Shown here: positions 1 to 64,000 of the stretch, one piece after another
Position numbering within the stretch: the stretch's first letter is position 1
Layout: each line of letters begins with the position of its first letter
NCBI RefSeq assembly: GCF_001583435.1
Contig: NZ_CP013251.1
Span: 1,881,617-1,945,616 of the forward strand
Source: Endozoicomonas montiporae CL-33
GTDB taxonomy: Bacteria > Pseudomonadota > Gammaproteobacteria > Pseudomonadales > Endozoicomonadaceae
Direction of reading: 5' to 3'
Length of the DNA: 64,000 nt
Program-made: the position numbers and the translations under genes
The notes under the pieces: generated by a model
Told to the model about the DNA's origin: nothing
The model's database searches: none
Seen by the model: only the letters and a program-made list of their open reading frames with translations

Positions 1-329
1 GGATCATCAAAATGTGCAAGCAGTGGTTCAATCACATAGGGGAAAAGCACCGCTTTGTCATCATCGTGGAAATGACCAAGGTTCCAGTAACCGATAACCA
101 ATCGAAATATAGCGTCGATTTCTTCTTTTGAGGCGGCATCGTTGTAGAGTGGCGATGCAAAATTGTTGATGATGACAGAAAGCTTTGGTAATCCGACACT
201 GCTGGATTCTAATGTGACTTCTCCAGTGTCGTTCGTATGTTTATCAAGTTTCTTCTGCCAGCGCTTAATGAGTTTTTTCCGCTCTCTTTCCTGCTGTCGT
301 CGTTGACTTCTTTCAGACACAACTGTCAT
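1..329 (-). CDS. Unknown protein, 3' end cut by window edge
   Basis: An open frame starts with ATG at 329-327 and runs off the left edge after about 109 codons. The N-terminus is strongly basic (an RSQRRQQERERKK-like run), followed by a mixed segment with no motif I recognise. It lies 15 bases downstream of the hsdR stop on the same strand, so it is probably the fourth gene of the type I restriction-modification transcript. Codon use is ordinary and the frame has no stop, which supports it as real. I cannot name a family; the missing C-terminus might carry the diagnostic part. A role as an accessory of the restriction system is only inferred from position. Confidence 0.6.
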   Translation of the reverse strand, partial: MTVVSERSQRRQQERERKKLIKRWQKKLDKHTNDTGEVTLESSSVGLPKLSVIINNFASPLYNDAASKEEIDAIFRLVIGYWNLGHFHDDDKAVLFPYVIEPLLAHFDD

Positions 330-344
330 ATCTTAATTAAACCT

Positions 345-3300
345 TTAATCCACTGTTCCAGATTTGGAGGCAAAGCCTCCCTCAAGCACAAAGCTCCGCA
401 ACAAGTCCGCTGCTTTAATATTCACCTTGAAGGCCGGGATTGCCAGCCCTTCCTGCGCTTCAAAGTAAGCTTTGGCTTTGGATTTGTCGATGGTGGCTTT
501 CAGAGCATCAAACCGACCATAGTCGTTCAGATTCGCCTCGGTGATCTTCGTATTCATCAAAGCCAGTAATTTATTTGCATCAATGCCCAGATGATCAACA
601 ATCGCTTCTATTTCCTGCTGTTTTTCCCTGGACTGATAGTCAGTGAGGTAATCACGGAAGCTGCGAGCCGGGTCAATGTCTGCATCGCCACGCTGAATAT
701 CACGGAGAAATATCTCGGCGATCTTCTGCTCGTCCTGAGACAATGTTGCAAACGACCGTTGCAGTTCAGCCAGCGTTGCCTCCCGTGATGCTTGATCGCC
801 CCCTGCCAGCTCTTTCAAAAACTTCCTGAAACGTCCGTTCATATAATCCGCATCAATCTTGCCGGTGTCGATTTCGGTAATATGGCTGTCGATATCGAAA
901 GGCACCGTTCCGTCATCACCGCCGCCACCGCCTTTGCTCAGCTCTTTGTAACGCTGTAGCAGAGTGTTGTATTGCTCATGGGTAAAGTCGAGGGTGACGG
1001 TTTGCTTCGGGTCGTCAAACGTGTAATCGCTTTTTTCCCAATCGAATCCCTGAATTTTTGCGGCTTCCAGAATGCCCGTAAACTCTTGGAACAGTTTGGC
1101 AAAAGCCGCCCGTTCGCTGCTGTCGTCGGGCAGTTGTTTAAAATCGTCAACACCGGCAGCCGTAAAAATAGCCGCTATTTCGGCAAAACGGCTGTTCAGT
1201 CGTTCAAGGTTGCCGGGCAAACGATCCACAAACAGACCAATGGGTTTATCGCCGGAATACAGTTTGACCGCAGCGTTCACATTGCGGGTCATGGTGTGGG
1301 GTTTGCGGTAGTAGCGAATGGTACCAAAGGGCTTTTCCAATGGATGAAACAGGCGATTGGTGCGGGAAAACGCCTGAATAATATTCTCGTAGGTCAGCAC
1401 CTTGTCCATATACAGCGTGTTGATCCATTTGGAATCAAACCCCGTCAGCATCTGATCCACGACAATCAACAGGTCGAGCTGTTTCTCCGGCTCGTTGGCT
1501 ATGCGGTTATGGGGCTTTTTATGAGCTAGTCGGGCGGCGATGTCTTTCTTGAATTTGCCATGAGTGCCAAGGTCGAAGTTCTGCCCGAAGGTCTGGTTAT
1601 AATCGTCCAGCAGTTCCACCAGCCCGTCGGATTTAAACGCTGTGCCGCCATCGTTGTCGATGGTCGGGTCAAACAGGCAGGCAATTTTTAAATCCGGGCA
1701 GCGGGCTTTCAGCAGCCGGTAATAGGTGATGGCTTCGGGAATGCTGTGGGTGGCAAAAATGGCATGGAACTTATTGCCCTGACTCAGGGTGAGCCAGTTA
1801 TCGGCAATATCCTCAACCACAGCGGTTTGATGCTCTGTCCGGTCGTACTGGCTGTTGGGCAGATGGTCTTCAATCCCTTTCTGGTAAACGCCGGTGTCGT
1901 CCCGATGCCCTGCCATGGGCACATCGTTCATATAACGGTTAAAAACGACTTTTTTCTTCGGATCGGCAAAGGCTTCTTTTACCGTGTTGGCTTTGGCTTT
2001 TTCCAGAGCAACGGCTTCCCGCACATCCCTGTCTTTGTAGGTTCGCACTTCGTAAGGGTCAAACCCCAGCACGTTTTTATCACGAATCCCGTCGGCAATG
2101 CTGTAGCGGTGCAGTTCGCCGCCAAACACATCGGTGGTGGTGTTGCCTTTACGAATATTTTCTTTGTGAATCGGTGTGCCGCTGAAGCCAAATAAAATAG
2201 CGCCCTTAAAGCTCTGTTTAATGTTGATCAGCATATCGCCAAAGGTAGAACGGTGGCATTCGTCGATAATAAACACAATGCGTTTGGCGCGCATGGTGTC
2301 CAGGTCGTGCGCTCTGAGTCCGCCGTCTTCGTCTTTCAGGCGGCTCATTTTCTGGATAGACGTCACAATGAGCGTATCCGCCGGATCGGTGCTTTTCAGT
2401 TTACTGATCAGCACGCCGGTGTCTTCGGTGGCTTGTACGGCGTTCTCGTCGCCTGCAAAGTCACGGTAAGCTTCCAGCGTTTGCGTGCCCAGCTCTATAC
2501 GGTCGAGCAGAAACACCACCTTGTCGGCATCTTTGGAGTTGGCAATGAGCTGGGCGCACTTGAAGCTGGTCATGGTCTTACCGGCACCGGTGGTGTGCCA
2601 GATAAAACCACCCAGTCGATCCGGGTTTTTCCAGTCGGTTTTGGCGACCTTGTCGGAAACCGCGTGGGCAGCGAAATACTGATAACTGCGCATGACTTTC
2701 AGCACACCGTCGGACTCGTCCGCCACGGTATAAAAACCAATCAGCTGATGCGCCATAGGGATGGAGAGCAAACCGGAAGTAAACGACTTCCAGTCGTTAA
2801 TGGGTTCATTGTTAAAGTCCGCCCAGTGAAAGGCGTAATCTTTATTAAACTGCCCGTCGGGGCCGGGGTTGGCAAAAAACAGTGCTTCGTCGGGTTCCAT
2901 GGCGACAAAAATCTGCACCAGAGAGAACAGCCCGGTAAAAATCCCTTCGCGACTGTACTTTTCAATCTGATGATACGCCTGACTGACCGGCACTCCGCTT
3001 TTCTTCAGTTCCAGATGAATCACCGGCATACCGTTAATCAACAGCAGCACATCACCCCGCCGGTCGTTCAACAGTTTAGAGCCTCGTTCAAAACGGGGTT
3101 GTTGAACAATCTGATAGCGGCTCTGTCCGGCGGCAATCTCGTGACGGTCGTAAATCTTCAAGCTGACTTCCTTGCCAAAGTGCAGGGTGTCGGCGGGGTT
3201 GTCCCGTTTGACGCTGACGGTTTTGCCGTTAATAAACCCGTTCAGCTTCAGGGGCGTGCGCAGGTCGGTAAGCTGCTCCATAATCTGCTGCATTTCGCCT

Positions 3301-3482
3301 GTGGTGAGCGGGACTTGATTGAGCTGGTCAATGCCTTTGTTGTTCTCCAGCAAAATGTTCGCCCAGTTATCCAGCAAGTCCTGTTCGGTGGGGTGTCTGA
3401 TAATCTCAGATTCCCAGCCCCGTTGGGTCAGCTCGTGGATAACGGCATTTTCAAAATCGGTTTCACGGGTAAAGGTGGTCAC
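345..3482 (-). CDS. hsdR: Type I restriction endonuclease subunit R (HsdR)
   Basis: Motor and nuclease subunit of a type I restriction-modification complex; it translocates DNA using ATP and cleaves unmodified DNA. The 1045-residue length is normal. The N-terminal nuclease domain has the PD-(D/E)xK elements, including ELKK near residue 157. The helicase part has Walker A (HTTGAGKT) near residue 297, a DECH box near 406, an SGTP motif, and late helicase motifs around MLTGFDS and QAFSRTNR. The C-terminal third is helical and probably docks on the methylase. It follows hsdS by 35 bases and is the third gene of the operon. All catalytic motifs are present, so it appears intact. Confidence 0.96.
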   Translation of the reverse strand: MTTFTRETDFENAVIHELTQRGWESEIIRHPTEQDLLDNWANILLENNKGIDQLNQVPLTTGEMQQIMEQLTDLRTPLKLNGFINGKTVSVKRDNPADTLHFGKEVSLKIYDRHEIAAGQSRYQIVQQPRFERGSKLLNDRRGDVLLLINGMPVIHLELKKSGVPVSQAYHQIEKYSREGIFTGLFSLVQIFVAMEPDEALFFANPGPDGQFNKDYAFHWADFNNEPINDWKSFTSGLLSIPMAHQLIGFYTVADESDGVLKVMRSYQYFAAHAVSDKVAKTDWKNPDRLGGFIWHTTGAGKTMTSFKCAQLIANSKDADKVVFLLDRIELGTQTLEAYRDFAGDENAVQATEDTGVLISKLKSTDPADTLIVTSIQKMSRLKDEDGGLRAHDLDTMRAKRIVFIIDECHRSTFGDMLINIKQSFKGAILFGFSGTPIHKENIRKGNTTTDVFGGELHRYSIADGIRDKNVLGFDPYEVRTYKDRDVREAVALEKAKANTVKEAFADPKKKVVFNRYMNDVPMAGHRDDTGVYQKGIEDHLPNSQYDRTEHQTAVVEDIADNWLTLSQGNKFHAIFATHSIPEAITYYRLLKARCPDLKIACLFDPTIDNDGGTAFKSDGLVELLDDYNQTFGQNFDLGTHGKFKKDIAARLAHKKPHNRIANEPEKQLDLLIVVDQMLTGFDSKWINTLYMDKVLTYENIIQAFSRTNRLFHPLEKPFGTIRYYRKPHTMTRNVNAAVKLYSGDKPIGLFVDRLPGNLERLNSRFAEIAAIFTAAGVDDFKQLPDDSSERAAFAKLFQEFTGILEAAKIQGFDWEKSDYTFDDPKQTVTLDFTHEQYNTLLQRYKELSKGGGGGDDGTVPFDIDSHITEIDTGKIDADYMNGRFRKFLKELAGGDQASREATLAELQRSFATLSQDEQKIAEIFLRDIQRGDADIDPARSFRDYLTDYQSREKQQEIEAIVDHLGIDANKLLALMNTKITEANLNDYGRFDALKATIDKSKAKAYFEAQEGLAIPAFKVNIKAADLLRSFVLEGGFASKSGTVD

Positions 3483-3517
3483 GGTGGCTATCCCTGTTCG
3501 GTATTATTGATCCGGTT

Positions 3518-4783
3518 TCAGACAAACATCTTCTCCAGACAGGCGGATTTGATCTGTTTGAGTTTTTGCAGTTGGGTGTTGTGTTGGGCGATCAGGTTGT
3601 CGAGTTTGCGGAAGTAGGTGCCGATTTTTTGTTGCTCTTCCTTACAAGGAAAAGTAATCGGCGTATCGTTAGCCTGTTCCACGGTATAATGTGCAATGGT
3701 GCCAATATGAGAAATGTTTTTCAGGTATTTTTGGAAATTTACTGAAGACAAAAAAGTGTATAAGAAACGGCTGTCTAACGCATTTCTAATCTTGAACCAA
3801 AGCAAATCAGCATCTTTGAAGTACAACGGGTTATCGTTATTGACCAGATATGGAATTCCGATAGAACCTCCGCCTGTAACTAAAAGGTCGCCTTTTTGAA
3901 TTCGTCCTACCTTCGCAGAGAGTGCTTCATAAAGATCATGTGATATGAAAGCTTTTGTATTACTAACTCCTTTGTATTCTGAAACAACATCGCTTGATCT
4001 GAAAAAAGGAACGCCAGCCTTCGTCCATTCCTCTTTGTGGACGCGTGCTGCGGATGTGATTGAAATAACTTGTCCAAGAGTATTTTCCTGCCACTCCCCA
4101 GCAAACCCCTTAAACCGAATCTCTGGAGTAGAGGCTCCCTCTTGCGGAAACATCTTCTGCAACATCGCCTGCTTCAGTGTCACCAGCTTGTTTTGTTTGC
4201 GCTGGTGCAGCTCGATCATGCGATCCAGTTTTTTGAAGAAGGTGCCGATTTGGGTTTGTTCTTTTGTAGACGGTATGGCAACTTTTACTTCGGCTATATC
4301 GCTTTGGCCTATAGTTGTCATTGTTGTTGTTTTCCCACCAAGAATAAACTGACGGCGTGAGTTAACAGTCTTGAGAGCATAAGATAAAAAGATAGGAACA
4401 GCAGATTTTCTACAGGGCTGCATTCTAATCAAGTGACCATCAAATGTTAATTCTTGGTGAGTGCTCAAATTTACATTGGAATATGCGATCCCCTCTTTTA
4501 CTAATGATGATCGAGTGAAAAATATATCGCCAAATTCGACTTTCGATTTTAAAAATTCTTTTCTATCTATATCAATGAGAGACAGTCTATCTATGTCAAT
4601 AGAGCTACCAGAAAACATATCCTTGACATTAATCAGTCGGTATCCACTACCAACTTTATCTGGATCATTGAATACACCATTGGTGAAATCTTTCTCCGTC
4701 AAGTTTTTAAGCTTCTTCTTAATCCATTCACCACTAAACCCTTGAAAACGGACACTGGGTTTTTGGGTATCTTGGTTAGCCAT
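3518..4783 (-). CDS. hsdS: Type I restriction-modification specificity subunit S (HsdS)
   Basis: DNA-recognition subunit that sets the target of both methylation and restriction. It shows the usual two-repeat plan: target-recognition domain 1 (about residues 1-185), a conserved helical spacer (about 185-225, with LKQAMLQKMFPQ), domain 2 (about 225-390), and a second matching helix ending in SACLEKMFV. Each half begins with a similar RFxGFxGEW segment. I chose the ATG at 4783, one base after the hsdM stop (TGA-G-ATG), which fits translational coupling. An in-frame GTG at 4792 would overlap hsdM by eight bases and is a weaker choice. The recognition sequence cannot be read from the protein. Confidence 0.94.
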   Translation of the reverse strand: MANQDTQKPSVRFQGFSGEWIKKKLKNLTEKDFTNGVFNDPDKVGSGYRLINVKDMFSGSSIDIDRLSLIDIDRKEFLKSKVEFGDIFFTRSSLVKEGIAYSNVNLSTHQELTFDGHLIRMQPCRKSAVPIFLSYALKTVNSRRQFILGGKTTTMTTIGQSDIAEVKVAIPSTKEQTQIGTFFKKLDRMIELHQRKQNKLVTLKQAMLQKMFPQEGASTPEIRFKGFAGEWQENTLGQVISITSAARVHKEEWTKAGVPFFRSSDVVSEYKGVSNTKAFISHDLYEALSAKVGRIQKGDLLVTGGGSIGIPYLVNNDNPLYFKDADLLWFKIRNALDSRFLYTFLSSVNFQKYLKNISHIGTIAHYTVEQANDTPITFPCKEEQQKIGTYFRKLDNLIAQHNTQLQKLKQIKSACLEKMFV

Positions 4784-4784
4784 C

Positions 4785-7367
4785 TCAACCACCCACCAAC
4801 AGATTTTTCAGTTCCGCCAACCCTTTTAGGTCGAACTCATTTCCGTCCAACTCATCCAGCATATCCGCCAGTTCCGTTTCCGTCTGTTGAATCTCACGGG
4901 CGTTGTCGGCGTAGGTCACGCCGTACTTTTCCACCAGCGCTTGCAGCTTATCGGTTAAACGGTCAATCTGCTGGCCGGGCAGTTGGTGCAGGGCGTTGTT
5001 CAGGGGCGTAATCCACTTGCGTTCCAGCAGCTCGTTGACCTGTTCGTCGCTTAACCCTTCAATGGTCTTTTTCGTTTGCAGGTGCAGGGCATCGGCGGCT
5101 TTTTTAATGGCGGCCTTGAGGGTTTTTTCCTCGGCAATCCACTGGGCGACCTGAATGATTTTGGCTTCGTAGGTGTCCGGAGCAAACGCGCCTGAGGTTT
5201 TGGCTTCCACGCTCAACAGTTTGGCTTCTTTGGTGACGGCGGCATTGACAAATTTATCGCCGGATTCGTGCACCGCATCGCGCTCTTTATCTTCCTCGCT
5301 CAAGCTTTCCAGCGTTTCTTCAAACAGGGCGCTGATTTCACTCAGGCGATTCTCTTTGGCGCTCAAAGCGTCCAGCGGTGCTTTCAGCAAAGTGGTTTGC
5401 ACCAGCTCAAAGGGCAGTATGCGACCTTTCCAGCCTTCCTGTACTTCGGTGTCTTTGCCCTTTTTCTTTTTGATCACCATGTGAGGATCGACAACCCGTG
5501 AGGCATCAAACCCCTCGGTTTGCAGGATTTCCAGATCAATGGCGATGTGATGCCACTGGTCTGCCAGCAGTTGGTAGGCGTGGTACTGATCCAGCAACGG
5601 CAGTGATTCCATGCGGTCAAAAATGCTGTCACCCATCCGGATTTTCTGTCGGGGAATGTGCAGGCTCATGGCCTTTTCGATCAGTTCGGTTTTCAGGTGA
5701 GCAGGGAAATTGTCAAAGGCATCGGCAAACTGTGCGTTAAATTGCTGCACTTGCGGGTGTTCGACAATGGCTTCGGCAAAGTCGTCTACTGTCGGAGTGA
5801 CATAAAGGGTGCCGTCGTCGGTAAACAGTGCGCTGCGTAAGTCGGGGAATGCCTGCCAGTAGTCGCTCAGTGCGTCCAGCTCATGGTTGGGGATGCCGCC
5901 AAACATGGAGGCGTAGAGATCCCAGCTTTCAGCGGGTTCCGAGGAATCCACGTAACGGGGAATATTCAGGTTGTAGCCGTTTTCCCGAATGGTGTCTTTG
6001 CTGACGACACGGCTGTAGTTGGGCACACTCTGGCGACCGATCACGGTGTCGCAGATTTTGCGGATATCGCAGGCTCGCAGTTTGTTGTTTTTGCCTTCTT
6101 TTACAAACCCTTTGGACGCGTCCACAATCAGCACGTCGTTGTTTTTGCGTTTTTGCTTGAGCACCAGAATGGTGGTTGGGATGCCGGTGCCAAAGAAGAT
6201 ATTGGCGGGCAGACCGATAATGGTGTCCAGATGGTCGTTTTCGATCAGGTTTTTACGAATTTCACCTTCTTCACCGCCTCGAAAGAGCACGCCGTGAGGC
6301 AAGATAATCGCCATAATGCCATTGGGCTTCAGGTGATAAAGGTCGTGGAGCAGAAAGGCGTAATCGGCCTTGGATTTGGGCGCAAGGCCAAAGCGGGCGT
6401 AGCGGGGGTCGCTGTCTTTGTGTTCCGGGTCCCACTTTTGCGAATAAGGGGGATTGGAAACAACGGCATCGAGATAGAGTGGGTTGTAGGAGTTGACCGG
6501 GTCGTTGTCGTCAAAGAACGGCCAGTCGTCTTCCAGTGTGTCGCCGTTGCGGGTGACAATGTTGGCAGGCAGAATGCCCCGCATAATCAGATTCATGCGG
6601 GTCAGGTTGTAGGTGTTCTCTTTCAGTTCCTGGGCAAAGTATTTAATGGTGCTCTGGTTGCCCATGTGTTTGGCAATGGCCTGACCGATATTCAGCAACA
6701 AAGAGCCGGAGCCGCTGGTGGAGTCGTAGATATCGATCTTCTCTCTGTCCTGAACGTGGTCAGCCACAATTTCAGAGATCAGCACCGAGACTTCGTGGGG
6801 CGTGTAAAATTCCCCGGCCTTTTTACCGGCATTGGCGGCGAACATGCTGATCAGGTACTCGTAGATAAAACCGAGTACGTCGTAACCCTGCCGTCCGTCC
6901 ATGGGAATGTCTTTAATCAGCTGGATCAATTCGCTGATGGCTTTGGTCTGTTTGGCGGCGGTGTCGCCCAGCTTGCTCAGCCCGGTTTCAAGGGTTTTGA
7001 AAATGCCTTCAAACAGGTCTTTGTGCTCTTTGTGAATCAGGCGGCTGAAAGCTGATAATGCGGTACGAACATGTTCAACACCAAAGTCGCTGCCCTGTTC
7101 AATCCATGTTGAAAACAGATGTTGATGGGCAATGAAGTAGCCGAGGTTTCGCTTGATAAAGTCAACGGTTTCAGCATCGTCTTCGGTCAGGGCACGAATA
7201 TCCTCGGGGCTGAAGTCCTGACTGACGGCAAACTGCTCAAGCTTGTCAGACAGGTACTTGTAGAAGATAAAACCAAGAATGTAGTCCTTGTACTCATTGG
7301 CTTCGATTTTCGACCGCATCTGGTTGGCGGATTCCCAGATTTTGGCGGCGAGCTGCTGTTTGTTCAC
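4785..7367 (-). CDS. hsdM: Type I restriction-modification methyltransferase subunit M (HsdM), extended C-terminus
   Basis: Adenine-N6 methyltransferase subunit of the type I system and first gene of the operon. The N-terminal helical domain is followed by the N6-MTase domain, with FYTPHEVSVLI, an AdoMet-binding DSTSGSGSLLL segment and the catalytic NPPY near residue 305. At 860 residues it is much longer than the common 500-550-residue HsdM. The extra C-terminal 300 or so residues are charged and helical, with a run of KKKK near 640 and several probable coiled coils. Such long HsdM proteins exist in other bacteria, so this is a subtype rather than an artefact. The start is GTG at 7367, preceded by AAGGA at suitable spacing. 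Confidence 0.94.
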   Translation of the reverse strand: MNKQQLAAKIWESANQMRSKIEANEYKDYILGFIFYKYLSDKLEQFAVSQDFSPEDIRALTEDDAETVDFIKRNLGYFIAHQHLFSTWIEQGSDFGVEHVRTALSAFSRLIHKEHKDLFEGIFKTLETGLSKLGDTAAKQTKAISELIQLIKDIPMDGRQGYDVLGFIYEYLISMFAANAGKKAGEFYTPHEVSVLISEIVADHVQDREKIDIYDSTSGSGSLLLNIGQAIAKHMGNQSTIKYFAQELKENTYNLTRMNLIMRGILPANIVTRNGDTLEDDWPFFDDNDPVNSYNPLYLDAVVSNPPYSQKWDPEHKDSDPRYARFGLAPKSKADYAFLLHDLYHLKPNGIMAIILPHGVLFRGGEEGEIRKNLIENDHLDTIIGLPANIFFGTGIPTTILVLKQKRKNNDVLIVDASKGFVKEGKNNKLRACDIRKICDTVIGRQSVPNYSRVVSKDTIRENGYNLNIPRYVDSSEPAESWDLYASMFGGIPNHELDALSDYWQAFPDLRSALFTDDGTLYVTPTVDDFAEAIVEHPQVQQFNAQFADAFDNFPAHLKTELIEKAMSLHIPRQKIRMGDSIFDRMESLPLLDQYHAYQLLADQWHHIAIDLEILQTEGFDASRVVDPHMVIKKKKGKDTEVQEGWKGRILPFELVQTTLLKAPLDALSAKENRLSEISALFEETLESLSEEDKERDAVHESGDKFVNAAVTKEAKLLSVEAKTSGAFAPDTYEAKIIQVAQWIAEEKTLKAAIKKAADALHLQTKKTIEGLSDEQVNELLERKWITPLNNALHQLPGQQIDRLTDKLQALVEKYGVTYADNAREIQQTETELADMLDELDGNEFDLKGLAELKNLLVGG

Positions 7368-7554
7368 AGGGGTTCCTTACAAGGGGCATATTGGTTGCCA
7401 ATTGTATGTGCAACGGGGGGATCTTGCTATGGGGTTTTACCCGTTATTCGCCATCCATAAAAACCAATGCAATATAAAGGCGAGTGTGGAAGGCACATTG
7501 CCCTCGTGTTTGGTAGTATCCTCGTTATCTCTTTGAATAACCGCCCGTTTTATT

Positions 7555-9753
7555 ATGCAGCCAACGACAGCTTCACCCTATCACCCGCAAACCGATCATC
7601 AACCCATGGTGCATTTACAGGGTTCTGTAGAACGGGTGACGTTTCACAGTGAAGCCAGTGGATTTTTTGTCATTCGTGTGAAGTGCAAAGGGCAACGTGA
7701 TTTGGTGACGATGACCGGCAATACGCCGTCTGTAACGCCCGGCGAGTTTGTGGATGCCAGTGGTATCTGGTTTAACGATCATAAGCATGGCGTTCAGTTT
7801 AAGGTTAAGCACATTAAAACGGTCACGCCGAATACGCTGGAAGGGATTGAGAAATATCTTGGTTCGGGCATGGTGAAAGGTATTGGCCCCCATTTTGCCA
7901 AGCGTCTGGTAAAAGCCTTTGGTGAAGATGTTTTCGATATTATTGAAGAAAACCCGGAACGGTTAACCGAACTGGACGGCATCGGCAAAAAACGACGAGA
8001 AAAGATTACTTCTGCCTGGTCGGAACAGAAAGTGATTCGGGAAATCATGGTATTTCTGCAATCTCATGGTGTCGGTACAGCTCGTGCAGTTCGTATTTAT
8101 AAAACTTATGGCGATGAGTCGGTGGCCAAGGTGCAGGAGAACCCTTACCGGCTCGCACTGGATATTCACGGCATTGGGTTTAAAACCGCCGATGACCTTG
8201 CCATGCAGCTGGGTATTGATCGGGTGTCGTTAATTCGGGCGCAGGCAGGTGTTCGTCATGTGTTGCAGGAGTGTTCTGGCGATGGTCATTGCGCTCGTGC
8301 GTTTGTGACGCTGGTGGATGAGGCGGTCAAGCTGCTGGAGATACCGGAAGACACGATTAAAGAAGCGATTCAGTGTGAAATTAATGAAGACCGGTTAACG
8401 CCTGAAATGATTGATGAAATACCCTGTTTGTTTTTAACGCCGCTGTTTCGGGCTGAGCAGGGTGTGGCGAATCATGTGAATCGTCTGTTTAAAGGCAGTT
8501 CAAGCTGGTCAGGCATTGCGATGGATAAGGCGATTCCCTGGGTTGAGGAGAAAAACAGCATTCAACTGTCCGATTCTCAAAAGGGTGCCATTGAGCTGGC
8601 AGTGCAGAATAAGTTCTGCATCATTACCGGTGGCCCCGGTGTGGGTAAAACGACGGTGGTCAACAGTATTCTCAAAATCATTCAGGCTAAACGGGTTGAG
8701 GTGACGTTGTGTGCGCCGACGGGTAGAGCAGCTAAACGATTGTCTGAATCGACTGGACAGGAAGCGACGACCATTCACCGATTATTGGATTTTGACCCTT
8801 CTGCCTTTGACTTCAAACGTAATGCTGAAAACCCTCTGGAAACCGATCTGCTGGTGGTGGATGAATGTTCTATGGTGGATGTGGTGCTGATGAATCAGTT
8901 GTTACGTGCGGTGCCCGATTCGGCAGCGGTTTTGCTGGTGGGCGATGTGGATCAGTTGCCTTCGGTGGGACCGGGTTCTGTGTTATGTGATTTGATTGAT
9001 TCAGGCAAGGTGCCGGTGGCGAGGCTGACAGAGATTTTCCGGCAGGCGGCAACGTCTCAGATTATTACCGGTTCGCATGCTATCAATCGTGGGCAAGCGC
9101 CCAGAATCACCAAAAAAGGTGAGAAGACGGATTTCTTTTATGTTACCGGCGAAGAGCCGGAAGAGCTGTTTGCCAAGCTGATGGCGGTAGTGACCCGGCG
9201 GTTGCCGGAAACCTTTGGGTTCGATCCGGTGAATGATATTCAGGTGTTGGCACCCATGAACCGTGGGGGCTTAGGCGCTCGTAGTCTGAATGTGGCGTTG
9301 CAGGAAGCGTTGAACCCTGATGCTCATCCTAGGGTGACTCGCTATGGCTGGACCTATGCGCCGGGCGATAAGGTGATTCAGACGGTGAACAACTACGACA
9401 AGGAAGTGTTCAATGGGGATATTGGTCGTGTGACTTCTATTGATATTGAAGAAGGTGAGGTGATGATCGAGTTTGATGGTCGGGAGGTGTTGTATCCGGT
9501 GAATGAACTCGATGAAGTGTCGCTCGCTTATGCAACGACGATTCATAAAAGTCAGGGCTCGGAATACCCCTGTGTGGTAATTCCTATGGCAATGCAGCAC
9601 TTTACACTGTTGGAGCGTAACCTGCTGTATACCGGCGTGACACGGGGCAAGAAAATGGTGGTGTTGGTGGGGCAGCCCAAGGCGGTGGGCATGGCGGCCA
9701 GAAGTATGAAGTCTAGCCGCCGGTTGACGAATTTGCAGGCGAGATTGGGGTAG
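7555..9753 (+). CDS. recD2: RecD2-like ATP-dependent 5'-3' DNA helicase
   Basis: SF1B helicase of the RecD/RecD2 group. The N-terminal part (to about residue 330) has the OB-like and helix-hairpin-helix segments typical of RecD2, including [13 protein letters not shown]. The motor has Walker A (GGPGVGKT) near residue 359, a DECSMVD motif II, and a late motif around [13 protein letters not shown]. Its 732 residues match stand-alone RecD2 proteins, not the RecD subunit of RecBCD; no recB or recC is nearby. It diverges from hsdM across 187 bases. The first ATG is used; neither it nor the next one (7606) has a good ribosome site, so the start is uncertain. It likely acts in repair or recombination, and its place beside restriction genes may be incidental. 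Confidence 0.9.
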
Positions 9754-9772
9754 AGGTGAGTGGCTTTTTAAC

Positions 9773-9902
9773 TCAGAACTCTCTGGGTGGTTCGCCTTTG
9801 TATTCGGTTACAGTGATTTTGTCGGTTTGCTCGCTGGCGCCATCCACAATGTCCAGAATAAATTCCCAAGGTTCACTTTGGAGATTAGGTAGTGGGCCAG
9901 AA
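9773..9902 (-). pseudogene. 3' fragment of pRiA4b ORF-3-like gene, severed by IS1
   Basis: Reading the minus strand upward from the TGA at 9773-9775 gives an open frame encoding a tail ending ITVTEYKGEPPREF, with WEFILDIVDG before it. WEFxxxI is a typical C-terminal element of the pRiA4b ORF-3 (MM3350) domain. The frame stops being meaningful at the edge of the IS1 element. Joined across the element (one copy of the 9-base target removed), it continues exactly in frame from the 5' part at 10713-11845. So this is the lost 3' end of that gene, left without a start. It ends 20 bases beyond the helicase stop on the other strand. Confidence 0.88.
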
Positions 9903-9905
9903 CTG

Positions 9906-10410
9906 TTATATCGCGTGAATATTGACCCCAAACTCAACTTTATTAATCAATAATCCAATAACAATATCGTGCATCTTTTCGAGCTTTGAAAAACAAATTG
10001 TCTTTCTGGCCAACCGTTTAATCCAAGTCCGAAAATTAAGGTTTTTACGCTCTATCTTCTGAGTGTTTGCTTTACCAATAATATGCATGTTTTCATCAAG
10101 GTGTCGCTCATAGGCTCCCCAATCATCGGTGTAAAATTTATTAATACCAAATGGCTTCAGAAGTGTTTTGAGTTCTTTAAAAACTTCATCTTTCCGTTTT
10201 CCGAAAACATAAGCAAGCACGGTATTTGTAGCGTGATCAACAGCATACCAAAGCCAGCGTTGGTTCGATTTATCATGAACATACGACCACTGCTCATCTA
10301 GCTCAGCCTCTTGGCAGACAAGCCCTACATGAATAATTGCATCTGACTTGAGATCAATAGTTTGAATATTTGGGTTGACCTTTACCAGACCGCTTTCTTT
10401 TTTTTTAGAG
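9906..10410 (-). CDS. insB: IS1 transposase, DDE catalytic part (InsB frame)
   Basis: The catalytic half of the IS1 transposase, read in the -1 frame relative to insA. Translation from the A9 run (T9 on the plus strand, 10398-10406) gives continuous sequence: DEQWSYVHDKSNQRWLWYAVD, then FYTDDWGAYE, then KIERKNLNFRTW, which match the IS1 DDE core. No convincing independent start lies before the A run; the first later ATG (10220) would remove the first catalytic aspartate. Production as an InsAB fusion by -1 slippage at the A run, as known for IS1, is therefore expected. The stop (TAA, 9908-9906) lies almost at the element end. Confidence 0.85.
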
Positions 10411-10663
10411 TCTTTATTACTGTTGTCTTGCTTATTCCGAGTACTTTACTTGTATCCCTGATTCCGCTGCCATTTATTGCCATATCGATGATTTTTTCTT
10501 TAACGCCAGGCTCACAGGCCTTGTAGCGATATTCAAGCATGAAGGTTTTGATTTCACATTTGTCATTACAGCAATAGTATCGTGGAACATCATGAGTGCT
10601 GTATCCGAAAGGCCGAACTTGGTTACTGCCACATGTTGTACAGAGGACTTGCGTAAGGCACAT
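10382..10663 (-). CDS. insA: IS1 protein InsA (zinc finger/HTH)
   Basis: This 93-residue protein matches InsA in layout: an N-terminal zinc-binding segment (CTTCGSNQV, then CCNDKC) and a C-terminal helix-turn-helix region with EKIIDMAINGSGIRDTSKVL, which is the conserved InsA core. InsA alone represses and competes with transposase; fused to InsB by frameshifting it supplies DNA binding. The frame ends shortly after the A9 slippage run, as in other IS1 elements. The start ATG is 50 bases inside the element edge. Confidence 0.87.
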   Translation of the reverse strand: MCLTQVLCTTCGSNQVRPFGYSTHDVPRYYCCNDKCEIKTFMLEYRYKACEPGVKEKIIDMAINGSGIRDTSKVLGISKTTVIKTLKKKKAVW

Positions 10664-10712
10664 TTTTAAACCGCATTTTTCAAAGTTGCCGAATGTCGTA
10701 TTTTAGCAGACA

Positions 10713-11845
10713 GGGCTAGAATCACAGAACTGTGCCACTACCTGGAGATTATACAGAAGTCGGAGCTGTTCTCCTGGCAATATCTGAGCGTCTTTTAAGC
10801 TGACGGTATCGGCGCAATCAGTGAATTCTGATTTTAATTGAGGGTCTGCTACTTCGTAGTTGTCGCCATAACAGTCTTCATATAAAAAGCAGTAAAGGAA
10901 CTGGTTGCTAAAGGAAAATGCTCCCAGAATCGCCATAGCCAGCTGATCCAGCGTGGCATTGGTCGGTACGATGAGTGTTCGTTGACATTTATAGGCATAC
11001 ATGGATGCTTTGATGATGTAGCTTTCATGGTGTGGCACAGCTGGTGGGTGCAGCATCTGATTGACGTCATCACGCCATTGTCGAACCACCTGAAGCATGC
11101 CGTCATCTTCGTACAGTATGTCTTCACAGCCAGAGGGTAGCATTAACCCCTGAACATCGATTGATTTCTCGAACGCATTCAACAGGCTGACGCCCAGAGG
11201 GGTAAATTGCAGATGTGCGATCTGAGTCGTGGACAGCCATTGGACGTCAGCCAGACCAAATAGTTTCAGCAGTGCGATATTGTAAGTGCCAAAGCTGGTC
11301 GGGAGTGCTTCAAGGCAGATGGATGAAGCGGGCTCTTCATTAAAAGCGGATTGCCTGAGAAAATTCACACCGGTGCATCCTAAAGGACGATGATCCCGAC
11401 CGTGGAGTTCCTGACCAATAATTTCTGAACTGGCTCTGGTGAGCCATGCGTCCAGCAGACTGAAGTATTGTTCTGTAGGTGTGAGCTTTTGCCACTGTTC
11501 CAGCAGACTCTGGTTGATAATCAGTTGAAACTTGTTGTTTCCAGCTATGAAAATACGCCCAAGCCCTGAAGCCCGGACCAGTAAGTAAAGCCCTAAAATG
11601 GACGGGTAGTGAATCGTCAGAGGTCGATCAAGTTCAGGGCGACCCGGAACGGTCAGTTCTTCATTAAGGACGGAAGTCCATTTTTGAGTTGGCTGCCGTT
11701 TCCCTTTGCTCAGGGGAACTGGTTTTTCAATAACCCGATTCAGAAAGGTATTGAAGTCTTTCACAACGGAGCCCGGCTTGTCGCTTGAAAACTGTTGGTT
11801 TTTGATTGTTTTCAGAGCTTCTGGTGGGAGTTTAATGAGAGTCAT
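10713..11845 (-). pseudogene. pRiA4b ORF-3-like domain protein, 3' end lost to IS1
   Basis: The 5' portion of a gene whose restored product would be 417 residues. The N-terminal 270 residues are not recognised; they contain a segment around HYPSILGLYLLVRASGLGR and may be helical. The C-terminal part resembles the pRiA4b ORF-3 (MM3350) fold: a strand before LIVPTNATLDQLAMAILGAF, then YGDNYEV, then a basin around LLYNL, completed by WEFILDI beyond the insertion. As it stands translation stops at a TAA inside the IS (10703), giving 380 residues that lack the last 40 or so native ones. It starts one base after the SNF2 helicase stop, so the two are translationally coupled and probably work together. 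Whether the shortened product keeps activity is unknown. Confidence 0.82.
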
Positions 11846-11846
11846 C

Positions 11847-14800
11847 TTATTGCGCCTCTGCAGCTTTTAGAGGTTCAAACAGAACATTCAAATCTTCTGC
11901 GGTAATGGACTGCTTTTTCTTGCCATTGGTTTCTCCGTATAACGAGGCAGCAATGTTTTTCTTTTTCTCTTTAAGCTCCTGGATTTTTTCTTCCACGGTG
12001 CCTTCTGTGACCAGCTTGTAAACAAATACGGGCTTATCCTGACCAATCCGGTGTGAACGGTCACTGGCCTGATCTTCTACCGCAGGGTTCCACCAGGGGT
12101 CGTAATGGATCACTGTGTCGGCAGCGGTCAGGTTCAGGCCGGTGCCACCGGCTTTCAGGCTGATGAGGAACACGGGCACGTCACCTTCCTGAAAAGCTTT
12201 GATGGGGCGGTGACGGTCACGGGTTTGTCCGGTGAGTTTCACCCAGTCTATGTTGACTGCGTTTAGTCGCTCTTCTATCAGAGAGAGCATGCTGGTGAAC
12301 TGGGAAAAGATCAGGATTTTCCGGCCTTCTTCAACAATCGGCTGGACCAGACTCATTAACAGGTCGAGCTTGGCCGATTCCGGCACTTCTTTGGCTTGTT
12401 CGAGTTTAACCAGTGAGGGGTCGCAACAGGCCTGTCGCATTTTCAGCAGGGCATCGAGAATGACAATCTGGGAGCGAGCCAGACCTTTCTTTTCGATTTC
12501 ATCTTTAACGCGGGATTCCATGCTGGCACGAATGGTTTCATACAGGTCTCTTTGTTTACCATTCAACTCAGTGGTGCGGACGATTTCCGTTTTGGGTGGG
12601 AGTTCTTTGGCAACAAGGTCTTTGCTTCGGCGCAACATAAACGGTGCTACCCGCTTTTGCAGTTTCTTTGATTGTTGCTTGTTGTTGTGTTTTTCAATGG
12701 GGGTTCGGTAGAAGCGGGTAAACTGGTCTCTGGCTCCAAGGAAACCGGGCATCAGGAAGTCGTATAAAGACCACAATTCACCCAGATGGTTTTCCATAGG
12801 TGTGCCGGTGATGCAGAGCTTGTGGGCTGCATTCAGGGAGCGAACGGCCTGAGCGCTTTTTGCGTTAGGGTTTTTAACAGCCTGGGCTTCATCGAGTGCC
12901 AGCAGGTGAAAATTGGTTTTGCTGAGCGTTTCAAAATCACGCTGAATAACACCGTAGCTGGTGAGTACCAGATCCGCGTTGTTTATCTGGCTGCTGTCTC
13001 GTTGTGAGCCATGATGTATGTGAACGTTCAGCTCCGGTGTGAAACGCTGTGCTTCATTTTTCCAGTTATGCAGCAGGCTGGTCGGGCAAACCACCAGACT
13101 GGGCGGTAGTTTTTTGCCCAGTCGTTGTTTTTCCACTTGCAAATGAGACAAGGTTTGAAGGGTTTTACCCAGTCCCATGTCGTCTGCCAATATACCGTTC
13201 AGGCCGTATTCACGGAGGAATTGCAACCAGGATAAACCGTCTTGTTGGTAAGGGCGCAGCTCCGCTTGCAGTGCTTTGGGGGGAGCGACTTTTTTCATTC
13301 GCTTGAAACTTTTCAGTTTGCGAGCGAGTTCCAGCAGTTTATCGCCACCTGCCCAGGGTAAGCCCAGCTTGTCGTGTAATTCCTGCCAGATATCGGCGTG
13401 ATGATTTTGCAGACGGTATTCGCCCTGTGGCCGGTCACCATAAAGTTCCAGCAACGTACCGGCAATCAGTTGTAAGCGTTCTGCCGGAAGGTTAATAAAA
13501 CGTCCTCCGGGCAGTGCGACAGGCACCTGTTCGTCTTTCGGCATTTTACGAAGTTCGTCAGGCGTTGGGAGCTGGTGGATTTGTCGGGCGAGCAGGGGCA
13601 ACAGATCAATGGGCTTTCCGTCAATGTTGATACCCAGTTTTAGAGTGAACCAGTCCATCTGGGATTCATCCAGCTCGGCGTACCAGTCATCATCAGAAAT
13701 GGGTTCAAACTGGAATGGAAAGCTCTCTTCGGTTTCTACTATCCAGCCATCGTCTTCCAGTTCGGGCACGACATGGGTGATGAATTGTAGCCATTCTTGC
13801 TGGTAGCGGTCTTTGGCGCACTCAATGATCAGGTCGCCTTCTCTGAGCCCGTCTGGGTTCGGTGTGTCTGCGGGTACCAGATAGGGCATGAGTGCCTGAG
13901 TGTGCTGTATTTCCTGCTGTATTTGTCTTGGAATAATGACTTCATCGTTATCAGGCAGCGTGATGGAGTCCGATGGGTTCTCAAAAGCGATACGGTGTCC
14001 GTCATAACTGAATAACAAATTGGCGCGGGCGATTTCACCAGATGGTTTGATGGGGTGGCTGCTTAACATCAGAACGGGCTGCGGTTCGATAAATTGCGTC
14101 TGGATTTTTTTCGGCAGATGTATGGGCGTGGGTTGTGACCCTTTAGCACTCTTTTCAGAGCCCTTTTTGGAACTCTTTTTGGAACGATTCTTAGAGGTCG
14201 GTTGACTGCCAAAAAGACTGGAAATCGCACTTTGAGTTTCTTCTATGCCGTCGTTATCCAACGGCGGTGCTTGTAATAAGGTTTGTAATATTTCGCCGTC
14301 GGGCAAGTGTGTCAGTTCGCCGCACTCGGCAACCTCTTTATTGACTTTGAGGTAATAAGGCGGCGTTGTGGGTATGAGATTCAGCCGGTCGTTCTGTTGA
14401 CTGAACAATGCAGGCTGCTGCAGACCTTGCTCGTCAACCAGCCAGCGCAGCTCTCCTGCTGTTGGGTTGCTTTGCTCAATGATCTGTTTTGAATGCTCAT
14501 CAAAGGTACAACGTCCCGTAGCAATGATTTTCGTCAGAAGCTCAACACCGTGAGTTTCGCGAATTCTTATGCCATTGCCGTAGGGTGTCATATCGTTGTG
14601 AATGTAGGCCATTTTTATGATGTGCTGGTCTGCATCGTCTACACTGGCAGGCCAGTTGTAGGTTTGAATGGCAGATTGTGCGCCGTAAAATGAGTTTAAT
14701 TTGCCCAAGCCGCCTTTTTTGAGGTAGCGAGACAGGTGCAGGGTGACGGATGTGTTGCCCATTCTGTCAAAGCGAAGCACGTAGACTAGACAGCCTGGTT

Positions 14801-15452
14801 GTTTTTTTACGCTGGTGGCTATTTTACTATTCTGGCTTTGGCTGGTGACTCGTTTAAGGTTTTTCAGCCACTGAGTTCTCTGTTTTTTTAGTTTTGCTTT
14901 TTCCGGATCAGACAGGCCAGTCATTGTCTGACTATTTTGCGAAGAATCTTGCCAACCTAAATCTTCAAGGGATATACCCAGAGTTTCCATTGAACTGATT
15001 ATTTCTTTGAGTGTTTCAGCCTTTGGGGAGTCATCAAGGGTTAAGGCTTTCTTTAGATTGTCTAGCTGGTTCGATAGTTCATCTTCAAATTCCGAGAAAC
15101 TTTCATAGGTGCCTTCAATGACGTCATCGTCATCTATACCAATCAGTGCATTGAGGGTATCTGTACCGTATTGTTTTTCAGCACTGAGTAAAACGGCACA
15201 AACGTGCTTGCAGTTATACCCAACAGGGCAGGAGCAATGGCCCTCTATAAGCTCTTCTTCCGGTGCATCTTGCCAGAAGGTGATATTTACGTTGTATCGG
15301 TGCGTGCCTGAGCCCAGAACCGCCCCTTTTAAAGAATGTTTTTTCTCATCAAGGCTTACCATTAAAACATGGCGGGACTGAAAGTATTTTTTCCCTCTGC
15401 CATAGGTTTTAGCGCCGAAGATGCGGTTGAAGTCGATGTTAAGTTCAGACAT
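11847..15452 (-). CDS. SWIM zinc-finger SNF2-family helicase
   Basis: A 1201-residue SWI2/SNF2 ATPase. An N-terminal SWIM zinc finger has C73-x-C75 and C81-x-H83. The middle 600 residues are variable, with low-complexity KKSSKKGSEKSAKG near 430. The motor is C-terminal: Walker A in ADDMGLGKT near residue 758, a DEAQ box (LDEAQAVKNP) near 853, CITGTPMENHLGELWSL, and the C-terminal lobe with AGGTGLNLT and DRSHRIGQ near 1100-1140. It is RapA/HepA-like in motor but with a SWIM module, a class known from bacteria and often of unknown role. The stop is one base before the start of the pRiA4b ORF-3-like gene. A role in DNA or RNA-polymerase remodelling, or defence, is inference. Confidence 0.9.
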   Translation of the reverse strand: MSELNIDFNRIFGAKTYGRGKKYFQSRHVLMVSLDEKKHSLKGAVLGSGTHRYNVNITFWQDAPEEELIEGHCSCPVGYNCKHVCAVLLSAEKQYGTDTLNALIGIDDDDVIEGTYESFSEFEDELSNQLDNLKKALTLDDSPKAETLKEIISSMETLGISLEDLGWQDSSQNSQTMTGLSDPEKAKLKKQRTQWLKNLKRVTSQSQNSKIATSVKKQPGCLVYVLRFDRMGNTSVTLHLSRYLKKGGLGKLNSFYGAQSAIQTYNWPASVDDADQHIIKMAYIHNDMTPYGNGIRIRETHGVELLTKIIATGRCTFDEHSKQIIEQSNPTAGELRWLVDEQGLQQPALFSQQNDRLNLIPTTPPYYLKVNKEVAECGELTHLPDGEILQTLLQAPPLDNDGIEETQSAISSLFGSQPTSKNRSKKSSKKGSEKSAKGSQPTPIHLPKKIQTQFIEPQPVLMLSSHPIKPSGEIARANLLFSYDGHRIAFENPSDSITLPDNDEVIIPRQIQQEIQHTQALMPYLVPADTPNPDGLREGDLIIECAKDRYQQEWLQFITHVVPELEDDGWIVETEESFPFQFEPISDDDWYAELDESQMDWFTLKLGINIDGKPIDLLPLLARQIHQLPTPDELRKMPKDEQVPVALPGGRFINLPAERLQLIAGTLLELYGDRPQGEYRLQNHHADIWQELHDKLGLPWAGGDKLLELARKLKSFKRMKKVAPPKALQAELRPYQQDGLSWLQFLREYGLNGILADDMGLGKTLQTLSHLQVEKQRLGKKLPPSLVVCPTSLLHNWKNEAQRFTPELNVHIHHGSQRDSSQINNADLVLTSYGVIQRDFETLSKTNFHLLALDEAQAVKNPNAKSAQAVRSLNAAHKLCITGTPMENHLGELWSLYDFLMPGFLGARDQFTRFYRTPIEKHNNKQQSKKLQKRVAPFMLRRSKDLVAKELPPKTEIVRTTELNGKQRDLYETIRASMESRVKDEIEKKGLARSQIVILDALLKMRQACCDPSLVKLEQAKEVPESAKLDLLMSLVQPIVEEGRKILIFSQFTSMLSLIEERLNAVNIDWVKLTGQTRDRHRPIKAFQEGDVPVFLISLKAGGTGLNLTAADTVIHYDPWWNPAVEDQASDRSHRIGQDKPVFVYKLVTEGTVEEKIQELKEKKKNIAASLYGETNGKKKQSITAEDLNVLFEPLKAAEAQ

Positions 15453-15564
15453 GCATTGCTTACATAGAATTTGAAAGAACTTATTTTAGCGACATTGTGT
15501 TTGTGTCGCTATCATTGTGTAGCAGGAACTACTTCTGCTGAATCAAATGGGCAGTAGGAAATTG

Positions 15565-15590
15565 CTACCGGTAAGACGGGTTACCGGTAG
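15565..15590. repeat. Perfect 10-bp inverted repeat between divergent genes
   Basis: ctaccggtaa, a six-base spacer (gacggg), then ttaccggtag. It lies 113 bases upstream of the SNF2 gene start and 153 bases upstream of the ATPase gene. There is no T-run on either side, so an operator for a dimeric regulator is more likely than a terminator. Each arm itself contains the palindrome taccggta. No regulator gene is adjacent. Confidence 0.5.
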
Positions 15591-15742
15591 TGGTTTCAGA
15601 TAGAAGAATGAGTGATTTCAAAGTTTGTGATGGGTAGCCTCGGTCTATTTGTGAAGATGTTTATCTGAATCGATTGCTCAAAAATGGTATAAAAACAAGG
15701 AAAACTTACTTTTACTTGGCAAAGCTACCAGAGACCAGATGA

Positions 15743-16852
15743 ATGCTGAGATCGTTAACGTTAAACAATGTGGGGCCAGCGGAAGGGAATCAGCCTGTTC
15801 ATTTCGCCCCACGGCTGAACTTGATTACTGGCGATAACGGCCTGGGTAAAAGCTTCCTGCTGGATATTGCCTGGTGGGCATTGACTCGTAAGTGGCCGCA
15901 GGAAGTAAACACTGCTTTAACTTCAGGCTATATGGCTCGGCCAGTCGATCCCCGGTTGCAAGCAGATATTAATATTGAGTTAAAAGGTAAAACGCGGTCT
16001 GTCAAAATCGAGGTGCCCTTTCGGCGGGAAGAGCAGAAATGGATTTTTCCTCGCTCCAAGCCTGTAATGGCAGGTCTGGTGCTTTATGCCTTGCCTAACG
16101 GTGGGTTTGCCGTCTGGGACCCTGCCCGGAATTATTCGGAGAGTCAAAGCGGGGCTATCCATGAGCGGCGGCCTGCGTATGTGTTTACGCCACAAGAGGT
16201 TTGGGATGGCTTGTGGGGAGATGATGGCAAGCCTTTATGTAATGGTTTAATCCATGATTGGGCGGGTTGGCAGAAAGAGAATGGCGATACCTTTAAACTG
16301 CTGCAGAATATTCTTGATTCATTGTCACCCTCCTCTCAGGAAAAAATCAGTGCAGGACGGCTGACGCGAGTTAGTCTGGATGACTCCAGAGATATTCCGA
16401 CCTTGAACATGTCTTATGGTCAGGAAGTTCCGGTGATTCATGCATCTTCTGGTATGAAACGAATTATTGCTTTGGCTTATTTATTGGTCTGGGCGTGGAA
16501 GGAGCATCTGAGTGCTTGTGCTTTTTTGGGGCAAGAACCTACCAGACAAATTGTGTTTTTAATTGATGAAATTGAAGCGCATTTGCACCCTAAGTGGCAG
16601 CGCAGCATCATTGTTTCACTATTACAAGCCGTTAATCAATTAACCAGCAAACGTGTGAATGTTCAGTTAATTACGGCGACTCATTCTCCCTTGGTGATGG
16701 CATCGGTAGAACCTCAGTTTGATGTAAAGAAAGATGGCTGGCTGGATTTAGATTTTGAGCCTGAATCAAATGGCAAAGGTCGAGCGGTTATAACCCAGAG
16801 AGAATTTGTTCGACAGGGTAGTGCCAACAGTTTGGTAGCATTGTTTGAATAG
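15743..16852 (+). CDS. AAA/ABC-type ATPase (SMC-like, OLD-related class)
   Basis: A 369-residue ATPase of the AAA_15/AAA_21 type. The N-terminus LRSLTLNNVGPA is the usual first strand; Walker A is GDNGLGKS at residues 30-37. A signature-like SSGMKRIIALAYLL lies near residue 235, Walker B (IVFLIDEIEAHLHP) near 270 and the switch histidine (ATHSP) near 310. No TOPRIM or other nuclease domain follows, so it would need a partner. The SEC-C protein gene begins 52 bases downstream on the same strand. Related ATPases act in anti-phage systems, but this particular pairing is not one I recognise. The ATG at 15739 is in another frame; 15743 is the only workable start. Confidence 0.87.
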   Translation: MLRSLTLNNVGPAEGNQPVHFAPRLNLITGDNGLGKSFLLDIAWWALTRKWPQEVNTALTSGYMARPVDPRLQADINIELKGKTRSVKIEVPFRREEQKWIFPRSKPVMAGLVLYALPNGGFAVWDPARNYSESQSGAIHERRPAYVFTPQEVWDGLWGDDGKPLCNGLIHDWAGWQKENGDTFKLLQNILDSLSPSSQEKISAGRLTRVSLDDSRDIPTLNMSYGQEVPVIHASSGMKRIIALAYLLVWAWKEHLSACAFLGQEPTRQIVFLIDEIEAHLHPKWQRSIIVSLLQAVNQLTSKRVNVQLITATHSPLVMASVEPQFDVKKDGWLDLDFEPESNGKGRAVITQREFVRQGSANSLVALFE

Positions 16853-16904
16853 ACATTAGGCATCACCAGTACTTTATTGTTTTGAAGCAAAGAGGAGTAA
16901 GCGC

Positions 16905-17777
16905 ATGTTATTAGAACCAAAGAGTGAAAACGAACAGCTAATATGCTCGTTCCCAACAGGTGCTTCAGGAAAGCCGCAAAGTTTTGCTGTGCAGATGAGC
17001 GGTTGTGAAAACCCTTTATGTCACTGTAAACAGATCCGGCTGGAGATGACTTCGCTCGGTCAGGGGCCTATTGATGATGTTGCCATCATGCTTGATCTGT
17101 CTGATCGAGCAGTGATACGGGAAGAGAGTGTGACGGATGGAGTTTATAATGCGTTTATAAATGATATGCGCTCAAGTGACTGGGAGCTTCTGAATCAACA
17201 ACATTATGTGTTTAAAGCCCAATTGACGCTGAACACTGACCTGGATGCCCTTGAACCTTCTTTTCCAATCTACGAAGTAGAAGAAAATTCGATACTGATT
17301 GGCTACGAAGAGATTCTGCCATTTCAACCTTTTATTCAGTTTGAAATGGATGATGTCCGTTATTTTGTCATGGATTTGTATTGTGTGAATCGCAGTTGTC
17401 ATTGCTCGAAGGTACACCTTTCGATTATTACGGATGACAATAAGTGGTGCGAAGAGGATGATTTTATGCTGGCCGTTGATTTAAAAACGGGCAAATATGA
17501 AACGGAGTCGCAGAAAGGTCGAGCTGAGCGTTTAAAAACCTCAATGGTTATGCAGAAAATTCTACAAGTCATCGACTTGAAAGAGCTCCGTCAACGCTAT
17601 AGACGCATGAGAAAATGGTATAAGTCTCATTTTGACCGCATTCAGATTCAAGGACAATTAATTGAGTCCATGGGTGCTCAGCCCTCAAAGCTTGCTCTTG
17701 CGGCAGAACCTACCGGTCGTAATGATCCATGTCCTTGTGGGAGTGGGAAGAAGTATAAAAAGTGTTGCTTAAATTAA
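16905..17777 (+). CDS. SEC-C motif zinc protein with two CxHC-type clusters
   Basis: A 290-residue protein ending in a SEC-C zinc motif (NDPCPCGSGKKYKKCC), as found at the end of SecA and many small proteins. Two further cysteine clusters of the same form occur: C34-x4-C39-H-C41 (CENPLCHC) and CVNRSCHC near residue 155. Each is followed by a similar beta segment (KQIRLEM and SKVHLSI), so the body appears to be an internal duplication of a roughly 120-residue zinc-bearing unit. A basic helical stretch (RQRYRRMRKWYKSHF) precedes the SEC-C tail. It is co-oriented with the ATPase upstream. The function is unknown; a nucleic-acid or protein adaptor is plausible. A MITE-like repeat begins within four bases of its stop. 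Confidence 0.8.
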   Translation: MLLEPKSENEQLICSFPTGASGKPQSFAVQMSGCENPLCHCKQIRLEMTSLGQGPIDDVAIMLDLSDRAVIREESVTDGVYNAFINDMRSSDWELLNQQHYVFKAQLTLNTDLDALEPSFPIYEVEENSILIGYEEILPFQPFIQFEMDDVRYFVMDLYCVNRSCHCSKVHLSIITDDNKWCEEDDFMLAVDLKTGKYETESQKGRAERLKTSMVMQKILQVIDLKELRQRYRRMRKWYKSHFDRIQIQGQLIESMGAQPSKLALAAEPTGRNDPCPCGSGKKYKKCCLN

Positions 17778-17780
17778 GAT

Positions 17781-17874
17781 CTGATGTTACGCACCTTAAA
17801 CGAAGGAATCAGGGCTACAGAGCAATGACCTCGTTCGGAAACCTTGATGATTCGTAGAGGGTGCGTAACTCCAG
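17781..17874. mobile_element. 94-bp MITE-like element with 7-bp target duplication
   Basis: The ends read inward as ctgatgttacgcacc (left) and ctggagttacgcacc (right), with similarity continuing to about 24 bases (19 of 24 match, including acgaa). Exact copies of ttaagat flank it at 17774-17780 and 17875-17881. It has no coding capacity. The left target copy overlaps the stop codon of the SEC-C gene, which is kept intact. I do not recognise the parent transposon. Confidence 0.65.
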
Positions 17875-17960
17875 TTAAGATGATTGACAGAAATTGTTTA
17901 ATGTTGATTTTCAGTCAGCCCGGTCAGATCTTAGTCGGTTGGCTCGTAAGGGTGTAGAGT

Positions 17961-19001
17961 ATGACGAATGTGCGAGAAGGCTTGGTAAGTCGCCTCAGAC
18001 AAGAGAAGCAGAGAGTGCTGGTTGATCTCAATGAAGTGAAAGCCGGGCGCGAGAACGCAATTGCATTAAATGATGAGATTAAGACGCCTGATGTCTTGAT
18101 AGGTGATGGATACGATCCGCTTCATGCTGTCTATCTGTATGCACAGAATTTTTTGTCTGTGCTGGTTGAGCAGGCAACTGAATTTCCCGAATTGCAGCAG
18201 TGGGTGGATTTGTACGTTGATCTTGAAGAAAACTACATGCCTGTTGGGCCTCCAATGAGCCCTCTTAGCGGGAGTTATTTTTTCTGTTGGTCAAGCTTCG
18301 ATCTCCCTTTCGGTGAGCACCGTGAAACCATCACGCAGTGCATGATAGAAATGGCTCGGGAGCTGGGTGTTCAGCCTGATCTTATCGAGACTCTCGAAGT
18401 GATGCAGAAGTCCAGAATGGGGTTTTATATTCATGAAGGCTCAGAAGGCGACTTCATCAGACTGAGGGAGTTAAAGACAAACCGCCAGCTCCTGTGCCAC
18501 AGCAGTTCGGGTTATCTGGGGCGTGCTGGTGAAATATGGTACATACGGTTAATGCCACCTTTGGTGGATGGCTATGATTACCATATTGTGTTTACAACAC
18601 CTTATGTCATACGCAATGTTTCCGAGTCTGGGCTTCTGGATCTTGTTGACAAGATGATTCCGAAAATGACCAGACGAGGATATCCTGCAGAGTATGATGC
18701 ATTTATGAAGTGGGGTCCCATGCTCAAGTACTGGAACGAGTATCTTATGATGGGGTATAGCAATTTTGAGCATGATGTCGTTTATCTGACGGGGTACCCT
18801 GCAGCTGACCCCAAAGCAGAATATAACAGTGTGGAGGATATGAATTCCCGGCAATACCAGAGTAGGGATTCGATGGACTGGTTAAGCGGAGCAATGTCTG
18901 GAACATCTAAACCGGCAACCAAGAAAGTTGTTCAGCTTGCTGATAAAAAGAAAAAGCGAAAACAAGCGAAGCAGGCAAGAAAGAGAAGTAAAAGCAAATG
19001 A
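17961..19001 (+). CDS. Unknown protein with lysine/arginine-rich tail
   Basis: A 346-residue soluble protein with no motif I recognise. The body is mixed alpha/beta with many aromatic residues (for example GSYFFCWSSFDLPFGEH). The last 25 residues are almost entirely basic (KKKKRKQAKQARKRSKSK), which suggests binding to nucleic acid or to the ribosome. It follows the ATPase and SEC-C genes on the same strand, 183 bases after the latter because a 94-bp MITE-like element has been inserted between them. Before that insertion the gap would have been about 80 bases, so a three-gene unit is possible. A terminator-like hairpin lies 87 bases downstream. Confidence 0.75.
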   Translation: MTNVREGLVSRLRQEKQRVLVDLNEVKAGRENAIALNDEIKTPDVLIGDGYDPLHAVYLYAQNFLSVLVEQATEFPELQQWVDLYVDLEENYMPVGPPMSPLSGSYFFCWSSFDLPFGEHRETITQCMIEMARELGVQPDLIETLEVMQKSRMGFYIHEGSEGDFIRLRELKTNRQLLCHSSSGYLGRAGEIWYIRLMPPLVDGYDYHIVFTTPYVIRNVSESGLLDLVDKMIPKMTRRGYPAEYDAFMKWGPMLKYWNEYLMMGYSNFEHDVVYLTGYPAADPKAEYNSVEDMNSRQYQSRDSMDWLSGAMSGTSKPATKKVVQLADKKKKRKQAKQARKRSKSK

Positions 19002-19087
19002 CAGATGATTAGTGCACCATGGTTTTGTTTTGAGCGATTATCAGAAGAATTTTTTTGAGGTTCCCATCCCACCGCCATATTTTAAAG

Positions 19088-19116
19088 CCCTGGCGACATC
19101 TGTCGTTAGGGTTTTT
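19088..19116 (+). terminator. Intrinsic terminator after the 17961-19001 gene
   Basis: ccctggcgac pairs with gtcgttaggg (two G-U pairs) around a four-base loop, followed by ttttt. It is the first terminator after the ATPase/SEC-C/unknown gene series. Confidence 0.65.
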
Positions 19117-19216
19117 CTGTTTTTGGATTAGAGTGACCAGCCGCTCTATTATTCAGTGCGTTTTAGTGGCTTTGTGAGCTGCTCCTATCTCCTGATACTC
19201 TCTTCCTATGCCTGTA

Positions 19217-19355
19217 ATACCAATCGCAATAATTAGTTATTCTATTGCGTTGCCTTTTCAGCCGGTTATTCTGCGTTGGCATTCGTCGCCATAGCTACTA
19301 TCCATAGGGCATAAAGGCTATGGCTCCTCAAGAAGCTAATTATTTTGATTGGTAT
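19217..19355. repeat. 139-bp MITE-like intergenic palindrome (ataccaatc type)
   Basis: The left end ataccaatcgcaataattag and the right end (reverse complement ataccaatcaaaataattag) match at 18 of 20 bases. Inside is a smaller inverted repeat, gccatagc at 19288-19295 and gctatggc at 19317-19324. There is no coding capacity. Together with the terminator at 19088 it accounts for most of the 551-base gap between 19002 and 19552. An internal motif (ctgcgttg...catagc...gctatg) resembles the core of the repeat at 44953-45115. Confidence 0.65.
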
Positions 19356-19552
19356 AAGAATACATAGATGTATAAATGTCCATAAGGTTAGTTCTGTAGA
19401 AAAAATTCTATTATTCGGAGAGCTGAAAGTGATTTATTCAAAATGCTCCAGTTTGTCTGCAGCTATGGTGGTCCTCAGGTAGGTCAGGCTAATAGCTATT
19501 ACCACATTGCCGAAAAGACTGATAGAAAGACAAAGCAATTTGGAAAGCTATT

Positions 19553-19945
19553 ATGCCAAGGAGAATGACTCATACCGGGCAGGGAACGCATCAGACTTTA
19601 AAAAATATGTCGTATGAGAAAACGCTGGTTAGCTGGTTGATGATGGATGGCTGGCAGGTCTTTTTGCCGGTGCTGGATAATGGGCACTGCACCGATATCC
19701 TTATTTCTGATGGGCCACACTTCTATCGAATTCAGGTTAAAACCATAGAGAATAACAGCAGTCAGGTTGTGCATAATCAATGGCTGGATAAGAACGTTGA
19801 TGTAGTCGTTTATTTCGCTAGAACATCAAACTGGGGTGTTATTGCACCCGCTTTTACAGAGAAAAAGCGCTCACTGGATCATCCGAAACATAGAAAGTTC
19901 ATTCAGAGCCGAAAGGGTTTTTTAAGAGAGTTTCACCAGTTTTAA
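19553..19945 (+). CDS. Small PD-(D/E)xK-like protein
   Basis: A 130-residue protein. The segment CTDILISDGPHFYRIQVKTI has the D-(x)n-QxK arrangement of the PD-(D/E)xK nuclease superfamily, preceded by a helix with a conserved-looking glutamate (SYEKTLVSWLMMDGWQVFLP). It resembles the stand-alone PD-(D/E)xK family placed with intron or repair endonucleases. The first ATG has GGAAAG at good spacing; a later Met at codon 19 is an alternative. It stands alone, followed by a strong bidirectional hairpin shared with prc. Nuclease activity is inferred from the motif only. Confidence 0.65.
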   Translation: MPRRMTHTGQGTHQTLKNMSYEKTLVSWLMMDGWQVFLPVLDNGHCTDILISDGPHFYRIQVKTIENNSSQVVHNQWLDKNVDVVVYFARTSNWGVIAPAFTEKKRSLDHPKHRKFIQSRKGFLREFHQF

Positions 19946-19952
19946 TTAGAAA

Positions 19953-19986
19953 AAAGGGCAGTTGTTATAACTAACAACTGCCCTTT
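19953..19986. terminator. Bidirectional terminator between convergent genes
   Basis: aaagggcagttgtta and taacaactgcccttt form a perfect 15-bp stem with a four-base loop. The A-run and T-run at its sides allow termination of both the nuclease-like gene and prc. Confidence 0.85.
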
Positions 19987-20000
19987 GGTGAAAGAGTGTT

Positions 20001-22127
20001 TCAGGCGGCCTGTGCAGGCTTAATGGCCTGCTTTTTCAGGCGGATCATATCATTAAGAATTTCACCGGCTTCTTTCACAAAGGCGTCGGCTTCTTTCTTC
20101 TGGTCTTTTTTGTCCTTCTTATTCAGGGCTGCCTGTTCAGCTTCTTCAAGCTCATCAAGATTGTTGAGCAACTCTTCTCCTTTGGCTTTTCTCAAACGGT
20201 TTTCGATAGCAAGGCGCTGGCTGCGCATGGACTGAACTTCCAGCCGACGTTTCTCTTCATTCAGTGAAACTTTTGTCTTGTTCTCATAGCGGGTGAGATA
20301 ATCTTTCATTTCATTCAGGTAAACGAAATCCGGATTGTTTCGGGTGCGCTGTTGATGCTTTTTCTCCAGTTTAGGGAAGTATGCATTCAGATCGCCGTAG
20401 CGCTGGAATTTTACCGGATTGATGGTGTCCCAGGGCAAGGCGTCTGGCAGTTTGTTCTCGCCGATATCCCGCGCTTCATACAGTGATGGATAACTGATGT
20501 CCGGCAGTACACCCTGGTTCTGGGTGCTTTGACCCGATACCCGGTAGAATTTCGCCAGAGTCAGCTTCAGTTGCCCGTGGTTGAGTGGCTGAATGCTCTG
20601 TACGGTGCCTTTTCCGTAAGTCTGGCTGCCGATCACAATGCCGCGGCCATAATCCTGAATGGCTCCGGCAAAGATTTCTGACGCGGAAGCGCTGAGTCGA
20701 TCCACCATGACGGCCATTGGTCCGTCGTATACTTGTCTGGGATCAGGATCTTCCTGCTTGTCCATTCTGCCACGGCTGTCACGCACTACCACCGTTGGAC
20801 CCTTGCCAATAAACAAACCAGTCAGTTCGTTGGCTTCCTGTAACGAGCCACCACCGTTGGCACGCAGGTCGATAACCAGACCGTCGATGTTTTGCTTCTT
20901 CAGATCTTCAATCAGCTTGCGTACATCTCTGGTTGTGCTTTTGTAATTGGGGTCACCGGCCTGTGCTGCACGGAAGTCAATGTAAAAGGTTGGAATTTCA
21001 ATCACACCGAGTTTGCGGGTGACGCCTTTGTCTTTGACTTCAATAATTTTGCTGCTGGCGTCCTGTTCTTCCAGTTTCACCTTATCGCGAACAATGTCGT
21101 AAATCCGGGTGGTCTGGCTCTGGCTGGCACCGGGAATGACTTCCAGACGTACCAGTGTTTTCTTTTTACCGCGAATCAGCTTCACAACGTCGTCCAGTCG
21201 CATGCCTACCACGTCTTCAAGCTGACCTTTGCCCTGAGCTACGCTGACGATTTTATCACCAGGTTTTAATTGCCCTGCCAGATCGGCCGGTCCGCCCGGT
21301 ACTATGCTAACCACCTTGGTGTATTCGTCTTCTGACTGCAGAACAGCGCCAATGCCTTCTAGCGACAGGCTCATATTAATGTCAAAGTTTTCTGCGGTCT
21401 GGGGTGAAAAGTATTGGGTGTGTGGGTCGAAAATGCTGGTGAAAGCATTGATGTAAGTCTGGAATGCGTCTTCGCTTTTGCTCTGGTGCAGGCGGCGAAG
21501 CAGGTTGGTGTTGCGGCGCTTGAGCTGCTCGATCACTTCATCGTCGGTACGATTGCTGAGTTTGAGAGACAGAATGCTGTCTTTTAGCTGTTGATCCCAC
21601 AGTTCACGCTGGGCTTTCTCATCGGTTAACCAGGGCGAGTCTTTGCGATCCACCACCAGTTCGGCATCGGTTTTCAGATTGATGCTGCCAATGCCTTTAT
21701 CTACCCTTGTCAGAAGGTAACGTGCCCGGTCACCAGCGCGTTCACGGTAACGGTTAAACATTTCAAAAGCAGGCTTCAGGTCGCCGCTTTTAAGCGAACT
21801 GGCCAGTTTCTCGCGATAGCGTTGGAACTCATCAATGTCTTTTTGCAGAAAGAAACTGCGATTAGGATCGAGTCGATCAAGATAGCGTTGAAACACCTTG
21901 TCGGCGTTTTCCTGATCAACAGGTAGTTTGCGATAGTGATTTCTGGACAGAAGCTGTACGACATTCACACTGGCAATGGCCTGCTGCAGTGTCGGGGAAA
22001 GGTCTTCCAGTTCCCGTTCCAGATTCTGGTCAGCAGCAAAAACCGGGCTGGTGGCCAGACAGATGGCTGTGAACAGTGCAATGAAAACCGATGTGTATTT
22101 CCTTGCAAGTTGCAGGGTCGGTATCAT
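20001..22127 (-). CDS. prc: Tail-specific (C-terminal processing) protease Prc
   Basis: Periplasmic S41-family protease that degrades proteins with non-polar C-termini and trims cell-wall enzymes. The 708 residues begin with a signal peptide (cleavage near ATSPVFAAD). The N-terminal domain is followed by a PDZ domain near residues 255-330 (VSIVPGGPADLAGQLKPGD). The S41 catalytic region holds the Ser in LSASASEIFAGA near 480 and the Lys in TYGKGTVQ near 505. The C-terminal DUF3340-type helical region ends in an alternating K/E stretch. Length and order match E. coli Prc. It is a single gene with its own terminator. Confidence 0.95.
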   Translation of the reverse strand: MIPTLQLARKYTSVFIALFTAICLATSPVFAADQNLERELEDLSPTLQQAIASVNVVQLLSRNHYRKLPVDQENADKVFQRYLDRLDPNRSFFLQKDIDEFQRYREKLASSLKSGDLKPAFEMFNRYRERAGDRARYLLTRVDKGIGSINLKTDAELVVDRKDSPWLTDEKAQRELWDQQLKDSILSLKLSNRTDDEVIEQLKRRNTNLLRRLHQSKSEDAFQTYINAFTSIFDPHTQYFSPQTAENFDINMSLSLEGIGAVLQSEDEYTKVVSIVPGGPADLAGQLKPGDKIVSVAQGKGQLEDVVGMRLDDVVKLIRGKKKTLVRLEVIPGASQSQTTRIYDIVRDKVKLEEQDASSKIIEVKDKGVTRKLGVIEIPTFYIDFRAAQAGDPNYKSTTRDVRKLIEDLKKQNIDGLVIDLRANGGGSLQEANELTGLFIGKGPTVVVRDSRGRMDKQEDPDPRQVYDGPMAVMVDRLSASASEIFAGAIQDYGRGIVIGSQTYGKGTVQSIQPLNHGQLKLTLAKFYRVSGQSTQNQGVLPDISYPSLYEARDIGENKLPDALPWDTINPVKFQRYGDLNAYFPKLEKKHQQRTRNNPDFVYLNEMKDYLTRYENKTKVSLNEEKRRLEVQSMRSQRLAIENRLRKAKGEELLNNLDELEEAEQAALNKKDKKDQKKEADAFVKEAGEILNDMIRLKKQAIKPAQAA

Positions 22128-22599
22128 GGATTATGAAGCTCCGTGTCGTATTGTCGGTATCAAACAGCTCCGGGCGCTGATTTCCTGAGATGCAAACAGC
22201 ATAAATAACGCCTTGGCTATACACTTTGAATCAGTAAGCATTGGCAGATGGTTTGTCATCTTTGTCGTTCTCATCCGATAGCAGACTGCTCATCAATGAC
22301 TGATTCATGGGACATAAGTCCTAATAATTTCATGTCGGCTAATCAGCGTAACCGCTGAGTGCTTAAAACATACAACAGCCCGAAAGACCTTGCAGGCAGA
22401 TGACGAGTCCTTCTGCTTATTTTTCGACATTGACAGACTGAAGCACTAAGTAAACAGTCATAGACCGCTTACAGAAACAGAATACAGGTATGCCATAGGA
22501 GTGGGCAACTTGCTTTCGTAAGAACTTGGTAAGGAATGCAGGAAGGGTGCTTTAACGTGACAGGGAAAGACGTCTGCCTTCCCCTATCCAGCTGTAAAT
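22128..22599. other. Non-coding gap between prc and a small ORF
   Basis: This 472-base stretch holds the upstream region of prc. I see no convincing reading frame, RNA gene, terminator or repeat in it. Confidence 0.5.
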
Positions 22600-22797
22600 T
22601 CAGTTATACCCGCGAACAAAACAGGTAGAGTCATCCTGTCGCGCAGCGGGAATGCTCGACGAGGCTTTCAGCAGCGGTTTCAGCTTGTTGTACTGGTCTC
22701 CTTTGTCACCCTGAATCGTGGTGGACAGAGCGTTTTTAGGATGATGCTGAGCCGGGATTCTATGCTGGTATTTCATAATCAGTTCCGCTGTTTGCAC
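22600..22797 (-). CDS. Possible small basic protein
   Basis: A 65-codon frame from GTG, or 58 codons from the ATG at 22776 that has a weak GGAA upstream. It is rich in Q, K and S with no motif. It sits in an otherwise empty gap between prc and the aminopeptidase gene. There is no homology I can recall, and it may not be translated. Confidence 0.3.
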   Translation of the reverse strand: MQTAELIMKYQHRIPAQHHPKNALSTTIQGDKGDQYNKLKPLLKASSSIPAARQDDSTCFVRGYN

Positions 22798-22926
22798 TTT
22801 CGTTTGATTTACTGTGCATTTTCTAGGTTAACAGGCTCATCTGGCTTCGGAACTCTGGATTTGTACTTAATCTGCGACTGTTGATTATGTTCTGCAAGAC
22901 AATGTAATTGGCGTGTTCGTTTTGTA

Positions 22927-22943
22927 ACCGGATGCAATCCGGT
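22927..22943 (-). terminator. Stem-loop after the aminopeptidase gene
   Basis: accggat-gca-atccggt is a perfect seven-base stem 40 bases past the apeB stop. It lacks a clear T-run, so it may stabilise the mRNA end rather than terminate. Confidence 0.35.
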
Positions 22944-22982
22944 GCCAGCTTGAAAGCAGCAACTGCACCGGGTTGTAACAAA

Positions 22983-24287
22983 TCAGATTTGATCTTTCGC
23001 AAAAAAGCGTTGTAACACCTGATTCAACTGGAAGGCATCGCGGGTTCCGGCGGTCTCCCTGATGGAATGCATGCCAAAAGTGGGAAGACCTATATCCAGT
23101 GTCCGAATCCCCAGCTCTCCGGCAGTCAGAGGGCCAATGGTACTGCCACAGGCGAGATCGGTTCGGGTGACGAAGTACTGATAGTCGGCACCGGCTTCGC
23201 GACACAGCAAACCAAACAGGGCGCAGGTCTCATCGTTGGAAGCGTAACGCTGGTTGGCGTTAATTTTCAGAACGGCACCTTTGTTCAGCAGCGGTTGATG
23301 GTTGCCTTCATGACGGTCAGCGTAGTTAGGGTGAACACCATGGGCATTATCCGCCGAGATAATCATGGATCGGGCAATGGCCTGAGCCAGAGCTTCAGTG
23401 GAACCTGCTACCCGGTGCAGAATGGTTTTCAGCATAGGACCCTGAGCGCCGGTTGCAGACTGGCTGCCGCACTCTTCATGATCATTACACACCAGCACCA
23501 TAGGAGCGGAGCTATTATCAAGTGCTTCAATCATGGCGGTCATGCCAACGTAGCAGCTGAGCAGATTATCCAGCGACTGACTGACAATAAACTCGTCTTT
23601 CAAACCAATGATGGCAGCGCCCTGTGTGTCGTAGAAACTCAGGTCATACTCCAGTACTTCCGTAACGTCAGTGACACCTTCTTCTGCTAACTGTTCTTTT
23701 AACAGGGCGCGGAAGTCGGCTTTTTCGTCTTTGCCCAGCTGGCACAGTATGGGTGGAATATCCGTCTGCGGATTAACACTGCGCTTTTTGTTGGCTTCCC
23801 GATCAAGGTGGATGGCCAGGCTGGGTATATAAGCGACGGCTTTACGGTAATTAATCAGGCTGGATTTCAGTTCACCGGCAGTATCAATATAAAAAACGCG
23901 TCCGGCTATGGACAGGTCGCGGTCAAACCATGGGTTTAACAACGCTCCGCCGTAAACTTCAACCGCCAGTTGCAGGTATTGGTGTTTGTGCAATTCAGGT
24001 TGAGGTTTGACTTTCAGACAGGGAAAATCGGTGTGCCCGCCCACCATACGAAAGCCTTGCTGGTGGTTGCCATTGGTAAAAGCAACAATGGATGAGTCGT
24101 TACGAGTCACATAATAACGACCATTGTCTTTCAGTTGCCAGGCTTGCGATTCGTTCAGTTGCACAAAGCCGTGCTGCTCCAGCTTGGCAACCATGTTTTT
24201 AACGGCGTGGTAAGGGGTGGGGGACTCCCGCAAGAACTCGACCAGATTCTGGTTAAAGTTCTGCTGGAGAGAGGGTGTTTGACTCAT
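22983..24287 (-). CDS. apeB: M18-family aspartyl/broad aminopeptidase
   Basis: Cytosolic zinc aminopeptidase of family M18 (ApeB/DNPEP type), forming large oligomers in known members. The 434 residues show the metal-binding elements: GGHTDFPCLKVKP near residue 80, the CNDHEECGS segment (catalytic Glu and metal ligand) near 268, and ISADNAHGVHPNY plus a C-terminal GMHSIRET that contributes the last His. The length fits bacterial ApeB. It is divergent from the glycosyltransferase gene with only 47 bases between starts, so promoters must overlap. Confidence 0.94.
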   Translation of the reverse strand: MSQTPSLQQNFNQNLVEFLRESPTPYHAVKNMVAKLEQHGFVQLNESQAWQLKDNGRYYVTRNDSSIVAFTNGNHQQGFRMVGGHTDFPCLKVKPQPELHKHQYLQLAVEVYGGALLNPWFDRDLSIAGRVFYIDTAGELKSSLINYRKAVAYIPSLAIHLDREANKKRSVNPQTDIPPILCQLGKDEKADFRALLKEQLAEEGVTDVTEVLEYDLSFYDTQGAAIIGLKDEFIVSQSLDNLLSCYVGMTAMIEALDNSSAPMVLVCNDHEECGSQSATGAQGPMLKTILHRVAGSTEALAQAIARSMIISADNAHGVHPNYADRHEGNHQPLLNKGAVLKINANQRYASNDETCALFGLLCREAGADYQYFVTRTDLACGSTIGPLTAGELGIRTLDIGLPTFGMHSIRETAGTRDAFQLNQVLQRFFAKDQI

Positions 24288-24334
24288 AGAGACTCCTGAT
24301 ATCAGCTGGTGTGCCAGCGAACTTGTTATTATTC

Positions 24335-25444
24335 ATGAAAATATTACTGCTGTCTGCCTACGATGCCATGAGCCATCGTTATTGGCGCAAAGGACTGGTT
24401 GAAGCATTTCCTCAATTTAACTGGACAGTGTTAACACTGCCAGCCCGTTACTTCAGCTGGCGACTGCGTGGCAATAGTCTGAGTTGGGCATTTGGACAAC
24501 GGGAGGTGCTGGAGCAGAGCTATGATTTGCTGATCTGTACGTCAATGACTGACCTGTCTGCCTTAAAAGGAATGGTGCCCGGCCTGGCGAAAGTACCAAC
24601 GCTCTGTTACTACCATGAAAACCAGTTTGCCTATCCTCAGTCCGACGATCAGCAGGCTAATGTTGAACCGTTAATGTTGAATCTTTACACGGCGCTGGCA
24701 GCTGATCGGGTGTTGTTTAATACGACTTATAACCGGGATACTTTTTTTAAAGGTGCTGAACGGTTGCTGAAGAAACTGCCTGATCATGTGCCGTTATCGG
24801 TTATTGATCGATTGCGGCAGAGGTCTGCGGTTTTGCCTGTGCCTCTGCCAGATACAGTCTTCCCGCGCTGCGGCTCTCATCGTAAGGCTGTTAGCAAACC
24901 GGTGCGTATTGTCTGGGCTGCACGATGGGAGTATGACAAGGGTGGTGACCGGTTACTGGCGGTGCTGCAGGAACTTGAACGGCGTCAGCTGGATTTCAGG
25001 CTGTGTATTCTCGGGCAACGATTCAGAAATACGCCCATGGAATTCGATCTTATCGGGCAAGTGTTCAGTCACCGTCTTGATCAATTTGGTTACGCCAGTA
25101 GCAGGGAAGACTATCTGCATTGGCTGCGTCAGTCGGATATCGTTCTTTCGACGGCTATTCATGAATTTCAGGGTGTTTCCATTCTTGAAGCCGTAACCAG
25201 CGGTTGTGTTCCGGTGCTGCCCGATCGGGAAGTGTATCCGGAACTGTTTGATTCGCAGTATATCTATCCGGACTGCGGCGATGATGTGTTGGCTGAGGCC
25301 GTTGCAGCTGCTGATGTGATTGAACGACACATGCAGCTGATTGGCAGTGAAAGCGCTCAGCCGCCCAGTGTTGATCACTATCGCTGGTCAAATCTCAGAC
25401 ACGATTATTTGGAGCAAATGCTTCAGGTTGTGAACAGCTTCTAA
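24335..25444 (+). CDS. DUF3524 glycosyltransferase, probable tRNA-queuosine alpha-mannosyltransferase
   Basis: A 369-residue GT4-like glycosyltransferase. The N-terminus MKILLLSAYDAMSHRYWRKG and the segment CYYHENQFAYPQ are hallmarks of the DUF3524 (GTDC1/QTMAN) family, which adds mannose to queuosine in tRNA-Asp. The C-terminal Rossmann half has the nucleotide-sugar region (ARWEYDKGGDRLL, then STAIHEFQGVSILEAV with the usual E-x7-E-type site). An upstream in-frame GTG (24311) would add eight residues not seen in the family, so the ATG at 24335 is preferred. Its stop overlaps that of the convergent marC gene by four bases. The substrate is inferred from the family. Confidence 0.82.
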   Translation: MKILLLSAYDAMSHRYWRKGLVEAFPQFNWTVLTLPARYFSWRLRGNSLSWAFGQREVLEQSYDLLICTSMTDLSALKGMVPGLAKVPTLCYYHENQFAYPQSDDQQANVEPLMLNLYTALAADRVLFNTTYNRDTFFKGAERLLKKLPDHVPLSVIDRLRQRSAVLPVPLPDTVFPRCGSHRKAVSKPVRIVWAARWEYDKGGDRLLAVLQELERRQLDFRLCILGQRFRNTPMEFDLIGQVFSHRLDQFGYASSREDYLHWLRQSDIVLSTAIHEFQGVSILEAVTSGCVPVLPDREVYPELFDSQYIYPDCGDDVLAEAVAAADVIERHMQLIGSESAQPPSVDHYRWSNLRHDYLEQMLQVVNSF

Positions 25445-26049
25445 AGCAGAAAGTACTCTTTAATGCCTGCCAGTACATTGGCAACGGCGACAGAGGTCAG
25501 AATCAAGCCCATGACCCGGCTGATGATGCTGGCACCGCTGTCGCCTATAAATCGATGGACCTTACTGGCTCCGAGCATCAGCAACAAGGTAATAAACAAC
25601 ACCGATATCATAATTGCGGTGGTTTGTGCCTGTTCCAGCACGCTGTAGTGGTGGTTTTCTGTGAGCAGAACCGCGGCCAGCATGGCTCCCGGACTGGCGA
25701 TGGACGGCACTGCCAGAGGGAAGATGGCTTTTTCTGTGGCAGAGGTTGCCATTTTGACTTCTTCTTCCGGCTTGCTTTCACCAAAGATCATGGACAGGGC
25801 AAAAATAAACAGGACAATCCCGCCAGCAATCTGAAAAGCCGAAAGAGGGATGTTAATGATTTTCAGAATGACTTCACCCGCCATTACAAAAAAGATCAGA
25901 ATCGATCCGGAAGCCAGTGCTGCTCTTACAGCAATTTTTCTTTTCAGCGATTCGTCATACCGACTGGTGACCGCTATAAAAACCGGTACAGTACCAATGG
26001 GGTCAATGACAGCAAAAAAGAAAATAAAGGTGGCTAAAAGATCGATCAT
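25441..26049 (-). CDS. marC: MarC-family integral membrane protein
   Basis: A 202-residue protein with six predicted membrane helices in the MarC (UPF0056) arrangement. The first helix FIFFFAVIDPIGTVPVFIA carries the conserved DPxGxxPxF motif, repeated in weaker form as VPSIASPGAM before the fourth helix. The physiological substrate of this family is not firmly known; the old link to multiple antibiotic resistance is not supported in E. coli. Single gene, convergent with the glycosyltransferase. Confidence 0.9.
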   Translation of the reverse strand: MIDLLATFIFFFAVIDPIGTVPVFIAVTSRYDESLKRKIAVRAALASGSILIFFVMAGEVILKIINIPLSAFQIAGGIVLFIFALSMIFGESKPEEEVKMATSATEKAIFPLAVPSIASPGAMLAAVLLTENHHYSVLEQAQTTAIMISVLFITLLLMLGASKVHRFIGDSGASIISRVMGLILTSVAVANVLAGIKEYFLL

Positions 26050-26189
26050 GAATACCTCTTACGGCAATGGCAAACAGTACGAGTGGTTGCAATGAAGAAT
26101 AAACAACCGGGAACCGATTATGTTGGGGAAGGTGCTGATTTTTCAAGGTTGGTGGGCGTGGTCAGATTTCACAGCTTGTGCATGAAGGG

Positions 26190-26219
26190 CAGGGGCTGTA
26201 CTGAAGTGCACAGCCCCTG
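26190..26219 (-). terminator. Stem-loop after the RND efflux operon
   Basis: caggggctgt and acagcccctg pair (10 bp) around a loop of ten bases, ten bases past the pump gene stop. No T-run follows on the minus strand, so Rho-independent termination is uncertain. Confidence 0.5.
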
Positions 26220-26228
26220 ACAGATTCT

Positions 26229-29200
26229 TCAGGCTGCCGCCTGTTGAGCAATCTGTTCTTCCAGTTGGTGACTGACGAACTCAGGAGACTGGGTCTTCTG
26301 AGCCAATAGGGCATACATTGACGGTACTACGAAGATGGTAAGCAGGCTGGAAACCAGTACACCAAAGAAAACGATAATACCAATGGCATAACGGGATTCT
26401 GAGCCAGCACCACTGGCCAACAGCAGGGGGACAGAACCCGCAACGGTGGTGAATGCGGTCATCAGAATCGGGCGTAAACGCTGCCTGGCCGCCTGAATAA
26501 CGGCTTGCTCAAATGCCAGACCCTGGTCGCGTAACTGATTGGCAAACTCAACAATAAGAATACCGTTCTTCGTTGCCAGACCGATCAGCATAATCAGTGC
26601 CAGCTGGCTGTAGATATTCAGGCTTTCACCGGTCAGAAGCAATCCGCCCAAAGCGCCGGCAATACCCAGAGGTACGGTCAGCATAACCACCAACGGGTGC
26701 ACAAAGCTTTCAAACTGTGCCGCCAGTACCAGGAAAACAATGATCAGAGCCAGTGCAAAAACATAGGCAATGGAACTCTGGTTGCTGCGGTACTCCAGTG
26801 ATTCGCCTTTGTAATTGATAATGGCCTCGGCGGGCAGGTTATCAACCACCAGCTGATCCAGATAATCCAGAGCTTCACCCAGAGAGTAACCGTCCTGCAG
26901 ACTGGCAGACAGGGTGATGGCACGGTTGCGATTATAGTGACGCAGTCGTGCAGATTTGCCGACTTCACGAATGCTTACCAGGTTATCAAGGCGAATAAAT
27001 TGTCCGGAAGTGGCAGATCGAACATAGAGTTGTGACAGGTCATCTGCCGATAAAAACTGTTCTTCAATGCCCCGGACAAACACATCGTACTCTTCACCGC
27101 GTTCCATAAAGGTGGTGATGTTTTTGCCGCCCAACATGATTTCCAGCGTGTTGCCGATTTCTTCAGCTGATACGCCTAATTGCTGGGCTCTTTCCCGATC
27201 GATAGATACTTCCATCTGTGGCTGGTTCTGGTTGAAATCCACATCCAGATCCGACAGGCCGGGGTTTTCTTTTGCCAGTTCCATCAGCAGGTCGGTCCAC
27301 TCAACCAGCTGATCAAATGATCCGCCGCCGATAACAAACTGCACCGGATTGCTGGAGCCCCCCATAAAAGAGCGAACAATCGGGAATGCCTGAACGTGAG
27401 GAATCTGTGCAAACTCTTCACGAATCATATCGGAAAATTCAAACACACTGATGCCCCGCTCGCTCCAGTCTTTGAAGCCGAGAATCATGATGCCCGAGTT
27501 GTCGCCCATCGCACCCCAGCCGGGGGTTTGCAGGTAGGAGTAATCAATGGCGCCATCGCCGATTTTCGGCAGCAGTACGGCCTCGATCTCTTCGGCGGCT
27601 TCTTTCATGGCTGGATAGCTGGAGCCTTCCGGACCTCGAATGATCACAAACATGCTGCCGCGATCTTCTCTGGGCATAAAGGCTTTCGGCACCATGTTGT
27701 AGAGAACGACAGAGGAGGCAACCGAAGCAATCAGGATAGTCAGCCCCAGCAGTTTACGACGAACAAACACGGTCACCAGACGTTCATAGCCGTTTTCCAG
27801 TTTATTCAACTGACGTTCGGTGAACTGGTTCAGGCGAGAAGGTTTGGTGTTCAGTTTCAGGAACCTGGAGCCCATCATCGGTGACAGGGTCAGTGCCACA
27901 AGGCTTGAAAAGCAGACGCTGCCTGCCAGTGTCAGAGCGTATTCACGGAACAGAATGCCGACCATGCCGCCCATAAAGACGACAGGCACAAACACCATTA
28001 CCAGTACCACAGTGGTGGCAACGACCGCAAAACCCACTTCGCGGGCACCATGCCATGCGGCGAACAGAGATGGTTTGCCCATTTCCAGGTGCCGATGGAT
28101 ATTTTCCAGCACAACAATAGCGTCATCGACCACAAGACCAATCGCCAGAACCAGAGCCAGCAGGGTCAGGATGTTGATGGAAAAGCCCATGACCCAGATA
28201 ACGGCAAACGCGGCGATGAGTGAAACCGGCACTGTAACCGCTGGAATCAGCGTCGCGCGGGCATTACCCAGAAAGATATACAGCACCAGAATAACAAGTG
28301 CGATAGTAATCGCCAGTGTCGTGTATACTTCGTCAATCGCGCCCTGGATAAAGATAGAGGAATCGTGGGTTGTGCCCAGTGTTGTGCCTTCTGGCAGGAA
28401 GGGTTCGAAAGCCGCCATTTCACGCTTAACGTTGTTAATGACCTCCAGTGGATTGGCGTTTGAAATGGGCACAATACCAATGGTCACCACGTTTTTGCCG
28501 TCCACTTTCGAAAGGCTTTCTTCTACTTTGGGGCCGGTGCCAATAGTGGCAATGTCTTCCAGATAAACCGTTGATGTGCCGCTCTGACGGATCACCAGAC
28601 GGCGGAACGCTTCAGCGTCGTCATACTCACGCAATACTCTCACCGGTATAGAACGCTGGTCGCCTTTAACGGTACCTGCTGGCAATTCAATATTATTGCG
28701 GCGCAGGGCGCTTTGCACATCGGTGGCTGTCAGTTGTCGTGCAGCCATGGCAATAGGGTCAAGATCGATACGCATGACATACTGACGACCGCCGTATATG
28801 TCGGCAGAGCTGACGCCATCCACCAGACTCAGCCGGTCCTGCAGGGTTCGTTCCGCATAATCGGTGAGCTCTACTGGCGACAGGGTTTCGCTTTGCAGGG
28901 TAACGTTCAGAACGGATTCGCCGGTACCGCTGTTTTTCCAGACAATGGGTGATTCCGCCTCGTCGGGCAGTCGCCAGCTGGCACGGGACATGGCTTCCCG
29001 TACGTCGTTGGCAGCGACTTCCATATCGGTTTCAGTGGAAAATTCAACGGTGATTCGTGAAACGCCGTGCATGCTCTGGCTTTCAATGGAACGAATGCCG
29101 TCGATCCCTCCCAGGCGGTCTTCAAGCACATTGGTGATCTTGGACTCGACGACATCTGCTGATGCCCCGGTATAGCTTGTGTGAACCGATACCCTGGGCG

Positions 29201-29324
29201 TTGTGATATCCGGCAGCTCTCGTATAGGCAGCAGAGTGAAGGCAACGATACCAAAGGTGATCAGCAACAGGCTGACCACAGTGGCGAACACGGGTCGTTT
29301 AACAGACAGATCAGACAGTATCAT
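26229..29324 (-). CDS. RND-family efflux pump permease (AcrB/MexF-type)
   Basis: Inner-membrane proton-driven transporter of 1031 residues. The sequence has the RND plan: one N-terminal helix (LSVKRPVFATVVSLLLITFGI), a large periplasmic loop, six helices, a second loop and six helices. The proton-relay aspartates are seen in GLVVDDAIVVLENI near residue 400. The C-terminal half has GLATKNGILIVEF and ARQRLRPILMTAFTT. It overlaps the adaptor stop by four bases (ATGA), a classical coupled pair. No outer-membrane factor gene is adjacent, so it presumably recruits a TolC-like partner from elsewhere. No regulator gene lies next to it. The substrate range is unknown. Confidence 0.94.
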   Translation of the reverse strand: MILSDLSVKRPVFATVVSLLLITFGIVAFTLLPIRELPDITTPRVSVHTSYTGASADVVESKITNVLEDRLGGIDGIRSIESQSMHGVSRITVEFSTETDMEVAANDVREAMSRASWRLPDEAESPIVWKNSGTGESVLNVTLQSETLSPVELTDYAERTLQDRLSLVDGVSSADIYGGRQYVMRIDLDPIAMAARQLTATDVQSALRRNNIELPAGTVKGDQRSIPVRVLREYDDAEAFRRLVIRQSGTSTVYLEDIATIGTGPKVEESLSKVDGKNVVTIGIVPISNANPLEVINNVKREMAAFEPFLPEGTTLGTTHDSSIFIQGAIDEVYTTLAITIALVILVLYIFLGNARATLIPAVTVPVSLIAAFAVIWVMGFSINILTLLALVLAIGLVVDDAIVVLENIHRHLEMGKPSLFAAWHGAREVGFAVVATTVVLVMVFVPVVFMGGMVGILFREYALTLAGSVCFSSLVALTLSPMMGSRFLKLNTKPSRLNQFTERQLNKLENGYERLVTVFVRRKLLGLTILIASVASSVVLYNMVPKAFMPREDRGSMFVIIRGPEGSSYPAMKEAAEEIEAVLLPKIGDGAIDYSYLQTPGWGAMGDNSGIMILGFKDWSERGISVFEFSDMIREEFAQIPHVQAFPIVRSFMGGSSNPVQFVIGGGSFDQLVEWTDLLMELAKENPGLSDLDVDFNQNQPQMEVSIDRERAQQLGVSAEEIGNTLEIMLGGKNITTFMERGEEYDVFVRGIEEQFLSADDLSQLYVRSATSGQFIRLDNLVSIREVGKSARLRHYNRNRAITLSASLQDGYSLGEALDYLDQLVVDNLPAEAIINYKGESLEYRSNQSSIAYVFALALIIVFLVLAAQFESFVHPLVVMLTVPLGIAGALGGLLLTGESLNIYSQLALIMLIGLATKNGILIVEFANQLRDQGLAFEQAVIQAARQRLRPILMTAFTTVAGSVPLLLASGAGSESRYAIGIIVFFGVLVSSLLTIFVVPSMYALLAQKTQSPEFVSHQLEEQIAQQAAA

Positions 29325-30400
29325 GAACGGACGTCCTCAGCAGGCTCGCCGGTCTCTGCGACTTCTGTGCTCAGAACTCTTACCGGACGACCTGCCGTGA
29401 CTTTTACGACGCCCTGATCAACAATGCTGTCACCTTCCTGCAGGCCGCTGGTGACCGTTATTTTGCTCTCAAGAATAATGCCGGTTTCAATAAACCGTTG
29501 TTGTGGAATGCCTTCTTCGTCCAGAAGGTAAACGTATTGGTCGTTGCCATCAAACAGAACACTTCGAGCCGGAATCACCAGGGAGTCCTGTGTGGGTCGG
29601 GCGACGTTCAATCGCATCAGCATACCCGGGCGTAGTCGTACATCTTCATTTTGCAGTGTGGCTCGTGCCGAAAATGTCAGATTGAGTGGGTCGATTCGTG
29701 GATTAATGGAGTCGATTTCACCACTGAACTGAATGCCGGGCCATGCATCGGTGGTGGCATTAATCAAAGTGCCGGTGGCGATCTCGCTGAAGGTATTTTC
29801 GGGCAGGTCAAAGTACAGTTTCATACTGGACAGGTCATCCAGTGTAGTGATGTTCTGCCCGGCACTGATCATGGCTCCGGTGCTCAGCTCGCTAAAACCC
29901 AGAACCCCGTCAAAGGGTGCTGTGAGTGTGTAGTTCTCCAGGTTGGCGGTCTGGGATTCCAGATTAGCCCTGGCGCGCTCTACCCGGGCTTCCTGGGCTG
30001 CCAACTCATCCTGAGAGACTGCGCGCTTCTCAAACAGTCTGATCATGTAATCCAGCTGGCGATCTTCATCCTTGAGGTTGATTTCTGCTTCCTGAACCCG
30101 GGCGGCCTGCTCTTTATGATCCAGAGTCAGTAATACATCACCCTGTTCAACGGCGATGCCATCGTCAAACTTCAAAGCCGTGACCCGGCCTCCGGTTTGC
30201 GAGGCAAGGTCGATGGACTGGTTGGCTCTTAATGTGCCCAGAGAGTGGAGGTTGCGCTCAATGGGTTGGATGACCACCGAAATGCTGGTCACACTGGGAA
30301 TCGGGCCGGATGCACTTCTGGCATGGGCTTTGATCGGCATGGTAAAGGCGAGCACTGTCGCCAGCGTCGAGACTGCAATAGTTTTAGCGGGTTTGAACAT
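29321..30400 (-). CDS. RND efflux periplasmic adaptor (membrane fusion protein)
   Basis: A 359-residue HlyD/AcrA-type adaptor. An N-terminal signal peptide ends near MPIKAHARS; there is no lipobox cysteine, so it is probably anchored by or released from a cleaved signal. The lipoyl-like half-motifs (SQTGGRVTALKFDDGIAVEQGDVL and LTAPFDGVLGFSELSTGAMI) flank a coiled-coil hairpin (residues about 95-150), followed by beta-barrel and membrane-proximal segments. The hairpin is short, as in MexH-like adaptors. It is the first gene of the two-gene pump operon. Confidence 0.93.
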   Translation of the reverse strand: MFKPAKTIAVSTLATVLAFTMPIKAHARSASGPIPSVTSISVVIQPIERNLHSLGTLRANQSIDLASQTGGRVTALKFDDGIAVEQGDVLLTLDHKEQAARVQEAEINLKDEDRQLDYMIRLFEKRAVSQDELAAQEARVERARANLESQTANLENYTLTAPFDGVLGFSELSTGAMISAGQNITTLDDLSSMKLYFDLPENTFSEIATGTLINATTDAWPGIQFSGEIDSINPRIDPLNLTFSARATLQNEDVRLRPGMLMRLNVARPTQDSLVIPARSVLFDGNDQYVYLLDEEGIPQQRFIETGIILESKITVTSGLQEGDSIVDQGVVKVTAGRPVRVLSTEVAETGEPAEDVRS

Positions 30401-30488
30401 GTTGTACGGCAGAGGCTGTGTGTGGCTTATTTTTCATAAAACATTGTGCAGAGTGTTACGGGCGTAGCCCCAAGGCTGCATGCGAACT

Positions 30489-30512
30489 GCCGCAAAGTGT
30501 AACTTTTGCGGC
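30489..30512. terminator. Stem-loop between minE and the efflux operon
   Basis: gccgcaaagt and acttttgcggc pair with one bulge around a short loop. It lies about 60 bases after the minE stop and upstream of the adaptor gene, separating the two minus-strand operons. No long T-run is seen. Confidence 0.45.
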
Positions 30513-30570
30513 GTTAGGAGGTACATTGCGGATTGTAAAGGTCTGCAAGATTAATGCCTGTGGATGACCC

Positions 30571-30825
30571 TTATGTGTCAGGTAGTTGTACGTTGACTTC
30601 CAGTATGGAGTAGTCGCCTTCGCGATCCAGTTTGATGGAAATGTCATCCTCACTGACTGAAATATACTTGCGCACAACGTCCAGAATATCTTTCTGCATG
30701 GCTGGCAGGACATTCTTGGAGGAACGGCTCATGCGTTCATGGGCGACAATAATTTGTAAACGTTCCTTAGCTGTCGCTGCACTGTTGTCTTCTTTATTGC
30801 TACGGAAAAGCTGAAGCAAGCTCAT
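30571..30825 (-). CDS. minE: Cell division topological specificity factor MinE
   Basis: An 84-residue MinE, the normal size. The N-terminal amphipathic helix (MSLLQLFRS) targets the membrane, the AKERLQIIVAHER segment binds MinD and stimulates its ATPase, and the C-terminal half is the beta-rich dimer domain. Last gene of minC-minD-minE, three bases after the minD stop. With MinCD it places the division septum at mid-cell by pole-to-pole oscillation. Confidence 0.96.
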   Translation of the reverse strand: MSLLQLFRSNKEDNSAATAKERLQIIVAHERMSRSSKNVLPAMQKDILDVVRKYISVSEDDISIKLDREGDYSILEVNVQLPDT

Positions 30826-30828
30826 GTA

Positions 30829-31638
30829 TTAACCCCCGAACATCCTTTGTAAAAAGCCTTTTTTCGGTGCTTCAAGGAAGCGGTGAGGGATATCTGTACC
30901 AAGGAAACGCTCGGTCATATCTTTGTAAGCCTGACCTGCGTCACTGTCCTGCTGGTGAATGACCGGAATGCCCTGGTTAGAAGCTTTCAGTACAGTCAAT
31001 GACTCCGGAATAACCCCCAGCAAAGGAATGGCCAGAATGTCTTTGACATCTTCCACGTTCAGCATTTCACCGCGCTCTACCCGCTCCGGGTTGTAGCGGG
31101 TCAGTAGCAGCCGCTCTTTTACAGGCTCCATATTTTGCTCCGCCCGACGGGAACGGCTTTGCAAAATACCAAGGATGCGGTCAGAGTCTCTGACAGACGA
31201 CACCTCAGGGTTGGTGGTAATAATGGCTTCATCAGCAAAGTAGAGTGCCATCAGGGCGCCGTGTTCAATACCGGCGGGGGAATCGCACACGATGTATTCA
31301 AAGTCTTTGGCCAGTTCTTCCAGCACTGCCTGTACTCCGTCTCTGGTTAATGCTTCCTTGTCACGTGTCTGGGAAGCAGGAAGGACGGCAAGGTTCTCTG
31401 AGCGTTTGTCTCGAATCAGAGCCTGATGCAGTGCTGCTTCGCCATTGATGACATTCACCAGATCGTAGACAACGCGTCGTTCGCATCCCATGACCAGATC
31501 CAGATTTCTGAGACCTACATCAAAATCAATAACGACGGTGCGATGCCCTTGTAAAGCCAGGCCGGTGGCGAATGAGGCGCTGGTCGTTGTTTTACCAACA
31601 CCTCCTTTTCCTGAGGTAACAACGATGATACGGGCCAA
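30829..31638 (-). CDS. minD: Septum-site determining ATPase MinD
   Basis: A 269-residue ParA/MinD ATPase. The deviant Walker A is SGKGGVGKTT near residue 10; IDFDVGLRNLDLVMGCERRVVYD and CDSPAGIEHGA are MinD signatures. The C-terminus ends in an amphipathic, basic helix (KKGFLQRMFGG) that binds the membrane when ATP is bound. It recruits MinC to block FtsZ at the poles and is released by MinE. Confidence 0.97.
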   Translation of the reverse strand: MARIIVVTSGKGGVGKTTTSASFATGLALQGHRTVVIDFDVGLRNLDLVMGCERRVVYDLVNVINGEAALHQALIRDKRSENLAVLPASQTRDKEALTRDGVQAVLEELAKDFEYIVCDSPAGIEHGALMALYFADEAIITTNPEVSSVRDSDRILGILQSRSRRAEQNMEPVKERLLLTRYNPERVERGEMLNVEDVKDILAIPLLGVIPESLTVLKASNQGIPVIHQQDSDAGQAYKDMTERFLGTDIPHRFLEAPKKGFLQRMFGG

Positions 31639-31680
31639 GTTAAACTTCCTGAATACTTGATTAACTGGAGGCCCCAGTAT

Positions 31681-32466
31681 TTATGAAAGAGCAGTTATGT
31701 GCAAGTGATCGTTATCAAGGAATATTTGTGCGTTCTGTCCCCAGCGATGACTCCATACGCTGCTTTGATCCTGACTGGTCAATTTGTACTGCCCGCTGAT
31801 GGATACCAGCTCGGCTTCAAACTGGTTACAGAATATCCTGGCTTTTTTGTCGCCGTTAACCCCGGCAAGGGCTCGTCCCCGGAACGAGCCGTATATATGA
31901 ATATGGCCGCCAGCCAGAAGTTCTGCGCCTTCGCTGACCTGGCCAAGGACAATAAGATCGCCTTCCGAGTAGAGCTGCTGCCCTGAACGTACCGGACGAC
32001 TGATAATAGTGGCCTCTGGTCGTACAGGTTCCTGCCGGTTCTTTTCTACTGGAATCTTTGCGTCGGGTTGACTGAGCATTACGACATTGCTGTTTTGAGG
32101 ATTGCTATGCCTTTTCTGCTTCTGGTGCGGAAGCCAGGCGACACCAGCCAGTTGTGCAGTTTTTTTATGATGCTCGGTACCTCCGCGAAGCGCAACAAGG
32201 ATCATTCCGGTATGGTGCAGCAGGTGTCGTATGCTCACCAGATTCAGATCTTCACTGTCGTCTGATAGCTTGTCAAGATCCAGAACGACAGGTGTCTGAT
32301 GAAAAAAGTGAGGCGCCTTGCTGGTCATGCCTTCCAGCTGTTGCTTCAAGCGTCGGTGGCTGGTGGTATGCAGTTCAAGGGTTGTCAGTGTGTAGAGACT
32401 GCCTTTGAGTTGAAAGGCGGGCGGACTTTTGGAATTAACAACAGAGGCCATAACAGCAATATCCAT
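31681..32466 (-). CDS. minC: Septum-site determining protein MinC
   Basis: The FtsZ assembly inhibitor, 261 residues. The N-terminal domain (about 1-110) resembles the FtsZ-antagonist fold; a linker rich in Q and N follows; the C-terminal beta-helix (about 150-255) has YSEGDLIVLGQVSEGAELLAGGHIHIYG-type repeats, written here only in part, and GRALAGVNG, the MinD-binding and dimer part. The start at 32466 has GAGAGA close upstream; a later Met at codon 6 lacks a ribosome site. First gene of the operon, divergent from the acyltransferase. Confidence 0.94.
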   Translation of the reverse strand: MDIAVMASVVNSKSPPAFQLKGSLYTLTTLELHTTSHRRLKQQLEGMTSKAPHFFHQTPVVLDLDKLSDDSEDLNLVSIRHLLHHTGMILVALRGGTEHHKKTAQLAGVAWLPHQKQKRHSNPQNSNVVMLSQPDAKIPVEKNRQEPVRPEATIISRPVRSGQQLYSEGDLIVLGQVSEGAELLAGGHIHIYGSFRGRALAGVNGDKKARIFCNQFEAELVSISGQYKLTSQDQSSVWSHRWGQNAQIFLDNDHLHITALS

Positions 32467-32652
32467 TCTCTCAAGCCTGATATTTTGCTGAGAGTAATAG
32501 GCTGGGTATCAAATCACAAGTATTTTGTACAAGGCTGTTGTGATTGCTTTCTTTTGAAATAGTTGGCTGTGAGAAGTGACAAGTCACTGGTTTTCGCTTA
32601 TTAATGACTCTGCTTGTTGAATTTACTTGCTCAAGACAGTTGTTCAGGGTTT

Positions 32653-33597
32653 ATGTCGAAAAAAATTACAAATACAACAGAAGCCGACCGGTTTTACTGG
32701 TCTTTTCTCCTCCCGAGGTACTGGTTGATCTGGCTGGGTTTGGGGTTGACCGTACTTCCGTCATTGTTACCTTATCGGGTGCTGGTTCGTTTTGGCGAAT
32801 GGATTGGCAGGCGTTTGTATCATCGCGGTGGCAAGCGAGTGGATATTGCCAGGGTGAATCTGGAAAAATGTTTCCCGGAAAAGACGGCTGAGGAACGCGA
32901 GGCATTACTGCAGGCTAATTTTGAATCGGTGGGGATCGGTTTGATGGAAGTGGTCATGGCCTGGTGGTGGCCAAAATCAAGGCTGGAAAAGCTGGTGCGC
33001 TTTAAAGGATTGGAACACCTTGAGGGAGCGCAGGGGAAATTACTGCTGATTCTGCATTTTACCACCATCGAAATTACAGGCGCGTTTATCGCCCTGCGTC
33101 ATAGTCTTGACGCCACCTATCGGGAACACAAAAATCCGGTGTTTGAGTACATGCAGAGGAAGCAGCGTCAACGTTATGACCGTCAGAGTCGTTTATTGGG
33201 CAGAAGGGATGTGCGGGGAATGCTCCGGTCATTGCGTGGCGGGCGCACGGTCTGGTATTCGCCGGATCAGGATTATGGCCCGAAGCAAAGTGTGTTTGCC
33301 TCTTTTTTTGGGGTGCAGGCGGCTACTGTAACGGGGACGTCGAGGATGGCGAAAATGGGCAGAGCGCAGGTGGTTCCTATGGTATTGAAGCGCTTGCCGG
33401 GTGCCAGTGGCTATGAGCTGGAAGTGTTTGAAGGATGGGCTGATTTTCCTGAAGGCGATGATCAGAGGGATGCTGAAAGGGTCAATCGTTACATAGAAAA
33501 CCAGGTAAAAAAACACCCGGAACAATATATGTGGCTGCACAGGCGATTTAAGACTCGCCCTGAAGGAGAGGCTGGTTTTTACAAAAAAGCCCGTTAG
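32653..33597 (+). CDS. lpxL: LpxL/LpxM-family lipid A acyltransferase
   Basis: Inner-membrane acyltransferase of the HtrB/LpxL family that adds a secondary acyl chain to Kdo2-lipid IVA. The 314 residues start with a membrane anchor (YWLIWLGLGLTVLPSLLP). The H-x4-E catalytic motif is HFTTIE near residue 135, and DQDYGPKQSVFASFFG matches the family's conserved core. The C-terminal YMWLHRRFKTRP is also typical. I use the ATG at 32653; an in-frame TTG at 32614 would add 13 residues without a better site. Whether it is LpxL, LpxM or LpxP cannot be decided from sequence. Confidence 0.88.
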   Translation: MSKKITNTTEADRFYWSFLLPRYWLIWLGLGLTVLPSLLPYRVLVRFGEWIGRRLYHRGGKRVDIARVNLEKCFPEKTAEEREALLQANFESVGIGLMEVVMAWWWPKSRLEKLVRFKGLEHLEGAQGKLLLILHFTTIEITGAFIALRHSLDATYREHKNPVFEYMQRKQRQRYDRQSRLLGRRDVRGMLRSLRGGRTVWYSPDQDYGPKQSVFASFFGVQAATVTGTSRMAKMGRAQVVPMVLKRLPGASGYELEVFEGWADFPEGDDQRDAERVNRYIENQVKKHPEQYMWLHRRFKTRPEGEAGFYKKAR

Positions 33598-33768
33598 TCG
33601 TCTGTTTAGCCCTGCTGCACAAGCGGTCGTTGGAAGCTGTTTGCTATGGCCGGGCTGTCTTTCTACAGTTCTATATAGAAATATTCTCTATAAAGAAAGT
33701 CGATGTTGCGTGGTGTTATTCCTTTAAGCGGGGCTGGCCGGGCGCACAGACAGCAGGGAGGCTGATTG

Positions 33769-35199
33769 ATGAGACCCTCACAAAGACCGGTTAAACCCAA
33801 CTCTTCTGGTTATTTCACGGGCAGAAGTCAGGTTGGATCCAAGGGTGTTGATAACGATACATTGCTGTTTGGGCGCCAGCGTGAGAGTGAGGGGAAAGCT
33901 TTCCTTAATACACTCAGTCGTCTGGCCTTTATCATACGTCATCCCAAAATCTACCTGAGACAAAGAAAAGAAGATCGCCAGATAAGGCAGCAGGAGATTA
34001 ATGATGGCAAGTTTCAGGATACCCGGAATATTACTGATCGCAAGATTACCAGAGATCACAAGCATATGCAGGCTGTCACCAGAAACATGCAATCCAGAAT
34101 CAGCAAAGATCACAGAATCGGATATGACCCTCAGGCGGATGACATTCGAGAGCTGGAGCATGTGCAAAAAGTCAGGGTAGGCTTCTGGGATGATGTGCCT
34201 GGTTTGTCCAAGCCAAAGACGAAGAAACAGCGTGATAAGCTGGACCGGTTGAAGGCGGAATTTGACCGTGAACGTAAAGAGTTGAAAAAACGCAATGCCA
34301 GCGTAGCCAAGAATATAAAGGGCTTAAAGAACGATTCCGAAGAGATTAAAGATCTGGAAGACCGGATTGAAACACAGCGAAGCGCTCATAATGAAATTGT
34401 TGAATTGTTAATCCGGATGGATGACGATAAAACCGATGTTATCTATGACGACAACGGTGTTAAGAAAACCCGTGCAGAGTTGAATGAACAGCGTGTTCTG
34501 CTTAGGGATGAGGTCTCCAAAGACAGAGAAAGGTTGGCGAAACTTCGGGTAGATCGCTCTTACCTGACCGACCAGCAGCGAGAGAATGATGAGGTTATGG
34601 AGGCTGTTCATAACGATATGGTTGACTGGATGCAGTCCTCTGAGGAAGAGTATCAGCAGTTATTGGTTCTTCTGGAGAAGTTTCCAAGCTTGGTTGGCCG
34701 TATGGGTGGTAAGGATGTCGCAGCGAAAATGGCCAAGGGTGATCAGCTTAAACGCTTCAGGGTGGATGTTATCGGTGACTTGGAACAAAGATTTTTAAGT
34801 GCCAGAGGCAATGCAACTGTTGAAAAAAAGTTAGGTCGAAAAATTTATGTCGGGCGCATGGTGGCGATGCGCATGGGTGATATGATTCGTGGTACCGATA
34901 CGCCCGAAGCTCTTCGGGAACAGGTGGAGAAGTACACTGGCAAAAAGCTTGAACTTCCGGTGGCCTCTGATAGAAAGGTGCCGCTGAGTCCTTTCAGTCC
35001 TTTTGCTTACAAGGCAACTAATGCAGATGATGATAATTGGGGCAAGGACGGCTGGGAGAATGGCTTTGATTTTCCTGATGGCGAGGATAGTGGCATTGAG
35101 GATACCGAGTCATTAGATGGACGCAACTCTCCAGCTCCTCCGCACTCTGTGGATCAGAAGCCTTCAGTAGATGACGATGATGAGCTTGATCTCAGATAA
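33769..35199 (+). CDS. Unknown charged coiled-coil protein
   Basis: A 476-residue protein of no family I recognise. The start ATG at 33769 has GGGAGG at ideal spacing. The N-terminus is basic; residues about 140-290 are a long charged coiled coil (KLDRLKAEFDRERKELKKRN and later LLRDEVSKDRERLAKL). A compact part around IYVGRMVAMRMGDMIRG follows, and the tail is acidic and serine-rich, ending DDDDELDLR. There is no signal peptide or membrane segment. It resembles in style the proteins at 49475 and 60404 (charged, repeat-prone, unique), though I see no direct similarity. It could be a secreted effector or structural protein; this is a guess. Confidence 0.75.
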   Translation: MRPSQRPVKPNSSGYFTGRSQVGSKGVDNDTLLFGRQRESEGKAFLNTLSRLAFIIRHPKIYLRQRKEDRQIRQQEINDGKFQDTRNITDRKITRDHKHMQAVTRNMQSRISKDHRIGYDPQADDIRELEHVQKVRVGFWDDVPGLSKPKTKKQRDKLDRLKAEFDRERKELKKRNASVAKNIKGLKNDSEEIKDLEDRIETQRSAHNEIVELLIRMDDDKTDVIYDDNGVKKTRAELNEQRVLLRDEVSKDRERLAKLRVDRSYLTDQQRENDEVMEAVHNDMVDWMQSSEEEYQQLLVLLEKFPSLVGRMGGKDVAAKMAKGDQLKRFRVDVIGDLEQRFLSARGNATVEKKLGRKIYVGRMVAMRMGDMIRGTDTPEALREQVEKYTGKKLELPVASDRKVPLSPFSPFAYKATNADDDNWGKDGWENGFDFPDGEDSGIEDTESLDGRNSPAPPHSVDQKPSVDDDDELDLR

Positions 35200-35208
35200 A
35201 ACGTGGAA

Positions 35209-35242
35209 TTATGCCCTTTTCCAAACGAGGAAAAGGGCATAA
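35209..35242. terminator. Bidirectional terminator between convergent genes
   Basis: ttatgcccttttcc and ggaaaagggcataa form a perfect 14-bp stem with loop aaacga, between the coiled-coil gene stop and the rapA stop. Confidence 0.85.
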
Positions 35243-35263
35243 GCCATTTTGAATGCGAGAGTG

Positions 35264-38146
35264 TCAACCCGCAATCATCAATCGCAAACCATCCAGTCTC
35301 AGCATGGCATTCTGCAAACACTGATGCCCAATCGCTGCCTGATTCTTGAGATGTTCAATCTCTTCATCACGAACGTTAGGGTTAACCGCTTTCAGGGCCG
35401 CCAGACGTTTGATCTCTTCCGTCACCGCCGAGAGCAGGGCTGAACAGGCTTCCGACACAATTGGCTGAACAGCATCCTTGGCGTAACCTTCTGCACGTTC
35501 CAGCATTTTCAGAATGGGTTCGCGCTGCGCTTTAACCAGCTTTTTCGCCATGCCTTTTTTGATCGGCTGTAACTGAGAGTTCAACGTATCAAAGGCGACA
35601 CGGGAGGCCAGATTGTTCATGCCCGGATCAATCAGACAACGAATTGGTGTGGCGGGCAGGTAGCGATCCAGCTGCAGGCGTCGATCACCACTGCTTTCCA
35701 CCACATAGATGGCTTCCAGCAGCATGGTGCCGGGTTTCAGGGCTTTGTTTTTCAACAGCGCCACTGATGTGTTGCCCATATCGCTGGTGAGCAGCATTTC
35801 CATACTGTCGCTGACCATCGGGTGTTCCCAGGTCAGGAAGTGCATGTCTTCCCGGGAGAGCGCCATTTCGCGGTCAAAGGTCACGGTCATACCGTCAGCG
35901 GAAAGCATCGGGAATGAAGTCACCATGTGGCTGCCCGGACGAATCACCAGACAATGCCTGGAGTGGTCTTCCGACTCTACACCAAAGCCTTCGAACAGCT
36001 TTTCCATGTAACGCTTCAGCTGTCGTGGTTCTTCCTGCTCTTCAATGTCGTTGATCATGTCTTCATTGGAAGACAGTCCGCGGGAGTTGATTTCCAACAG
36101 GCGATCGCGACCATTGTGCAGATGCTCTTTGACCTCGGTATTCAGAGCCGCGGTTTCGCTGATCAGGGGTTCGATGTCTTCCAGCGTGGTGTTGCTTTCC
36201 GGCTGCAGCAGGGCTTGCAGTTGCTCACCATGCTTTTCAAACACCATACTGCCTGACGGGCAGGTATCGGCAAAAGCATCCAGACCTCTGTCGTACCAGT
36301 GGAACAGTAACTCCTGACTGGTGCCGGTGATGTAGGGCACATGAATCTTGATGGTTTCCGTCTGGCCAATTCGATCCAGACGACCAATGCGCTGTTCCAG
36401 CAGATCCGGATGGGATGGCAGATCAAACAGTACCAGATGATGAGCAAACTGGAAGTTACGACCTTCACTGCCAATCTCGGAACAGATCAGTACCTGAGCG
36501 CCGTACTCTTCATCGGCAAACCATGCGGCAGCCCGGTCACGCTCAACAATGCTCATGTTTTCATGGAAAACCCCAGCAGGAATGCCGGAAGTAATGCGCA
36601 GAGCGTCTTCCAGATCCAGTGCCGTGTTGGCATTGGCGCAGATCACCAGTACTTTCTGCTTCTTCAGCAGTTTCAGCAGGTTGATCAGCCAGTCAGTGCG
36701 TGGATCGACTTTCCACCATGGGTCCATATCTTCCACGGTGATGCGGGACTGGTAAGCCAGTTCCGGATAAAGACTGGAACGGGTCTCCGTCTCTTCTTCC
36801 AGGGCGATCTGGTACAGTTCCGGTAATGGCTGTGGATAACCCTGAACGACACGTCCCGGGAAGCCACCCACCGCAGCACGGGTGTTTCGGAACAGAATAC
36901 GTCCGGTGCCATGACGATCCAGCAGGCTGCGCAGCAGTCGATCGCGGGAAGACGCTCTCAGCTCTTCATCACCCATATTGATGTTATCAATCAGGTTCTG
37001 GCAGTCAGCCCCCAGGAAGCTGATCAGATGCTTCTGAGCGGTTTCCGGCAGGCGATCATTTTCCAGTAGTTCCTGCACCGCTTCAGCCACAGGCTCGTAG
37101 GTCTTTTCTTCTTCCTGATAAGCTTCCAGATCGTGGAAACGATCAGGGTCCAGCAGGCGAAGGCGGGCAAAGTGGCTTTCAGGGCCCATTTGCTCCGGGG
37201 TGGCTGTCAGCAGCAACAGGCCGGGAATATGGCGCGAGAGTTGCTCGACAGTGCAGTACTCTGTGCTCGGGTTTTCTTCATCCCAGACCAGGTGATGGGC
37301 CTCATCGACCACCAACAGATCCCAGTCGGTCTGCATGGCCTGCTCAAAGCGTTCGGCATTGTTGCTGAGAAAATCCAGACTGCACAGAATCAGCTGTTCG
37401 GTATTGAACGGATTGTCGTCATCGGCGTTACGGCAGCGTTCTTCATCAAACAGGCTGAAGTGCAGATTGAAGCGGCGCAACATTTCGACCAGCCACTGAT
37501 GTTGCAGGCTTTCCGGCACCAGAATCAGAATACGGCCAGCCCGCCCGGTGACCAGTTGCTGATGCAATATCAGACCGGCCTCAATGGTTTTACCCATGCC
37601 CACTTCGTCAGCCAGCATCACCCGTGGAGCGTGTCGGCCAGACACTTCCCGGGCAATATGCAGCTGATGCGGAATCAGGCTGGTGCGCGCGCCAACCAGT
37701 CCACGCAGAGGTGAACGCTTCAGCTTGTGGTTGTGCTGCAGGGTTTTGTAGCGCAGGGAAAAGTTGCTGTTCTGATCAATCTGACCAGCCAGCATGCGAT
37801 CCTGCGGTTTGTTGAAACGAATAAAGTTGCCCAGACCGGATTCGGGCAACACAGCGGCCTGACCATCAGACGATCCGCCTGAGATCACACCTTCGTAAGT
37901 TAACAGGCCATTGCTTTCAATGGTGTCTGTTACCGTCATGATCCAGCCCTCGTGACTTTCTACTTTGTCACCAGGGTTGAACTGCACACGTGTTAATGGG
38001 CAATTGTTAACGGAATAAAGCCGGGTTTCACCGGTAGCGGGGAACAGTAGGGTGACCATCCGTCCGTCGAGGGTAAGCACAGTGCCTAAACCCTGTTCAG
38101 TTTCGGTGTCACTAATCCAACGTTGTCCAGGAACGAAGCTCGTCAT
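35264..38146 (-). CDS. rapA: RNA polymerase-associated ATPase RapA (HepA)
   Basis: SWI2/SNF2 ATPase that binds RNA polymerase and promotes its recycling. About 960 residues, like E. coli RapA (968). The N-terminal Tudor-like domains (FVPGQRWISDTETEQGLGTV, TLLFPATGETRLY) match closely. Walker A is in LADEVGMGKT near residue 182, a DEAH box (VDEAHHL) near 285, and the second lobe has SEIGSEGRNFQFAHHLVLFD with RIGRLDRIGQ. The ATG at 38146 aligns with known RapA starts; a TTG nine codons upstream is less likely. Single gene. Confidence 0.96.
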   Translation of the reverse strand: MTSFVPGQRWISDTETEQGLGTVLTLDGRMVTLLFPATGETRLYSVNNCPLTRVQFNPGDKVESHEGWIMTVTDTIESNGLLTYEGVISGGSSDGQAAVLPESGLGNFIRFNKPQDRMLAGQIDQNSNFSLRYKTLQHNHKLKRSPLRGLVGARTSLIPHQLHIAREVSGRHAPRVMLADEVGMGKTIEAGLILHQQLVTGRAGRILILVPESLQHQWLVEMLRRFNLHFSLFDEERCRNADDDNPFNTEQLILCSLDFLSNNAERFEQAMQTDWDLLVVDEAHHLVWDEENPSTEYCTVEQLSRHIPGLLLLTATPEQMGPESHFARLRLLDPDRFHDLEAYQEEEKTYEPVAEAVQELLENDRLPETAQKHLISFLGADCQNLIDNINMGDEELRASSRDRLLRSLLDRHGTGRILFRNTRAAVGGFPGRVVQGYPQPLPELYQIALEEETETRSSLYPELAYQSRITVEDMDPWWKVDPRTDWLINLLKLLKKQKVLVICANANTALDLEDALRITSGIPAGVFHENMSIVERDRAAAWFADEEYGAQVLICSEIGSEGRNFQFAHHLVLFDLPSHPDLLEQRIGRLDRIGQTETIKIHVPYITGTSQELLFHWYDRGLDAFADTCPSGSMVFEKHGEQLQALLQPESNTTLEDIEPLISETAALNTEVKEHLHNGRDRLLEINSRGLSSNEDMINDIEEQEEPRQLKRYMEKLFEGFGVESEDHSRHCLVIRPGSHMVTSFPMLSADGMTVTFDREMALSREDMHFLTWEHPMVSDSMEMLLTSDMGNTSVALLKNKALKPGTMLLEAIYVVESSGDRRLQLDRYLPATPIRCLIDPGMNNLASRVAFDTLNSQLQPIKKGMAKKLVKAQREPILKMLERAEGYAKDAVQPIVSEACSALLSAVTEEIKRLAALKAVNPNVRDEEIEHLKNQAAIGHQCLQNAMLRLDGLRLMIAG

Positions 38147-38307
38147 GTCGTGACTACATACCTTGCCAGACAAAAAAGGGCGCTATATTAGCGGAATTAC
38201 TTCTATAAGCAACCAGTACAAGTGCTAGATTTGCTGCCTTTTTACGTTTGAACGTTGTGCATGTGAACACGGTACCGGTGCGGAGAGCCTATGAATTATA
38301 GACAGAA

Positions 38308-38335
38308 ACCGAAGCGGAGTGGATTCTGCTTCGGT
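38308..38335 (-). terminator. Probable yebG terminator
   Basis: accgaagc and gcttcggt pair around a 12-base loop; on the minus strand a moderately T-rich run follows. It lies about 30 bases past the yebG stop. Confidence 0.55.
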
Positions 38336-38366
38336 GAGTGCGGAGTAAATCAGGTGGGTTACAGTG

Positions 38367-38645
38367 TCAGGCCGCTTCAGAATCCGGGTCTTTTTCGTCG
38401 GACGGCTTACCAATTTCAAGCACCAGGTCAGGCTTGCCCTTGAAGGCTTTGGACAGAATGTCCTTGTTGCGAGACAGTAACAGGCCGATATCTTCTGCCA
38501 GCTGTTCATCCATCGTAAAGTGATCTTCCAGCAGGGTGGTCAGATTGGCTGCCAGCTCCAGCATACGGTCATGTTCTTCAGCGGATTTTTTGTCTGTAAA
38601 CATACTCCCGTCCCGATCAACTCGCCACATAGGGGTAATTGACAT
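38367..38645 (-). CDS. yebG: YebG-family SOS-induced protein
   Basis: A 92-residue homologue of YebG, a small DNA-damage-inducible protein of unclear function. The match covers the length: RVDRDGSMFTDKKSAEEHDRML, then a leucine-rich helix, then LLLSRNKDILSKAFKG and an acidic tail ending in EAA as in E. coli. AGGAG sits seven bases before the ATG. A near-consensus LexA box lies 42-61 bases upstream, so SOS control is well supported by the sequence. The gene stands between rapA and the secreted-protein gene, with its own terminator. Confidence 0.88.
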   Translation of the reverse strand: MSITPMWRVDRDGSMFTDKKSAEEHDRMLELAANLTTLLEDHFTMDEQLAEDIGLLLSRNKDILSKAFKGKPDLVLEIGKPSDEKDPDSEAA

Positions 38646-38686
38646 GGCCCTCTCCTGTTTGGCATAGGGGTTAGTAATATTCTATA

Positions 38687-38706
38687 TACTGTATATAATT
38701 ACAGTT
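38687..38706 (-). promoter_or_regulatory. LexA (SOS) box upstream of yebG
   Basis: tactgtatataattacagtt contains CTG-N10-CAG with an AT-rich core and matches the gammaproteobacterial consensus TACTGTATATATATACAGTA at 17 of 20 positions. It lies where a promoter for yebG would be. Confidence 0.88.
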
Positions 38707-38732
38707 ATTTTGTCTAGGGTATAAGTCCAGAG

Positions 38733-38766
38733 CATAAAAAAACCGGAATGTTCCGGTTTTTTTATG
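38733..38766. terminator. Terminator after the secreted-protein gene
   Basis: cataaaaaaaccggaa and its exact reverse complement are separated by two bases, giving a strong stem with A- and T-runs. It serves the minus-strand gene ending at 38787 and could stop transcription from the other side too. Confidence 0.85.
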
Positions 38767-38786
38767 CTTGTGAGTGAGCGTAGCTT

Positions 38787-40559
38787 TTACCGCAGTTCAT
38801 CCAGATAGAAGGCAGCCCAGTAAAGTCCGCCTGGCCAGTAGTCGGCGTATGGATTTTTGTGGAACTTTTCGGCAACTTTTTTCAGTGCCTGATCAGGCTG
38901 ATCAGATTCTTTTGCCTGTGCTCCATCTTCTGTTTTTCGGATCAGCATATCGGGCAGACTGGCGACTTCTGTCCACTGGTCATCGAACAGTTTTTCCCAA
39001 CCCGCTGAATGCTGGTCACCGGCTTTTGGCAGAATATGCGCCACGACTTTAAGTGATATATCACTCTTGTAAGGGTATGAGTAAAAGACATTCCGGAAGA
39101 TAGAAAAGTAGTCATTGTTCAACCACTCTTTTGCTCCTTTGCCTCTGACTTCCCTTGAACTGACGCGTTCGTACATGCTGTGCATGTTTGGGGCAAACTC
39201 ATTGCGTTTGATCGGGTAGTTATACGTGCGGAAAATATGGAACAATGCCGCATTACCCTTCGGGTTGACCAGACGAGTCCCTCCGGATCGGACAAAGTGA
39301 TTCACGATGTCAGGTGTCATGGTATACATATCGAGCCTGCCCTGTTCTTTTAACCGGTTGGTCATCAGCTCAAGGGGTTCGCTGGTGTAGTAGGGATGGT
39401 AAACAAATACCGGATTATTGTGATGAGTGTGCATGCCCAGGACGGGCTCATAGTGAACGTCTGTCTCGGCAGCAATAAAGGTTAAATCGCCCTTGATGCC
39501 TTTGCCGCCGGGGTCGGGCTCTCCGTTTTTATAGCCGAAGCGACCGTATTGAAGCCCGGTGTTGAAGGAAGGTTCGTTTGCGAGAAAAATTGAGCGTCCA
39601 TCCGTTCCCAGCATGAACATTTCCAACGGAGTGGGTGCTTCGACGTAGTCAGGCGTTGCAACGCTTGCAAAGAGATAGGGCGTTTCATTTTCGCCGCGAT
39701 AAACAACGGACAGGGCAATAATGGAGTAGCTTTTGTTAATGATTGAGGTCAGGGGTATGAAGAAATCTCTGGCATCATAAGGCAGTGTTTTACCCGTTCG
39801 GAGGTTGGCCTGCTCATAGTTATATTTCGCGTCCAGATAGTCTTCGGTCTGTTCTTTGACATTGCTGTCAATTCTGGCAAAGGAAGGGTGCTTTGCCAGT
39901 GCTTCCAGGTCCAGCCCAAAAACACGGTCTTCAATGCCGGCGTAGACGATATCGTTAACTTTGTTATAAGCCAGAGAAATACCGTGTTCGTGGTTATACT
40001 CCTGTTTCTCATCGAAGCCTTCGGTGAGAAAATCGGTAATGTCCAGATTAAGCTCCGGATACCGGTAGGCTTTTTTGGCACCATGACGATTAGGGTGTTT
40101 CAGAATAATGCGGGAGCGGTGGCAGGTGAAGAGCAGGCTTCCGTCATCCAGAACAATAAGGTTCTGGCTTTTTGGCAGGTTTGAGTTGCTTTCAGCAACG
40201 CTGAGAGGCATTTTGGTTTTTTCATGCACTCTCGGTTTCTGTGTCAGTTGGAAATTATACTCAACCGGACAGGTTTCTTCGTACTCTCCAGCCAGCTCCC
40301 AGGCATAACCATGACTGCCAGCCAGGCTTTCGGCAGGATTTGAGCCAAAGTGGTCAAGGTCGCTTAATCCCTTTCTTCCGACCAGTGGCAAGGAGCCGTC
40401 TTCAGGCTTGTCCATAGGCAGGCGAACGATGAGTTGTTTGTTATTTTTGCCGGTAGCCAGAGCGTGCAGATAGGCCTGACTTTCTGCAAGGAGTGACTGG
40501 CTAAACAGGAGAAATGTTGCACTGACAAGGAGTGATCTTGTTATTTGTGAGAAACGCAT
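38787..40559 (-). CDS. Unknown secreted protein with LexA-like upstream box
   Basis: A 590-residue protein with a clear signal peptide (SLLVSATFLLFSQSLLAES). The mature part contains short beta-type stretches (LIVLDDGSLLFTCHRSRIIL, NDIVYAGIEDRVFGLDLEAL) that suggest a propeller-like fold, and a histidine-rich segment (GMHTHHNNPVFVYHPYY) that could bind metal. I recognise no family. AGAGGG precedes the ATG. A CTG-N10-CAG palindrome lies 33 bases before the start (see separate entry), so DNA-damage control is possible. No neighbour hints at its role; it is followed by a strong terminator. Confidence 0.75.
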   Translation of the reverse strand: MRFSQITRSLLVSATFLLFSQSLLAESQAYLHALATGKNNKQLIVRLPMDKPEDGSLPLVGRKGLSDLDHFGSNPAESLAGSHGYAWELAGEYEETCPVEYNFQLTQKPRVHEKTKMPLSVAESNSNLPKSQNLIVLDDGSLLFTCHRSRIILKHPNRHGAKKAYRYPELNLDITDFLTEGFDEKQEYNHEHGISLAYNKVNDIVYAGIEDRVFGLDLEALAKHPSFARIDSNVKEQTEDYLDAKYNYEQANLRTGKTLPYDARDFFIPLTSIINKSYSIIALSVVYRGENETPYLFASVATPDYVEAPTPLEMFMLGTDGRSIFLANEPSFNTGLQYGRFGYKNGEPDPGGKGIKGDLTFIAAETDVHYEPVLGMHTHHNNPVFVYHPYYTSEPLELMTNRLKEQGRLDMYTMTPDIVNHFVRSGGTRLVNPKGNAALFHIFRTYNYPIKRNEFAPNMHSMYERVSSREVRGKGAKEWLNNDYFSIFRNVFYSYPYKSDISLKVVAHILPKAGDQHSAGWEKLFDDQWTEVASLPDMLIRKTEDGAQAKESDQPDQALKKVAEKFHKNPYADYWPGGLYWAAFYLDELR

Positions 40560-40591
40560 ATAACCCTCTTTGCTACTGATTCGCAGACTAA

Positions 40592-40607
40592 CTGTATGAC
40601 CATACAG
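40592..40607 (-). promoter_or_regulatory. LexA-like palindrome upstream of the secreted-protein gene
   Basis: ctgtatgaccatacag has CTG-N10-CAG spacing and near-perfect symmetry (ctgtatg...catacag). The core is less AT-rich than a strong SOS box. Other palindrome-binding regulators could use such a site. Confidence 0.5.
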
Positions 40608-40706
40608 CCGAATATTAGTTCAGCAGAGGGTGGGAAGCGTAGATCAGGATTTATGGGTTCGCCTTTTGAGCGCCGGCTGGAACCCGGCGTTCATAAGGCA
40701 GAAAGG

Positions 40707-41618
40707 TTATGAAAAGCGGTTACGCTTGTGTGGGGAAGCTTTTTTGTGTGGGGATGGGCGTTTCTTGCCTTTGCCCTGGGCAGCCGTTTTGCCGCGAGGG
40801 CCTTTCAGGCCGGTGCGAGTGGTACGAGCCTGCTTGCGAACGGTTGGCAGTGGTGCCGGATCCAGTTTTACGTGGGCGGCCAGTGTATCGATAGCGTCTT
40901 TGTCCAGCTCTTCCCACTGACCCATACGCAGGTGGTCAGGGATGATGACGTTGGCAAAGCGCACACGTTTCAGGCGGCTGACGGTGAGTTCCTGGGACTC
41001 CCACAGACGACGGACTTCGCGGTTACGACCTTCCATAATGCAGACGTGGAACCAGCGGTTAATGCCTGCACCGCCGGAGTCAACGATATCGGTAAAGCGT
41101 GCCGGGCCGTCTTCCAGTTCAACGCCTTCAAACAGATTTTTCACTTTCTGTTCAGTGACATTACCCATGACGCGTACAGCGTATTCACGCTCGATTTCGT
41201 GGGAAGGGTGCATAAGGCGGCTGGCCAGCTCACCATCGGTGGTGAACAGGAGCAAACCGGAGGTATTCAGGTCGAGACGGCCAATGGCAATCCAGCGCTC
41301 ACCGCTCAGCTTGGGCAGACGGTCAAACACGGTTGGGCGACCGTCCGGATCGGAGCGGCTGCAGATCTCGCCTTCAGGCTTGTTGTAGGCAATTACACGA
41401 CGCACTTTGGATGCGTAGTTGTCGAGTTTTACCGGACGACCATCCACAGAGATTCGATCTTCTGCGGTAGCACGATCACCCAGAGAGGCCTTTTCACCGT
41501 TCACGGTGATACGACCTTCGCTGATCCAGCGTTCCATCTCACGGCGCGAGCCGATGCCAGCGCCCGCCAGGATTTTTTGCAGTTTTTCACCCTGGGGAGG
41601 CGTTGTTTCAGTAGTCAT
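40707..41618 (-). CDS. rluB: 23S rRNA pseudouridine(2605) synthase RluB
   Basis: A 303-residue pseudouridine synthase of the RsuA/RluB group. The N-terminal S4 domain ([20 protein letters not shown]) is followed by the catalytic domain with the aspartate in [15 protein letters not shown] and the [12 protein letters not shown] motif. The C-terminal tail is strongly basic with repeated SPHKK-like units, as is common in RluB. It follows scpB by 75 bases; the scpA-scpB-rluB order is widely conserved in gammaproteobacteria. Confidence 0.94.
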
Positions 41619-41693
41619 TGCTTTATACCAGGTGGCGATGCCACCTCATCATTGTCGAAAGGCGGGCAGTATAAATAAGGCAGACAGAAGATT

Positions 41694-42533
41694 CTATAGA
41701 GAATCTTCTGGGGTTTTGCGGGTGGATTCCGTACTGTCGCCAGAGTCTTCAACAGACTCCGTGTTACTGGATTCTTTCTCATCCGGCTCCAGCGACTCCA
41801 CCTTCTGCTTTTTAATCAGGTCGTCAAAGTTATCAGGCAGATCGGCTTCCATTTCATCCAGCTCGGCGAACAGGGCTGCCGCGGACTGTTCTTCAACATC
41901 AATGACTTCATGAACTTCGCTGGCATCCACTGCTTCAGTCGTTTCTGCAGGCTCGACCTCCAGTGAACCCTGCTCGGGTGTTTCGGTCAGTTGTTTGGCC
42001 ATCTTTTCAAGGTCACGAATTTCGGACAGCGGTGGCAGTTCATTGAGATTCTGAAGGTTGAAGTAATCCAGAAACTGCCGTGTGGTGGCAAACATGGCAG
42101 GACGTCCGGGTACGTCCCGGTGACCGACCACCCGAATCCACTCTCGCTCTTGCAGTGTGCGGACAATGTTGCTGCTGACACTGACGCCACGAATTTCTTC
42201 GATCTCGCCCCGGGTAATCGGCTGTCGATAGGCAATCAATGCCAGCGTTTCCAGCAGGGCCCGGGTGTAGCGTTGCGGCTTTTCTTCCCATAAGCGTCCA
42301 ACCCAGGTCGCCAGCTCCTGCCGCACCTGAAAACGGTAGCCCGAGGCCACCTGTTTCAGCTCGAAACCACGGCCTTCACAGCTTTCCGACAGGGCAACCA
42401 GTGCTTCACGGAAGGCATTGGCGTCCGGGGCTTCTTCTTCCGGAAACAGTGCCATCATATGCTCCAGAGTCAGTGGCTTGTTGCTGGCCAGCAGGGCACC
42501 TTCCAGAATGCGTTGCAGTTGTTCGATTTCCAT
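41694..42533 (-). CDS. scpB: Segregation and condensation protein ScpB
   Basis: Kleisin-associated winged-helix protein of the SMC-ScpAB complex, 279 residues. The two winged-helix domains occupy about residues 1-165 (RYTRALLETLALIAYRQPITRGEIEEIRGVSV, shown only as a landmark around ALIAYRQPITR). The remaining 100 residues are an acidic, E/S-rich extension of low complexity, a variable feature of ScpB. It starts 15 bases after the scpA stop. In this lineage SMC-ScpAB probably coexists with, or replaces, MukBEF; no muk genes are in view. Confidence 0.93.
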   Translation of the reverse strand: MEIEQLQRILEGALLASNKPLTLEHMMALFPEEEAPDANAFREALVALSESCEGRGFELKQVASGYRFQVRQELATWVGRLWEEKPQRYTRALLETLALIAYRQPITRGEIEEIRGVSVSSNIVRTLQEREWIRVVGHRDVPGRPAMFATTRQFLDYFNLQNLNELPPLSEIRDLEKMAKQLTETPEQGSLEVEPAETTEAVDASEVHEVIDVEEQSAAALFAELDEMEADLPDNFDDLIKKQKVESLEPDEKESSNTESVEDSGDSTESTRKTPEDSL

Positions 42534-42548
42534 AAGTCGGTCTGTTCG

Positions 42549-43433
42549 TCAGTCAATTCTGGCCTTCACATGAATCGGGCCATAAGGTTCGTTTTGTATC
42601 AGTTCGATCAGGGATTCCTTGATCAGTTCCATCACTGCTATAAAGGTCACGACCACGCCCAGTCGTCCTTCATCCACCCTGAACAGGGCAACAAAGGGCG
42701 TAAAGCGGTCAGACGACAGTTGTGATAACACCTGACTCATACGCTCACGTGTAGACAGGGCTTCTTGTTCAATCTGATGGTTTTCGTACATATCTGCCCG
42801 GCGCAGTACTTCGCCCAGTGCCAGCATGACTTCTTTCAGGTCAACGTCAGGGTGAGGACGTTCCAGCTCCACATTGGGTGGTTCGGCACTGACAAGGTAG
42901 ATGTTGCGATTCAGTCGTGGCAGTTCATCAATGTCTTCCGCTGCCTGCTTGAAGCGTTCGTACTCCTGCAGTCGGCGAATCAGCTCGGCTCTCGGATCTT
43001 CCTCTTCTTCCTCGTCATCACTGACTCTGGGCAGCAGCATTCGAGACTTGATTTCAGCCAGAGTGGCAGCCATCACCAGATATTCTGCCGCCAGCTCAAA
43101 CTGGGAGGACTCCATCAGTTCCACGTACTCCATGTACTGTTGGGTAATGGTGTACACCTGTATATTGAGGATATCCATGTTGTTGCGTTTGATAAGGTAC
43201 AACAACAGGTCAAGGGGGCCCTCGAAGGCATCCAGAAACACTTCCAGTGCTTCGGGTGGAATATAAAGGTCGTCAGGCAGCTTGGCCATGGGCTGTCCCA
43301 TGACCAGAATGCGGTTTTCCAGTGCAGCATCGGATGCCTCGTTCAGGTCAAAGGCATCGGTTTGTGCCGGTGCTTGCTCTTCCGGCGTCGTGCTGTCTGG
43401 CATCTCATCGGCCACGGCTTCCGTCGTGGTCAT
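42549..43433 (-). CDS. scpA: Segregation and condensation protein ScpA (kleisin)
   Basis: Kleisin subunit linking the SMC heads, 294 residues. After an acidic 50-residue N-terminal extension comes the conserved FEGPLDLLLYLIKRNNMDIL, then YLVMAATLAEIKSRMLLP, and a C-terminal winged helix (VTFIAVMELIKESLIEL). Length and motifs are normal for the family apart from the extended N-terminus. First gene of scpA-scpB-rluB. Confidence 0.95.
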   Translation of the reverse strand: MTTTEAVADEMPDSTTPEEQAPAQTDAFDLNEASDAALENRILVMGQPMAKLPDDLYIPPEALEVFLDAFEGPLDLLLYLIKRNNMDILNIQVYTITQQYMEYVELMESSQFELAAEYLVMAATLAEIKSRMLLPRVSDDEEEEEDPRAELIRRLQEYERFKQAAEDIDELPRLNRNIYLVSAEPPNVELERPHPDVDLKEVMLALGEVLRRADMYENHQIEQEALSTRERMSQVLSQLSSDRFTPFVALFRVDEGRLGVVVTFIAVMELIKESLIELIQNEPYGPIHVKARID

Positions 43434-43499
43434 CGGGCTATCACCTTGTCAGGCTCCTCTTATCGAACTGCTTGGTTTCGAACCACTTTGCATTGAAAA

Positions 43500-43528
43500 T
43501 ACCCTTTTCATCATCGACGAAAAGGGTA
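43500..43528 (-). terminator. Stem-loop between trpS and scpA
   Basis: tacccttttc and gaaaagggta pair perfectly (10 bp) around a nine-base loop. On the minus strand the stem is followed by attttc, a weak T-run. It lies 126 bases after trpS and 67 before scpA and may separate the two transcription units. Confidence 0.55.
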
Positions 43529-43625
43529 CTGCTGGAATAAAGTGGGTTATTGGTCAGGATTAATTACTAATGTCATACATTGCTGATCAAGAATCAACCA
43601 TCTGTTTGGCGATGGTCTATTTCAG

Positions 43626-43657
43626 CGCTGATCTTTTTCAACGCTGATCTTTTTCAA
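43626..43657. repeat. 16-bp tandem duplication at the trpS stop
   Basis: cgctgatctttttcaa occurs twice back to back. The second copy contains the trpS stop codon (TGA on the minus strand), so the first copy is a duplicated piece of the gene's 3' end. The duplication leaves the protein unchanged. Confidence 0.75.
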
Positions 43658-44868
43658 CGATAGTCAATGCCAATGGCATCACGCACATCACGCAAAGTAT
43701 CCTGAGCTTCATCCCTTGCCTGTTCACAACCTTCTGCAATGATGTTTTTTACGACATCCTGATTGCGTTCAAGTTCCATGGCTTCCATTCGGATTGGCTC
43801 CAGCTCGGCCTGACAGGCGTCAATCACCGGTTTTTTACAGTCAAGGCAACCAATGCCGGCATTGCGACAGCCTTCCTGAACCCAGTTCTGGCGTTCCTCA
43901 TCCGAGTAAACCTTGTGTAGCTGCCAAACCGGACATTTTTCCGGTTCGCCAGGGTCGTTGCGGCGTTGACGTGCCGGGTCAGTGGGCATTTTGCGGATTT
44001 TGCTGGTAATGTCGTCCGGCTCTTCACGCAGGGTGATGGTGTTGCCGTAGGATTTCGACATTTTCTGTCCGTCCAGCCCCGGCATTCTTGCCTGTGGCGC
44101 CAGCAGTGCCTGTGGTTCCGGAAGGATGACCTTGCCGGTACCTTCGAGATAGCCAAACAGTCTTTCCTGATCGCCCAGAGTGATGTTGGATTGTTCTTTC
44201 AGCAACGCTCTGGCGGTTTCCAGTGCTTCGTCGTCACCTTTTTCCAGATAAGCCCGGCGCAGGTTGCGATACAGGGTGCCGGTCTTTTTACCCATCTTGC
44301 GAATAGCCGCTTCCGCGTTATCTTCAAAGCCGGGCTCCCGACCATAAAGATGGTTGAAACGTCGGGCGATTTCCCGGGTGATTTCAATATGGGCTTCCTG
44401 ATCGGCACCGACCGGAACCAGTCCGGCACGATAGAGCAGAATGTCGGCACTTTGCAGCAGTGGGTAGCCAAGAAAACCGTGAGTAGAAAGATCCCGTTCG
44501 CGCAGTTTTTCCTGCTGATCCTTGTAGCTGGGCACCCGTTCGAGCCAGGACAGCGGGGTGATCATGGACAGCAACAGGTTCAGTTCGGCATGTTCGGGTA
44601 CTTTGGACTGAATGAACAGGGTGGCAGATCCCGGGTTAACACCGGCTGCCAGCCAGTCAATGACCATTTCCCAGACGTTTTCTTCGATCGATGCAGGGTC
44701 TTCGTAATGAGTGGTCAGTGCGTGCCAGTCAGCAACAAAAAAGAAGCATTCGTACTCATGCTGAAGGGTCAGCCAGTTTTTCAACACACCATGATAATGG
44801 CCCAGATGCAGTCGGCCGGTGGGTCGCATCCCTGATAGTATGCGCGACTGGGAATCTACTGCGCTCAA
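43654..44868 (-). CDS. trpS: Tryptophanyl-tRNA synthetase with Fe-S-type cysteine motif
   Basis: Class I synthetase charging tRNA-Trp, 404 residues. HIGH-type motif is HLGHYHG near residue 21 and KMSKS (GQKMSKSYG) near 265. The anticodon-binding part holds C-x21-C-x6-C-x2-C (CPVWQLH to GCLDC), close to the C-x22-C-x6-C-x2-C [4Fe-4S] motif known in Thermotoga TrpRS, so a cluster near the anticodon site is likely. The protein is longer than E. coli TrpS (334) by an insertion near residues 165-215. The start is TTG at 44868 with AGGAGAG at ideal spacing. Confidence 0.93.
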   Translation of the reverse strand: MSAVDSQSRILSGMRPTGRLHLGHYHGVLKNWLTLQHEYECFFFVADWHALTTHYEDPASIEENVWEMVIDWLAAGVNPGSATLFIQSKVPEHAELNLLLSMITPLSWLERVPSYKDQQEKLRERDLSTHGFLGYPLLQSADILLYRAGLVPVGADQEAHIEITREIARRFNHLYGREPGFEDNAEAAIRKMGKKTGTLYRNLRRAYLEKGDDEALETARALLKEQSNITLGDQERLFGYLEGTGKVILPEPQALLAPQARMPGLDGQKMSKSYGNTITLREEPDDITSKIRKMPTDPARQRRNDPGEPEKCPVWQLHKVYSDEERQNWVQEGCRNAGIGCLDCKKPVIDACQAELEPIRMEAMELERNQDVVKNIIAEGCEQARDEAQDTLRDVRDAIGIDYR

Positions 44869-44952
44869 GGGTCTCTCCTGTGGAATTCCTGATCCGTCAG
44901 GTTACGATAGATTAATGACAGGGAAAAGCACTTTTCCTGCAAAATGTGCTGC

Positions 44953-45115
44953 TAAGTACCCGGCCATATGGAATCGAATATTTCTGGCTTATTGGGCAGG
45001 TATCCTGCAAGGCGCAACGACGGGAGCATAGCAAGCTATGTGACCAGAGTTGCAACGCAGTCAGGGTGCCTGAGCAATGAGTCAGAAAATATGGTTTCAT
45101 ATGGTTGGGTACTTA
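44953..45115. repeat. 163-bp MITE-like intergenic palindrome (taagtaccc type)
   Basis: Both ends read inward as taagtaccc-NN-ccatatg, and similarity extends to about 38 bases each side. Inside, catagcaagctatg forms a small hairpin. There is no coding capacity. It fills most of the space between trpS and yciO. An inner motif (ctgcgttg then catagc...gctatg) recalls the repeat at 19217-19355. Confidence 0.7.
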
Positions 45116-45133
45116 TGAACACAGCGATGCCGT

Positions 45134-45757
45134 TCATGTGGTGAACAGTCTGATATTACCTTTCCCTTCCCGCAGAATTTCCGGAGTGTCATTCAGCAGA
45201 CTGACTACTGTGGTCGGGTCGCCATCCCGGTAACCACCATCAATGACCAGATCCAGCTGGCTTTCCAGCATTTGACGGATGTCGTAAGCATCGGTCATGG
45301 GTTGATCATCGGCCGGAAGCTGCAGGGTGGTACTCATAATGGGAGCATCAATCTCCGCCAGCAGTGCATCAACAATGGCGCACTCTGGCACCCTTATGCC
45401 AATGGTGCGACGTTTAGGATGCATCAACCGTCGGGGAACTTCTCTGGTGCCTTTGAGAATAAAGGTATACGGTCCGGGTGTGGCAGTTTTCAGGAGTCGG
45501 TACTGGCTGTTGTTGACCTGGGCATAGACCGCCAGTTCCGACAAATCCCGACAGACCAGTGTGAAGTTATGCTTGTCGTCCAGATGACGAATACTGCGAA
45601 TTCGATCGACGGCTTTTTTTTCACCCATCAGGCAGCCCAGGGCGTAAGCCGAATCAGTGGGGTAGGCGATCACACCGCCATTACGCATGATCTCAACCGC
45701 CTGACGCACCAGCCGTGGTTGCGGGTTGTCAGGGTGAATCTGAAAAAATTGACTCAT
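45134..45757 (-). CDS. yciO: YciO/YrdC-family protein
   Basis: A 207-residue member of the Sua5/YrdC/YciO family, which bind ATP and threonylcarbamoyl-AMP-like ligands. The match to E. coli YciO is close throughout: MSQFFQIHPDNPQ, AVEIMRNGGVIAYPTDSAYALG, HNFTLVCRDLSEL, TPGPYTFILKGTREVPRRL. YciO is not the essential tRNA t6A synthase; its precise role is unsettled. The annotated ATG fits the family start; in-frame upstream codons to 45826 add non-homologous residues. It stands in a conserved yci neighbourhood with rluF-like and rnm upstream. Confidence 0.93.
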   Translation of the reverse strand: MSQFFQIHPDNPQPRLVRQAVEIMRNGGVIAYPTDSAYALGCLMGEKKAVDRIRSIRHLDDKHNFTLVCRDLSELAVYAQVNNSQYRLLKTATPGPYTFILKGTREVPRRLMHPKRRTIGIRVPECAIVDALLAEIDAPIMSTTLQLPADDQPMTDAYDIRQMLESQLDLVIDGGYRDGDPTTVVSLLNDTPEILREGKGNIRLFTT

Positions 45758-45879
45758 GGTGATCCAAATCATGGTCCCTTGCGCCTTGCATTGTGCTCGC
45801 GGGTAGATAAATGCAGGTGTCGGCAAGTTTCCGCTCAGGTGAAGTAAGGTTCGGCATCATACCATTGCATTGGGTGAGA

Positions 45880-46593
45880 TCAACGATTTGAATCAAGTGT
45901 TTGTTTGAGCTGCAAAACCTGATGTTCAGACAGGTTTTGAATCTGATTGAGGGGCAGGTCTCCCAGCTTCAGGGATTCCATTCGCAGCCGTTGCAGTTCT
46001 ATCACCCGATAACCTAAGGCTTTGCACATCCGACGGATTTGGCGGTTCATGCCCTGAGTCAGGGTGATCCGGAATTCATTGTCAGATTGTCGTTTAACCC
46101 GACAGGGTCGGGTGATGATCAGTTTGTTACCGGCGTTATAGGTGACACCGGCGGACATTTTTTCCAGAAAGGCGTCAGTTACAGGCTTGTCCACCGCAAC
46201 CCGGTATTCTTTCTCATGAACATAATCCGGGTGTAAGAGCTTCTGGCAAAGCTCTCCATCATTGGTTAACAGCATCAGACCATGGGAGTCTTTATCGAGT
46301 CGTCCAACGGGGAATACCCGGACGGGTGTATTGATCTGGTGAATAATGCTGCTGACATCCTGCGGCTTGCAGACACAGTCAATGCCAACCGGTTTGTTAT
46401 AAAGGTAATAGCAGCGTTCTTCGGGAGCCTTTACCGTCAGACCATTAACGACAATGTTATCGTGTTTATTGACGTGATCGATATGGTTGGCAGCTCTGCC
46501 ATTGACCTGAACCTGTCCTGAGTCAATCAAACGACTGGCGGCGCGCCTGGAACAGAGACCTGAGGCAGCAATATACTTCGCAATTCGAATCAT
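45880..46593 (-). CDS. rluF: RluF-like pseudouridine synthase
   Basis: A 237-residue RsuA/RluB/RluE/RluF-family synthase. The S4 domain (IAKYIAASGLCSRRAASRLI) is followed by the catalytic Asp in VGRLDKDSHGLMLLT, then HEKEYRVAVDKPVTD and TQGMNRQIRRMCKALGYRV, all closest to RluF, which modifies 23S U2604 and tRNA-Tyr U35 in E. coli. It lacks the basic C-terminal tail of E. coli RluF. It follows rnm by six bases, so the two are co-transcribed. Confidence 0.85.
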   Translation of the reverse strand: MIRIAKYIAASGLCSRRAASRLIDSGQVQVNGRAANHIDHVNKHDNIVVNGLTVKAPEERCYYLYNKPVGIDCVCKPQDVSSIIHQINTPVRVFPVGRLDKDSHGLMLLTNDGELCQKLLHPDYVHEKEYRVAVDKPVTDAFLEKMSAGVTYNAGNKLIITRPCRVKRQSDNEFRITLTQGMNRQIRRMCKALGYRVIELQRLRMESLKLGDLPLNQIQNLSEHQVLQLKQTLDSNR

Positions 46594-46599
46594 GATCGG

Positions 46600-47487
46600 T
46601 TAAAAATCCTGCCACACCACCTGAACCGTGTCCGGAATCGGGCGTAGTCTGCCCAGTTCCACCCAACGATAATCGGGTGAATGGAAGTCGCTGCCACGGG
46701 ATGCTTCCAACTCAAACTCCTGACACAGTTCGACAAACTGCTCGGTTTGTCCGGGAATCACAACGCCGCCCACCACTTCCATGGCATGGCCGCCCGCCAG
46801 TTTGAAGTCCTTGATCAGTGCCCTGAATTTGGTGCGGGTCATTTTGTACTTTCCCGGGTGAGCCAGCACTGCTTTGCCGCCCAGTGCACGCAGCCAGGCA
46901 ATGGCCTGGCTCATGGGTGGCCAGAACTGGCGCAGATTGCCGAGTTTTTTATCATTCAGGTAGTGGTCAAAGGCGGCATTAGCGTCTTTGACATAGTCGT
47001 TGTTAATCAACCACTGGGCAAAGTGCGGGCGACCGGTCTGAACCGTTTCCGGCGTCAGGGTAAAACCATCGCTGGTGTTTTTCTGCCGCGACAGAGCGAT
47101 ATCGACCACTTCGGAAAAAAGCTGTTCTTCTGTAATGGTCAGGCGTAACTGTTTAACCAGTTTTTTGGCAATGTGCAGGGAGCGTTGACGTCGGGCGTTG
47201 TCCTGATTCTGGATAATGCGTTCAAGGTCAGGATGATCCAGAGGAAAATTCAGTCCGACGATATGGATTTCAACCCCCGACCAGGTGGTGGACAGTTCAA
47301 TACCGGAAATCAGGCGCGGGCCATTCAGCTCATGTTGCTGAAGAAAATGGTGGGCAGCCACGGAATCATGGTCAGTAATGGCCAGTAGTTCTACGCCCTG
47401 ATGCATGGCTCTGAGGTATAACTCAAGCGGACCGAGGGTTCCGTCTGAAGCGGTGGTGTGACAGTGAAGGTCCGCATTAATACTCAT
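46600..47487 (-). CDS. rnm: PHP-domain 5'-3' exonuclease, RNase AM (YciV)
   Basis: A 295-residue PHP phosphoesterase. The metal-binding motifs are DLHCHTTASDG at the N-terminus, AITDHDSVA near residue 40, a central LAHPGKY near 215, and GSDFHSPDYRW near 265. Homologues (YciV/TrpH) hydrolyse 3',5'-bisnucleotides and trim the 5' ends of rRNAs. It is the first gene of rnm-rluF and diverges from yciB across 210 bases. Confidence 0.92.
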   Translation of the reverse strand: MSINADLHCHTTASDGTLGPLELYLRAMHQGVELLAITDHDSVAAHHFLQQHELNGPRLISGIELSTTWSGVEIHIVGLNFPLDHPDLERIIQNQDNARRQRSLHIAKKLVKQLRLTITEEQLFSEVVDIALSRQKNTSDGFTLTPETVQTGRPHFAQWLINNDYVKDANAAFDHYLNDKKLGNLRQFWPPMSQAIAWLRALGGKAVLAHPGKYKMTRTKFRALIKDFKLAGGHAMEVVGGVVIPGQTEQFVELCQEFELEASRGSDFHSPDYRWVELGRLRPIPDTVQVVWQDF

Positions 47488-47524
47488 CGTTGTTCAAAAA
47501 TCTCCCGGGTCTGATTACACTTTC

Positions 47525-47560
47525 TGTACATGTGGCTGTACATGTGGCTGTATCTGTGGC
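47525..47560. repeat. Three 12-bp tandem repeats between rnm and yciB
   Basis: tgtacatgtggc occurs twice exactly, then tgtatctgtggc, then the pattern decays. The array lies in the divergent promoter region. tgtaca and acatgt are themselves palindromic, so protein binding is possible, but replication slippage explains it as well. Confidence 0.7.
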
Positions 47561-47697
47561 TGTTTCATTGCCTGATCATACTCTCTGGCTGGCGATTTTT
47601 TCGTCAGTGTTTTGTAATTCAGGTTCTGTCAGAATGGTAAAAACAGCCATCTCCTTATATGGTTTTATCATCAGAACGGTAATCTGACTGCTTAACT

Positions 47698-48315
47698 ATG
47701 AAACAATTGATTGATTTTATTCCCCTGATTGTCTTTTTTACAATCTATAAAATGGATCCGAGAACCATGGAGCTGGCCGGACAGAGTTTTGAACTCGGTG
47801 GTCCGTTCAGTGCCACACTCGCACTCATGGTCGCCTCTGTTATTGTTTATGGCGGTATGTACCTCAAGTCCAGGCATCTTGAAAAAAGCCAGATGATTAC
47901 TCTGGTAGCCGTTATCCTGTTTGGTGGTATGACACTGGCCTTTCACGATGAAATGTTTTTGAAGTGGAAGGCGCCTATTGTTAACTGGATTTTTGCTGCT
48001 GCCTTCCTGGGTAGTCAGTTTGTCGGTAGTAAAACTCTGGTTCAGCGTATGATGGGGCATGTTATGACGTTGCCTGACGCGATCTGGACCCGCCTGAATA
48101 TGAGCTGGGTGGTTTTCTTTACCCTGCTCGGTGCGGCCAACCTGTTTGTTGCTTTCACGTTCCATGACATCTGGGTGGACTTCAAAGTCTTTGGCAGTTT
48201 GATTCTTACTTTTGGTTTTGTCATCCTGCAGTTCGTATTTCTGTCCAAGTACATCAATACGGATGCCGCAACCAGTGACTCGACTGGCGGAATAAAAAGC
48301 TCAGAGGAAAAATAA
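47698..48315 (+). CDS. yciB: Inner-membrane septation protein YciB
   Basis: A 205-residue YciB/IspZ-family membrane protein with about five helices. The opening MKQLIDFIPLIVFFTIYKM and the segment WKAPIVNWIFAAAFLGSQFVG are family hallmarks, as is RLNMSWVVFFTLLGAANLFVAF. In enterics YciB helps keep the envelope intact during elongation and septation. Its stop codon is followed directly by the yciI start (no gap), indicating coupling. Confidence 0.95.
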   Translation: MKQLIDFIPLIVFFTIYKMDPRTMELAGQSFELGGPFSATLALMVASVIVYGGMYLKSRHLEKSQMITLVAVILFGGMTLAFHDEMFLKWKAPIVNWIFAAAFLGSQFVGSKTLVQRMMGHVMTLPDAIWTRLNMSWVVFFTLLGAANLFVAFTFHDIWVDFKVFGSLILTFGFVILQFVFLSKYINTDAATSDSTGGIKSSEEK

Positions 48316-48615
48316 ATGCTGTATGCAGTAATCAGTGAAGATGTTGAGAACAGCCTGCCGTTACGAAAAGCGTCACGACCTGCGCACCTGGCTCGTCTGG
48401 AGCAGTTAAAAGAACAAGGTCGTTTGATACTGGCCGGTCCATTGCCCGCTATTGACAGTAATGATCCCGGTGAATCTGGCTTTACCGGAAGCCTTGTGGT
48501 GGCCGAATTTGAATCCCTTGATGCGGCTCAGGTCTGGGCCGATGCTGATCCTTATATGGACGCAGGTGTCTATCGCAAGGTAGTGGTTAAACCTTTTAAG
48601 AAAGTATTGCCCTGA
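48316..48615 (+). CDS. yciI: YciI-family protein
   Basis: A 99-residue dimeric alpha/beta (ferredoxin-like) protein. The family pattern is visible: [38 protein letters not shown], and [19 protein letters not shown], with the conserved His-Asp pair. YciI proteins are related to muconolactone isomerase-like enzymes, but the E. coli protein has no firm function. The yciB-yciI pairing is conserved in many gammaproteobacteria. Confidence 0.93.
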
Positions 48616-48644
48616 GGCAGTACGCAGATATTTGAATAAAGCGC

Positions 48645-49334
48645 ATGAAGCTGATTGTAAAAAACATGATGTTTGCACTGGCTGTAGTATGGCTCTCGGG
48701 CAATGCTGCAGATGTGCAGGCGGCTAACAAATACGTCACCGATATCGTTTATGTACCCTTGAGGGCAGGCCCCGGCAATCAATACCGGATATTGCACCAG
48801 GGGTTAAGAACCGGCACCCGAATGACGGTACTGGAAGAAAACGCCGGAGAGGGCTTTACCAAAGTTCAGATGTCCGATGGTTCTGAAGGTTATGTTCGTA
48901 CCCAGTACCTGATGGATCAGCAGCCCGCCCGTAGTCGGTTGCCAAAAGAACAGGAGAAAAACCAGCAGCTGACCACGCAGTTGCAGCAACTTGAGGCTCA
49001 GCTGAAGCAGCGGGAAAACGAGTTGCAGTCTGTTAAAGCCAGTCTTAAAAACACATCCAACATGCTGGATGAAAAAACCACCGAACTGGTGAGTTTACGT
49101 GAAGCCACCGCCGAGCCGCTGGCGCTGGATCGCCGCAACAAACAGCTGATGGAAGAAAACCTGCGTTACAAAAACCGGGTAGAAGTGGTTGAGGCCGAAA
49201 ATGCCCAGCTGGTCAGAAATAACAGTATCCGCTGGTATCTGTATGGTGGTGGCACCATTCTGATGGGTATTCTGTTGGGTCTGTTTCTGCCTATGGTGCG
49301 GTTGCGTAGAAAGCCTGCGTCTGACTGGGTGTAA
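48645..49334 (+). CDS. YgiM-like SH3-domain membrane protein (TIGR04211 type)
   Basis: A 229-residue envelope protein: signal peptide (residues 1-26, ending near AADVQAA), bacterial SH3 domain (about 28-88, VYVPLRAGPGNQYRILHQG), a coiled coil (about 95-185, QQLEAQLKQRENELQSV), and one membrane helix near the C-terminus (YGGGTILMGILLGLFLPMV) followed by a short basic tail. The layout is that of YgiM/TIGR04211 proteins, thought to face the periplasm. It follows yciI by 29 bases and probably ends that operon. Confidence 0.88.
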   Translation: MKLIVKNMMFALAVVWLSGNAADVQAANKYVTDIVYVPLRAGPGNQYRILHQGLRTGTRMTVLEENAGEGFTKVQMSDGSEGYVRTQYLMDQQPARSRLPKEQEKNQQLTTQLQQLEAQLKQRENELQSVKASLKNTSNMLDEKTTELVSLREATAEPLALDRRNKQLMEENLRYKNRVEVVEAENAQLVRNNSIRWYLYGGGTILMGILLGLFLPMVRLRRKPASDWV

Positions 49335-49342
49335 ATAAGAGA

Positions 49343-49371
49343 ATTGCAGCCGTTGAACAAACGGTTGCAAT
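49343..49371 (+). terminator. Terminator hairpin after the SH3-protein gene
   Basis: attgcagccgtt and aacggttgcaat pair (one G-U) around a five-base loop, eight bases past the stop. No T-run follows; instead, seven bases on, the possible intron remnant begins. Confidence 0.6.
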
Positions 49372-49377
49372 CTCATG

Positions 49378-49471
49378 GTGTGCCGAGCATGTTGCACAGC
49401 TTGGGGGTGAAAGTCCCCTGTCCAGCCAGATGAGGGCGAAGGGCTAGCCGGCAGTTGTGCAGGGAAGGTGG
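49378..49471 (+). mobile_element. Possible 5' remnant of a group II intron
   Basis: The stretch begins gtgtgccgagcatg, which fits the conserved GUGYG start of bacterial group II introns, and continues with a ggggg-tgaaag-tcccc hairpin and an agggcgaagggctagcc segment of the sort found in intron domain I. It ends after about 94 bases where the 3' end of the next gene begins, with no reverse transcriptase. It directly follows a terminator hairpin, the usual target of group IIC introns. The call rests on short motifs and is tentative. Confidence 0.4.
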
Positions 49472-49474
49472 TGT

Positions 49475-50476
49475 TTAAACACCATATTCTGCAAAATACC
49501 TATCGAGTTCAGGATCTAACCCTCCCTCCCAATTATCACTAGTGCTTTCGGATTTTCCCTTCTGTTTTTCAGAATCTTTTGTATCTGCAAGAACAGTGTT
49601 TTCCTTATCCGGGCTGTCTTTCTTAGCCATTGTTGCCGATTCTGGCGCGCAATCCGTGTTTTCCTTATCCGGGCTGTCTGTCTCTCTTTTCTTTTTTTCA
49701 TTCCTCTCAAGAATGAGCTCAAGCTCTGCTTGCAAATCGGCCAGTTGAAAATCAGAAACTTCTATCCTTCTTGTAAGTTCCCGAACTTCTGTTTTTTTTC
49801 CAAACTTCTCTTCAGTCAGCTTCATTTGTAAAGCTTCAAGCTTTGCTTCATAAATTTTATTTTTTAATGCCTCCATTTTTTCCCTTTCTTCATCTGCTTT
49901 TTTAGCCAGGCTAATATAAACCTGCTTTTCTTCAGAATTTTTACAATATCGGTTGGAAAGACCAATAGCGGCACTTAAAATACCAATTCTGCCAAGATAA
50001 AACTGACTCAGGGCTGTAGCCGTATATTTAGCAAAATTACTAACAGATACCGCGCTTCTGTCTGCTAATTTTCTATAGTTTTGCTGACTGTCTTTCATAG
50101 CCTTGATTCGTTTTTCACTCTCACAAATTAGCTTTGAAAGTTCTGCGTCTCTTTCTTTAGAATCAGCTTTGCAATTAGTGTACTTTTCTTCTAATTCTCT
50201 ATTCTTCTCTATTTCCAGAGCAATTTTATACTCTGCCGAAGCACACATGTATTTTGTTGCTAAAGTAGGAATGATGACTGGCAAGGTAGCAGTACAAGGC
50301 CATACTAATCCTGACAGCAAACTAACACCATCCCAGGCACTAAGCTTATTCAGTGTATTGGGTATCACGGTTACCATCCGGCCACAAAACTGTGAAGACC
50401 GGTTATAGCTTTCACATGCTGAATACGTGAAAGTATTCAGGGCAGAACGCGCATAGTGAGTAATTCCTTCCATCAT
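49475..50476 (-). CDS. Unknown coiled-coil protein with DSPDKENT repeats
   Basis: A 333-residue protein with no known family. The ATG at 50476 has AGGAGG seven bases upstream; in-frame codons further up (to 50593) are not needed. An N-terminal segment with hydrophobic stretches (SLLSGLVWPCTATLPVIIP and YLGRIGILSAAIGLSNRYC) may insert in membranes; it is followed by charged coiled coils (about residues 80-135 and 185-260). The C-terminal part has two close copies of DSPDKENT, encoded by a 24-base exact repeat. Cysteines are common in the N-terminal half. It could be secreted or host-directed, given its unique, repeat-bearing nature; this is inference only. Confidence 0.7.
   Translation of the reverse strand: MMEGITHYARSALNTFTYSACESYNRSSQFCGRMVTVIPNTLNKLSAWDGVSLLSGLVWPCTATLPVIIPTLATKYMCASAEYKIALEIEKNRELEEKYTNCKADSKERDAELSKLICESEKRIKAMKDSQQNYRKLADRSAVSVSNFAKYTATALSQFYLGRIGILSAAIGLSNRYCKNSEEKQVYISLAKKADEEREKMEALKNKIYEAKLEALQMKLTEEKFGKKTEVRELTRRIEVSDFQLADLQAELELILERNEKKKRETDSPDKENTDCAPESATMAKKDSPDKENTVLADTKDSEKQKGKSESTSDNWEGGLDPELDRYFAEYGV
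49596..49679. repeat. 24-bp direct repeat inside the coiled-coil gene
   Basis: A 24-base sequence beginning gtgttttccttatccggg occurs exactly at 49596-49619 and 49656-49679, encoding SPDKENT in both copies. It suggests recent in-frame duplication of a 60-base unit. Confidence 0.75.
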
Positions 50477-50988
50477 GTCTGAACCTCCTGTTTCCATTTG
50501 TATTGTTAAGTCTGATTGGGATTTTAGATAAAGAACCTGTGGTGCAGTTCCCAGATAACACTTTTTGTTAGAAATACTAACTCCTGAATTCAAGTTATAA
50601 GTGCATAACCCATGACTTTTCTTGCATTTATTCCGGTTAACTCTTTAAATGCTTCGTGAGGAATCTTGTACCCCTTGTACCCGAAGCCTATTTGTCAAAT
50701 TGAACACTCTCGGCATCACTCAGTAGCGAATTTTATGATCAACCTGCTCTCAGGTTTAATCGCTTATACCTACCAAGAAAAGAAGCCATCCCTTGACATT
50801 CAACACTTAGGGCTGGTTCTGATTACCGTTTAGTTATGCCGAACTCAGGTCAATGATGGTTTTTGGCATTGTTGTTTTCTCTGAAATCTGTTCATGCCGA
50901 CGTTAAAGTGGTGCCAATCGAATTGCAAGCTTGAGGAATTGCTATAAAATCCAGCGCGGTGTGATTGTAGAGAATGTAAGGTAGAGCA
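50477..50988. other. Non-coding gap with two divergent promoters
   Basis: This 512-base stretch separates the coiled-coil gene (minus) from the methyltransferase gene (plus). Apart from the AGGAGG at 50484-50489 and AAGG before 50989 I see no gene, strong hairpin or repeat in it. Confidence 0.5.
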
Positions 50989-51624
50989 ATGACGGATATC
51001 GTCACTCCGGAGCTGGAACAGTACTGTCATGACATGACCGGACAGGAATCGCCCGCTTTGCAGGCACTGGCGCAGGCGACCCGTGACCGGACCCGTTACC
51101 CCGACAATATGTCTGGCCGCCTGGTGGGTCAGACACTGAAACTGCTGGCTGCGATTAGCAATGCCCGTCGGGTTCTGGAAATTGGCATGTTTACCGGTTA
51201 TGCCGCGTTATCCATTGCCGAGGCGCTGCCTGATGATGGTGAGATTCTGTGCTGCGAAAGTAATCCGAGGGCGATTGCTATTGCCGAAGAATTTTTTGAA
51301 CAGGCCGGTTTATCCCATAAGCTGAATGTTCTGTTTGGTATGGCGCTTGAGACAATCCCGGCCATTGAAGGCGAGTTGGATATGGTCTTTATTGATGCGG
51401 ACAAGAAAAAGTATCAGGACTATCTGGAAATGACGTTGCCAATGATGCGTGCTGGTGGACTGATTATCATTGACGATGCGCTCTGGAAAGGAAAGGTATT
51501 GAACCCTCGGGACGAACGCACACAGGCGATTGTTGATCTTAACCAGCATATCTGTGAACGAACCGATGTTGAAAATGTGTTGCTGCCGGTGCGGCACGGT
51601 TTGAACATTCTTCGAAAGTTGTAG
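50989..51624 (+). CDS. Class I SAM-dependent O-methyltransferase (CCoAOMT-like)
   Basis: A 211-residue methyltransferase of the O-methyltransferase family 3 (catechol/caffeoyl-CoA type). The AdoMet motif is VLEIGMFTGYAALSIAEALP near residue 62; the metal-binding acid residues appear in FIDADKKKYQDYLE near 130 and IIDDALWKGKV near 155. The substrate is not predictable. AAGG precedes the ATG at good spacing. The cupin gene follows after 107 bases on the same strand. Confidence 0.92.
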   Translation: MTDIVTPELEQYCHDMTGQESPALQALAQATRDRTRYPDNMSGRLVGQTLKLLAAISNARRVLEIGMFTGYAALSIAEALPDDGEILCCESNPRAIAIAEEFFEQAGLSHKLNVLFGMALETIPAIEGELDMVFIDADKKKYQDYLEMTLPMMRAGGLIIIDDALWKGKVLNPRDERTQAIVDLNQHICERTDVENVLLPVRHGLNILRKL

Positions 51625-51731
51625 TTCTGGTCAGACGACATCCTGCTATTTATAACAAATCGGAATTTGTTTAAAACCAAAAGACTGGTCTTTACTGGTG
51701 TCGTGATTAACGGTGACTGCAGGTTTTGTTG

Positions 51732-52379
51732 ATGACGGGCTTTTCCGATACGCGCTGCCCTTCAGTGCTTTTCGATGTTGATAAAGAGACTGAACTGGAT
51801 GCTTCAGAGTATCAGAGAGTGATCTGTGATATTGCTGCAAAAGCTGAGCGCCTTCAATCTGCTGGTGTCAATCAGACGGTTGAAGTGCAGGAAGCTTATG
51901 TCGGCTGGGTCATGTCCCGACTGAATAACGCACTCGTGCCGGTTCCTGATCCTGCTGGCTGGCAGGATCATCCCCGGGGTGAAAATGTCCGGGTTTTCCG
52001 GCACCGTATGGGCAGTGTTGAGTTCTGCCATCTAAAGTTTGGTTCGAATGGTTCTATTCCCTACCACGATCATTGTGACAGCAATGGTGTGATGCGTGTT
52101 GTTGAGGGCAGTGTTGCGTCGTCCAGCTTTAATATTGTGGAGCAGTCGTCTGCCAACATGACGTTGACATCTCCGGTACATGTTCGCTTGTCCGCTGGCG
52201 ATATGACCAGTTTTTGTCTGCAGCGTAACAGTGTTCATGCCTTGGCCGCGGGTGCTGATGGTGCTTATATTCTGGATGTTTTTACGCGATTAAATGATGA
52301 TGCCTGTTGTCGGTATCTGCAGTTGCAGCCACCGAGAAAAAACGGGTATGTCAGGGCCGTATGGTCTCAGGAGGGATAA
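51732..52379 (+). CDS. Cupin protein of cysteine dioxygenase-like type
   Basis: A 215-residue protein. The middle contains a cupin signature: GSIPYHDHCDSNGVMRVVEG (H-x-H with a later acid residue) and, downstream, LSAGDMTSFCLQRNSVHAL with the third histidine. This order is that of cysteine dioxygenase-type thiol dioxygenases, but the N-terminal part is not typical, so the substrate is open. I prefer the ATG at 51732; the TTG codons at 51726 and 51729 are in frame but lack support. Its TAA shares a base with the ATG of the next gene (TAATG). Confidence 0.75.
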   Translation: MTGFSDTRCPSVLFDVDKETELDASEYQRVICDIAAKAERLQSAGVNQTVEVQEAYVGWVMSRLNNALVPVPDPAGWQDHPRGENVRVFRHRMGSVEFCHLKFGSNGSIPYHDHCDSNGVMRVVEGSVASSSFNIVEQSSANMTLTSPVHVRLSAGDMTSFCLQRNSVHALAAGADGAYILDVFTRLNDDACCRYLQLQPPRKNGYVRAVWSQEG

Positions 52380-52696
52380 TGATCTACGAAGTGAACTGTA
52401 TGATTCCGGCATCACGGCGTGATGAGTTTCTCGGCTGGCTGGAGTTGCATGTTAAGCAGTTGCTCAGAATTGATGGATTTGAAGATGCGACCATATCCTG
52501 CCTGAACGAAGATGAACGGCTGCCTGATGAACATGCGGGTTTTTGTGTGCAATATTTTCTGAAAGATTCCTCGTCGTTTGATCATTACCTGCAGGAACAT
52601 GCTTCAACTATGAGACAGGATGGGCTAAATCGCTTTGGCAGTGATCTGAAAATCTACCGTCGCCTTCTGTCCAGTCCGGTGTTTTCCAGTCAATAG
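52379..52696 (+). CDS. DUF4286-family small protein
   Basis: A 105-residue protein of ferredoxin-like type similar to DUF4286 members: IYEVNCMIPASRRDEFLGWL, then a VQYFLKDSSSFDHYLQEHA segment. AGGAGGG stands three bases before the ATG, which overlaps the cupin stop. Such proteins resemble antibiotic-biosynthesis monooxygenase folds but lack known activity. Context points to a shared small-molecule step with the cupin and methyltransferase. Confidence 0.78.
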   Translation: MIYEVNCMIPASRRDEFLGWLELHVKQLLRIDGFEDATISCLNEDERLPDEHAGFCVQYFLKDSSSFDHYLQEHASTMRQDGLNRFGSDLKIYRRLLSSPVFSSQ

Positions 52697-52879
52697 CTTT
52701 CTTTTTTAAGAAAGGGTCGATGGGTAAAAACCTGTCCAGTTATAAGCATGGTCTAAATCAGTCTTGCCATTTGGCTACCAGTGATTGTCTGTGTAATTGT
52801 CTTTCCGATAGTCTCTTGAACGAAATTAATTAAAAACCAATCTCCTGAAAATTTTAAAAACAAAGAGGCAGGAATCACA

Positions 52880-53515
52880 GTGAATCTGGATGCGATTAAC
52901 AGAGATCTGGCTGAGCAGTCTCCCCGAAATATCATTCAATGGGCGTTATCAAGTGCTAAAACCCCGGTACTGACCACCAATTTTGGCCCCCACGAAGCAG
53001 CTATTTTACATATGGCGACGCAAGTCAGGCCGGATGTGCCTGTGGTGTGGATTGATTCTGGTTATGGAACCGAAGCAACCTACCGTTTTGCCAGTGAGTT
53101 AATCAGTCAGTTGGATTTGAACATTCGTGTCTATCACCCACAGTACAGCCGCGCTTACCGTTCTGCCATCATGGGCGGGGTTCCGGAAGTGGATACACCC
53201 GAACATGATGAATTTACACGACAAGTTAAGCTAGAGCCTTTTGGCCGGGCCATGGCAACGGAAGCTCCGGATATCTGGTTGACGGCTATCCGAAAAGATC
53301 AGACTGAATTTCGACAGGGGCTTGAAGTGGTTTCAGAAACGCGGGATGGGTACCTGAGAGTGGCACCACTCCTCAACTGGACTGAGCTGGATGTTGAGGA
53401 GTATCTGGTTGAACACGATTTGCCCATTGAAAATGACTACTACGATCCGACCAAAGTGCTGGGACACAGGGAGTGTGGCTTGCATACTTCGGTCAGCCGT
53501 CGTGCATCAGAATAA
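52880..53515 (+). CDS. cysH: Phosphoadenylyl-sulfate (PAPS) reductase CysH
   Basis: Reduces PAPS to sulfite with thioredoxin in assimilatory sulfate reduction. The 211 residues include the nucleotide-binding NFGPHEAAILHMATQ (P-loop-like) near residue 33, VVWIDSGYGTEATY, and the C-terminal catalytic ECGLH near 199. The CC...CxxC cluster motif of APS reductases is absent, so it is of the PAPS type. GTG start with AGGA at suitable spacing. It is not next to other cys genes. Its end overlaps the convergent SRAP-like gene by nine bases. Confidence 0.92.
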   Translation: MNLDAINRDLAEQSPRNIIQWALSSAKTPVLTTNFGPHEAAILHMATQVRPDVPVVWIDSGYGTEATYRFASELISQLDLNIRVYHPQYSRAYRSAIMGGVPEVDTPEHDEFTRQVKLEPFGRAMATEAPDIWLTAIRKDQTEFRQGLEVVSETRDGYLRVAPLLNWTELDVEEYLVEHDLPIENDYYDPTKVLGHRECGLHTSVSRRASE

Positions 53516-53950
53516 AGACCGGCTGTTACGGATACTGTGGCTGGCTTCGAGAATTCTTGGCCAGCGACGTTTCTCATGGCAGCTCTGTTCATTGTCTTCT
53601 GTCACAACGTACAGACGGGTAAAAGCTCCGTCTGTGGCAATCAATCCCTGAATAAACTGGTTTGGCTCCAGCATAAACCAGTGGCTGTTGCCTTCCGTAT
53701 CTTTTTCCATGAACGCATCAACAATGATTTTCACCGGGCGGGGCTGGTATCGATTCCAGGCTCCCTGTTGAATGGATTCCAGCCTTGCCCAGCCTCCCTG
53801 GGCTGATCGTCCGGGCTGTTCTTCGCGTCTTCCCCAGGGGACAAGAGCCGTTTGTCCCTGTCGGGTTCGAACCGGAAGTCTTGCTTTGGGGTTGGGGAAG
53901 AACGTTTTTATTGTCTGACCGTCCTCATCAAACTGCACACCGCCACACAT
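53507..53950 (-). CDS. Short SRAP (YedK/HMCES)-like protein
   Basis: A 147-residue protein whose plan follows the SRAP domain in compact form. Cys2 follows the start Met (MCGGVQF), as needed for crosslinking to abasic sites. ARLESI corresponds to the conserved NARxE(T/S) segment, IIVDAFMEKD to the GFYEW region, RLYVVTEDNE to the F-x-I-x-T strand, and CHEKRRWPRIL to the catalytic IHxRMPxIL with its histidine. It is about 80 residues shorter than YedK. The fold assignment is from motif order only, with no alignment run. Gene stands alone, convergent with cysH. Confidence 0.7.
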   Translation of the reverse strand: MCGGVQFDEDGQTIKTFFPNPKARLPVRTRQGQTALVPWGRREEQPGRSAQGGWARLESIQQGAWNRYQPRPVKIIVDAFMEKDTEGNSHWFMLEPNQFIQGLIATDGAFTRLYVVTEDNEQSCHEKRRWPRILEASHSIRNSRSLF

Positions 53951-53983
53951 TGTGATATCCCTTGTCAGTTACTTATTGACCGT

Positions 53984-54298
53984 TTAATGCTTGCTGCCGC
54001 CAAGACAGTCCGGTGTTGCCGGAGCCTGCTGCTGGCGGCTTGCCCACTCTTCCGGTGTGTAGGTGTGCAAAGCCAAAGCGTGAATGCTGTTTTGCATTTC
54101 CTCCGTTAACAGGCAGTAGACCATCTGGTGTCGTTTAACCGGTAGCTTCTGACTGAATTCGCTGCTGACCAGAACCGCCTTGAAGTGGGACTCCGAGCCC
54201 GGTGGTGTATTGTGCAAATGACTCTCGTTGATGACTTCGATGTGCTCCAGTGGCAGTGAAGACGATAACTTTTGTTGAATGTGTTCGAGCATGCTCAT
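53984..54298 (-). CDS. bolA: BolA-family protein
   Basis: A 104-residue protein matching E. coli BolA along its length: EVINESHLHNTPPGSESHFKAVLVS, then the helix-turn-helix-like RHQMVYCLLTEEM, then HALALHTYTPEEW, and a C-terminal tail with one Cys. BolA binds monothiol glutaredoxin through a [2Fe-2S] cluster and also acts as a stress regulator of morphology and biofilm. AGGA precedes the ATG. It follows the ferredoxin-reductase gene by 58 bases. Confidence 0.93.
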   Translation of the reverse strand: MSMLEHIQQKLSSSLPLEHIEVINESHLHNTPPGSESHFKAVLVSSEFSQKLPVKRHQMVYCLLTEEMQNSIHALALHTYTPEEWASRQQQAPATPDCLGGSKH

Positions 54299-54356
54299 AC
54301 GTCAATATCCTGTTCAGGGTAAAAAGACGGCGCAAAGGTTGCGATAAAACAGGTTG

Positions 54357-55316
54357 TCAGGAATAAGGCAACGTTTGAATATCCATCTGAACCTGTTGGG
54401 TGTGTTTTTTTATAAAACCCTGGTCGCCTGCGATTATTAACTGGCGATAGACGGGCTTCGGTTCCATCATTATTGTCTCAAGTTGTTTCTTTCCCTGTAA
54501 ACCGCCACAGACCTGAATGCTCAGATTTGGGCTCTGGCGGACAAGTCTGTGAATGAGTGCCTGTTCGTAAAGATTGTCTGTGTGGTCAACCTGCAGAACC
54601 AGAGTGACCGATTTTTCAGAAGCTGTGGTATCAGCACAGAGTTTGCGCAACAGTGGCAGAACCGGAGCCAGACAGCCATCCTGAACCACAATCAGGTTAG
54701 AGGATGACAATTGTTGATAAATATTGGCGCCACGTACATCACCAATGCTGATTTTCTGACCGATTTGTGTACAATCATGAGCCCACTGGCTGAACTTTCT
54801 GCTGGCTCTGCGCTGAATATGAACGGTTAGCGATGCATCCTGACCAGACAGTGACGCCAGATAACAGGGGCGAGCCAGTTCGTTCAGACCCTCCGAATAG
54901 TCAGCGCCCGGTTCTACTGACCTTAAAGTTTCTTCGGCCCAGAGCGTAACAAGCTGTCCCGGCTCGTAGTGAAACGGATGTCGTGGGGCAATATCAAGGG
55001 CAACAAGCGTGGACGTCAACAGGGTTTTGCCAGTAATAATGCCTGGGATTTTATTTCTGACTGGCAGGGATATCTCTATGTCCTGCTCCGGCACACACTG
55101 GCAGGCCAGAAAATAACCCTGTCTGATTTTCTCGTTACTCAGTGACTTCTGGCTGCAGGCAGGCACTTGTCCTTTGTCGGCTTTCATAAGACAGGAATGA
55201 CAAAAGCCTGACTGGCACGAATGGGGAATGGGCAGTCTGTATGCCAGCAGGGAGTCCAGTAGTGGCTTTTCGGAGCTGGCTTGATAAGTATGACCTGCAA
55301 AGGTAATTAAAGGCAT
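54357..55316 (-). CDS. Ferredoxin-fused FAD/NAD(P) oxidoreductase
   Basis: A 319-residue electron-transfer protein. The N-terminal plant-type ferredoxin (about 1-90) has the cluster motif C-x4-C-x2-C (SCQSGFCHSC) and a fourth Cys in YFLACQC. The FNR-type half has an FAD-binding R-x-Y-x-x-S (RPCYLAS) near residue 152. The usual GGTGxAP nucleotide motif is altered to QDGCLAP near 217, which may weaken or change NAD(P) binding. The layout is like CDP-6-deoxyglucose reductases and phenol or methane hydroxylase reductases. No partner oxygenase is adjacent, so the acceptor is unknown. Confidence 0.85.
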   Translation of the reverse strand: MPLITFAGHTYQASSEKPLLDSLLAYRLPIPHSCQSGFCHSCLMKADKGQVPACSQKSLSNEKIRQGYFLACQCVPEQDIEISLPVRNKIPGIITGKTLLTSTLVALDIAPRHPFHYEPGQLVTLWAEETLRSVEPGADYSEGLNELARPCYLASLSGQDASLTVHIQRRASRKFSQWAHDCTQIGQKISIGDVRGANIYQQLSSSNLIVVQDGCLAPVLPLLRKLCADTTASEKSVTLVLQVDHTDNLYEQALIHRLVRQSPNLSIQVCGGLQGKKQLETIMMEPKPVYRQLIIAGDQGFIKKHTQQVQMDIQTLPYS

Positions 55317-55560
55317 TGTGGTTAAAATATGTTCAGCACGTATAAGTAATGTATTTATTTAGGTTATTTTACGAACAAATTAGGGGTTGGTCGAAAATAT
55401 ATTGTTATTGATCAATGTTATTGCCGAAAAATTGTTGATATTATGCGCTCGAAATAAGCGGTTAGTACATTGTTTGTTCGGATTTGATTCGGCAGGTGGT
55501 GTCCTTTTGTCTGTTTAAAGGAAAAAGCCGCAATTTTTCTGGAGATATTACTGTTGCTTA

Positions 55561-55670
55561 GAAGCTGTTCACAGCGCTCAACAAGATTGTGAGCAGCTTC
55601 TTTAATGCCCCGACAAAGTATTGGTCGGGGAAGAGAGTTGCTTGATGTTTTGCCGAATCTAAACATCAAG
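55561..55670 (+). promoter_or_regulatory. Three-hairpin leader upstream of fumarase
   Basis: Three stem-loops follow each other: gaagctgttcaca/tgtgagcagcttc (55561-55573 with 55588-55600, one G-U), ccccgac/gtcgggg (55608-55614 with 55624-55630) and cttgatgttt/aaacatcaag (55641-55650 with 55661-55670). The last ends 29 bases before the fumarase start. None is followed by a strong T-run. This suggests a structured 5' leader or a small RNA; no known riboswitch is recognised. The rest of the 383-base gap (55317-55560) shows nothing else. Confidence 0.55.
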
Positions 55671-55699
55671 AGGACGATCATGGGAGCTGGGGAGCTTTA

Positions 55700-57217
55700 A
55701 TGACTGTTATTCGCGAAGAAGATTTGATTGAGAGTGTTGCTGATGCTCTGCAATTTATCTCCTATTATCATCCGATTGATTTTGTTCAGGCCGTGCATGA
55801 AGCATGGAAGAAGGAATCTTCCAAAGCGGCGAAAGACGCTATGGCACAAATTCTGATTAATTCCAGAATGTGTGCCATGGGAAAACGCCCGATTTGTCAG
55901 GACACAGGCATTGTTACGATTTTCCTGAAGATCGGTATGAATGTCTGCTTTGACACCGACAAGGCACTGGATGATCTGGTGAACGAAGGTGTTCGCCGTG
56001 CCTACACGCATCCGGACAATGTGCTGCGAGCTTCTGTGCTGGAAGATCCGGCCGGTGCCCGCAAGAATACCAAAGACAACACTCCGGCAGTGATTCATAC
56101 CGAGCTGGTACCGGGTGACAAGGTGGAAATTCAGGTGGCTGCCAAAGGCGGTGGTTCTGAAAACAAATCCAAACTGGCCATGCTGAATCCGTCGGACGAT
56201 ATTGTTGAATGGATTAAGAAGACTGTACCTACCATGGGTGCGGGCTGGTGTCCTCCGGGCATGCTGGGCATTGGCATCGGCGGTACCGCCGAGAAAGCCA
56301 TGGTCATGGCGAAAGAATCCCTGATGGATCCGGTGGATATTCACGAGCTGCGTGAACGTGGTCCACAGAGCCGTGTTGAAGAACTGCGTCTGGAAATTAT
56401 GGATGCCGTTAACAATCTCGGTATTGGCGCTCAGGGATTGGGTGGTCTGACAACGGTTCTGGATATCAAAATCAAGGATTACCCTACCCATGCAGCCTCT
56501 CTGCCGGTAGCAATGATTCCGAACTGTGCTGCAACCCGCCATGCTCATTTCACTCTGGACGGCAATGGCCCAGTATTCCAGACACCGCCAAGTCTGGATG
56601 ATTATCCGGAAGTGGAACTGGACATGAGTGAAGGTGTGTTGAAGGTGGATGTTGATCACATCACCAAAGACGACATCAAGAGCTGGAAGCCGGGTGACAC
56701 CATTCTGCTGTCGGGTAAAATCCTCACCGGTCGTGACGCTGCGCACAAGCGCATGGTAGAGATGATGGAACGTGGCGAAGAACTGCCCGTTGATCTGAAA
56801 GGTCGCTTCATCTACTACGTAGGTCCGGTTGATCCGGTACGCGACGAAGTGGTTGGCCCGGCGGGTCCTACAACGTCTACCCGTATGGATAAGTTCACCC
56901 GCACGATGCTGGAAAAAGGTGGCCTCGCTGGCACTATTGGTAAAGCTGAGCGTGGGGCTGCAACCATCGAAGCAATTAAAGACAACGAATCGGTTTATCT
57001 GATCGCTGTGGGCGGCGCGGCTTATCTGGTATCTCAGGCAGTGAAGAAAGCCGAAGTGCTGGCATTCCCGGAACTGGGTATGGAAGCCATTTACGAGTTC
57101 GAAGTTAAAGATATGCCTGTGACGGTAGCGGTAGATCACACCGGTGACTCCGTTCATACCACAGGTCCTCAGATCTGGAAGCAGAAGATCGAGGAGCAGA
57201 TCCTGGAAGTGAAATAA
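55700..57217 (+). CDS. fumA: Class I fumarate hydratase ([4Fe-4S])
   Basis: Iron-sulfur fumarase of the citric acid cycle, interconverting fumarate and malate. The 505 residues contain both the alpha part (RPICQDTGIVTIFLKIG near 65; GWCPPGMLGIGIGGTAEKAM near 180; MIPNCAATRHAHF near 270, each carrying a cluster-type Cys) and the beta part (ILLSGKILTGRDAAHKR near 340; GPTTSTRMDKFT near 395). Fused alpha and beta halves fit the FumA/FumB class. A GGAG site lies close before the ATG. A good terminator follows. Class I enzymes are sensitive to oxygen radicals; no fumC is in view. Confidence 0.94.
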   Translation: MTVIREEDLIESVADALQFISYYHPIDFVQAVHEAWKKESSKAAKDAMAQILINSRMCAMGKRPICQDTGIVTIFLKIGMNVCFDTDKALDDLVNEGVRRAYTHPDNVLRASVLEDPAGARKNTKDNTPAVIHTELVPGDKVEIQVAAKGGGSENKSKLAMLNPSDDIVEWIKKTVPTMGAGWCPPGMLGIGIGGTAEKAMVMAKESLMDPVDIHELRERGPQSRVEELRLEIMDAVNNLGIGAQGLGGLTTVLDIKIKDYPTHAASLPVAMIPNCAATRHAHFTLDGNGPVFQTPPSLDDYPEVELDMSEGVLKVDVDHITKDDIKSWKPGDTILLSGKILTGRDAAHKRMVEMMERGEELPVDLKGRFIYYVGPVDPVRDEVVGPAGPTTSTRMDKFTRTMLEKGGLAGTIGKAERGAATIEAIKDNESVYLIAVGGAAYLVSQAVKKAEVLAFPELGMEAIYEFEVKDMPVTVAVDHTGDSVHTTGPQIWKQKIEEQILEVK

Positions 57218-57246
57218 GTGTTCACAACTTGATGTAATGTGTGTTT

Positions 57247-57277
57247 AAGGGGTGACTGTTTCAGTCACCCCTTTTTT
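57247..57277 (+). terminator. Intrinsic terminator of fumarase gene
   Basis: aaggggtgactg and cagtcacccctt form a perfect 12-bp stem with a three-base loop, directly followed by tttt. Confidence 0.92.
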
Positions 57278-57371
57278 CTATAAAACGACGATAGACAAGC
57301 GGTACTGAGTCAGGACTCGTTTTAATGCACCTCTATTTGACACTGCAATCGCCGATCAATCATTTATAAGA

Positions 57372-58547
57372 ATGATATTGTGGCTTGCTATGAAATACGT
57401 TCAGCTCTCACTATTTTTAATACTTCAATTTTCTGTTCCAGTATGGATGAATGCTTCTGAGGTTCCTGATTCTCCGGCATTACCTACCGAACACGAAGGT
57501 GGACGGTTTTCACTTCTGACAATCAATGTGGCCGAGCAGGGAATGGGTCGGCAGGAGCAGAGTCGGTTGGCGAAAACAGGCTTATTGTTACAGAGCTTCG
57601 ATATTGTGCTGCTACAGGGTAATTACCGCTATCGTGAACTGATGAAGCAGGCTTACAGCGGTCAGCTCACATTGGCTGAACTGGAGTCGTTCAACGTTCA
57701 AAGTCCGAAGGATTCTTCAGATTCTGCTGCTTCTATCGGGTTGAATACTCTGGCGCATTTTGAAACCGGACGGTTTGCGTTTTTTCGCTGGTTTCGTGAA
57801 CAGTCAGCAAAACACGATGAGAAGGATCCGCTAAAACAAGGTGTAACGGTCAGCACCGTTACATTGAAAGGGAACGATGGATTAAGCTCTGAATTGGATG
57901 TCTACAATATTAACCTGATTGTTGAGCCGGGGCAGAACACTTCGGCAGAGGTTAATCAGCAACTAACCTCTCTGCTTGAGTTTGTAGCGGGTCGAGATAA
58001 ACAGGGACTCCGGCCTCTGATTCTGTCCGGACATATTGACCTTAGTCGTCTGTTGGCAAACAGTGAAGAACTGGCTGTAACCATTGTTCAAAGGCTTCAG
58101 ACAGAGCTGAATGCCGTTCAGGTCTTTTCTTCCCTGCACGGGTTTGTCGGGGATCATAAAGGACGTTGGCTGTTTTACCGTAGTGGTGATGAAGTCAGGC
58201 TGCAGCCTTTGGAAGCAATTCTTTCAGCCAAACAGTTTCGAGGTGAAAGAGGGCGACCTCTGATTCTTGAAGTGCCCGCCGCTGCAAGCTTTAACTGGTT
58301 TGTTAAAAAGGACTCGGGACAGCCTCAAAAGCCTCCTGAAACCGATGATTCGGGTCAGGACTCATCGTCATCCGAAAGTGATTCAAAGGCAGAGGAAACT
58401 AAACCAGAAGAGCCTGATCCAGAAAAAAACAATCCAGAAAAAACTGAGCCTGAAAAAACTGAGCCTGAAAAAACCGAGCCGGAAGAGCCCGAAGTTGTTA
58501 TCGAGACGGTTGATGATGAGGGAAATCTGGTTCGTGAAGAGCCCTGA
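57372..58547 (+). CDS. Secreted EEP-fold-like protein with PEKTE repeats, probably non-catalytic
   Basis: A 391-residue protein with a signal peptide (YVQLSLFLILQFSVPVWMNA). The body follows the endonuclease/exonuclease/phosphatase order: FSLLTINVAEQG, FDIVLLQGNY, ELDVYNINLIV, PLILSGHIDLS, then a C-terminal strand. At each place the catalytic residue of active members is changed (LQE to LQG, N-T-H to N-I-N, G-D-x-N to G-H-I-D, and no final S-D-H), so it is probably a binding protein or pseudoenzyme. The last 80 residues are acidic and P/E/K-rich with tandem PEKTE units. The start may be 57372 or 57390 (MKYVQ); neither has a good ribosome site. Confidence 0.7.
   Translation: MILWLAMKYVQLSLFLILQFSVPVWMNASEVPDSPALPTEHEGGRFSLLTINVAEQGMGRQEQSRLAKTGLLLQSFDIVLLQGNYRYRELMKQAYSGQLTLAELESFNVQSPKDSSDSAASIGLNTLAHFETGRFAFFRWFREQSAKHDEKDPLKQGVTVSTVTLKGNDGLSSELDVYNINLIVEPGQNTSAEVNQQLTSLLEFVAGRDKQGLRPLILSGHIDLSRLLANSEELAVTIVQRLQTELNAVQVFSSLHGFVGDHKGRWLFYRSGDEVRLQPLEAILSAKQFRGERGRPLILEVPAAASFNWFVKKDSGQPQKPPETDDSGQDSSSSESDSKAEETKPEEPDPEKNNPEKTEPEKTEPEKTEPEEPEVVIETVDDEGNLVREEP
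58434..58493 (+). repeat. 15-bp tandem repeats coding PEKTE
   Basis: Units of 15 bases (ccNgaaaaaactgag) occur three times from 58434 and a fourth, diverged copy ends at 58493. They lie in the proline/glutamate-rich tail of the EEP-like gene. Confidence 0.75.
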
Positions 58548-58787
58548 CGCTGATTAAAGCTTCTGAAACTGCTCGTCCCATAGGTTTGGGTACTGAATTT
58601 GTTACCCATGCTGACTAGACGGTAAACAACATTAACAATGAAGTGTGCTGTTTCAGTCAAGGCGGGAACTTGATGAGAAAAAACCGTTCTAATCCCTCAA
58701 CCAGGTGACTTTTGCCATCGTGGCTGCCAGTGGTGAGCTGCGAAGAAGTCAGCCATTCATTGTTTTGCAGGGACGGCAGATATGAAT

Positions 58788-60401
58788 GGGTGAAAGTCTC
58801 ATATTGACTGGTACTATAATTCCAAGTCACCTTTCTGCATGGGGAATGGGATGACATTGTCCATACCCACTTCCGTGACCTTGGCGCAGTAGGTCACCGC
58901 CAGTAACTTCCAGCCATTGTCGAACATGCCACTCTGAATTAATGACCTTGCTGTCAAAATACCTTGGCCTCCGGGATGCCGCCACCTCATTCCAGAACAC
59001 TTCATTCGCTGCGTTACCAAGGTTTTACAAGTAGCCTCAATAACCCCTGAGCCTATTGGCAAGTTGTGCGACAAGTGTTCAGCATAGTTCATGCGGGTTC
59101 GATTACTTCTGAAGTACTCCAGCTCTGTTTTCAACTTCGATCGACGAGGGTGTCGTTTATGCTGGTAAGCCAGAGCTTTGATGACTTTTTCAACACCTTC
59201 GGGCTCCTCTTTGAGGATGTGGCGATAGGTGATGAACTTTTCTCTGGATTTGTTGCTGTTTTCACCATAGGACAGGTCAAACGCTTTCTTCAGGTGCTCT
59301 GCGGCATGATAGAAGTCTACAACCTCGTGACCTTCAGGGAGTTCATTGGCAAGGTAGGTCCAGTTGTCTTTTGCCCCATCAGCGACTTTAACAAGCGTCA
59401 GATCTGGCCTCTGTCGAAGAGCTTCGCTCAGGAGTGCGGAGAGTGATTGTTTCAAAGTCACTTTCTTGCTTTCAGGCATTCGACTCATCCTGACCGTTGA
59501 GAGGCGTTCACCCTGTGCATCGTAAAACGACAATGTTCCACAACTGGCCTCCTGACAGCCAGCAGGGCCACGGGTTCGCTTGCCATCGACTCTATTCTGT
59601 TCCCGCTTTTCCTGACGTTTACCATCTTTCATCGGCAACATGACGCCATCAAGAGAAGCGGCCGCAGTCACAGCTTCTTCAGGAACCTTGACGCTTTCCC
59701 AGAGAAAGTCTTCAAAGGCTTCCCTATTGGGTTCCCACTGCGCATTGAACTTTTTGGGTAGTCTGGCCAGAGAGCTTTCCGAGGGCGTCATGTTCCCTAT
59801 CAGATCAAGTAGGCTTTTAGCCTCTCCGGGAGGCATTTGCGCAACCATCCAGACAGCTTGTTTAGCTGCTTTTGGTGTCCAATACCCCTCTACAATACCT
59901 GCCTGTAGCTCCAAAGGGATGATAGAGTGATCCTTACCGTTACGATAGAGCGTACGCAAAACCCGGACAGGGCCGACAGCGGATTGATAAGTTTCTGAAG
60001 ATCGCAACACCCGATGGTAACAGACACCGCTTACCTCAATCGCAGGAACGTCAATATCAAGCCCGGTCAGGTCTTCTGCCAGAACGCTTTGCTCTGCTTC
60101 GATAAAGAGTTTATGGATCTCACCTTCATAGTCTTCAAAGTGCTTGATTGGGCTGTGTTCCTGACGAAGAACGGCCAGTTTTTGCTCAAGCTGTTGGATA
60201 GCATGACAAGAAAAATTGGCGGCTTCAGCTAGTGGCTGACATACTTGCATCGGGGCGGCCTTTCACTGTTGCGGTATCTTTTACAGTAACCATCATAGCG
60301 GTGTTTGGCCGTTCCTATGTAAGTCCAGAGAAAATTTGTAGCTGCTGTATAAACCACGGACGGCAAGCCCAGAAAAAATGGTCAGTATGAGACTTTCACC
60401 C
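58788..60401 (-). mobile_element. ISKra4-family insertion sequence with 8-bp target duplication
   Basis: A complete 1614-bp element. Inverted ends read inward as gggtgaaagtctcatattga (left) and gggtgaaagtctcatactga (right), 19 of 20 matching. The target atatgaat is duplicated exactly at 58780-58787 and 60402-60409. One transposase gene runs on the minus strand. The duplicated target includes the ATG of the gene at 60404, so the insertion separates that gene's coding part from its original upstream region while rebuilding the start codon. Confidence 0.93.
58814..60250 (-). CDS. ISKra4-family transposase
   Basis: A 478-residue transposase. The sequence has the ISKra4 features: an N-terminal helical part, a catalytic domain with ASLDGVMLPMKDG (first Asp) near 198, VKVADGAKDNWTYLANELP (second Asp) near 295, DFYHAAEHLKKAF, and a late segment LPIGSGVIEATCKTLVTQRMK with the catalytic Glu. 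The open frame is intact and within the usual size, so the element may still be active. It starts about 150 bases inside the right end. Confidence 0.92.
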   Translation of the reverse strand: MQVCQPLAEAANFSCHAIQQLEQKLAVLRQEHSPIKHFEDYEGEIHKLFIEAEQSVLAEDLTGLDIDVPAIEVSGVCYHRVLRSSETYQSAVGPVRVLRTLYRNGKDHSIIPLELQAGIVEGYWTPKAAKQAVWMVAQMPPGEAKSLLDLIGNMTPSESSLARLPKKFNAQWEPNREAFEDFLWESVKVPEEAVTAAASLDGVMLPMKDGKRQEKREQNRVDGKRTRGPAGCQEASCGTLSFYDAQGERLSTVRMSRMPESKKVTLKQSLSALLSEALRQRPDLTLVKVADGAKDNWTYLANELPEGHEVVDFYHAAEHLKKAFDLSYGENSNKSREKFITYRHILKEEPEGVEKVIKALAYQHKRHPRRSKLKTELEYFRSNRTRMNYAEHLSHNLPIGSGVIEATCKTLVTQRMKCSGMRWRHPGGQGILTARSLIQSGMFDNGWKLLAVTYCAKVTEVGMDNVIPFPMQKGDLEL

Positions 60402-60403
60402 AT

Positions 60404-61978
60404 ATGAATCAGATACCTTCAGCTGGAGCTTCAGGGCTTCAACAGGCAACTGCCACTTCAGTCAGGCAGGTCGAAGAAGTGCCTGTTGAGCGTTATTTTT
60501 TCAGTCGATGGATGATTAAAATTGTTGACGCCATTTCCAGCCTGTTTGGTTTTAGAAGTCCTTTCGCCCACCCAGAGCCTTTGTCTGATCAGCGCCAGTT
60601 GAGTGAACGTGTGCCGACTGCTTTGAACCAGGCCGAACAGATTAAGATAGCTGCTTCTGGTAATAGTGCTTCAGACAAGTCTATTGCTAAGCAAAAGATA
60701 GCTAAGCAAAAGATAGCTAAACAAAAGATAGCTAAACAAAAGACAGCCAGACATGAGCATAATCCCTTAAAGCATGAAGAGATCAGACTGCCTGAGCAAA
60801 AGGTCAGCCGTTCGTCCGTCTCCCGTCCGTCGAAAAAAGCAGCCAGACCAAAACCGTTAGCCACTGAATCCCGCAATGAGCAGTTGCGACGTAAAAAACA
60901 GGCACGCAAACAGCGACGACTGGAAGAAAAGCGCAGACAGTTTTCTGAACAGCAGAATGAGCCGGTTAATGCTGTTCGTCCCGGTCCAAAGAGTCATAAG
61001 ATGCAGCGGCTGGAACGAAAGGCCGCAGAACGGGCTGAACAGCGAGCCGCCCGTGACGAAGTGCAGGGTATGATGGGCATCGATTACTTCACTGAAGCTG
61101 AGTTAGAGCAGCAAAAACAGCTGAAACAGCGCCGGGAAGCAGCGTTGGCACAGCATCAGGAATATCTTGAATTTAATCGCCTTGGAAAGCTTTATGATGT
61201 CTTTGAAAGTGACTCTATTGGTGAGACAGAGCCTGATGTTGAGGTCAAAACGATGGATACTCGCTCACTGCGCATTCCTCTCGTTGATTTACCGGCTTAT
61301 GCCGCGGGTTCAAATGATTACCAGCACAGGGTGGCTGAACTCTACCAGCGATTGTCCACTGAAAAAGACGACAAAGGATTGCCTCTTCTGGAGAGTCAGG
61401 AAGCATTTCAGATCGGCTTTGCTCCGGTTCTGGCAGATCCGGATGTCGATCTGGATGAAGTAGTGGATGCTTATGTGAATTTTAAACGGTTGCAGAGCAT
61501 TGAGTCTCTGGTGGAAGGAGCGCGTTTTCCAGATGCCGCCTTCGGTCTTTTGTTTGATCGGGGTGAACTTGAAGCCGATCCGCTCGAATTTGAAGACGTT
61601 ATTGAAGGGCCTGCAGATATGGAGCCGGGCTTTCTGTCGGTGGCAGACAATAATCAGTATTACCGGATCAAACAGTACAAAGATATTGTCAGTGGACTGT
61701 TTGAGGACATTGAAAATGACCTGACTGCACGTGAAAGGTTGTTGGCTGATCTGGAGCCGGAGGTGGTTATCAGCAAAGCCGACAAACTTCCTGATAGTGG
61801 TATTGGCACAGGTGAACAGACGCCTGAGGGTGAAGAGTTGGATGCGACTTATGCGAAGTCGTCAGAAACAGTATCCAAAGCTGCCGATAAGCTTCAGTCA
61901 ATGATTCAGCAGAATAGACAAATGGGTTCTGTACGCCGGATGATGAGTGGGAATGCTTTCAGGGGCAGGGGTCATTAA
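60404..61978 (+). CDS. Unknown basic repeat protein, native upstream replaced by IS
   Basis: A 524-residue protein of no family I know. Residues about 95-114 are four KIAKQ-type units (from 15-bp tandem repeats); residues 150-240 are highly basic and helical (RKKQARKQRRLEEKRR, LERKAAERAEQRAARDE). The remaining half is acidic and more globular (IPLVDLPAYAAGSNDYQHRV, LEGARFPDAAFGLLFDRGE-like, partly quoted). The ATG lies within the 8-bp target of the adjacent IS; the original gene started at 58782 with cagggacgg before it. Now only IS end sequence precedes the ATG, with no ribosome site, so expression is probably reduced unless the IS supplies a signal. Confidence 0.72.
   Translation: MNQIPSAGASGLQQATATSVRQVEEVPVERYFFSRWMIKIVDAISSLFGFRSPFAHPEPLSDQRQLSERVPTALNQAEQIKIAASGNSASDKSIAKQKIAKQKIAKQKIAKQKTARHEHNPLKHEEIRLPEQKVSRSSVSRPSKKAARPKPLATESRNEQLRRKKQARKQRRLEEKRRQFSEQQNEPVNAVRPGPKSHKMQRLERKAAERAEQRAARDEVQGMMGIDYFTEAELEQQKQLKQRREAALAQHQEYLEFNRLGKLYDVFESDSIGETEPDVEVKTMDTRSLRIPLVDLPAYAAGSNDYQHRVAELYQRLSTEKDDKGLPLLESQEAFQIGFAPVLADPDVDLDEVVDAYVNFKRLQSIESLVEGARFPDAAFGLLFDRGELEADPLEFEDVIEGPADMEPGFLSVADNNQYYRIKQYKDIVSGLFEDIENDLTARERLLADLEPEVVISKADKLPDSGIGTGEQTPEGEELDATYAKSSETVSKAADKLQSMIQQNRQMGSVRRMMSGNAFRGRGH
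60686..60745 (+). repeat. Four 15-bp tandem repeats coding AKQKI
   Basis: gctaagcaaaagata (two exact copies) and gctaaacaaaagata plus one variant, in frame, encode a lysine-rich stretch of the basic repeat protein. Likely formed by slippage. Confidence 0.85.
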
Positions 61979-62014
61979 AAAAGTGCCAGACACTGGTTTA
62001 GTACCAGTGTCTGG
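61975..62014 (-). terminator. valS terminator
   Basis: ccagacactggt and accagtgtctgg form a 12-bp stem with a five-base loop. On the minus strand it is followed by cactttttt, so it terminates valS; it is also just past the end of the convergent gene. Confidence 0.85.
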
Positions 62015-62036
62015 TGATTAAGCGAGTAAATATCCG

Positions 62037-64000
62037 TTAAAGGGCTTTAATCGCTTCCATCTGCTCTTCCAGCTTGGATTTGGCATCAAGCGCATCAGCC
62101 AGTTTGGCTTTCTCTTTCTCAACCACTGCTGCCGGAGCCTTGCCGATAAACTTCTCGTTGTTCAGCTTACCTTCAAAGCGGGTGACTTCTTTCACCAGCT
62201 TGTCGATTTCCTTGCTCAGACGGGCAATTTCAGCATCCTTGTCAATCAGGCCAGCCATGGGTACCAATACTTCCATGGAACCCACCAGTGCCGTGGTGGA
62301 CATAGGCGCTTCTTCACCGGCTGTCAGAAGGCGAACGTCGTCCAGCTTGGCCATAGCCTGCAGGAAAGTGCGGTTCTCTTCCAGGCGGCTTTCGTCGTCA
62401 GCCGAAGTATTACGCAAGATGACGTTCAATGGCTTGCTCGGGCCAATGTTCAGCTCGGCGCGAATGTTACGGATGCCAACAATAAAGCCTTTCAGCCACT
62501 CGATGTCCTGCTCGGCTTTTTCATCGATCTTGCTGCTGTCGCACTCAGGGTAAGACTTCAGCATCAGGGTATCGCCGTCAACGCCTGCTTCTGCCTTGAT
62601 GTTCTGCCAGATTTCTTCAGTGATAAATGGCATGAACGGGTGAGTCAGACGCATCAGGGCTTCCAGTACGCGCACCAGTGTACGACGGGTGCCGCGTTTG
62701 CGCCTTTCAAGCATTTCGGTCGCTTCCGACATCCTGTCTCCCGCGACACTTGGACTGTCCTGTCCATCGTCCCACAATACCGGTTTGGATAATTCCAGAT
62801 ACCAGGCACAGTATTCATTCCAGATGAAGTCGTACAGATTCTGGGATGCATGGTCGAGTCGGAAATCAGCCAGGTTTTTTTCTATCTGGGTTTCCAGACG
62901 CTGAAGCTTGGAGATGATCCAGCGATCCGCCAGAGTCAGCTCAACCTCACCACCGTTCTGACCACAGTCTTCACCTTTGGTGTTCATCTGCACATAGCTG
63001 GCGGCGTTCCAGATCTTGTTACAGAAGTTGCGGTAACCTTCCAGACGCTTCATGTCCCAGTTGATGTCACGGCCGGTAGAAGCCAGTGAATACAGGGTAT
63101 AACGCAGGGCGTCGGTGCCGTGGGCAGAGATGCCGTCTTCGAAGGTTTTGCGGGTGTTCTTTTCGATCTTCTTCGCCAGCTGTGGCTGCATCATGTTGCC
63201 GGTGCGCTTTTGCACCAGACTTTCCAGATCGATGCCGTCAATCATGTCCAGCGGGTCCAGTACATTACCCTTGGATTTGGACATCTTGTCGCCGTTTTCG
63301 TCACGGATCAGACCGGTGACATAGACGTGTTTGAAAGGCACATGAGGGTTGCCGTCTTCATCCTTCATAAAGTGCATGGTCATCATGATCATGCGCGCTA
63401 CCCAGAAGAAGATAATGTCGAAACCGGTGACCAGTACGTCGGTAGGATGGTAGGTTTTCAGACGATCGGTCATTTCCGGCCAGCCCAGGGTGCCAAAGGT
63501 CCACAGGGCGGAGGAGAACCAGGTGTCGAGTACGTCTTCATCCTGCTTCAGCTCAACGTCGTCGGCAATGTTGTGCTTCTGTCGTGCTTCTGCTTCGTTG
63601 CGGGCAACGTACAGGTTGCCTTCATTGTCGTACCAGGCTGGAATGCGGTGACCCCACCACAGCTGACGGGATACACACCAGTCCTGAATATCGCGCATCC
63701 AGGCAAAGTACATGTTTTCGTACTGCTTCGGTACAAACTGAATGCGGCCGTCTTCTACCGCTTCAATGGCTGGTTTTGCCAGAGGCGCTGCGCGAACAAA
63801 CCACTGGTCAGTCAGCATAGGCTCAATCACCACACCGGAACGGTCGCCGTAGGGCACCATCAGTTCGTGGTCTTTAACGTCTTCCAGCAGACCCAGCTCG
63901 TCCATATCGGCAACAATGGCTTTACGAGCAGCGAAACGCTCCATGCCATGGTACTTTTCCGGAATGAACGTATCGATGCTGTCGTTGGCCGTACCGTCGC
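62037..64000 (-). CDS. valS: Valyl-tRNA synthetase, 5' end outside window
   Basis: The C-terminal two-thirds of ValS, open to the window edge (the frame continues past the ATG at 63944 with TFIPEKYHG). It contains the editing-domain end, [15 protein letters not shown], the catalytic [17 protein letters not shown] and the KMSKS loop ([14 protein letters not shown]). The anticodon-binding domain follows, and a C-terminal coiled coil ([17 protein letters not shown]) typical of bacterial ValS ends it. At least 654 residues are present out of about 950. It charges tRNA-Val. Confidence 0.96.

Follow-up and report, generated by a model that had tools for sequence, protein, structure and literature searches.

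In a window of 64,000 nucleotides of the genome of the coral-associated bacterium Endozoicomonas montiporae CL-33 (the whole stretch analyzed; positions are counted from its first base unless stated otherwise), a pRiA4b ORF-3-like gene on the minus strand lies in two pieces, separated by an IS1-family element. The element occupies 9888-10742 on the minus strand and is 855 bp long, and its transposase genes are co-directional with the host gene. The 5′ piece of the gene is at 10743-11845 and the 3′ piece is at 9773-9878. In the window, neither an Rfam match at the gathering score nor a tRNA was found.

The IS1-family element and the interrupted gene

Two minus-strand ORFs were identified in the element. 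The insB-like ORF (9906-10220) encodes a DDE transposase that matches PF03400 (DDE_Tnp_IS1; E 8.5e-33, 113.9 bits), and the insA-like ORF (10382-10663) matches PF12759 (InsA C-terminal domain; E 1.5e-16, 60.2 bits). These ORFs sit in different frames, and in IS1 the two ORFs are joined by programmed frameshifting. When the sequence was read, a run of nine A residues was found at 10398-10406, inside the insA-like ORF, and this run is likely to be the putative frameshift site. The inverted ends of the element are GGTAGTGG; the first eight end positions all match, and across the terminal repeats 17 of 24 positions agree. Each end abuts one copy of the 9-bp target-site duplication TGGAGATTA, the left copy at 9879-9887 and the right copy at 10743-10751, and these two copies are identical, without a single mismatch. 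A transposase with an InsA-type partner, terminal inverted repeats, and a short target duplication place the element in the IS1 family.

Both pieces of the host gene are free of stops and frameshifts. The 5′ piece, which includes one target copy, comprises 367 whole codons plus two bases of a split codon, and the 3′ piece completes that codon with one base and continues with 34 codons (SEPWEFILDI...PPREF), followed by the stop. Before the insertion, the gene therefore consisted of 367 + 1 + 34 = 402 codons. Together, the 855 bp of the IS and the 9 bp of the duplication add 864 bp, or 288 codons, so the frame is preserved across the insert. The present ORF has 380 codons and ends within the element: the IS provides the last base of the codon split by the insertion, followed by the last 12 residues, VVAQFCDSSPVC, and their stop (10703-10742, minus strand, inside the 855-bp repeated unit). 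The present ORF matched PF07929 near its C-terminus, at profile positions 13-94 of 173, with an E value of 7.6e-06 and 26.2 bits, which is below the cut-off of 26.6. We read this sub-cut-off ORF as a broken member of the family. The intact homologue P0001 of E. euniceicola scored 46.3 bits against the same cut-off (residues 284-400, profile positions 13-130). The 3′ tail piece alone had no Pfam match at E values up to 0.1.

Copies of the element in the genome

The E. montiporae CL-33 genome was searched with positions 9890-10740 as the query, and 40 of the 62 candidates were scored. At least 40 matches spanned all 851 query bases, each with 100% identity (rounded). The left-end pattern of the element occurs 45 times in this genome and the right-end pattern 46 times; one right end, at genome position 1965190, lacks a partner among the left-end matches. 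We took the flanks of all 45 copies that have a left end. Of these, 43 are full-length copies of 855 bp, and the remaining two are interrupted, at genome positions 1256802-1258914 (ends 2113 bp apart) and 2126847-2129323 (ends 2477 bp apart). These two copies may have been entered by other DNA, for instance by a second mobile element.

The full-length copies are highly uniform. When the window copy was counted, 35 of the 43 were identical, six differed by one base, one by two bases, and one by nine bases. The target duplication was 8 bp long in 34 of the 43 copies, 9 bp in two (including the window copy), and 7 bp in one, and in the other six no target duplication of at least 4 bp was found. 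From these lengths, the usual cut made by this IS1 subgroup would seem to be staggered by 8 bp. We also searched nine other genomes of the same genus. Relatives of the IS were found in five of them, the best listed showing 76% identity across most of its length, and no near-identical copy was present among the matches listed. Among the ten genomes compared, the near-identical set is thus peculiar to E. montiporae CL-33.

The comparison of copies bears on a preliminary description of this locus, in which the original frame was said to be exactly rebuilt. The severed gene itself was correctly recognized, whereas the edges, the duplication, the codon count, and the IS-coded tail all had to be revised. 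The element had been delimited at 9903-10712, but the repeat extends beyond these positions at both sides, because the 851-base query matches over its full length in other copies, and the repeated unit in 43 of the 45 copies with a left end corresponds to 9888-10742. The two 9-mers that had been taken for imperfect target copies belong to the IS interior and occur at the same positions in all 43 full copies, so no mutation after the insertion is needed to explain their difference. The rebuilt gene had been given 417 codons; the 15 in excess of the actual 402 are made up of 36 bp of the IS ends and the second copy of the duplication, which together stay open. Similarly, the present ORF had been assigned only three or four of its 12 IS-coded residues.

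Intact homologues, predicted structure, and neighborhood

The database was searched with the protein of locus L010, which is identical to the E. euniceicola protein P0001. The search returned 22 entries, one of which (P0008) is the window gene itself. In 18 of the 22 entries, the aligned positions hold the W and the F of the WEF tail motif; the four entries without them were P0008, P0010 (270 aa), P0022 (305 aa), and the divergent P0020. The WEFILDI tail noted in the preliminary description is real, and the finding that would have refuted that description, homologues ending at the IS boundary without the tail, is not borne out by these entries.

Nine close homologues of 401-408 residues (P0001-P0007, P0009, and P0011, six of them from named Endozoicomonas, including P0006 of E. 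ascidiicola) were aligned to the two pieces separately. In all nine, the pieces matched in the correct order and the 5′ piece aligned through its final residue. The tail piece scored 55-130 against these homologues, and none of the 200 shuffles run against each homologue scored above 51; for every homologue, the real score exceeded those of its own shuffles. The junction was gapless in five of the nine homologues (residue n, then n+1), and one to three homologue residues remained unaligned in the other four, the alignment being local. The reconstructed gene is one residue longer than the 401-aa homologues, precisely at the split codon of the junction, which we read as a probable natural difference in loop length.

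Intact relatives also back the reading that the two pieces were once a single in-frame gene, and one of these relatives has the same gene neighborhood. At E. ascidiicola locus L049, an uninterrupted 401-aa gene is convergent with recD2, the recD2 gene is 91% identical to that of the window, and the neighborhood beside recD2 is the same in both. Two genomes of the same genus, G009 and G007, likewise hold intact 401-aa genes; the protein from G009 is P0001 and is therefore no independent witness. Among the best 80 of 117 relatives, the match to P0001 extended to at least residue 373 in all 80 loci and to at least residue 395 in 72. Within the species, no strain with a continuous gene was found. 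In the database, the 380-aa protein is assigned to two contigs, and the second would fit another assembly sharing the insertion, although this is only a hint. Compared with L010 and L011, the 5′ piece had a dN/dS of approximately 0.15-0.16 and the 3′ piece one of approximately 0.13-0.15, values that are rough because dS was above 1.5; within this imprecision, they fit purifying selection on the gene until lately. No relative of the gene was found in viral contigs, and the relatives on plasmids (10 records, 25.6-33.2% identical) are all cyanobacterial by name.

We modeled homologue P0001 with AlphaFold2 from 17 aligned homologues (mean pLDDT 84.4). In this model, the insertion point, 367/368, falls in the turn of the C-terminal beta hairpin between strands 360-367 and 369-381, and strands 369-381 and 389-394 are lost by the truncation. 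As these are the last two strands of a small C-terminal beta domain, their loss is likely to leave the protein inactive. In the Foldseek search, E values below 0.001 were obtained only for the two chains of an archaeal protein of unknown function, MM3350 (PDB 2i1s; E 8.1e-06 and 1.1e-05). A sequence search of solved structures returned a single match, a 23-residue chain with an E value of 0.31.

The genes around the locus were also analyzed. The stop of a gene for a 1201-aa SNF2/SWIM protein and the ATG of the broken gene are one base apart. We considered an operon of these two genes as a conserved unit and rejected it: there was no SNF2 match at E 1e-3 in 83 loci around relatives of the gene (80 with flanks reaching 6 kb at most, many of them cut short by contig ends, and three with flanks of 1.5 kb), and in G009 and G007 close relatives of the SNF2 protein (83%) are encoded far away from the pRiA4b-like genes of those genomes. 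The SNF2/SWIM helicase-like gene forms a block of approximately 6 kb (11847-17777), together with genes for a PtuA-like ATPase and a SEC-C protein, between two divergent genes that are separated by 6115 bp in the window and by 123 bp in E. ascidiicola L049; the far-side gene (17961-19001) was paired with its E. ascidiicola counterpart by eye. It looks as though this block was either gained here or lost in L049. The PtuA-like ATPase (15743-16852) has 369 aa and aligns with longer relatives, of 433 aa in G007 and 434 aa in G002, only as far as about residue 363; for roughly the last 70 residues of these relatives, the window yielded no convincing counterpart. This gene also seems to be shortened, with no IS recognized at the break. 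Adjoining recD2, a minus-strand type I restriction-modification set (345-7367) contains HsdR-, HsdS-, and HsdM-like ORFs, of which HsdM was confirmed by Pfam and PADLOC and the other two were named by appearance. A 478-aa minus-strand ORF at 58814-60250 is transposase-like in appearance, and no Pfam match above the cut-off was found for it.

Interpretation of the insertion and comparison with known systems

We propose that an IS1-family element, amplified recently, inserted into a conserved pRiA4b ORF-3-like gene of 402 codons, in the part that encodes the C-terminal region, and that nine target bases were duplicated on insertion. Translation from the old start would now read 12 codons into the IS and then stop, so that the protein would lose its final 34 residues and most likely be inactive. 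We place the probability of this reading at about 0.96. As most copies of the IS are identical and the flanks show no decay, we infer that the insertion was recent. Three points count against the scenario: the extra residue at the junction, the failure to find an empty site in the same species, and the length of the duplication, which is 9 bp here and 8 bp in 34 of the 37 copies that have one.

A gene that naturally ends near the IS, followed by an unrelated ORF or a separate gene, would be compatible with the failure of the tail piece to match any Pfam profile and with the lack of the tail in P0010 and P0022. However, this tail matches all nine close homologues above every shuffle, starting 0-3 residues past the end of the first piece, its W and F recur in most of the database entries, and the match to P0001 runs past the insertion point in each of the 80 loci; we therefore regard a natural end as next to impossible. 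Scarcely more credible is an assembly artefact, in which one of the ~45 near-identical IS copies was misplaced at this site. PMC4781883 does state that its short-read assemblies were strongly affected by repeats exceeding the read length, but the same source describes sequencing with PacBio reads and consistency with an AflII map, and it puts the two gaps that remain near 1.6 and 2.8 Mbp, whereas the window is at 1.88-1.95 Mb. Moreover, a random mis-join would not yield the two halves of one gene with a perfect duplication at their flanks.

Other readings accept the insertion and question its effect. The truncated protein might still work with its 12 IS-coded residues, or precise excision of the IS might switch the site. 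The 5′ piece retains 367 of the 402 codons open, including the whole part before the PF07929 domain, and neither piece has acquired a stop or a frameshift. The lost strands, however, belong to the very domain that names the family, and the score falls from 46.3 bits in intact P0001 to 26.2 bits in the window ORF; precise excision of IS1 is rare, which counts against switching in this way. We give these possibilities a small chance, and a somewhat smaller one to the idea that the 380-residue protein is still made with an altered role, in which case the IS1 would have given the protein a new C-terminal end instead of inactivating the gene. The preferred reading, inactivation by a truncating insertion, matters mainly for annotation. 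The gene should be listed as a pseudogene disrupted by an IS, with the corrected edges, and more generally, the boundaries of an IS should be set by comparing its copies, not by the nearest imperfect repeat.

None of the papers listed in a literature search on pRiA4b ORF-3 has this name in its title or abstract, and the relevant passages of PMC5240137 contain general remarks on transposases and nothing on the broken gene. Compared with the PF07929 family, the protein has ~270 additional residues before the domain, and the window copy is without the domain end; the best structural match of the intact homologue is the MM3350 structure. The element differs from IS1 of E. coli, in which the target duplication is usually 9 bp, in that it is 855 bp long and its usual duplication is 8 bp. 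It agrees with the IS1-like elements of E. montiporae CL-33 in its InsA/InsB-type ORFs, the A-run in insA, the GGTAGTGG-type ends, and duplications of 7-9 bp. According to the parts of PMC4781883 concerned with insertion sequences, this genome has 46 IS1-like elements, termed the most active, and 56 of its genes are inactivated by insertions; our 45 left ends and 46 right ends fit that number of elements. The locus is a case of ordinary insertional inactivation, a phenomenon already described for this genome in those parts of PMC4781883, and of the same kind as IS-mediated pseudogene formation in host-associated bacteria. It adds one further example of the IS-driven gene decay known for E. montiporae.
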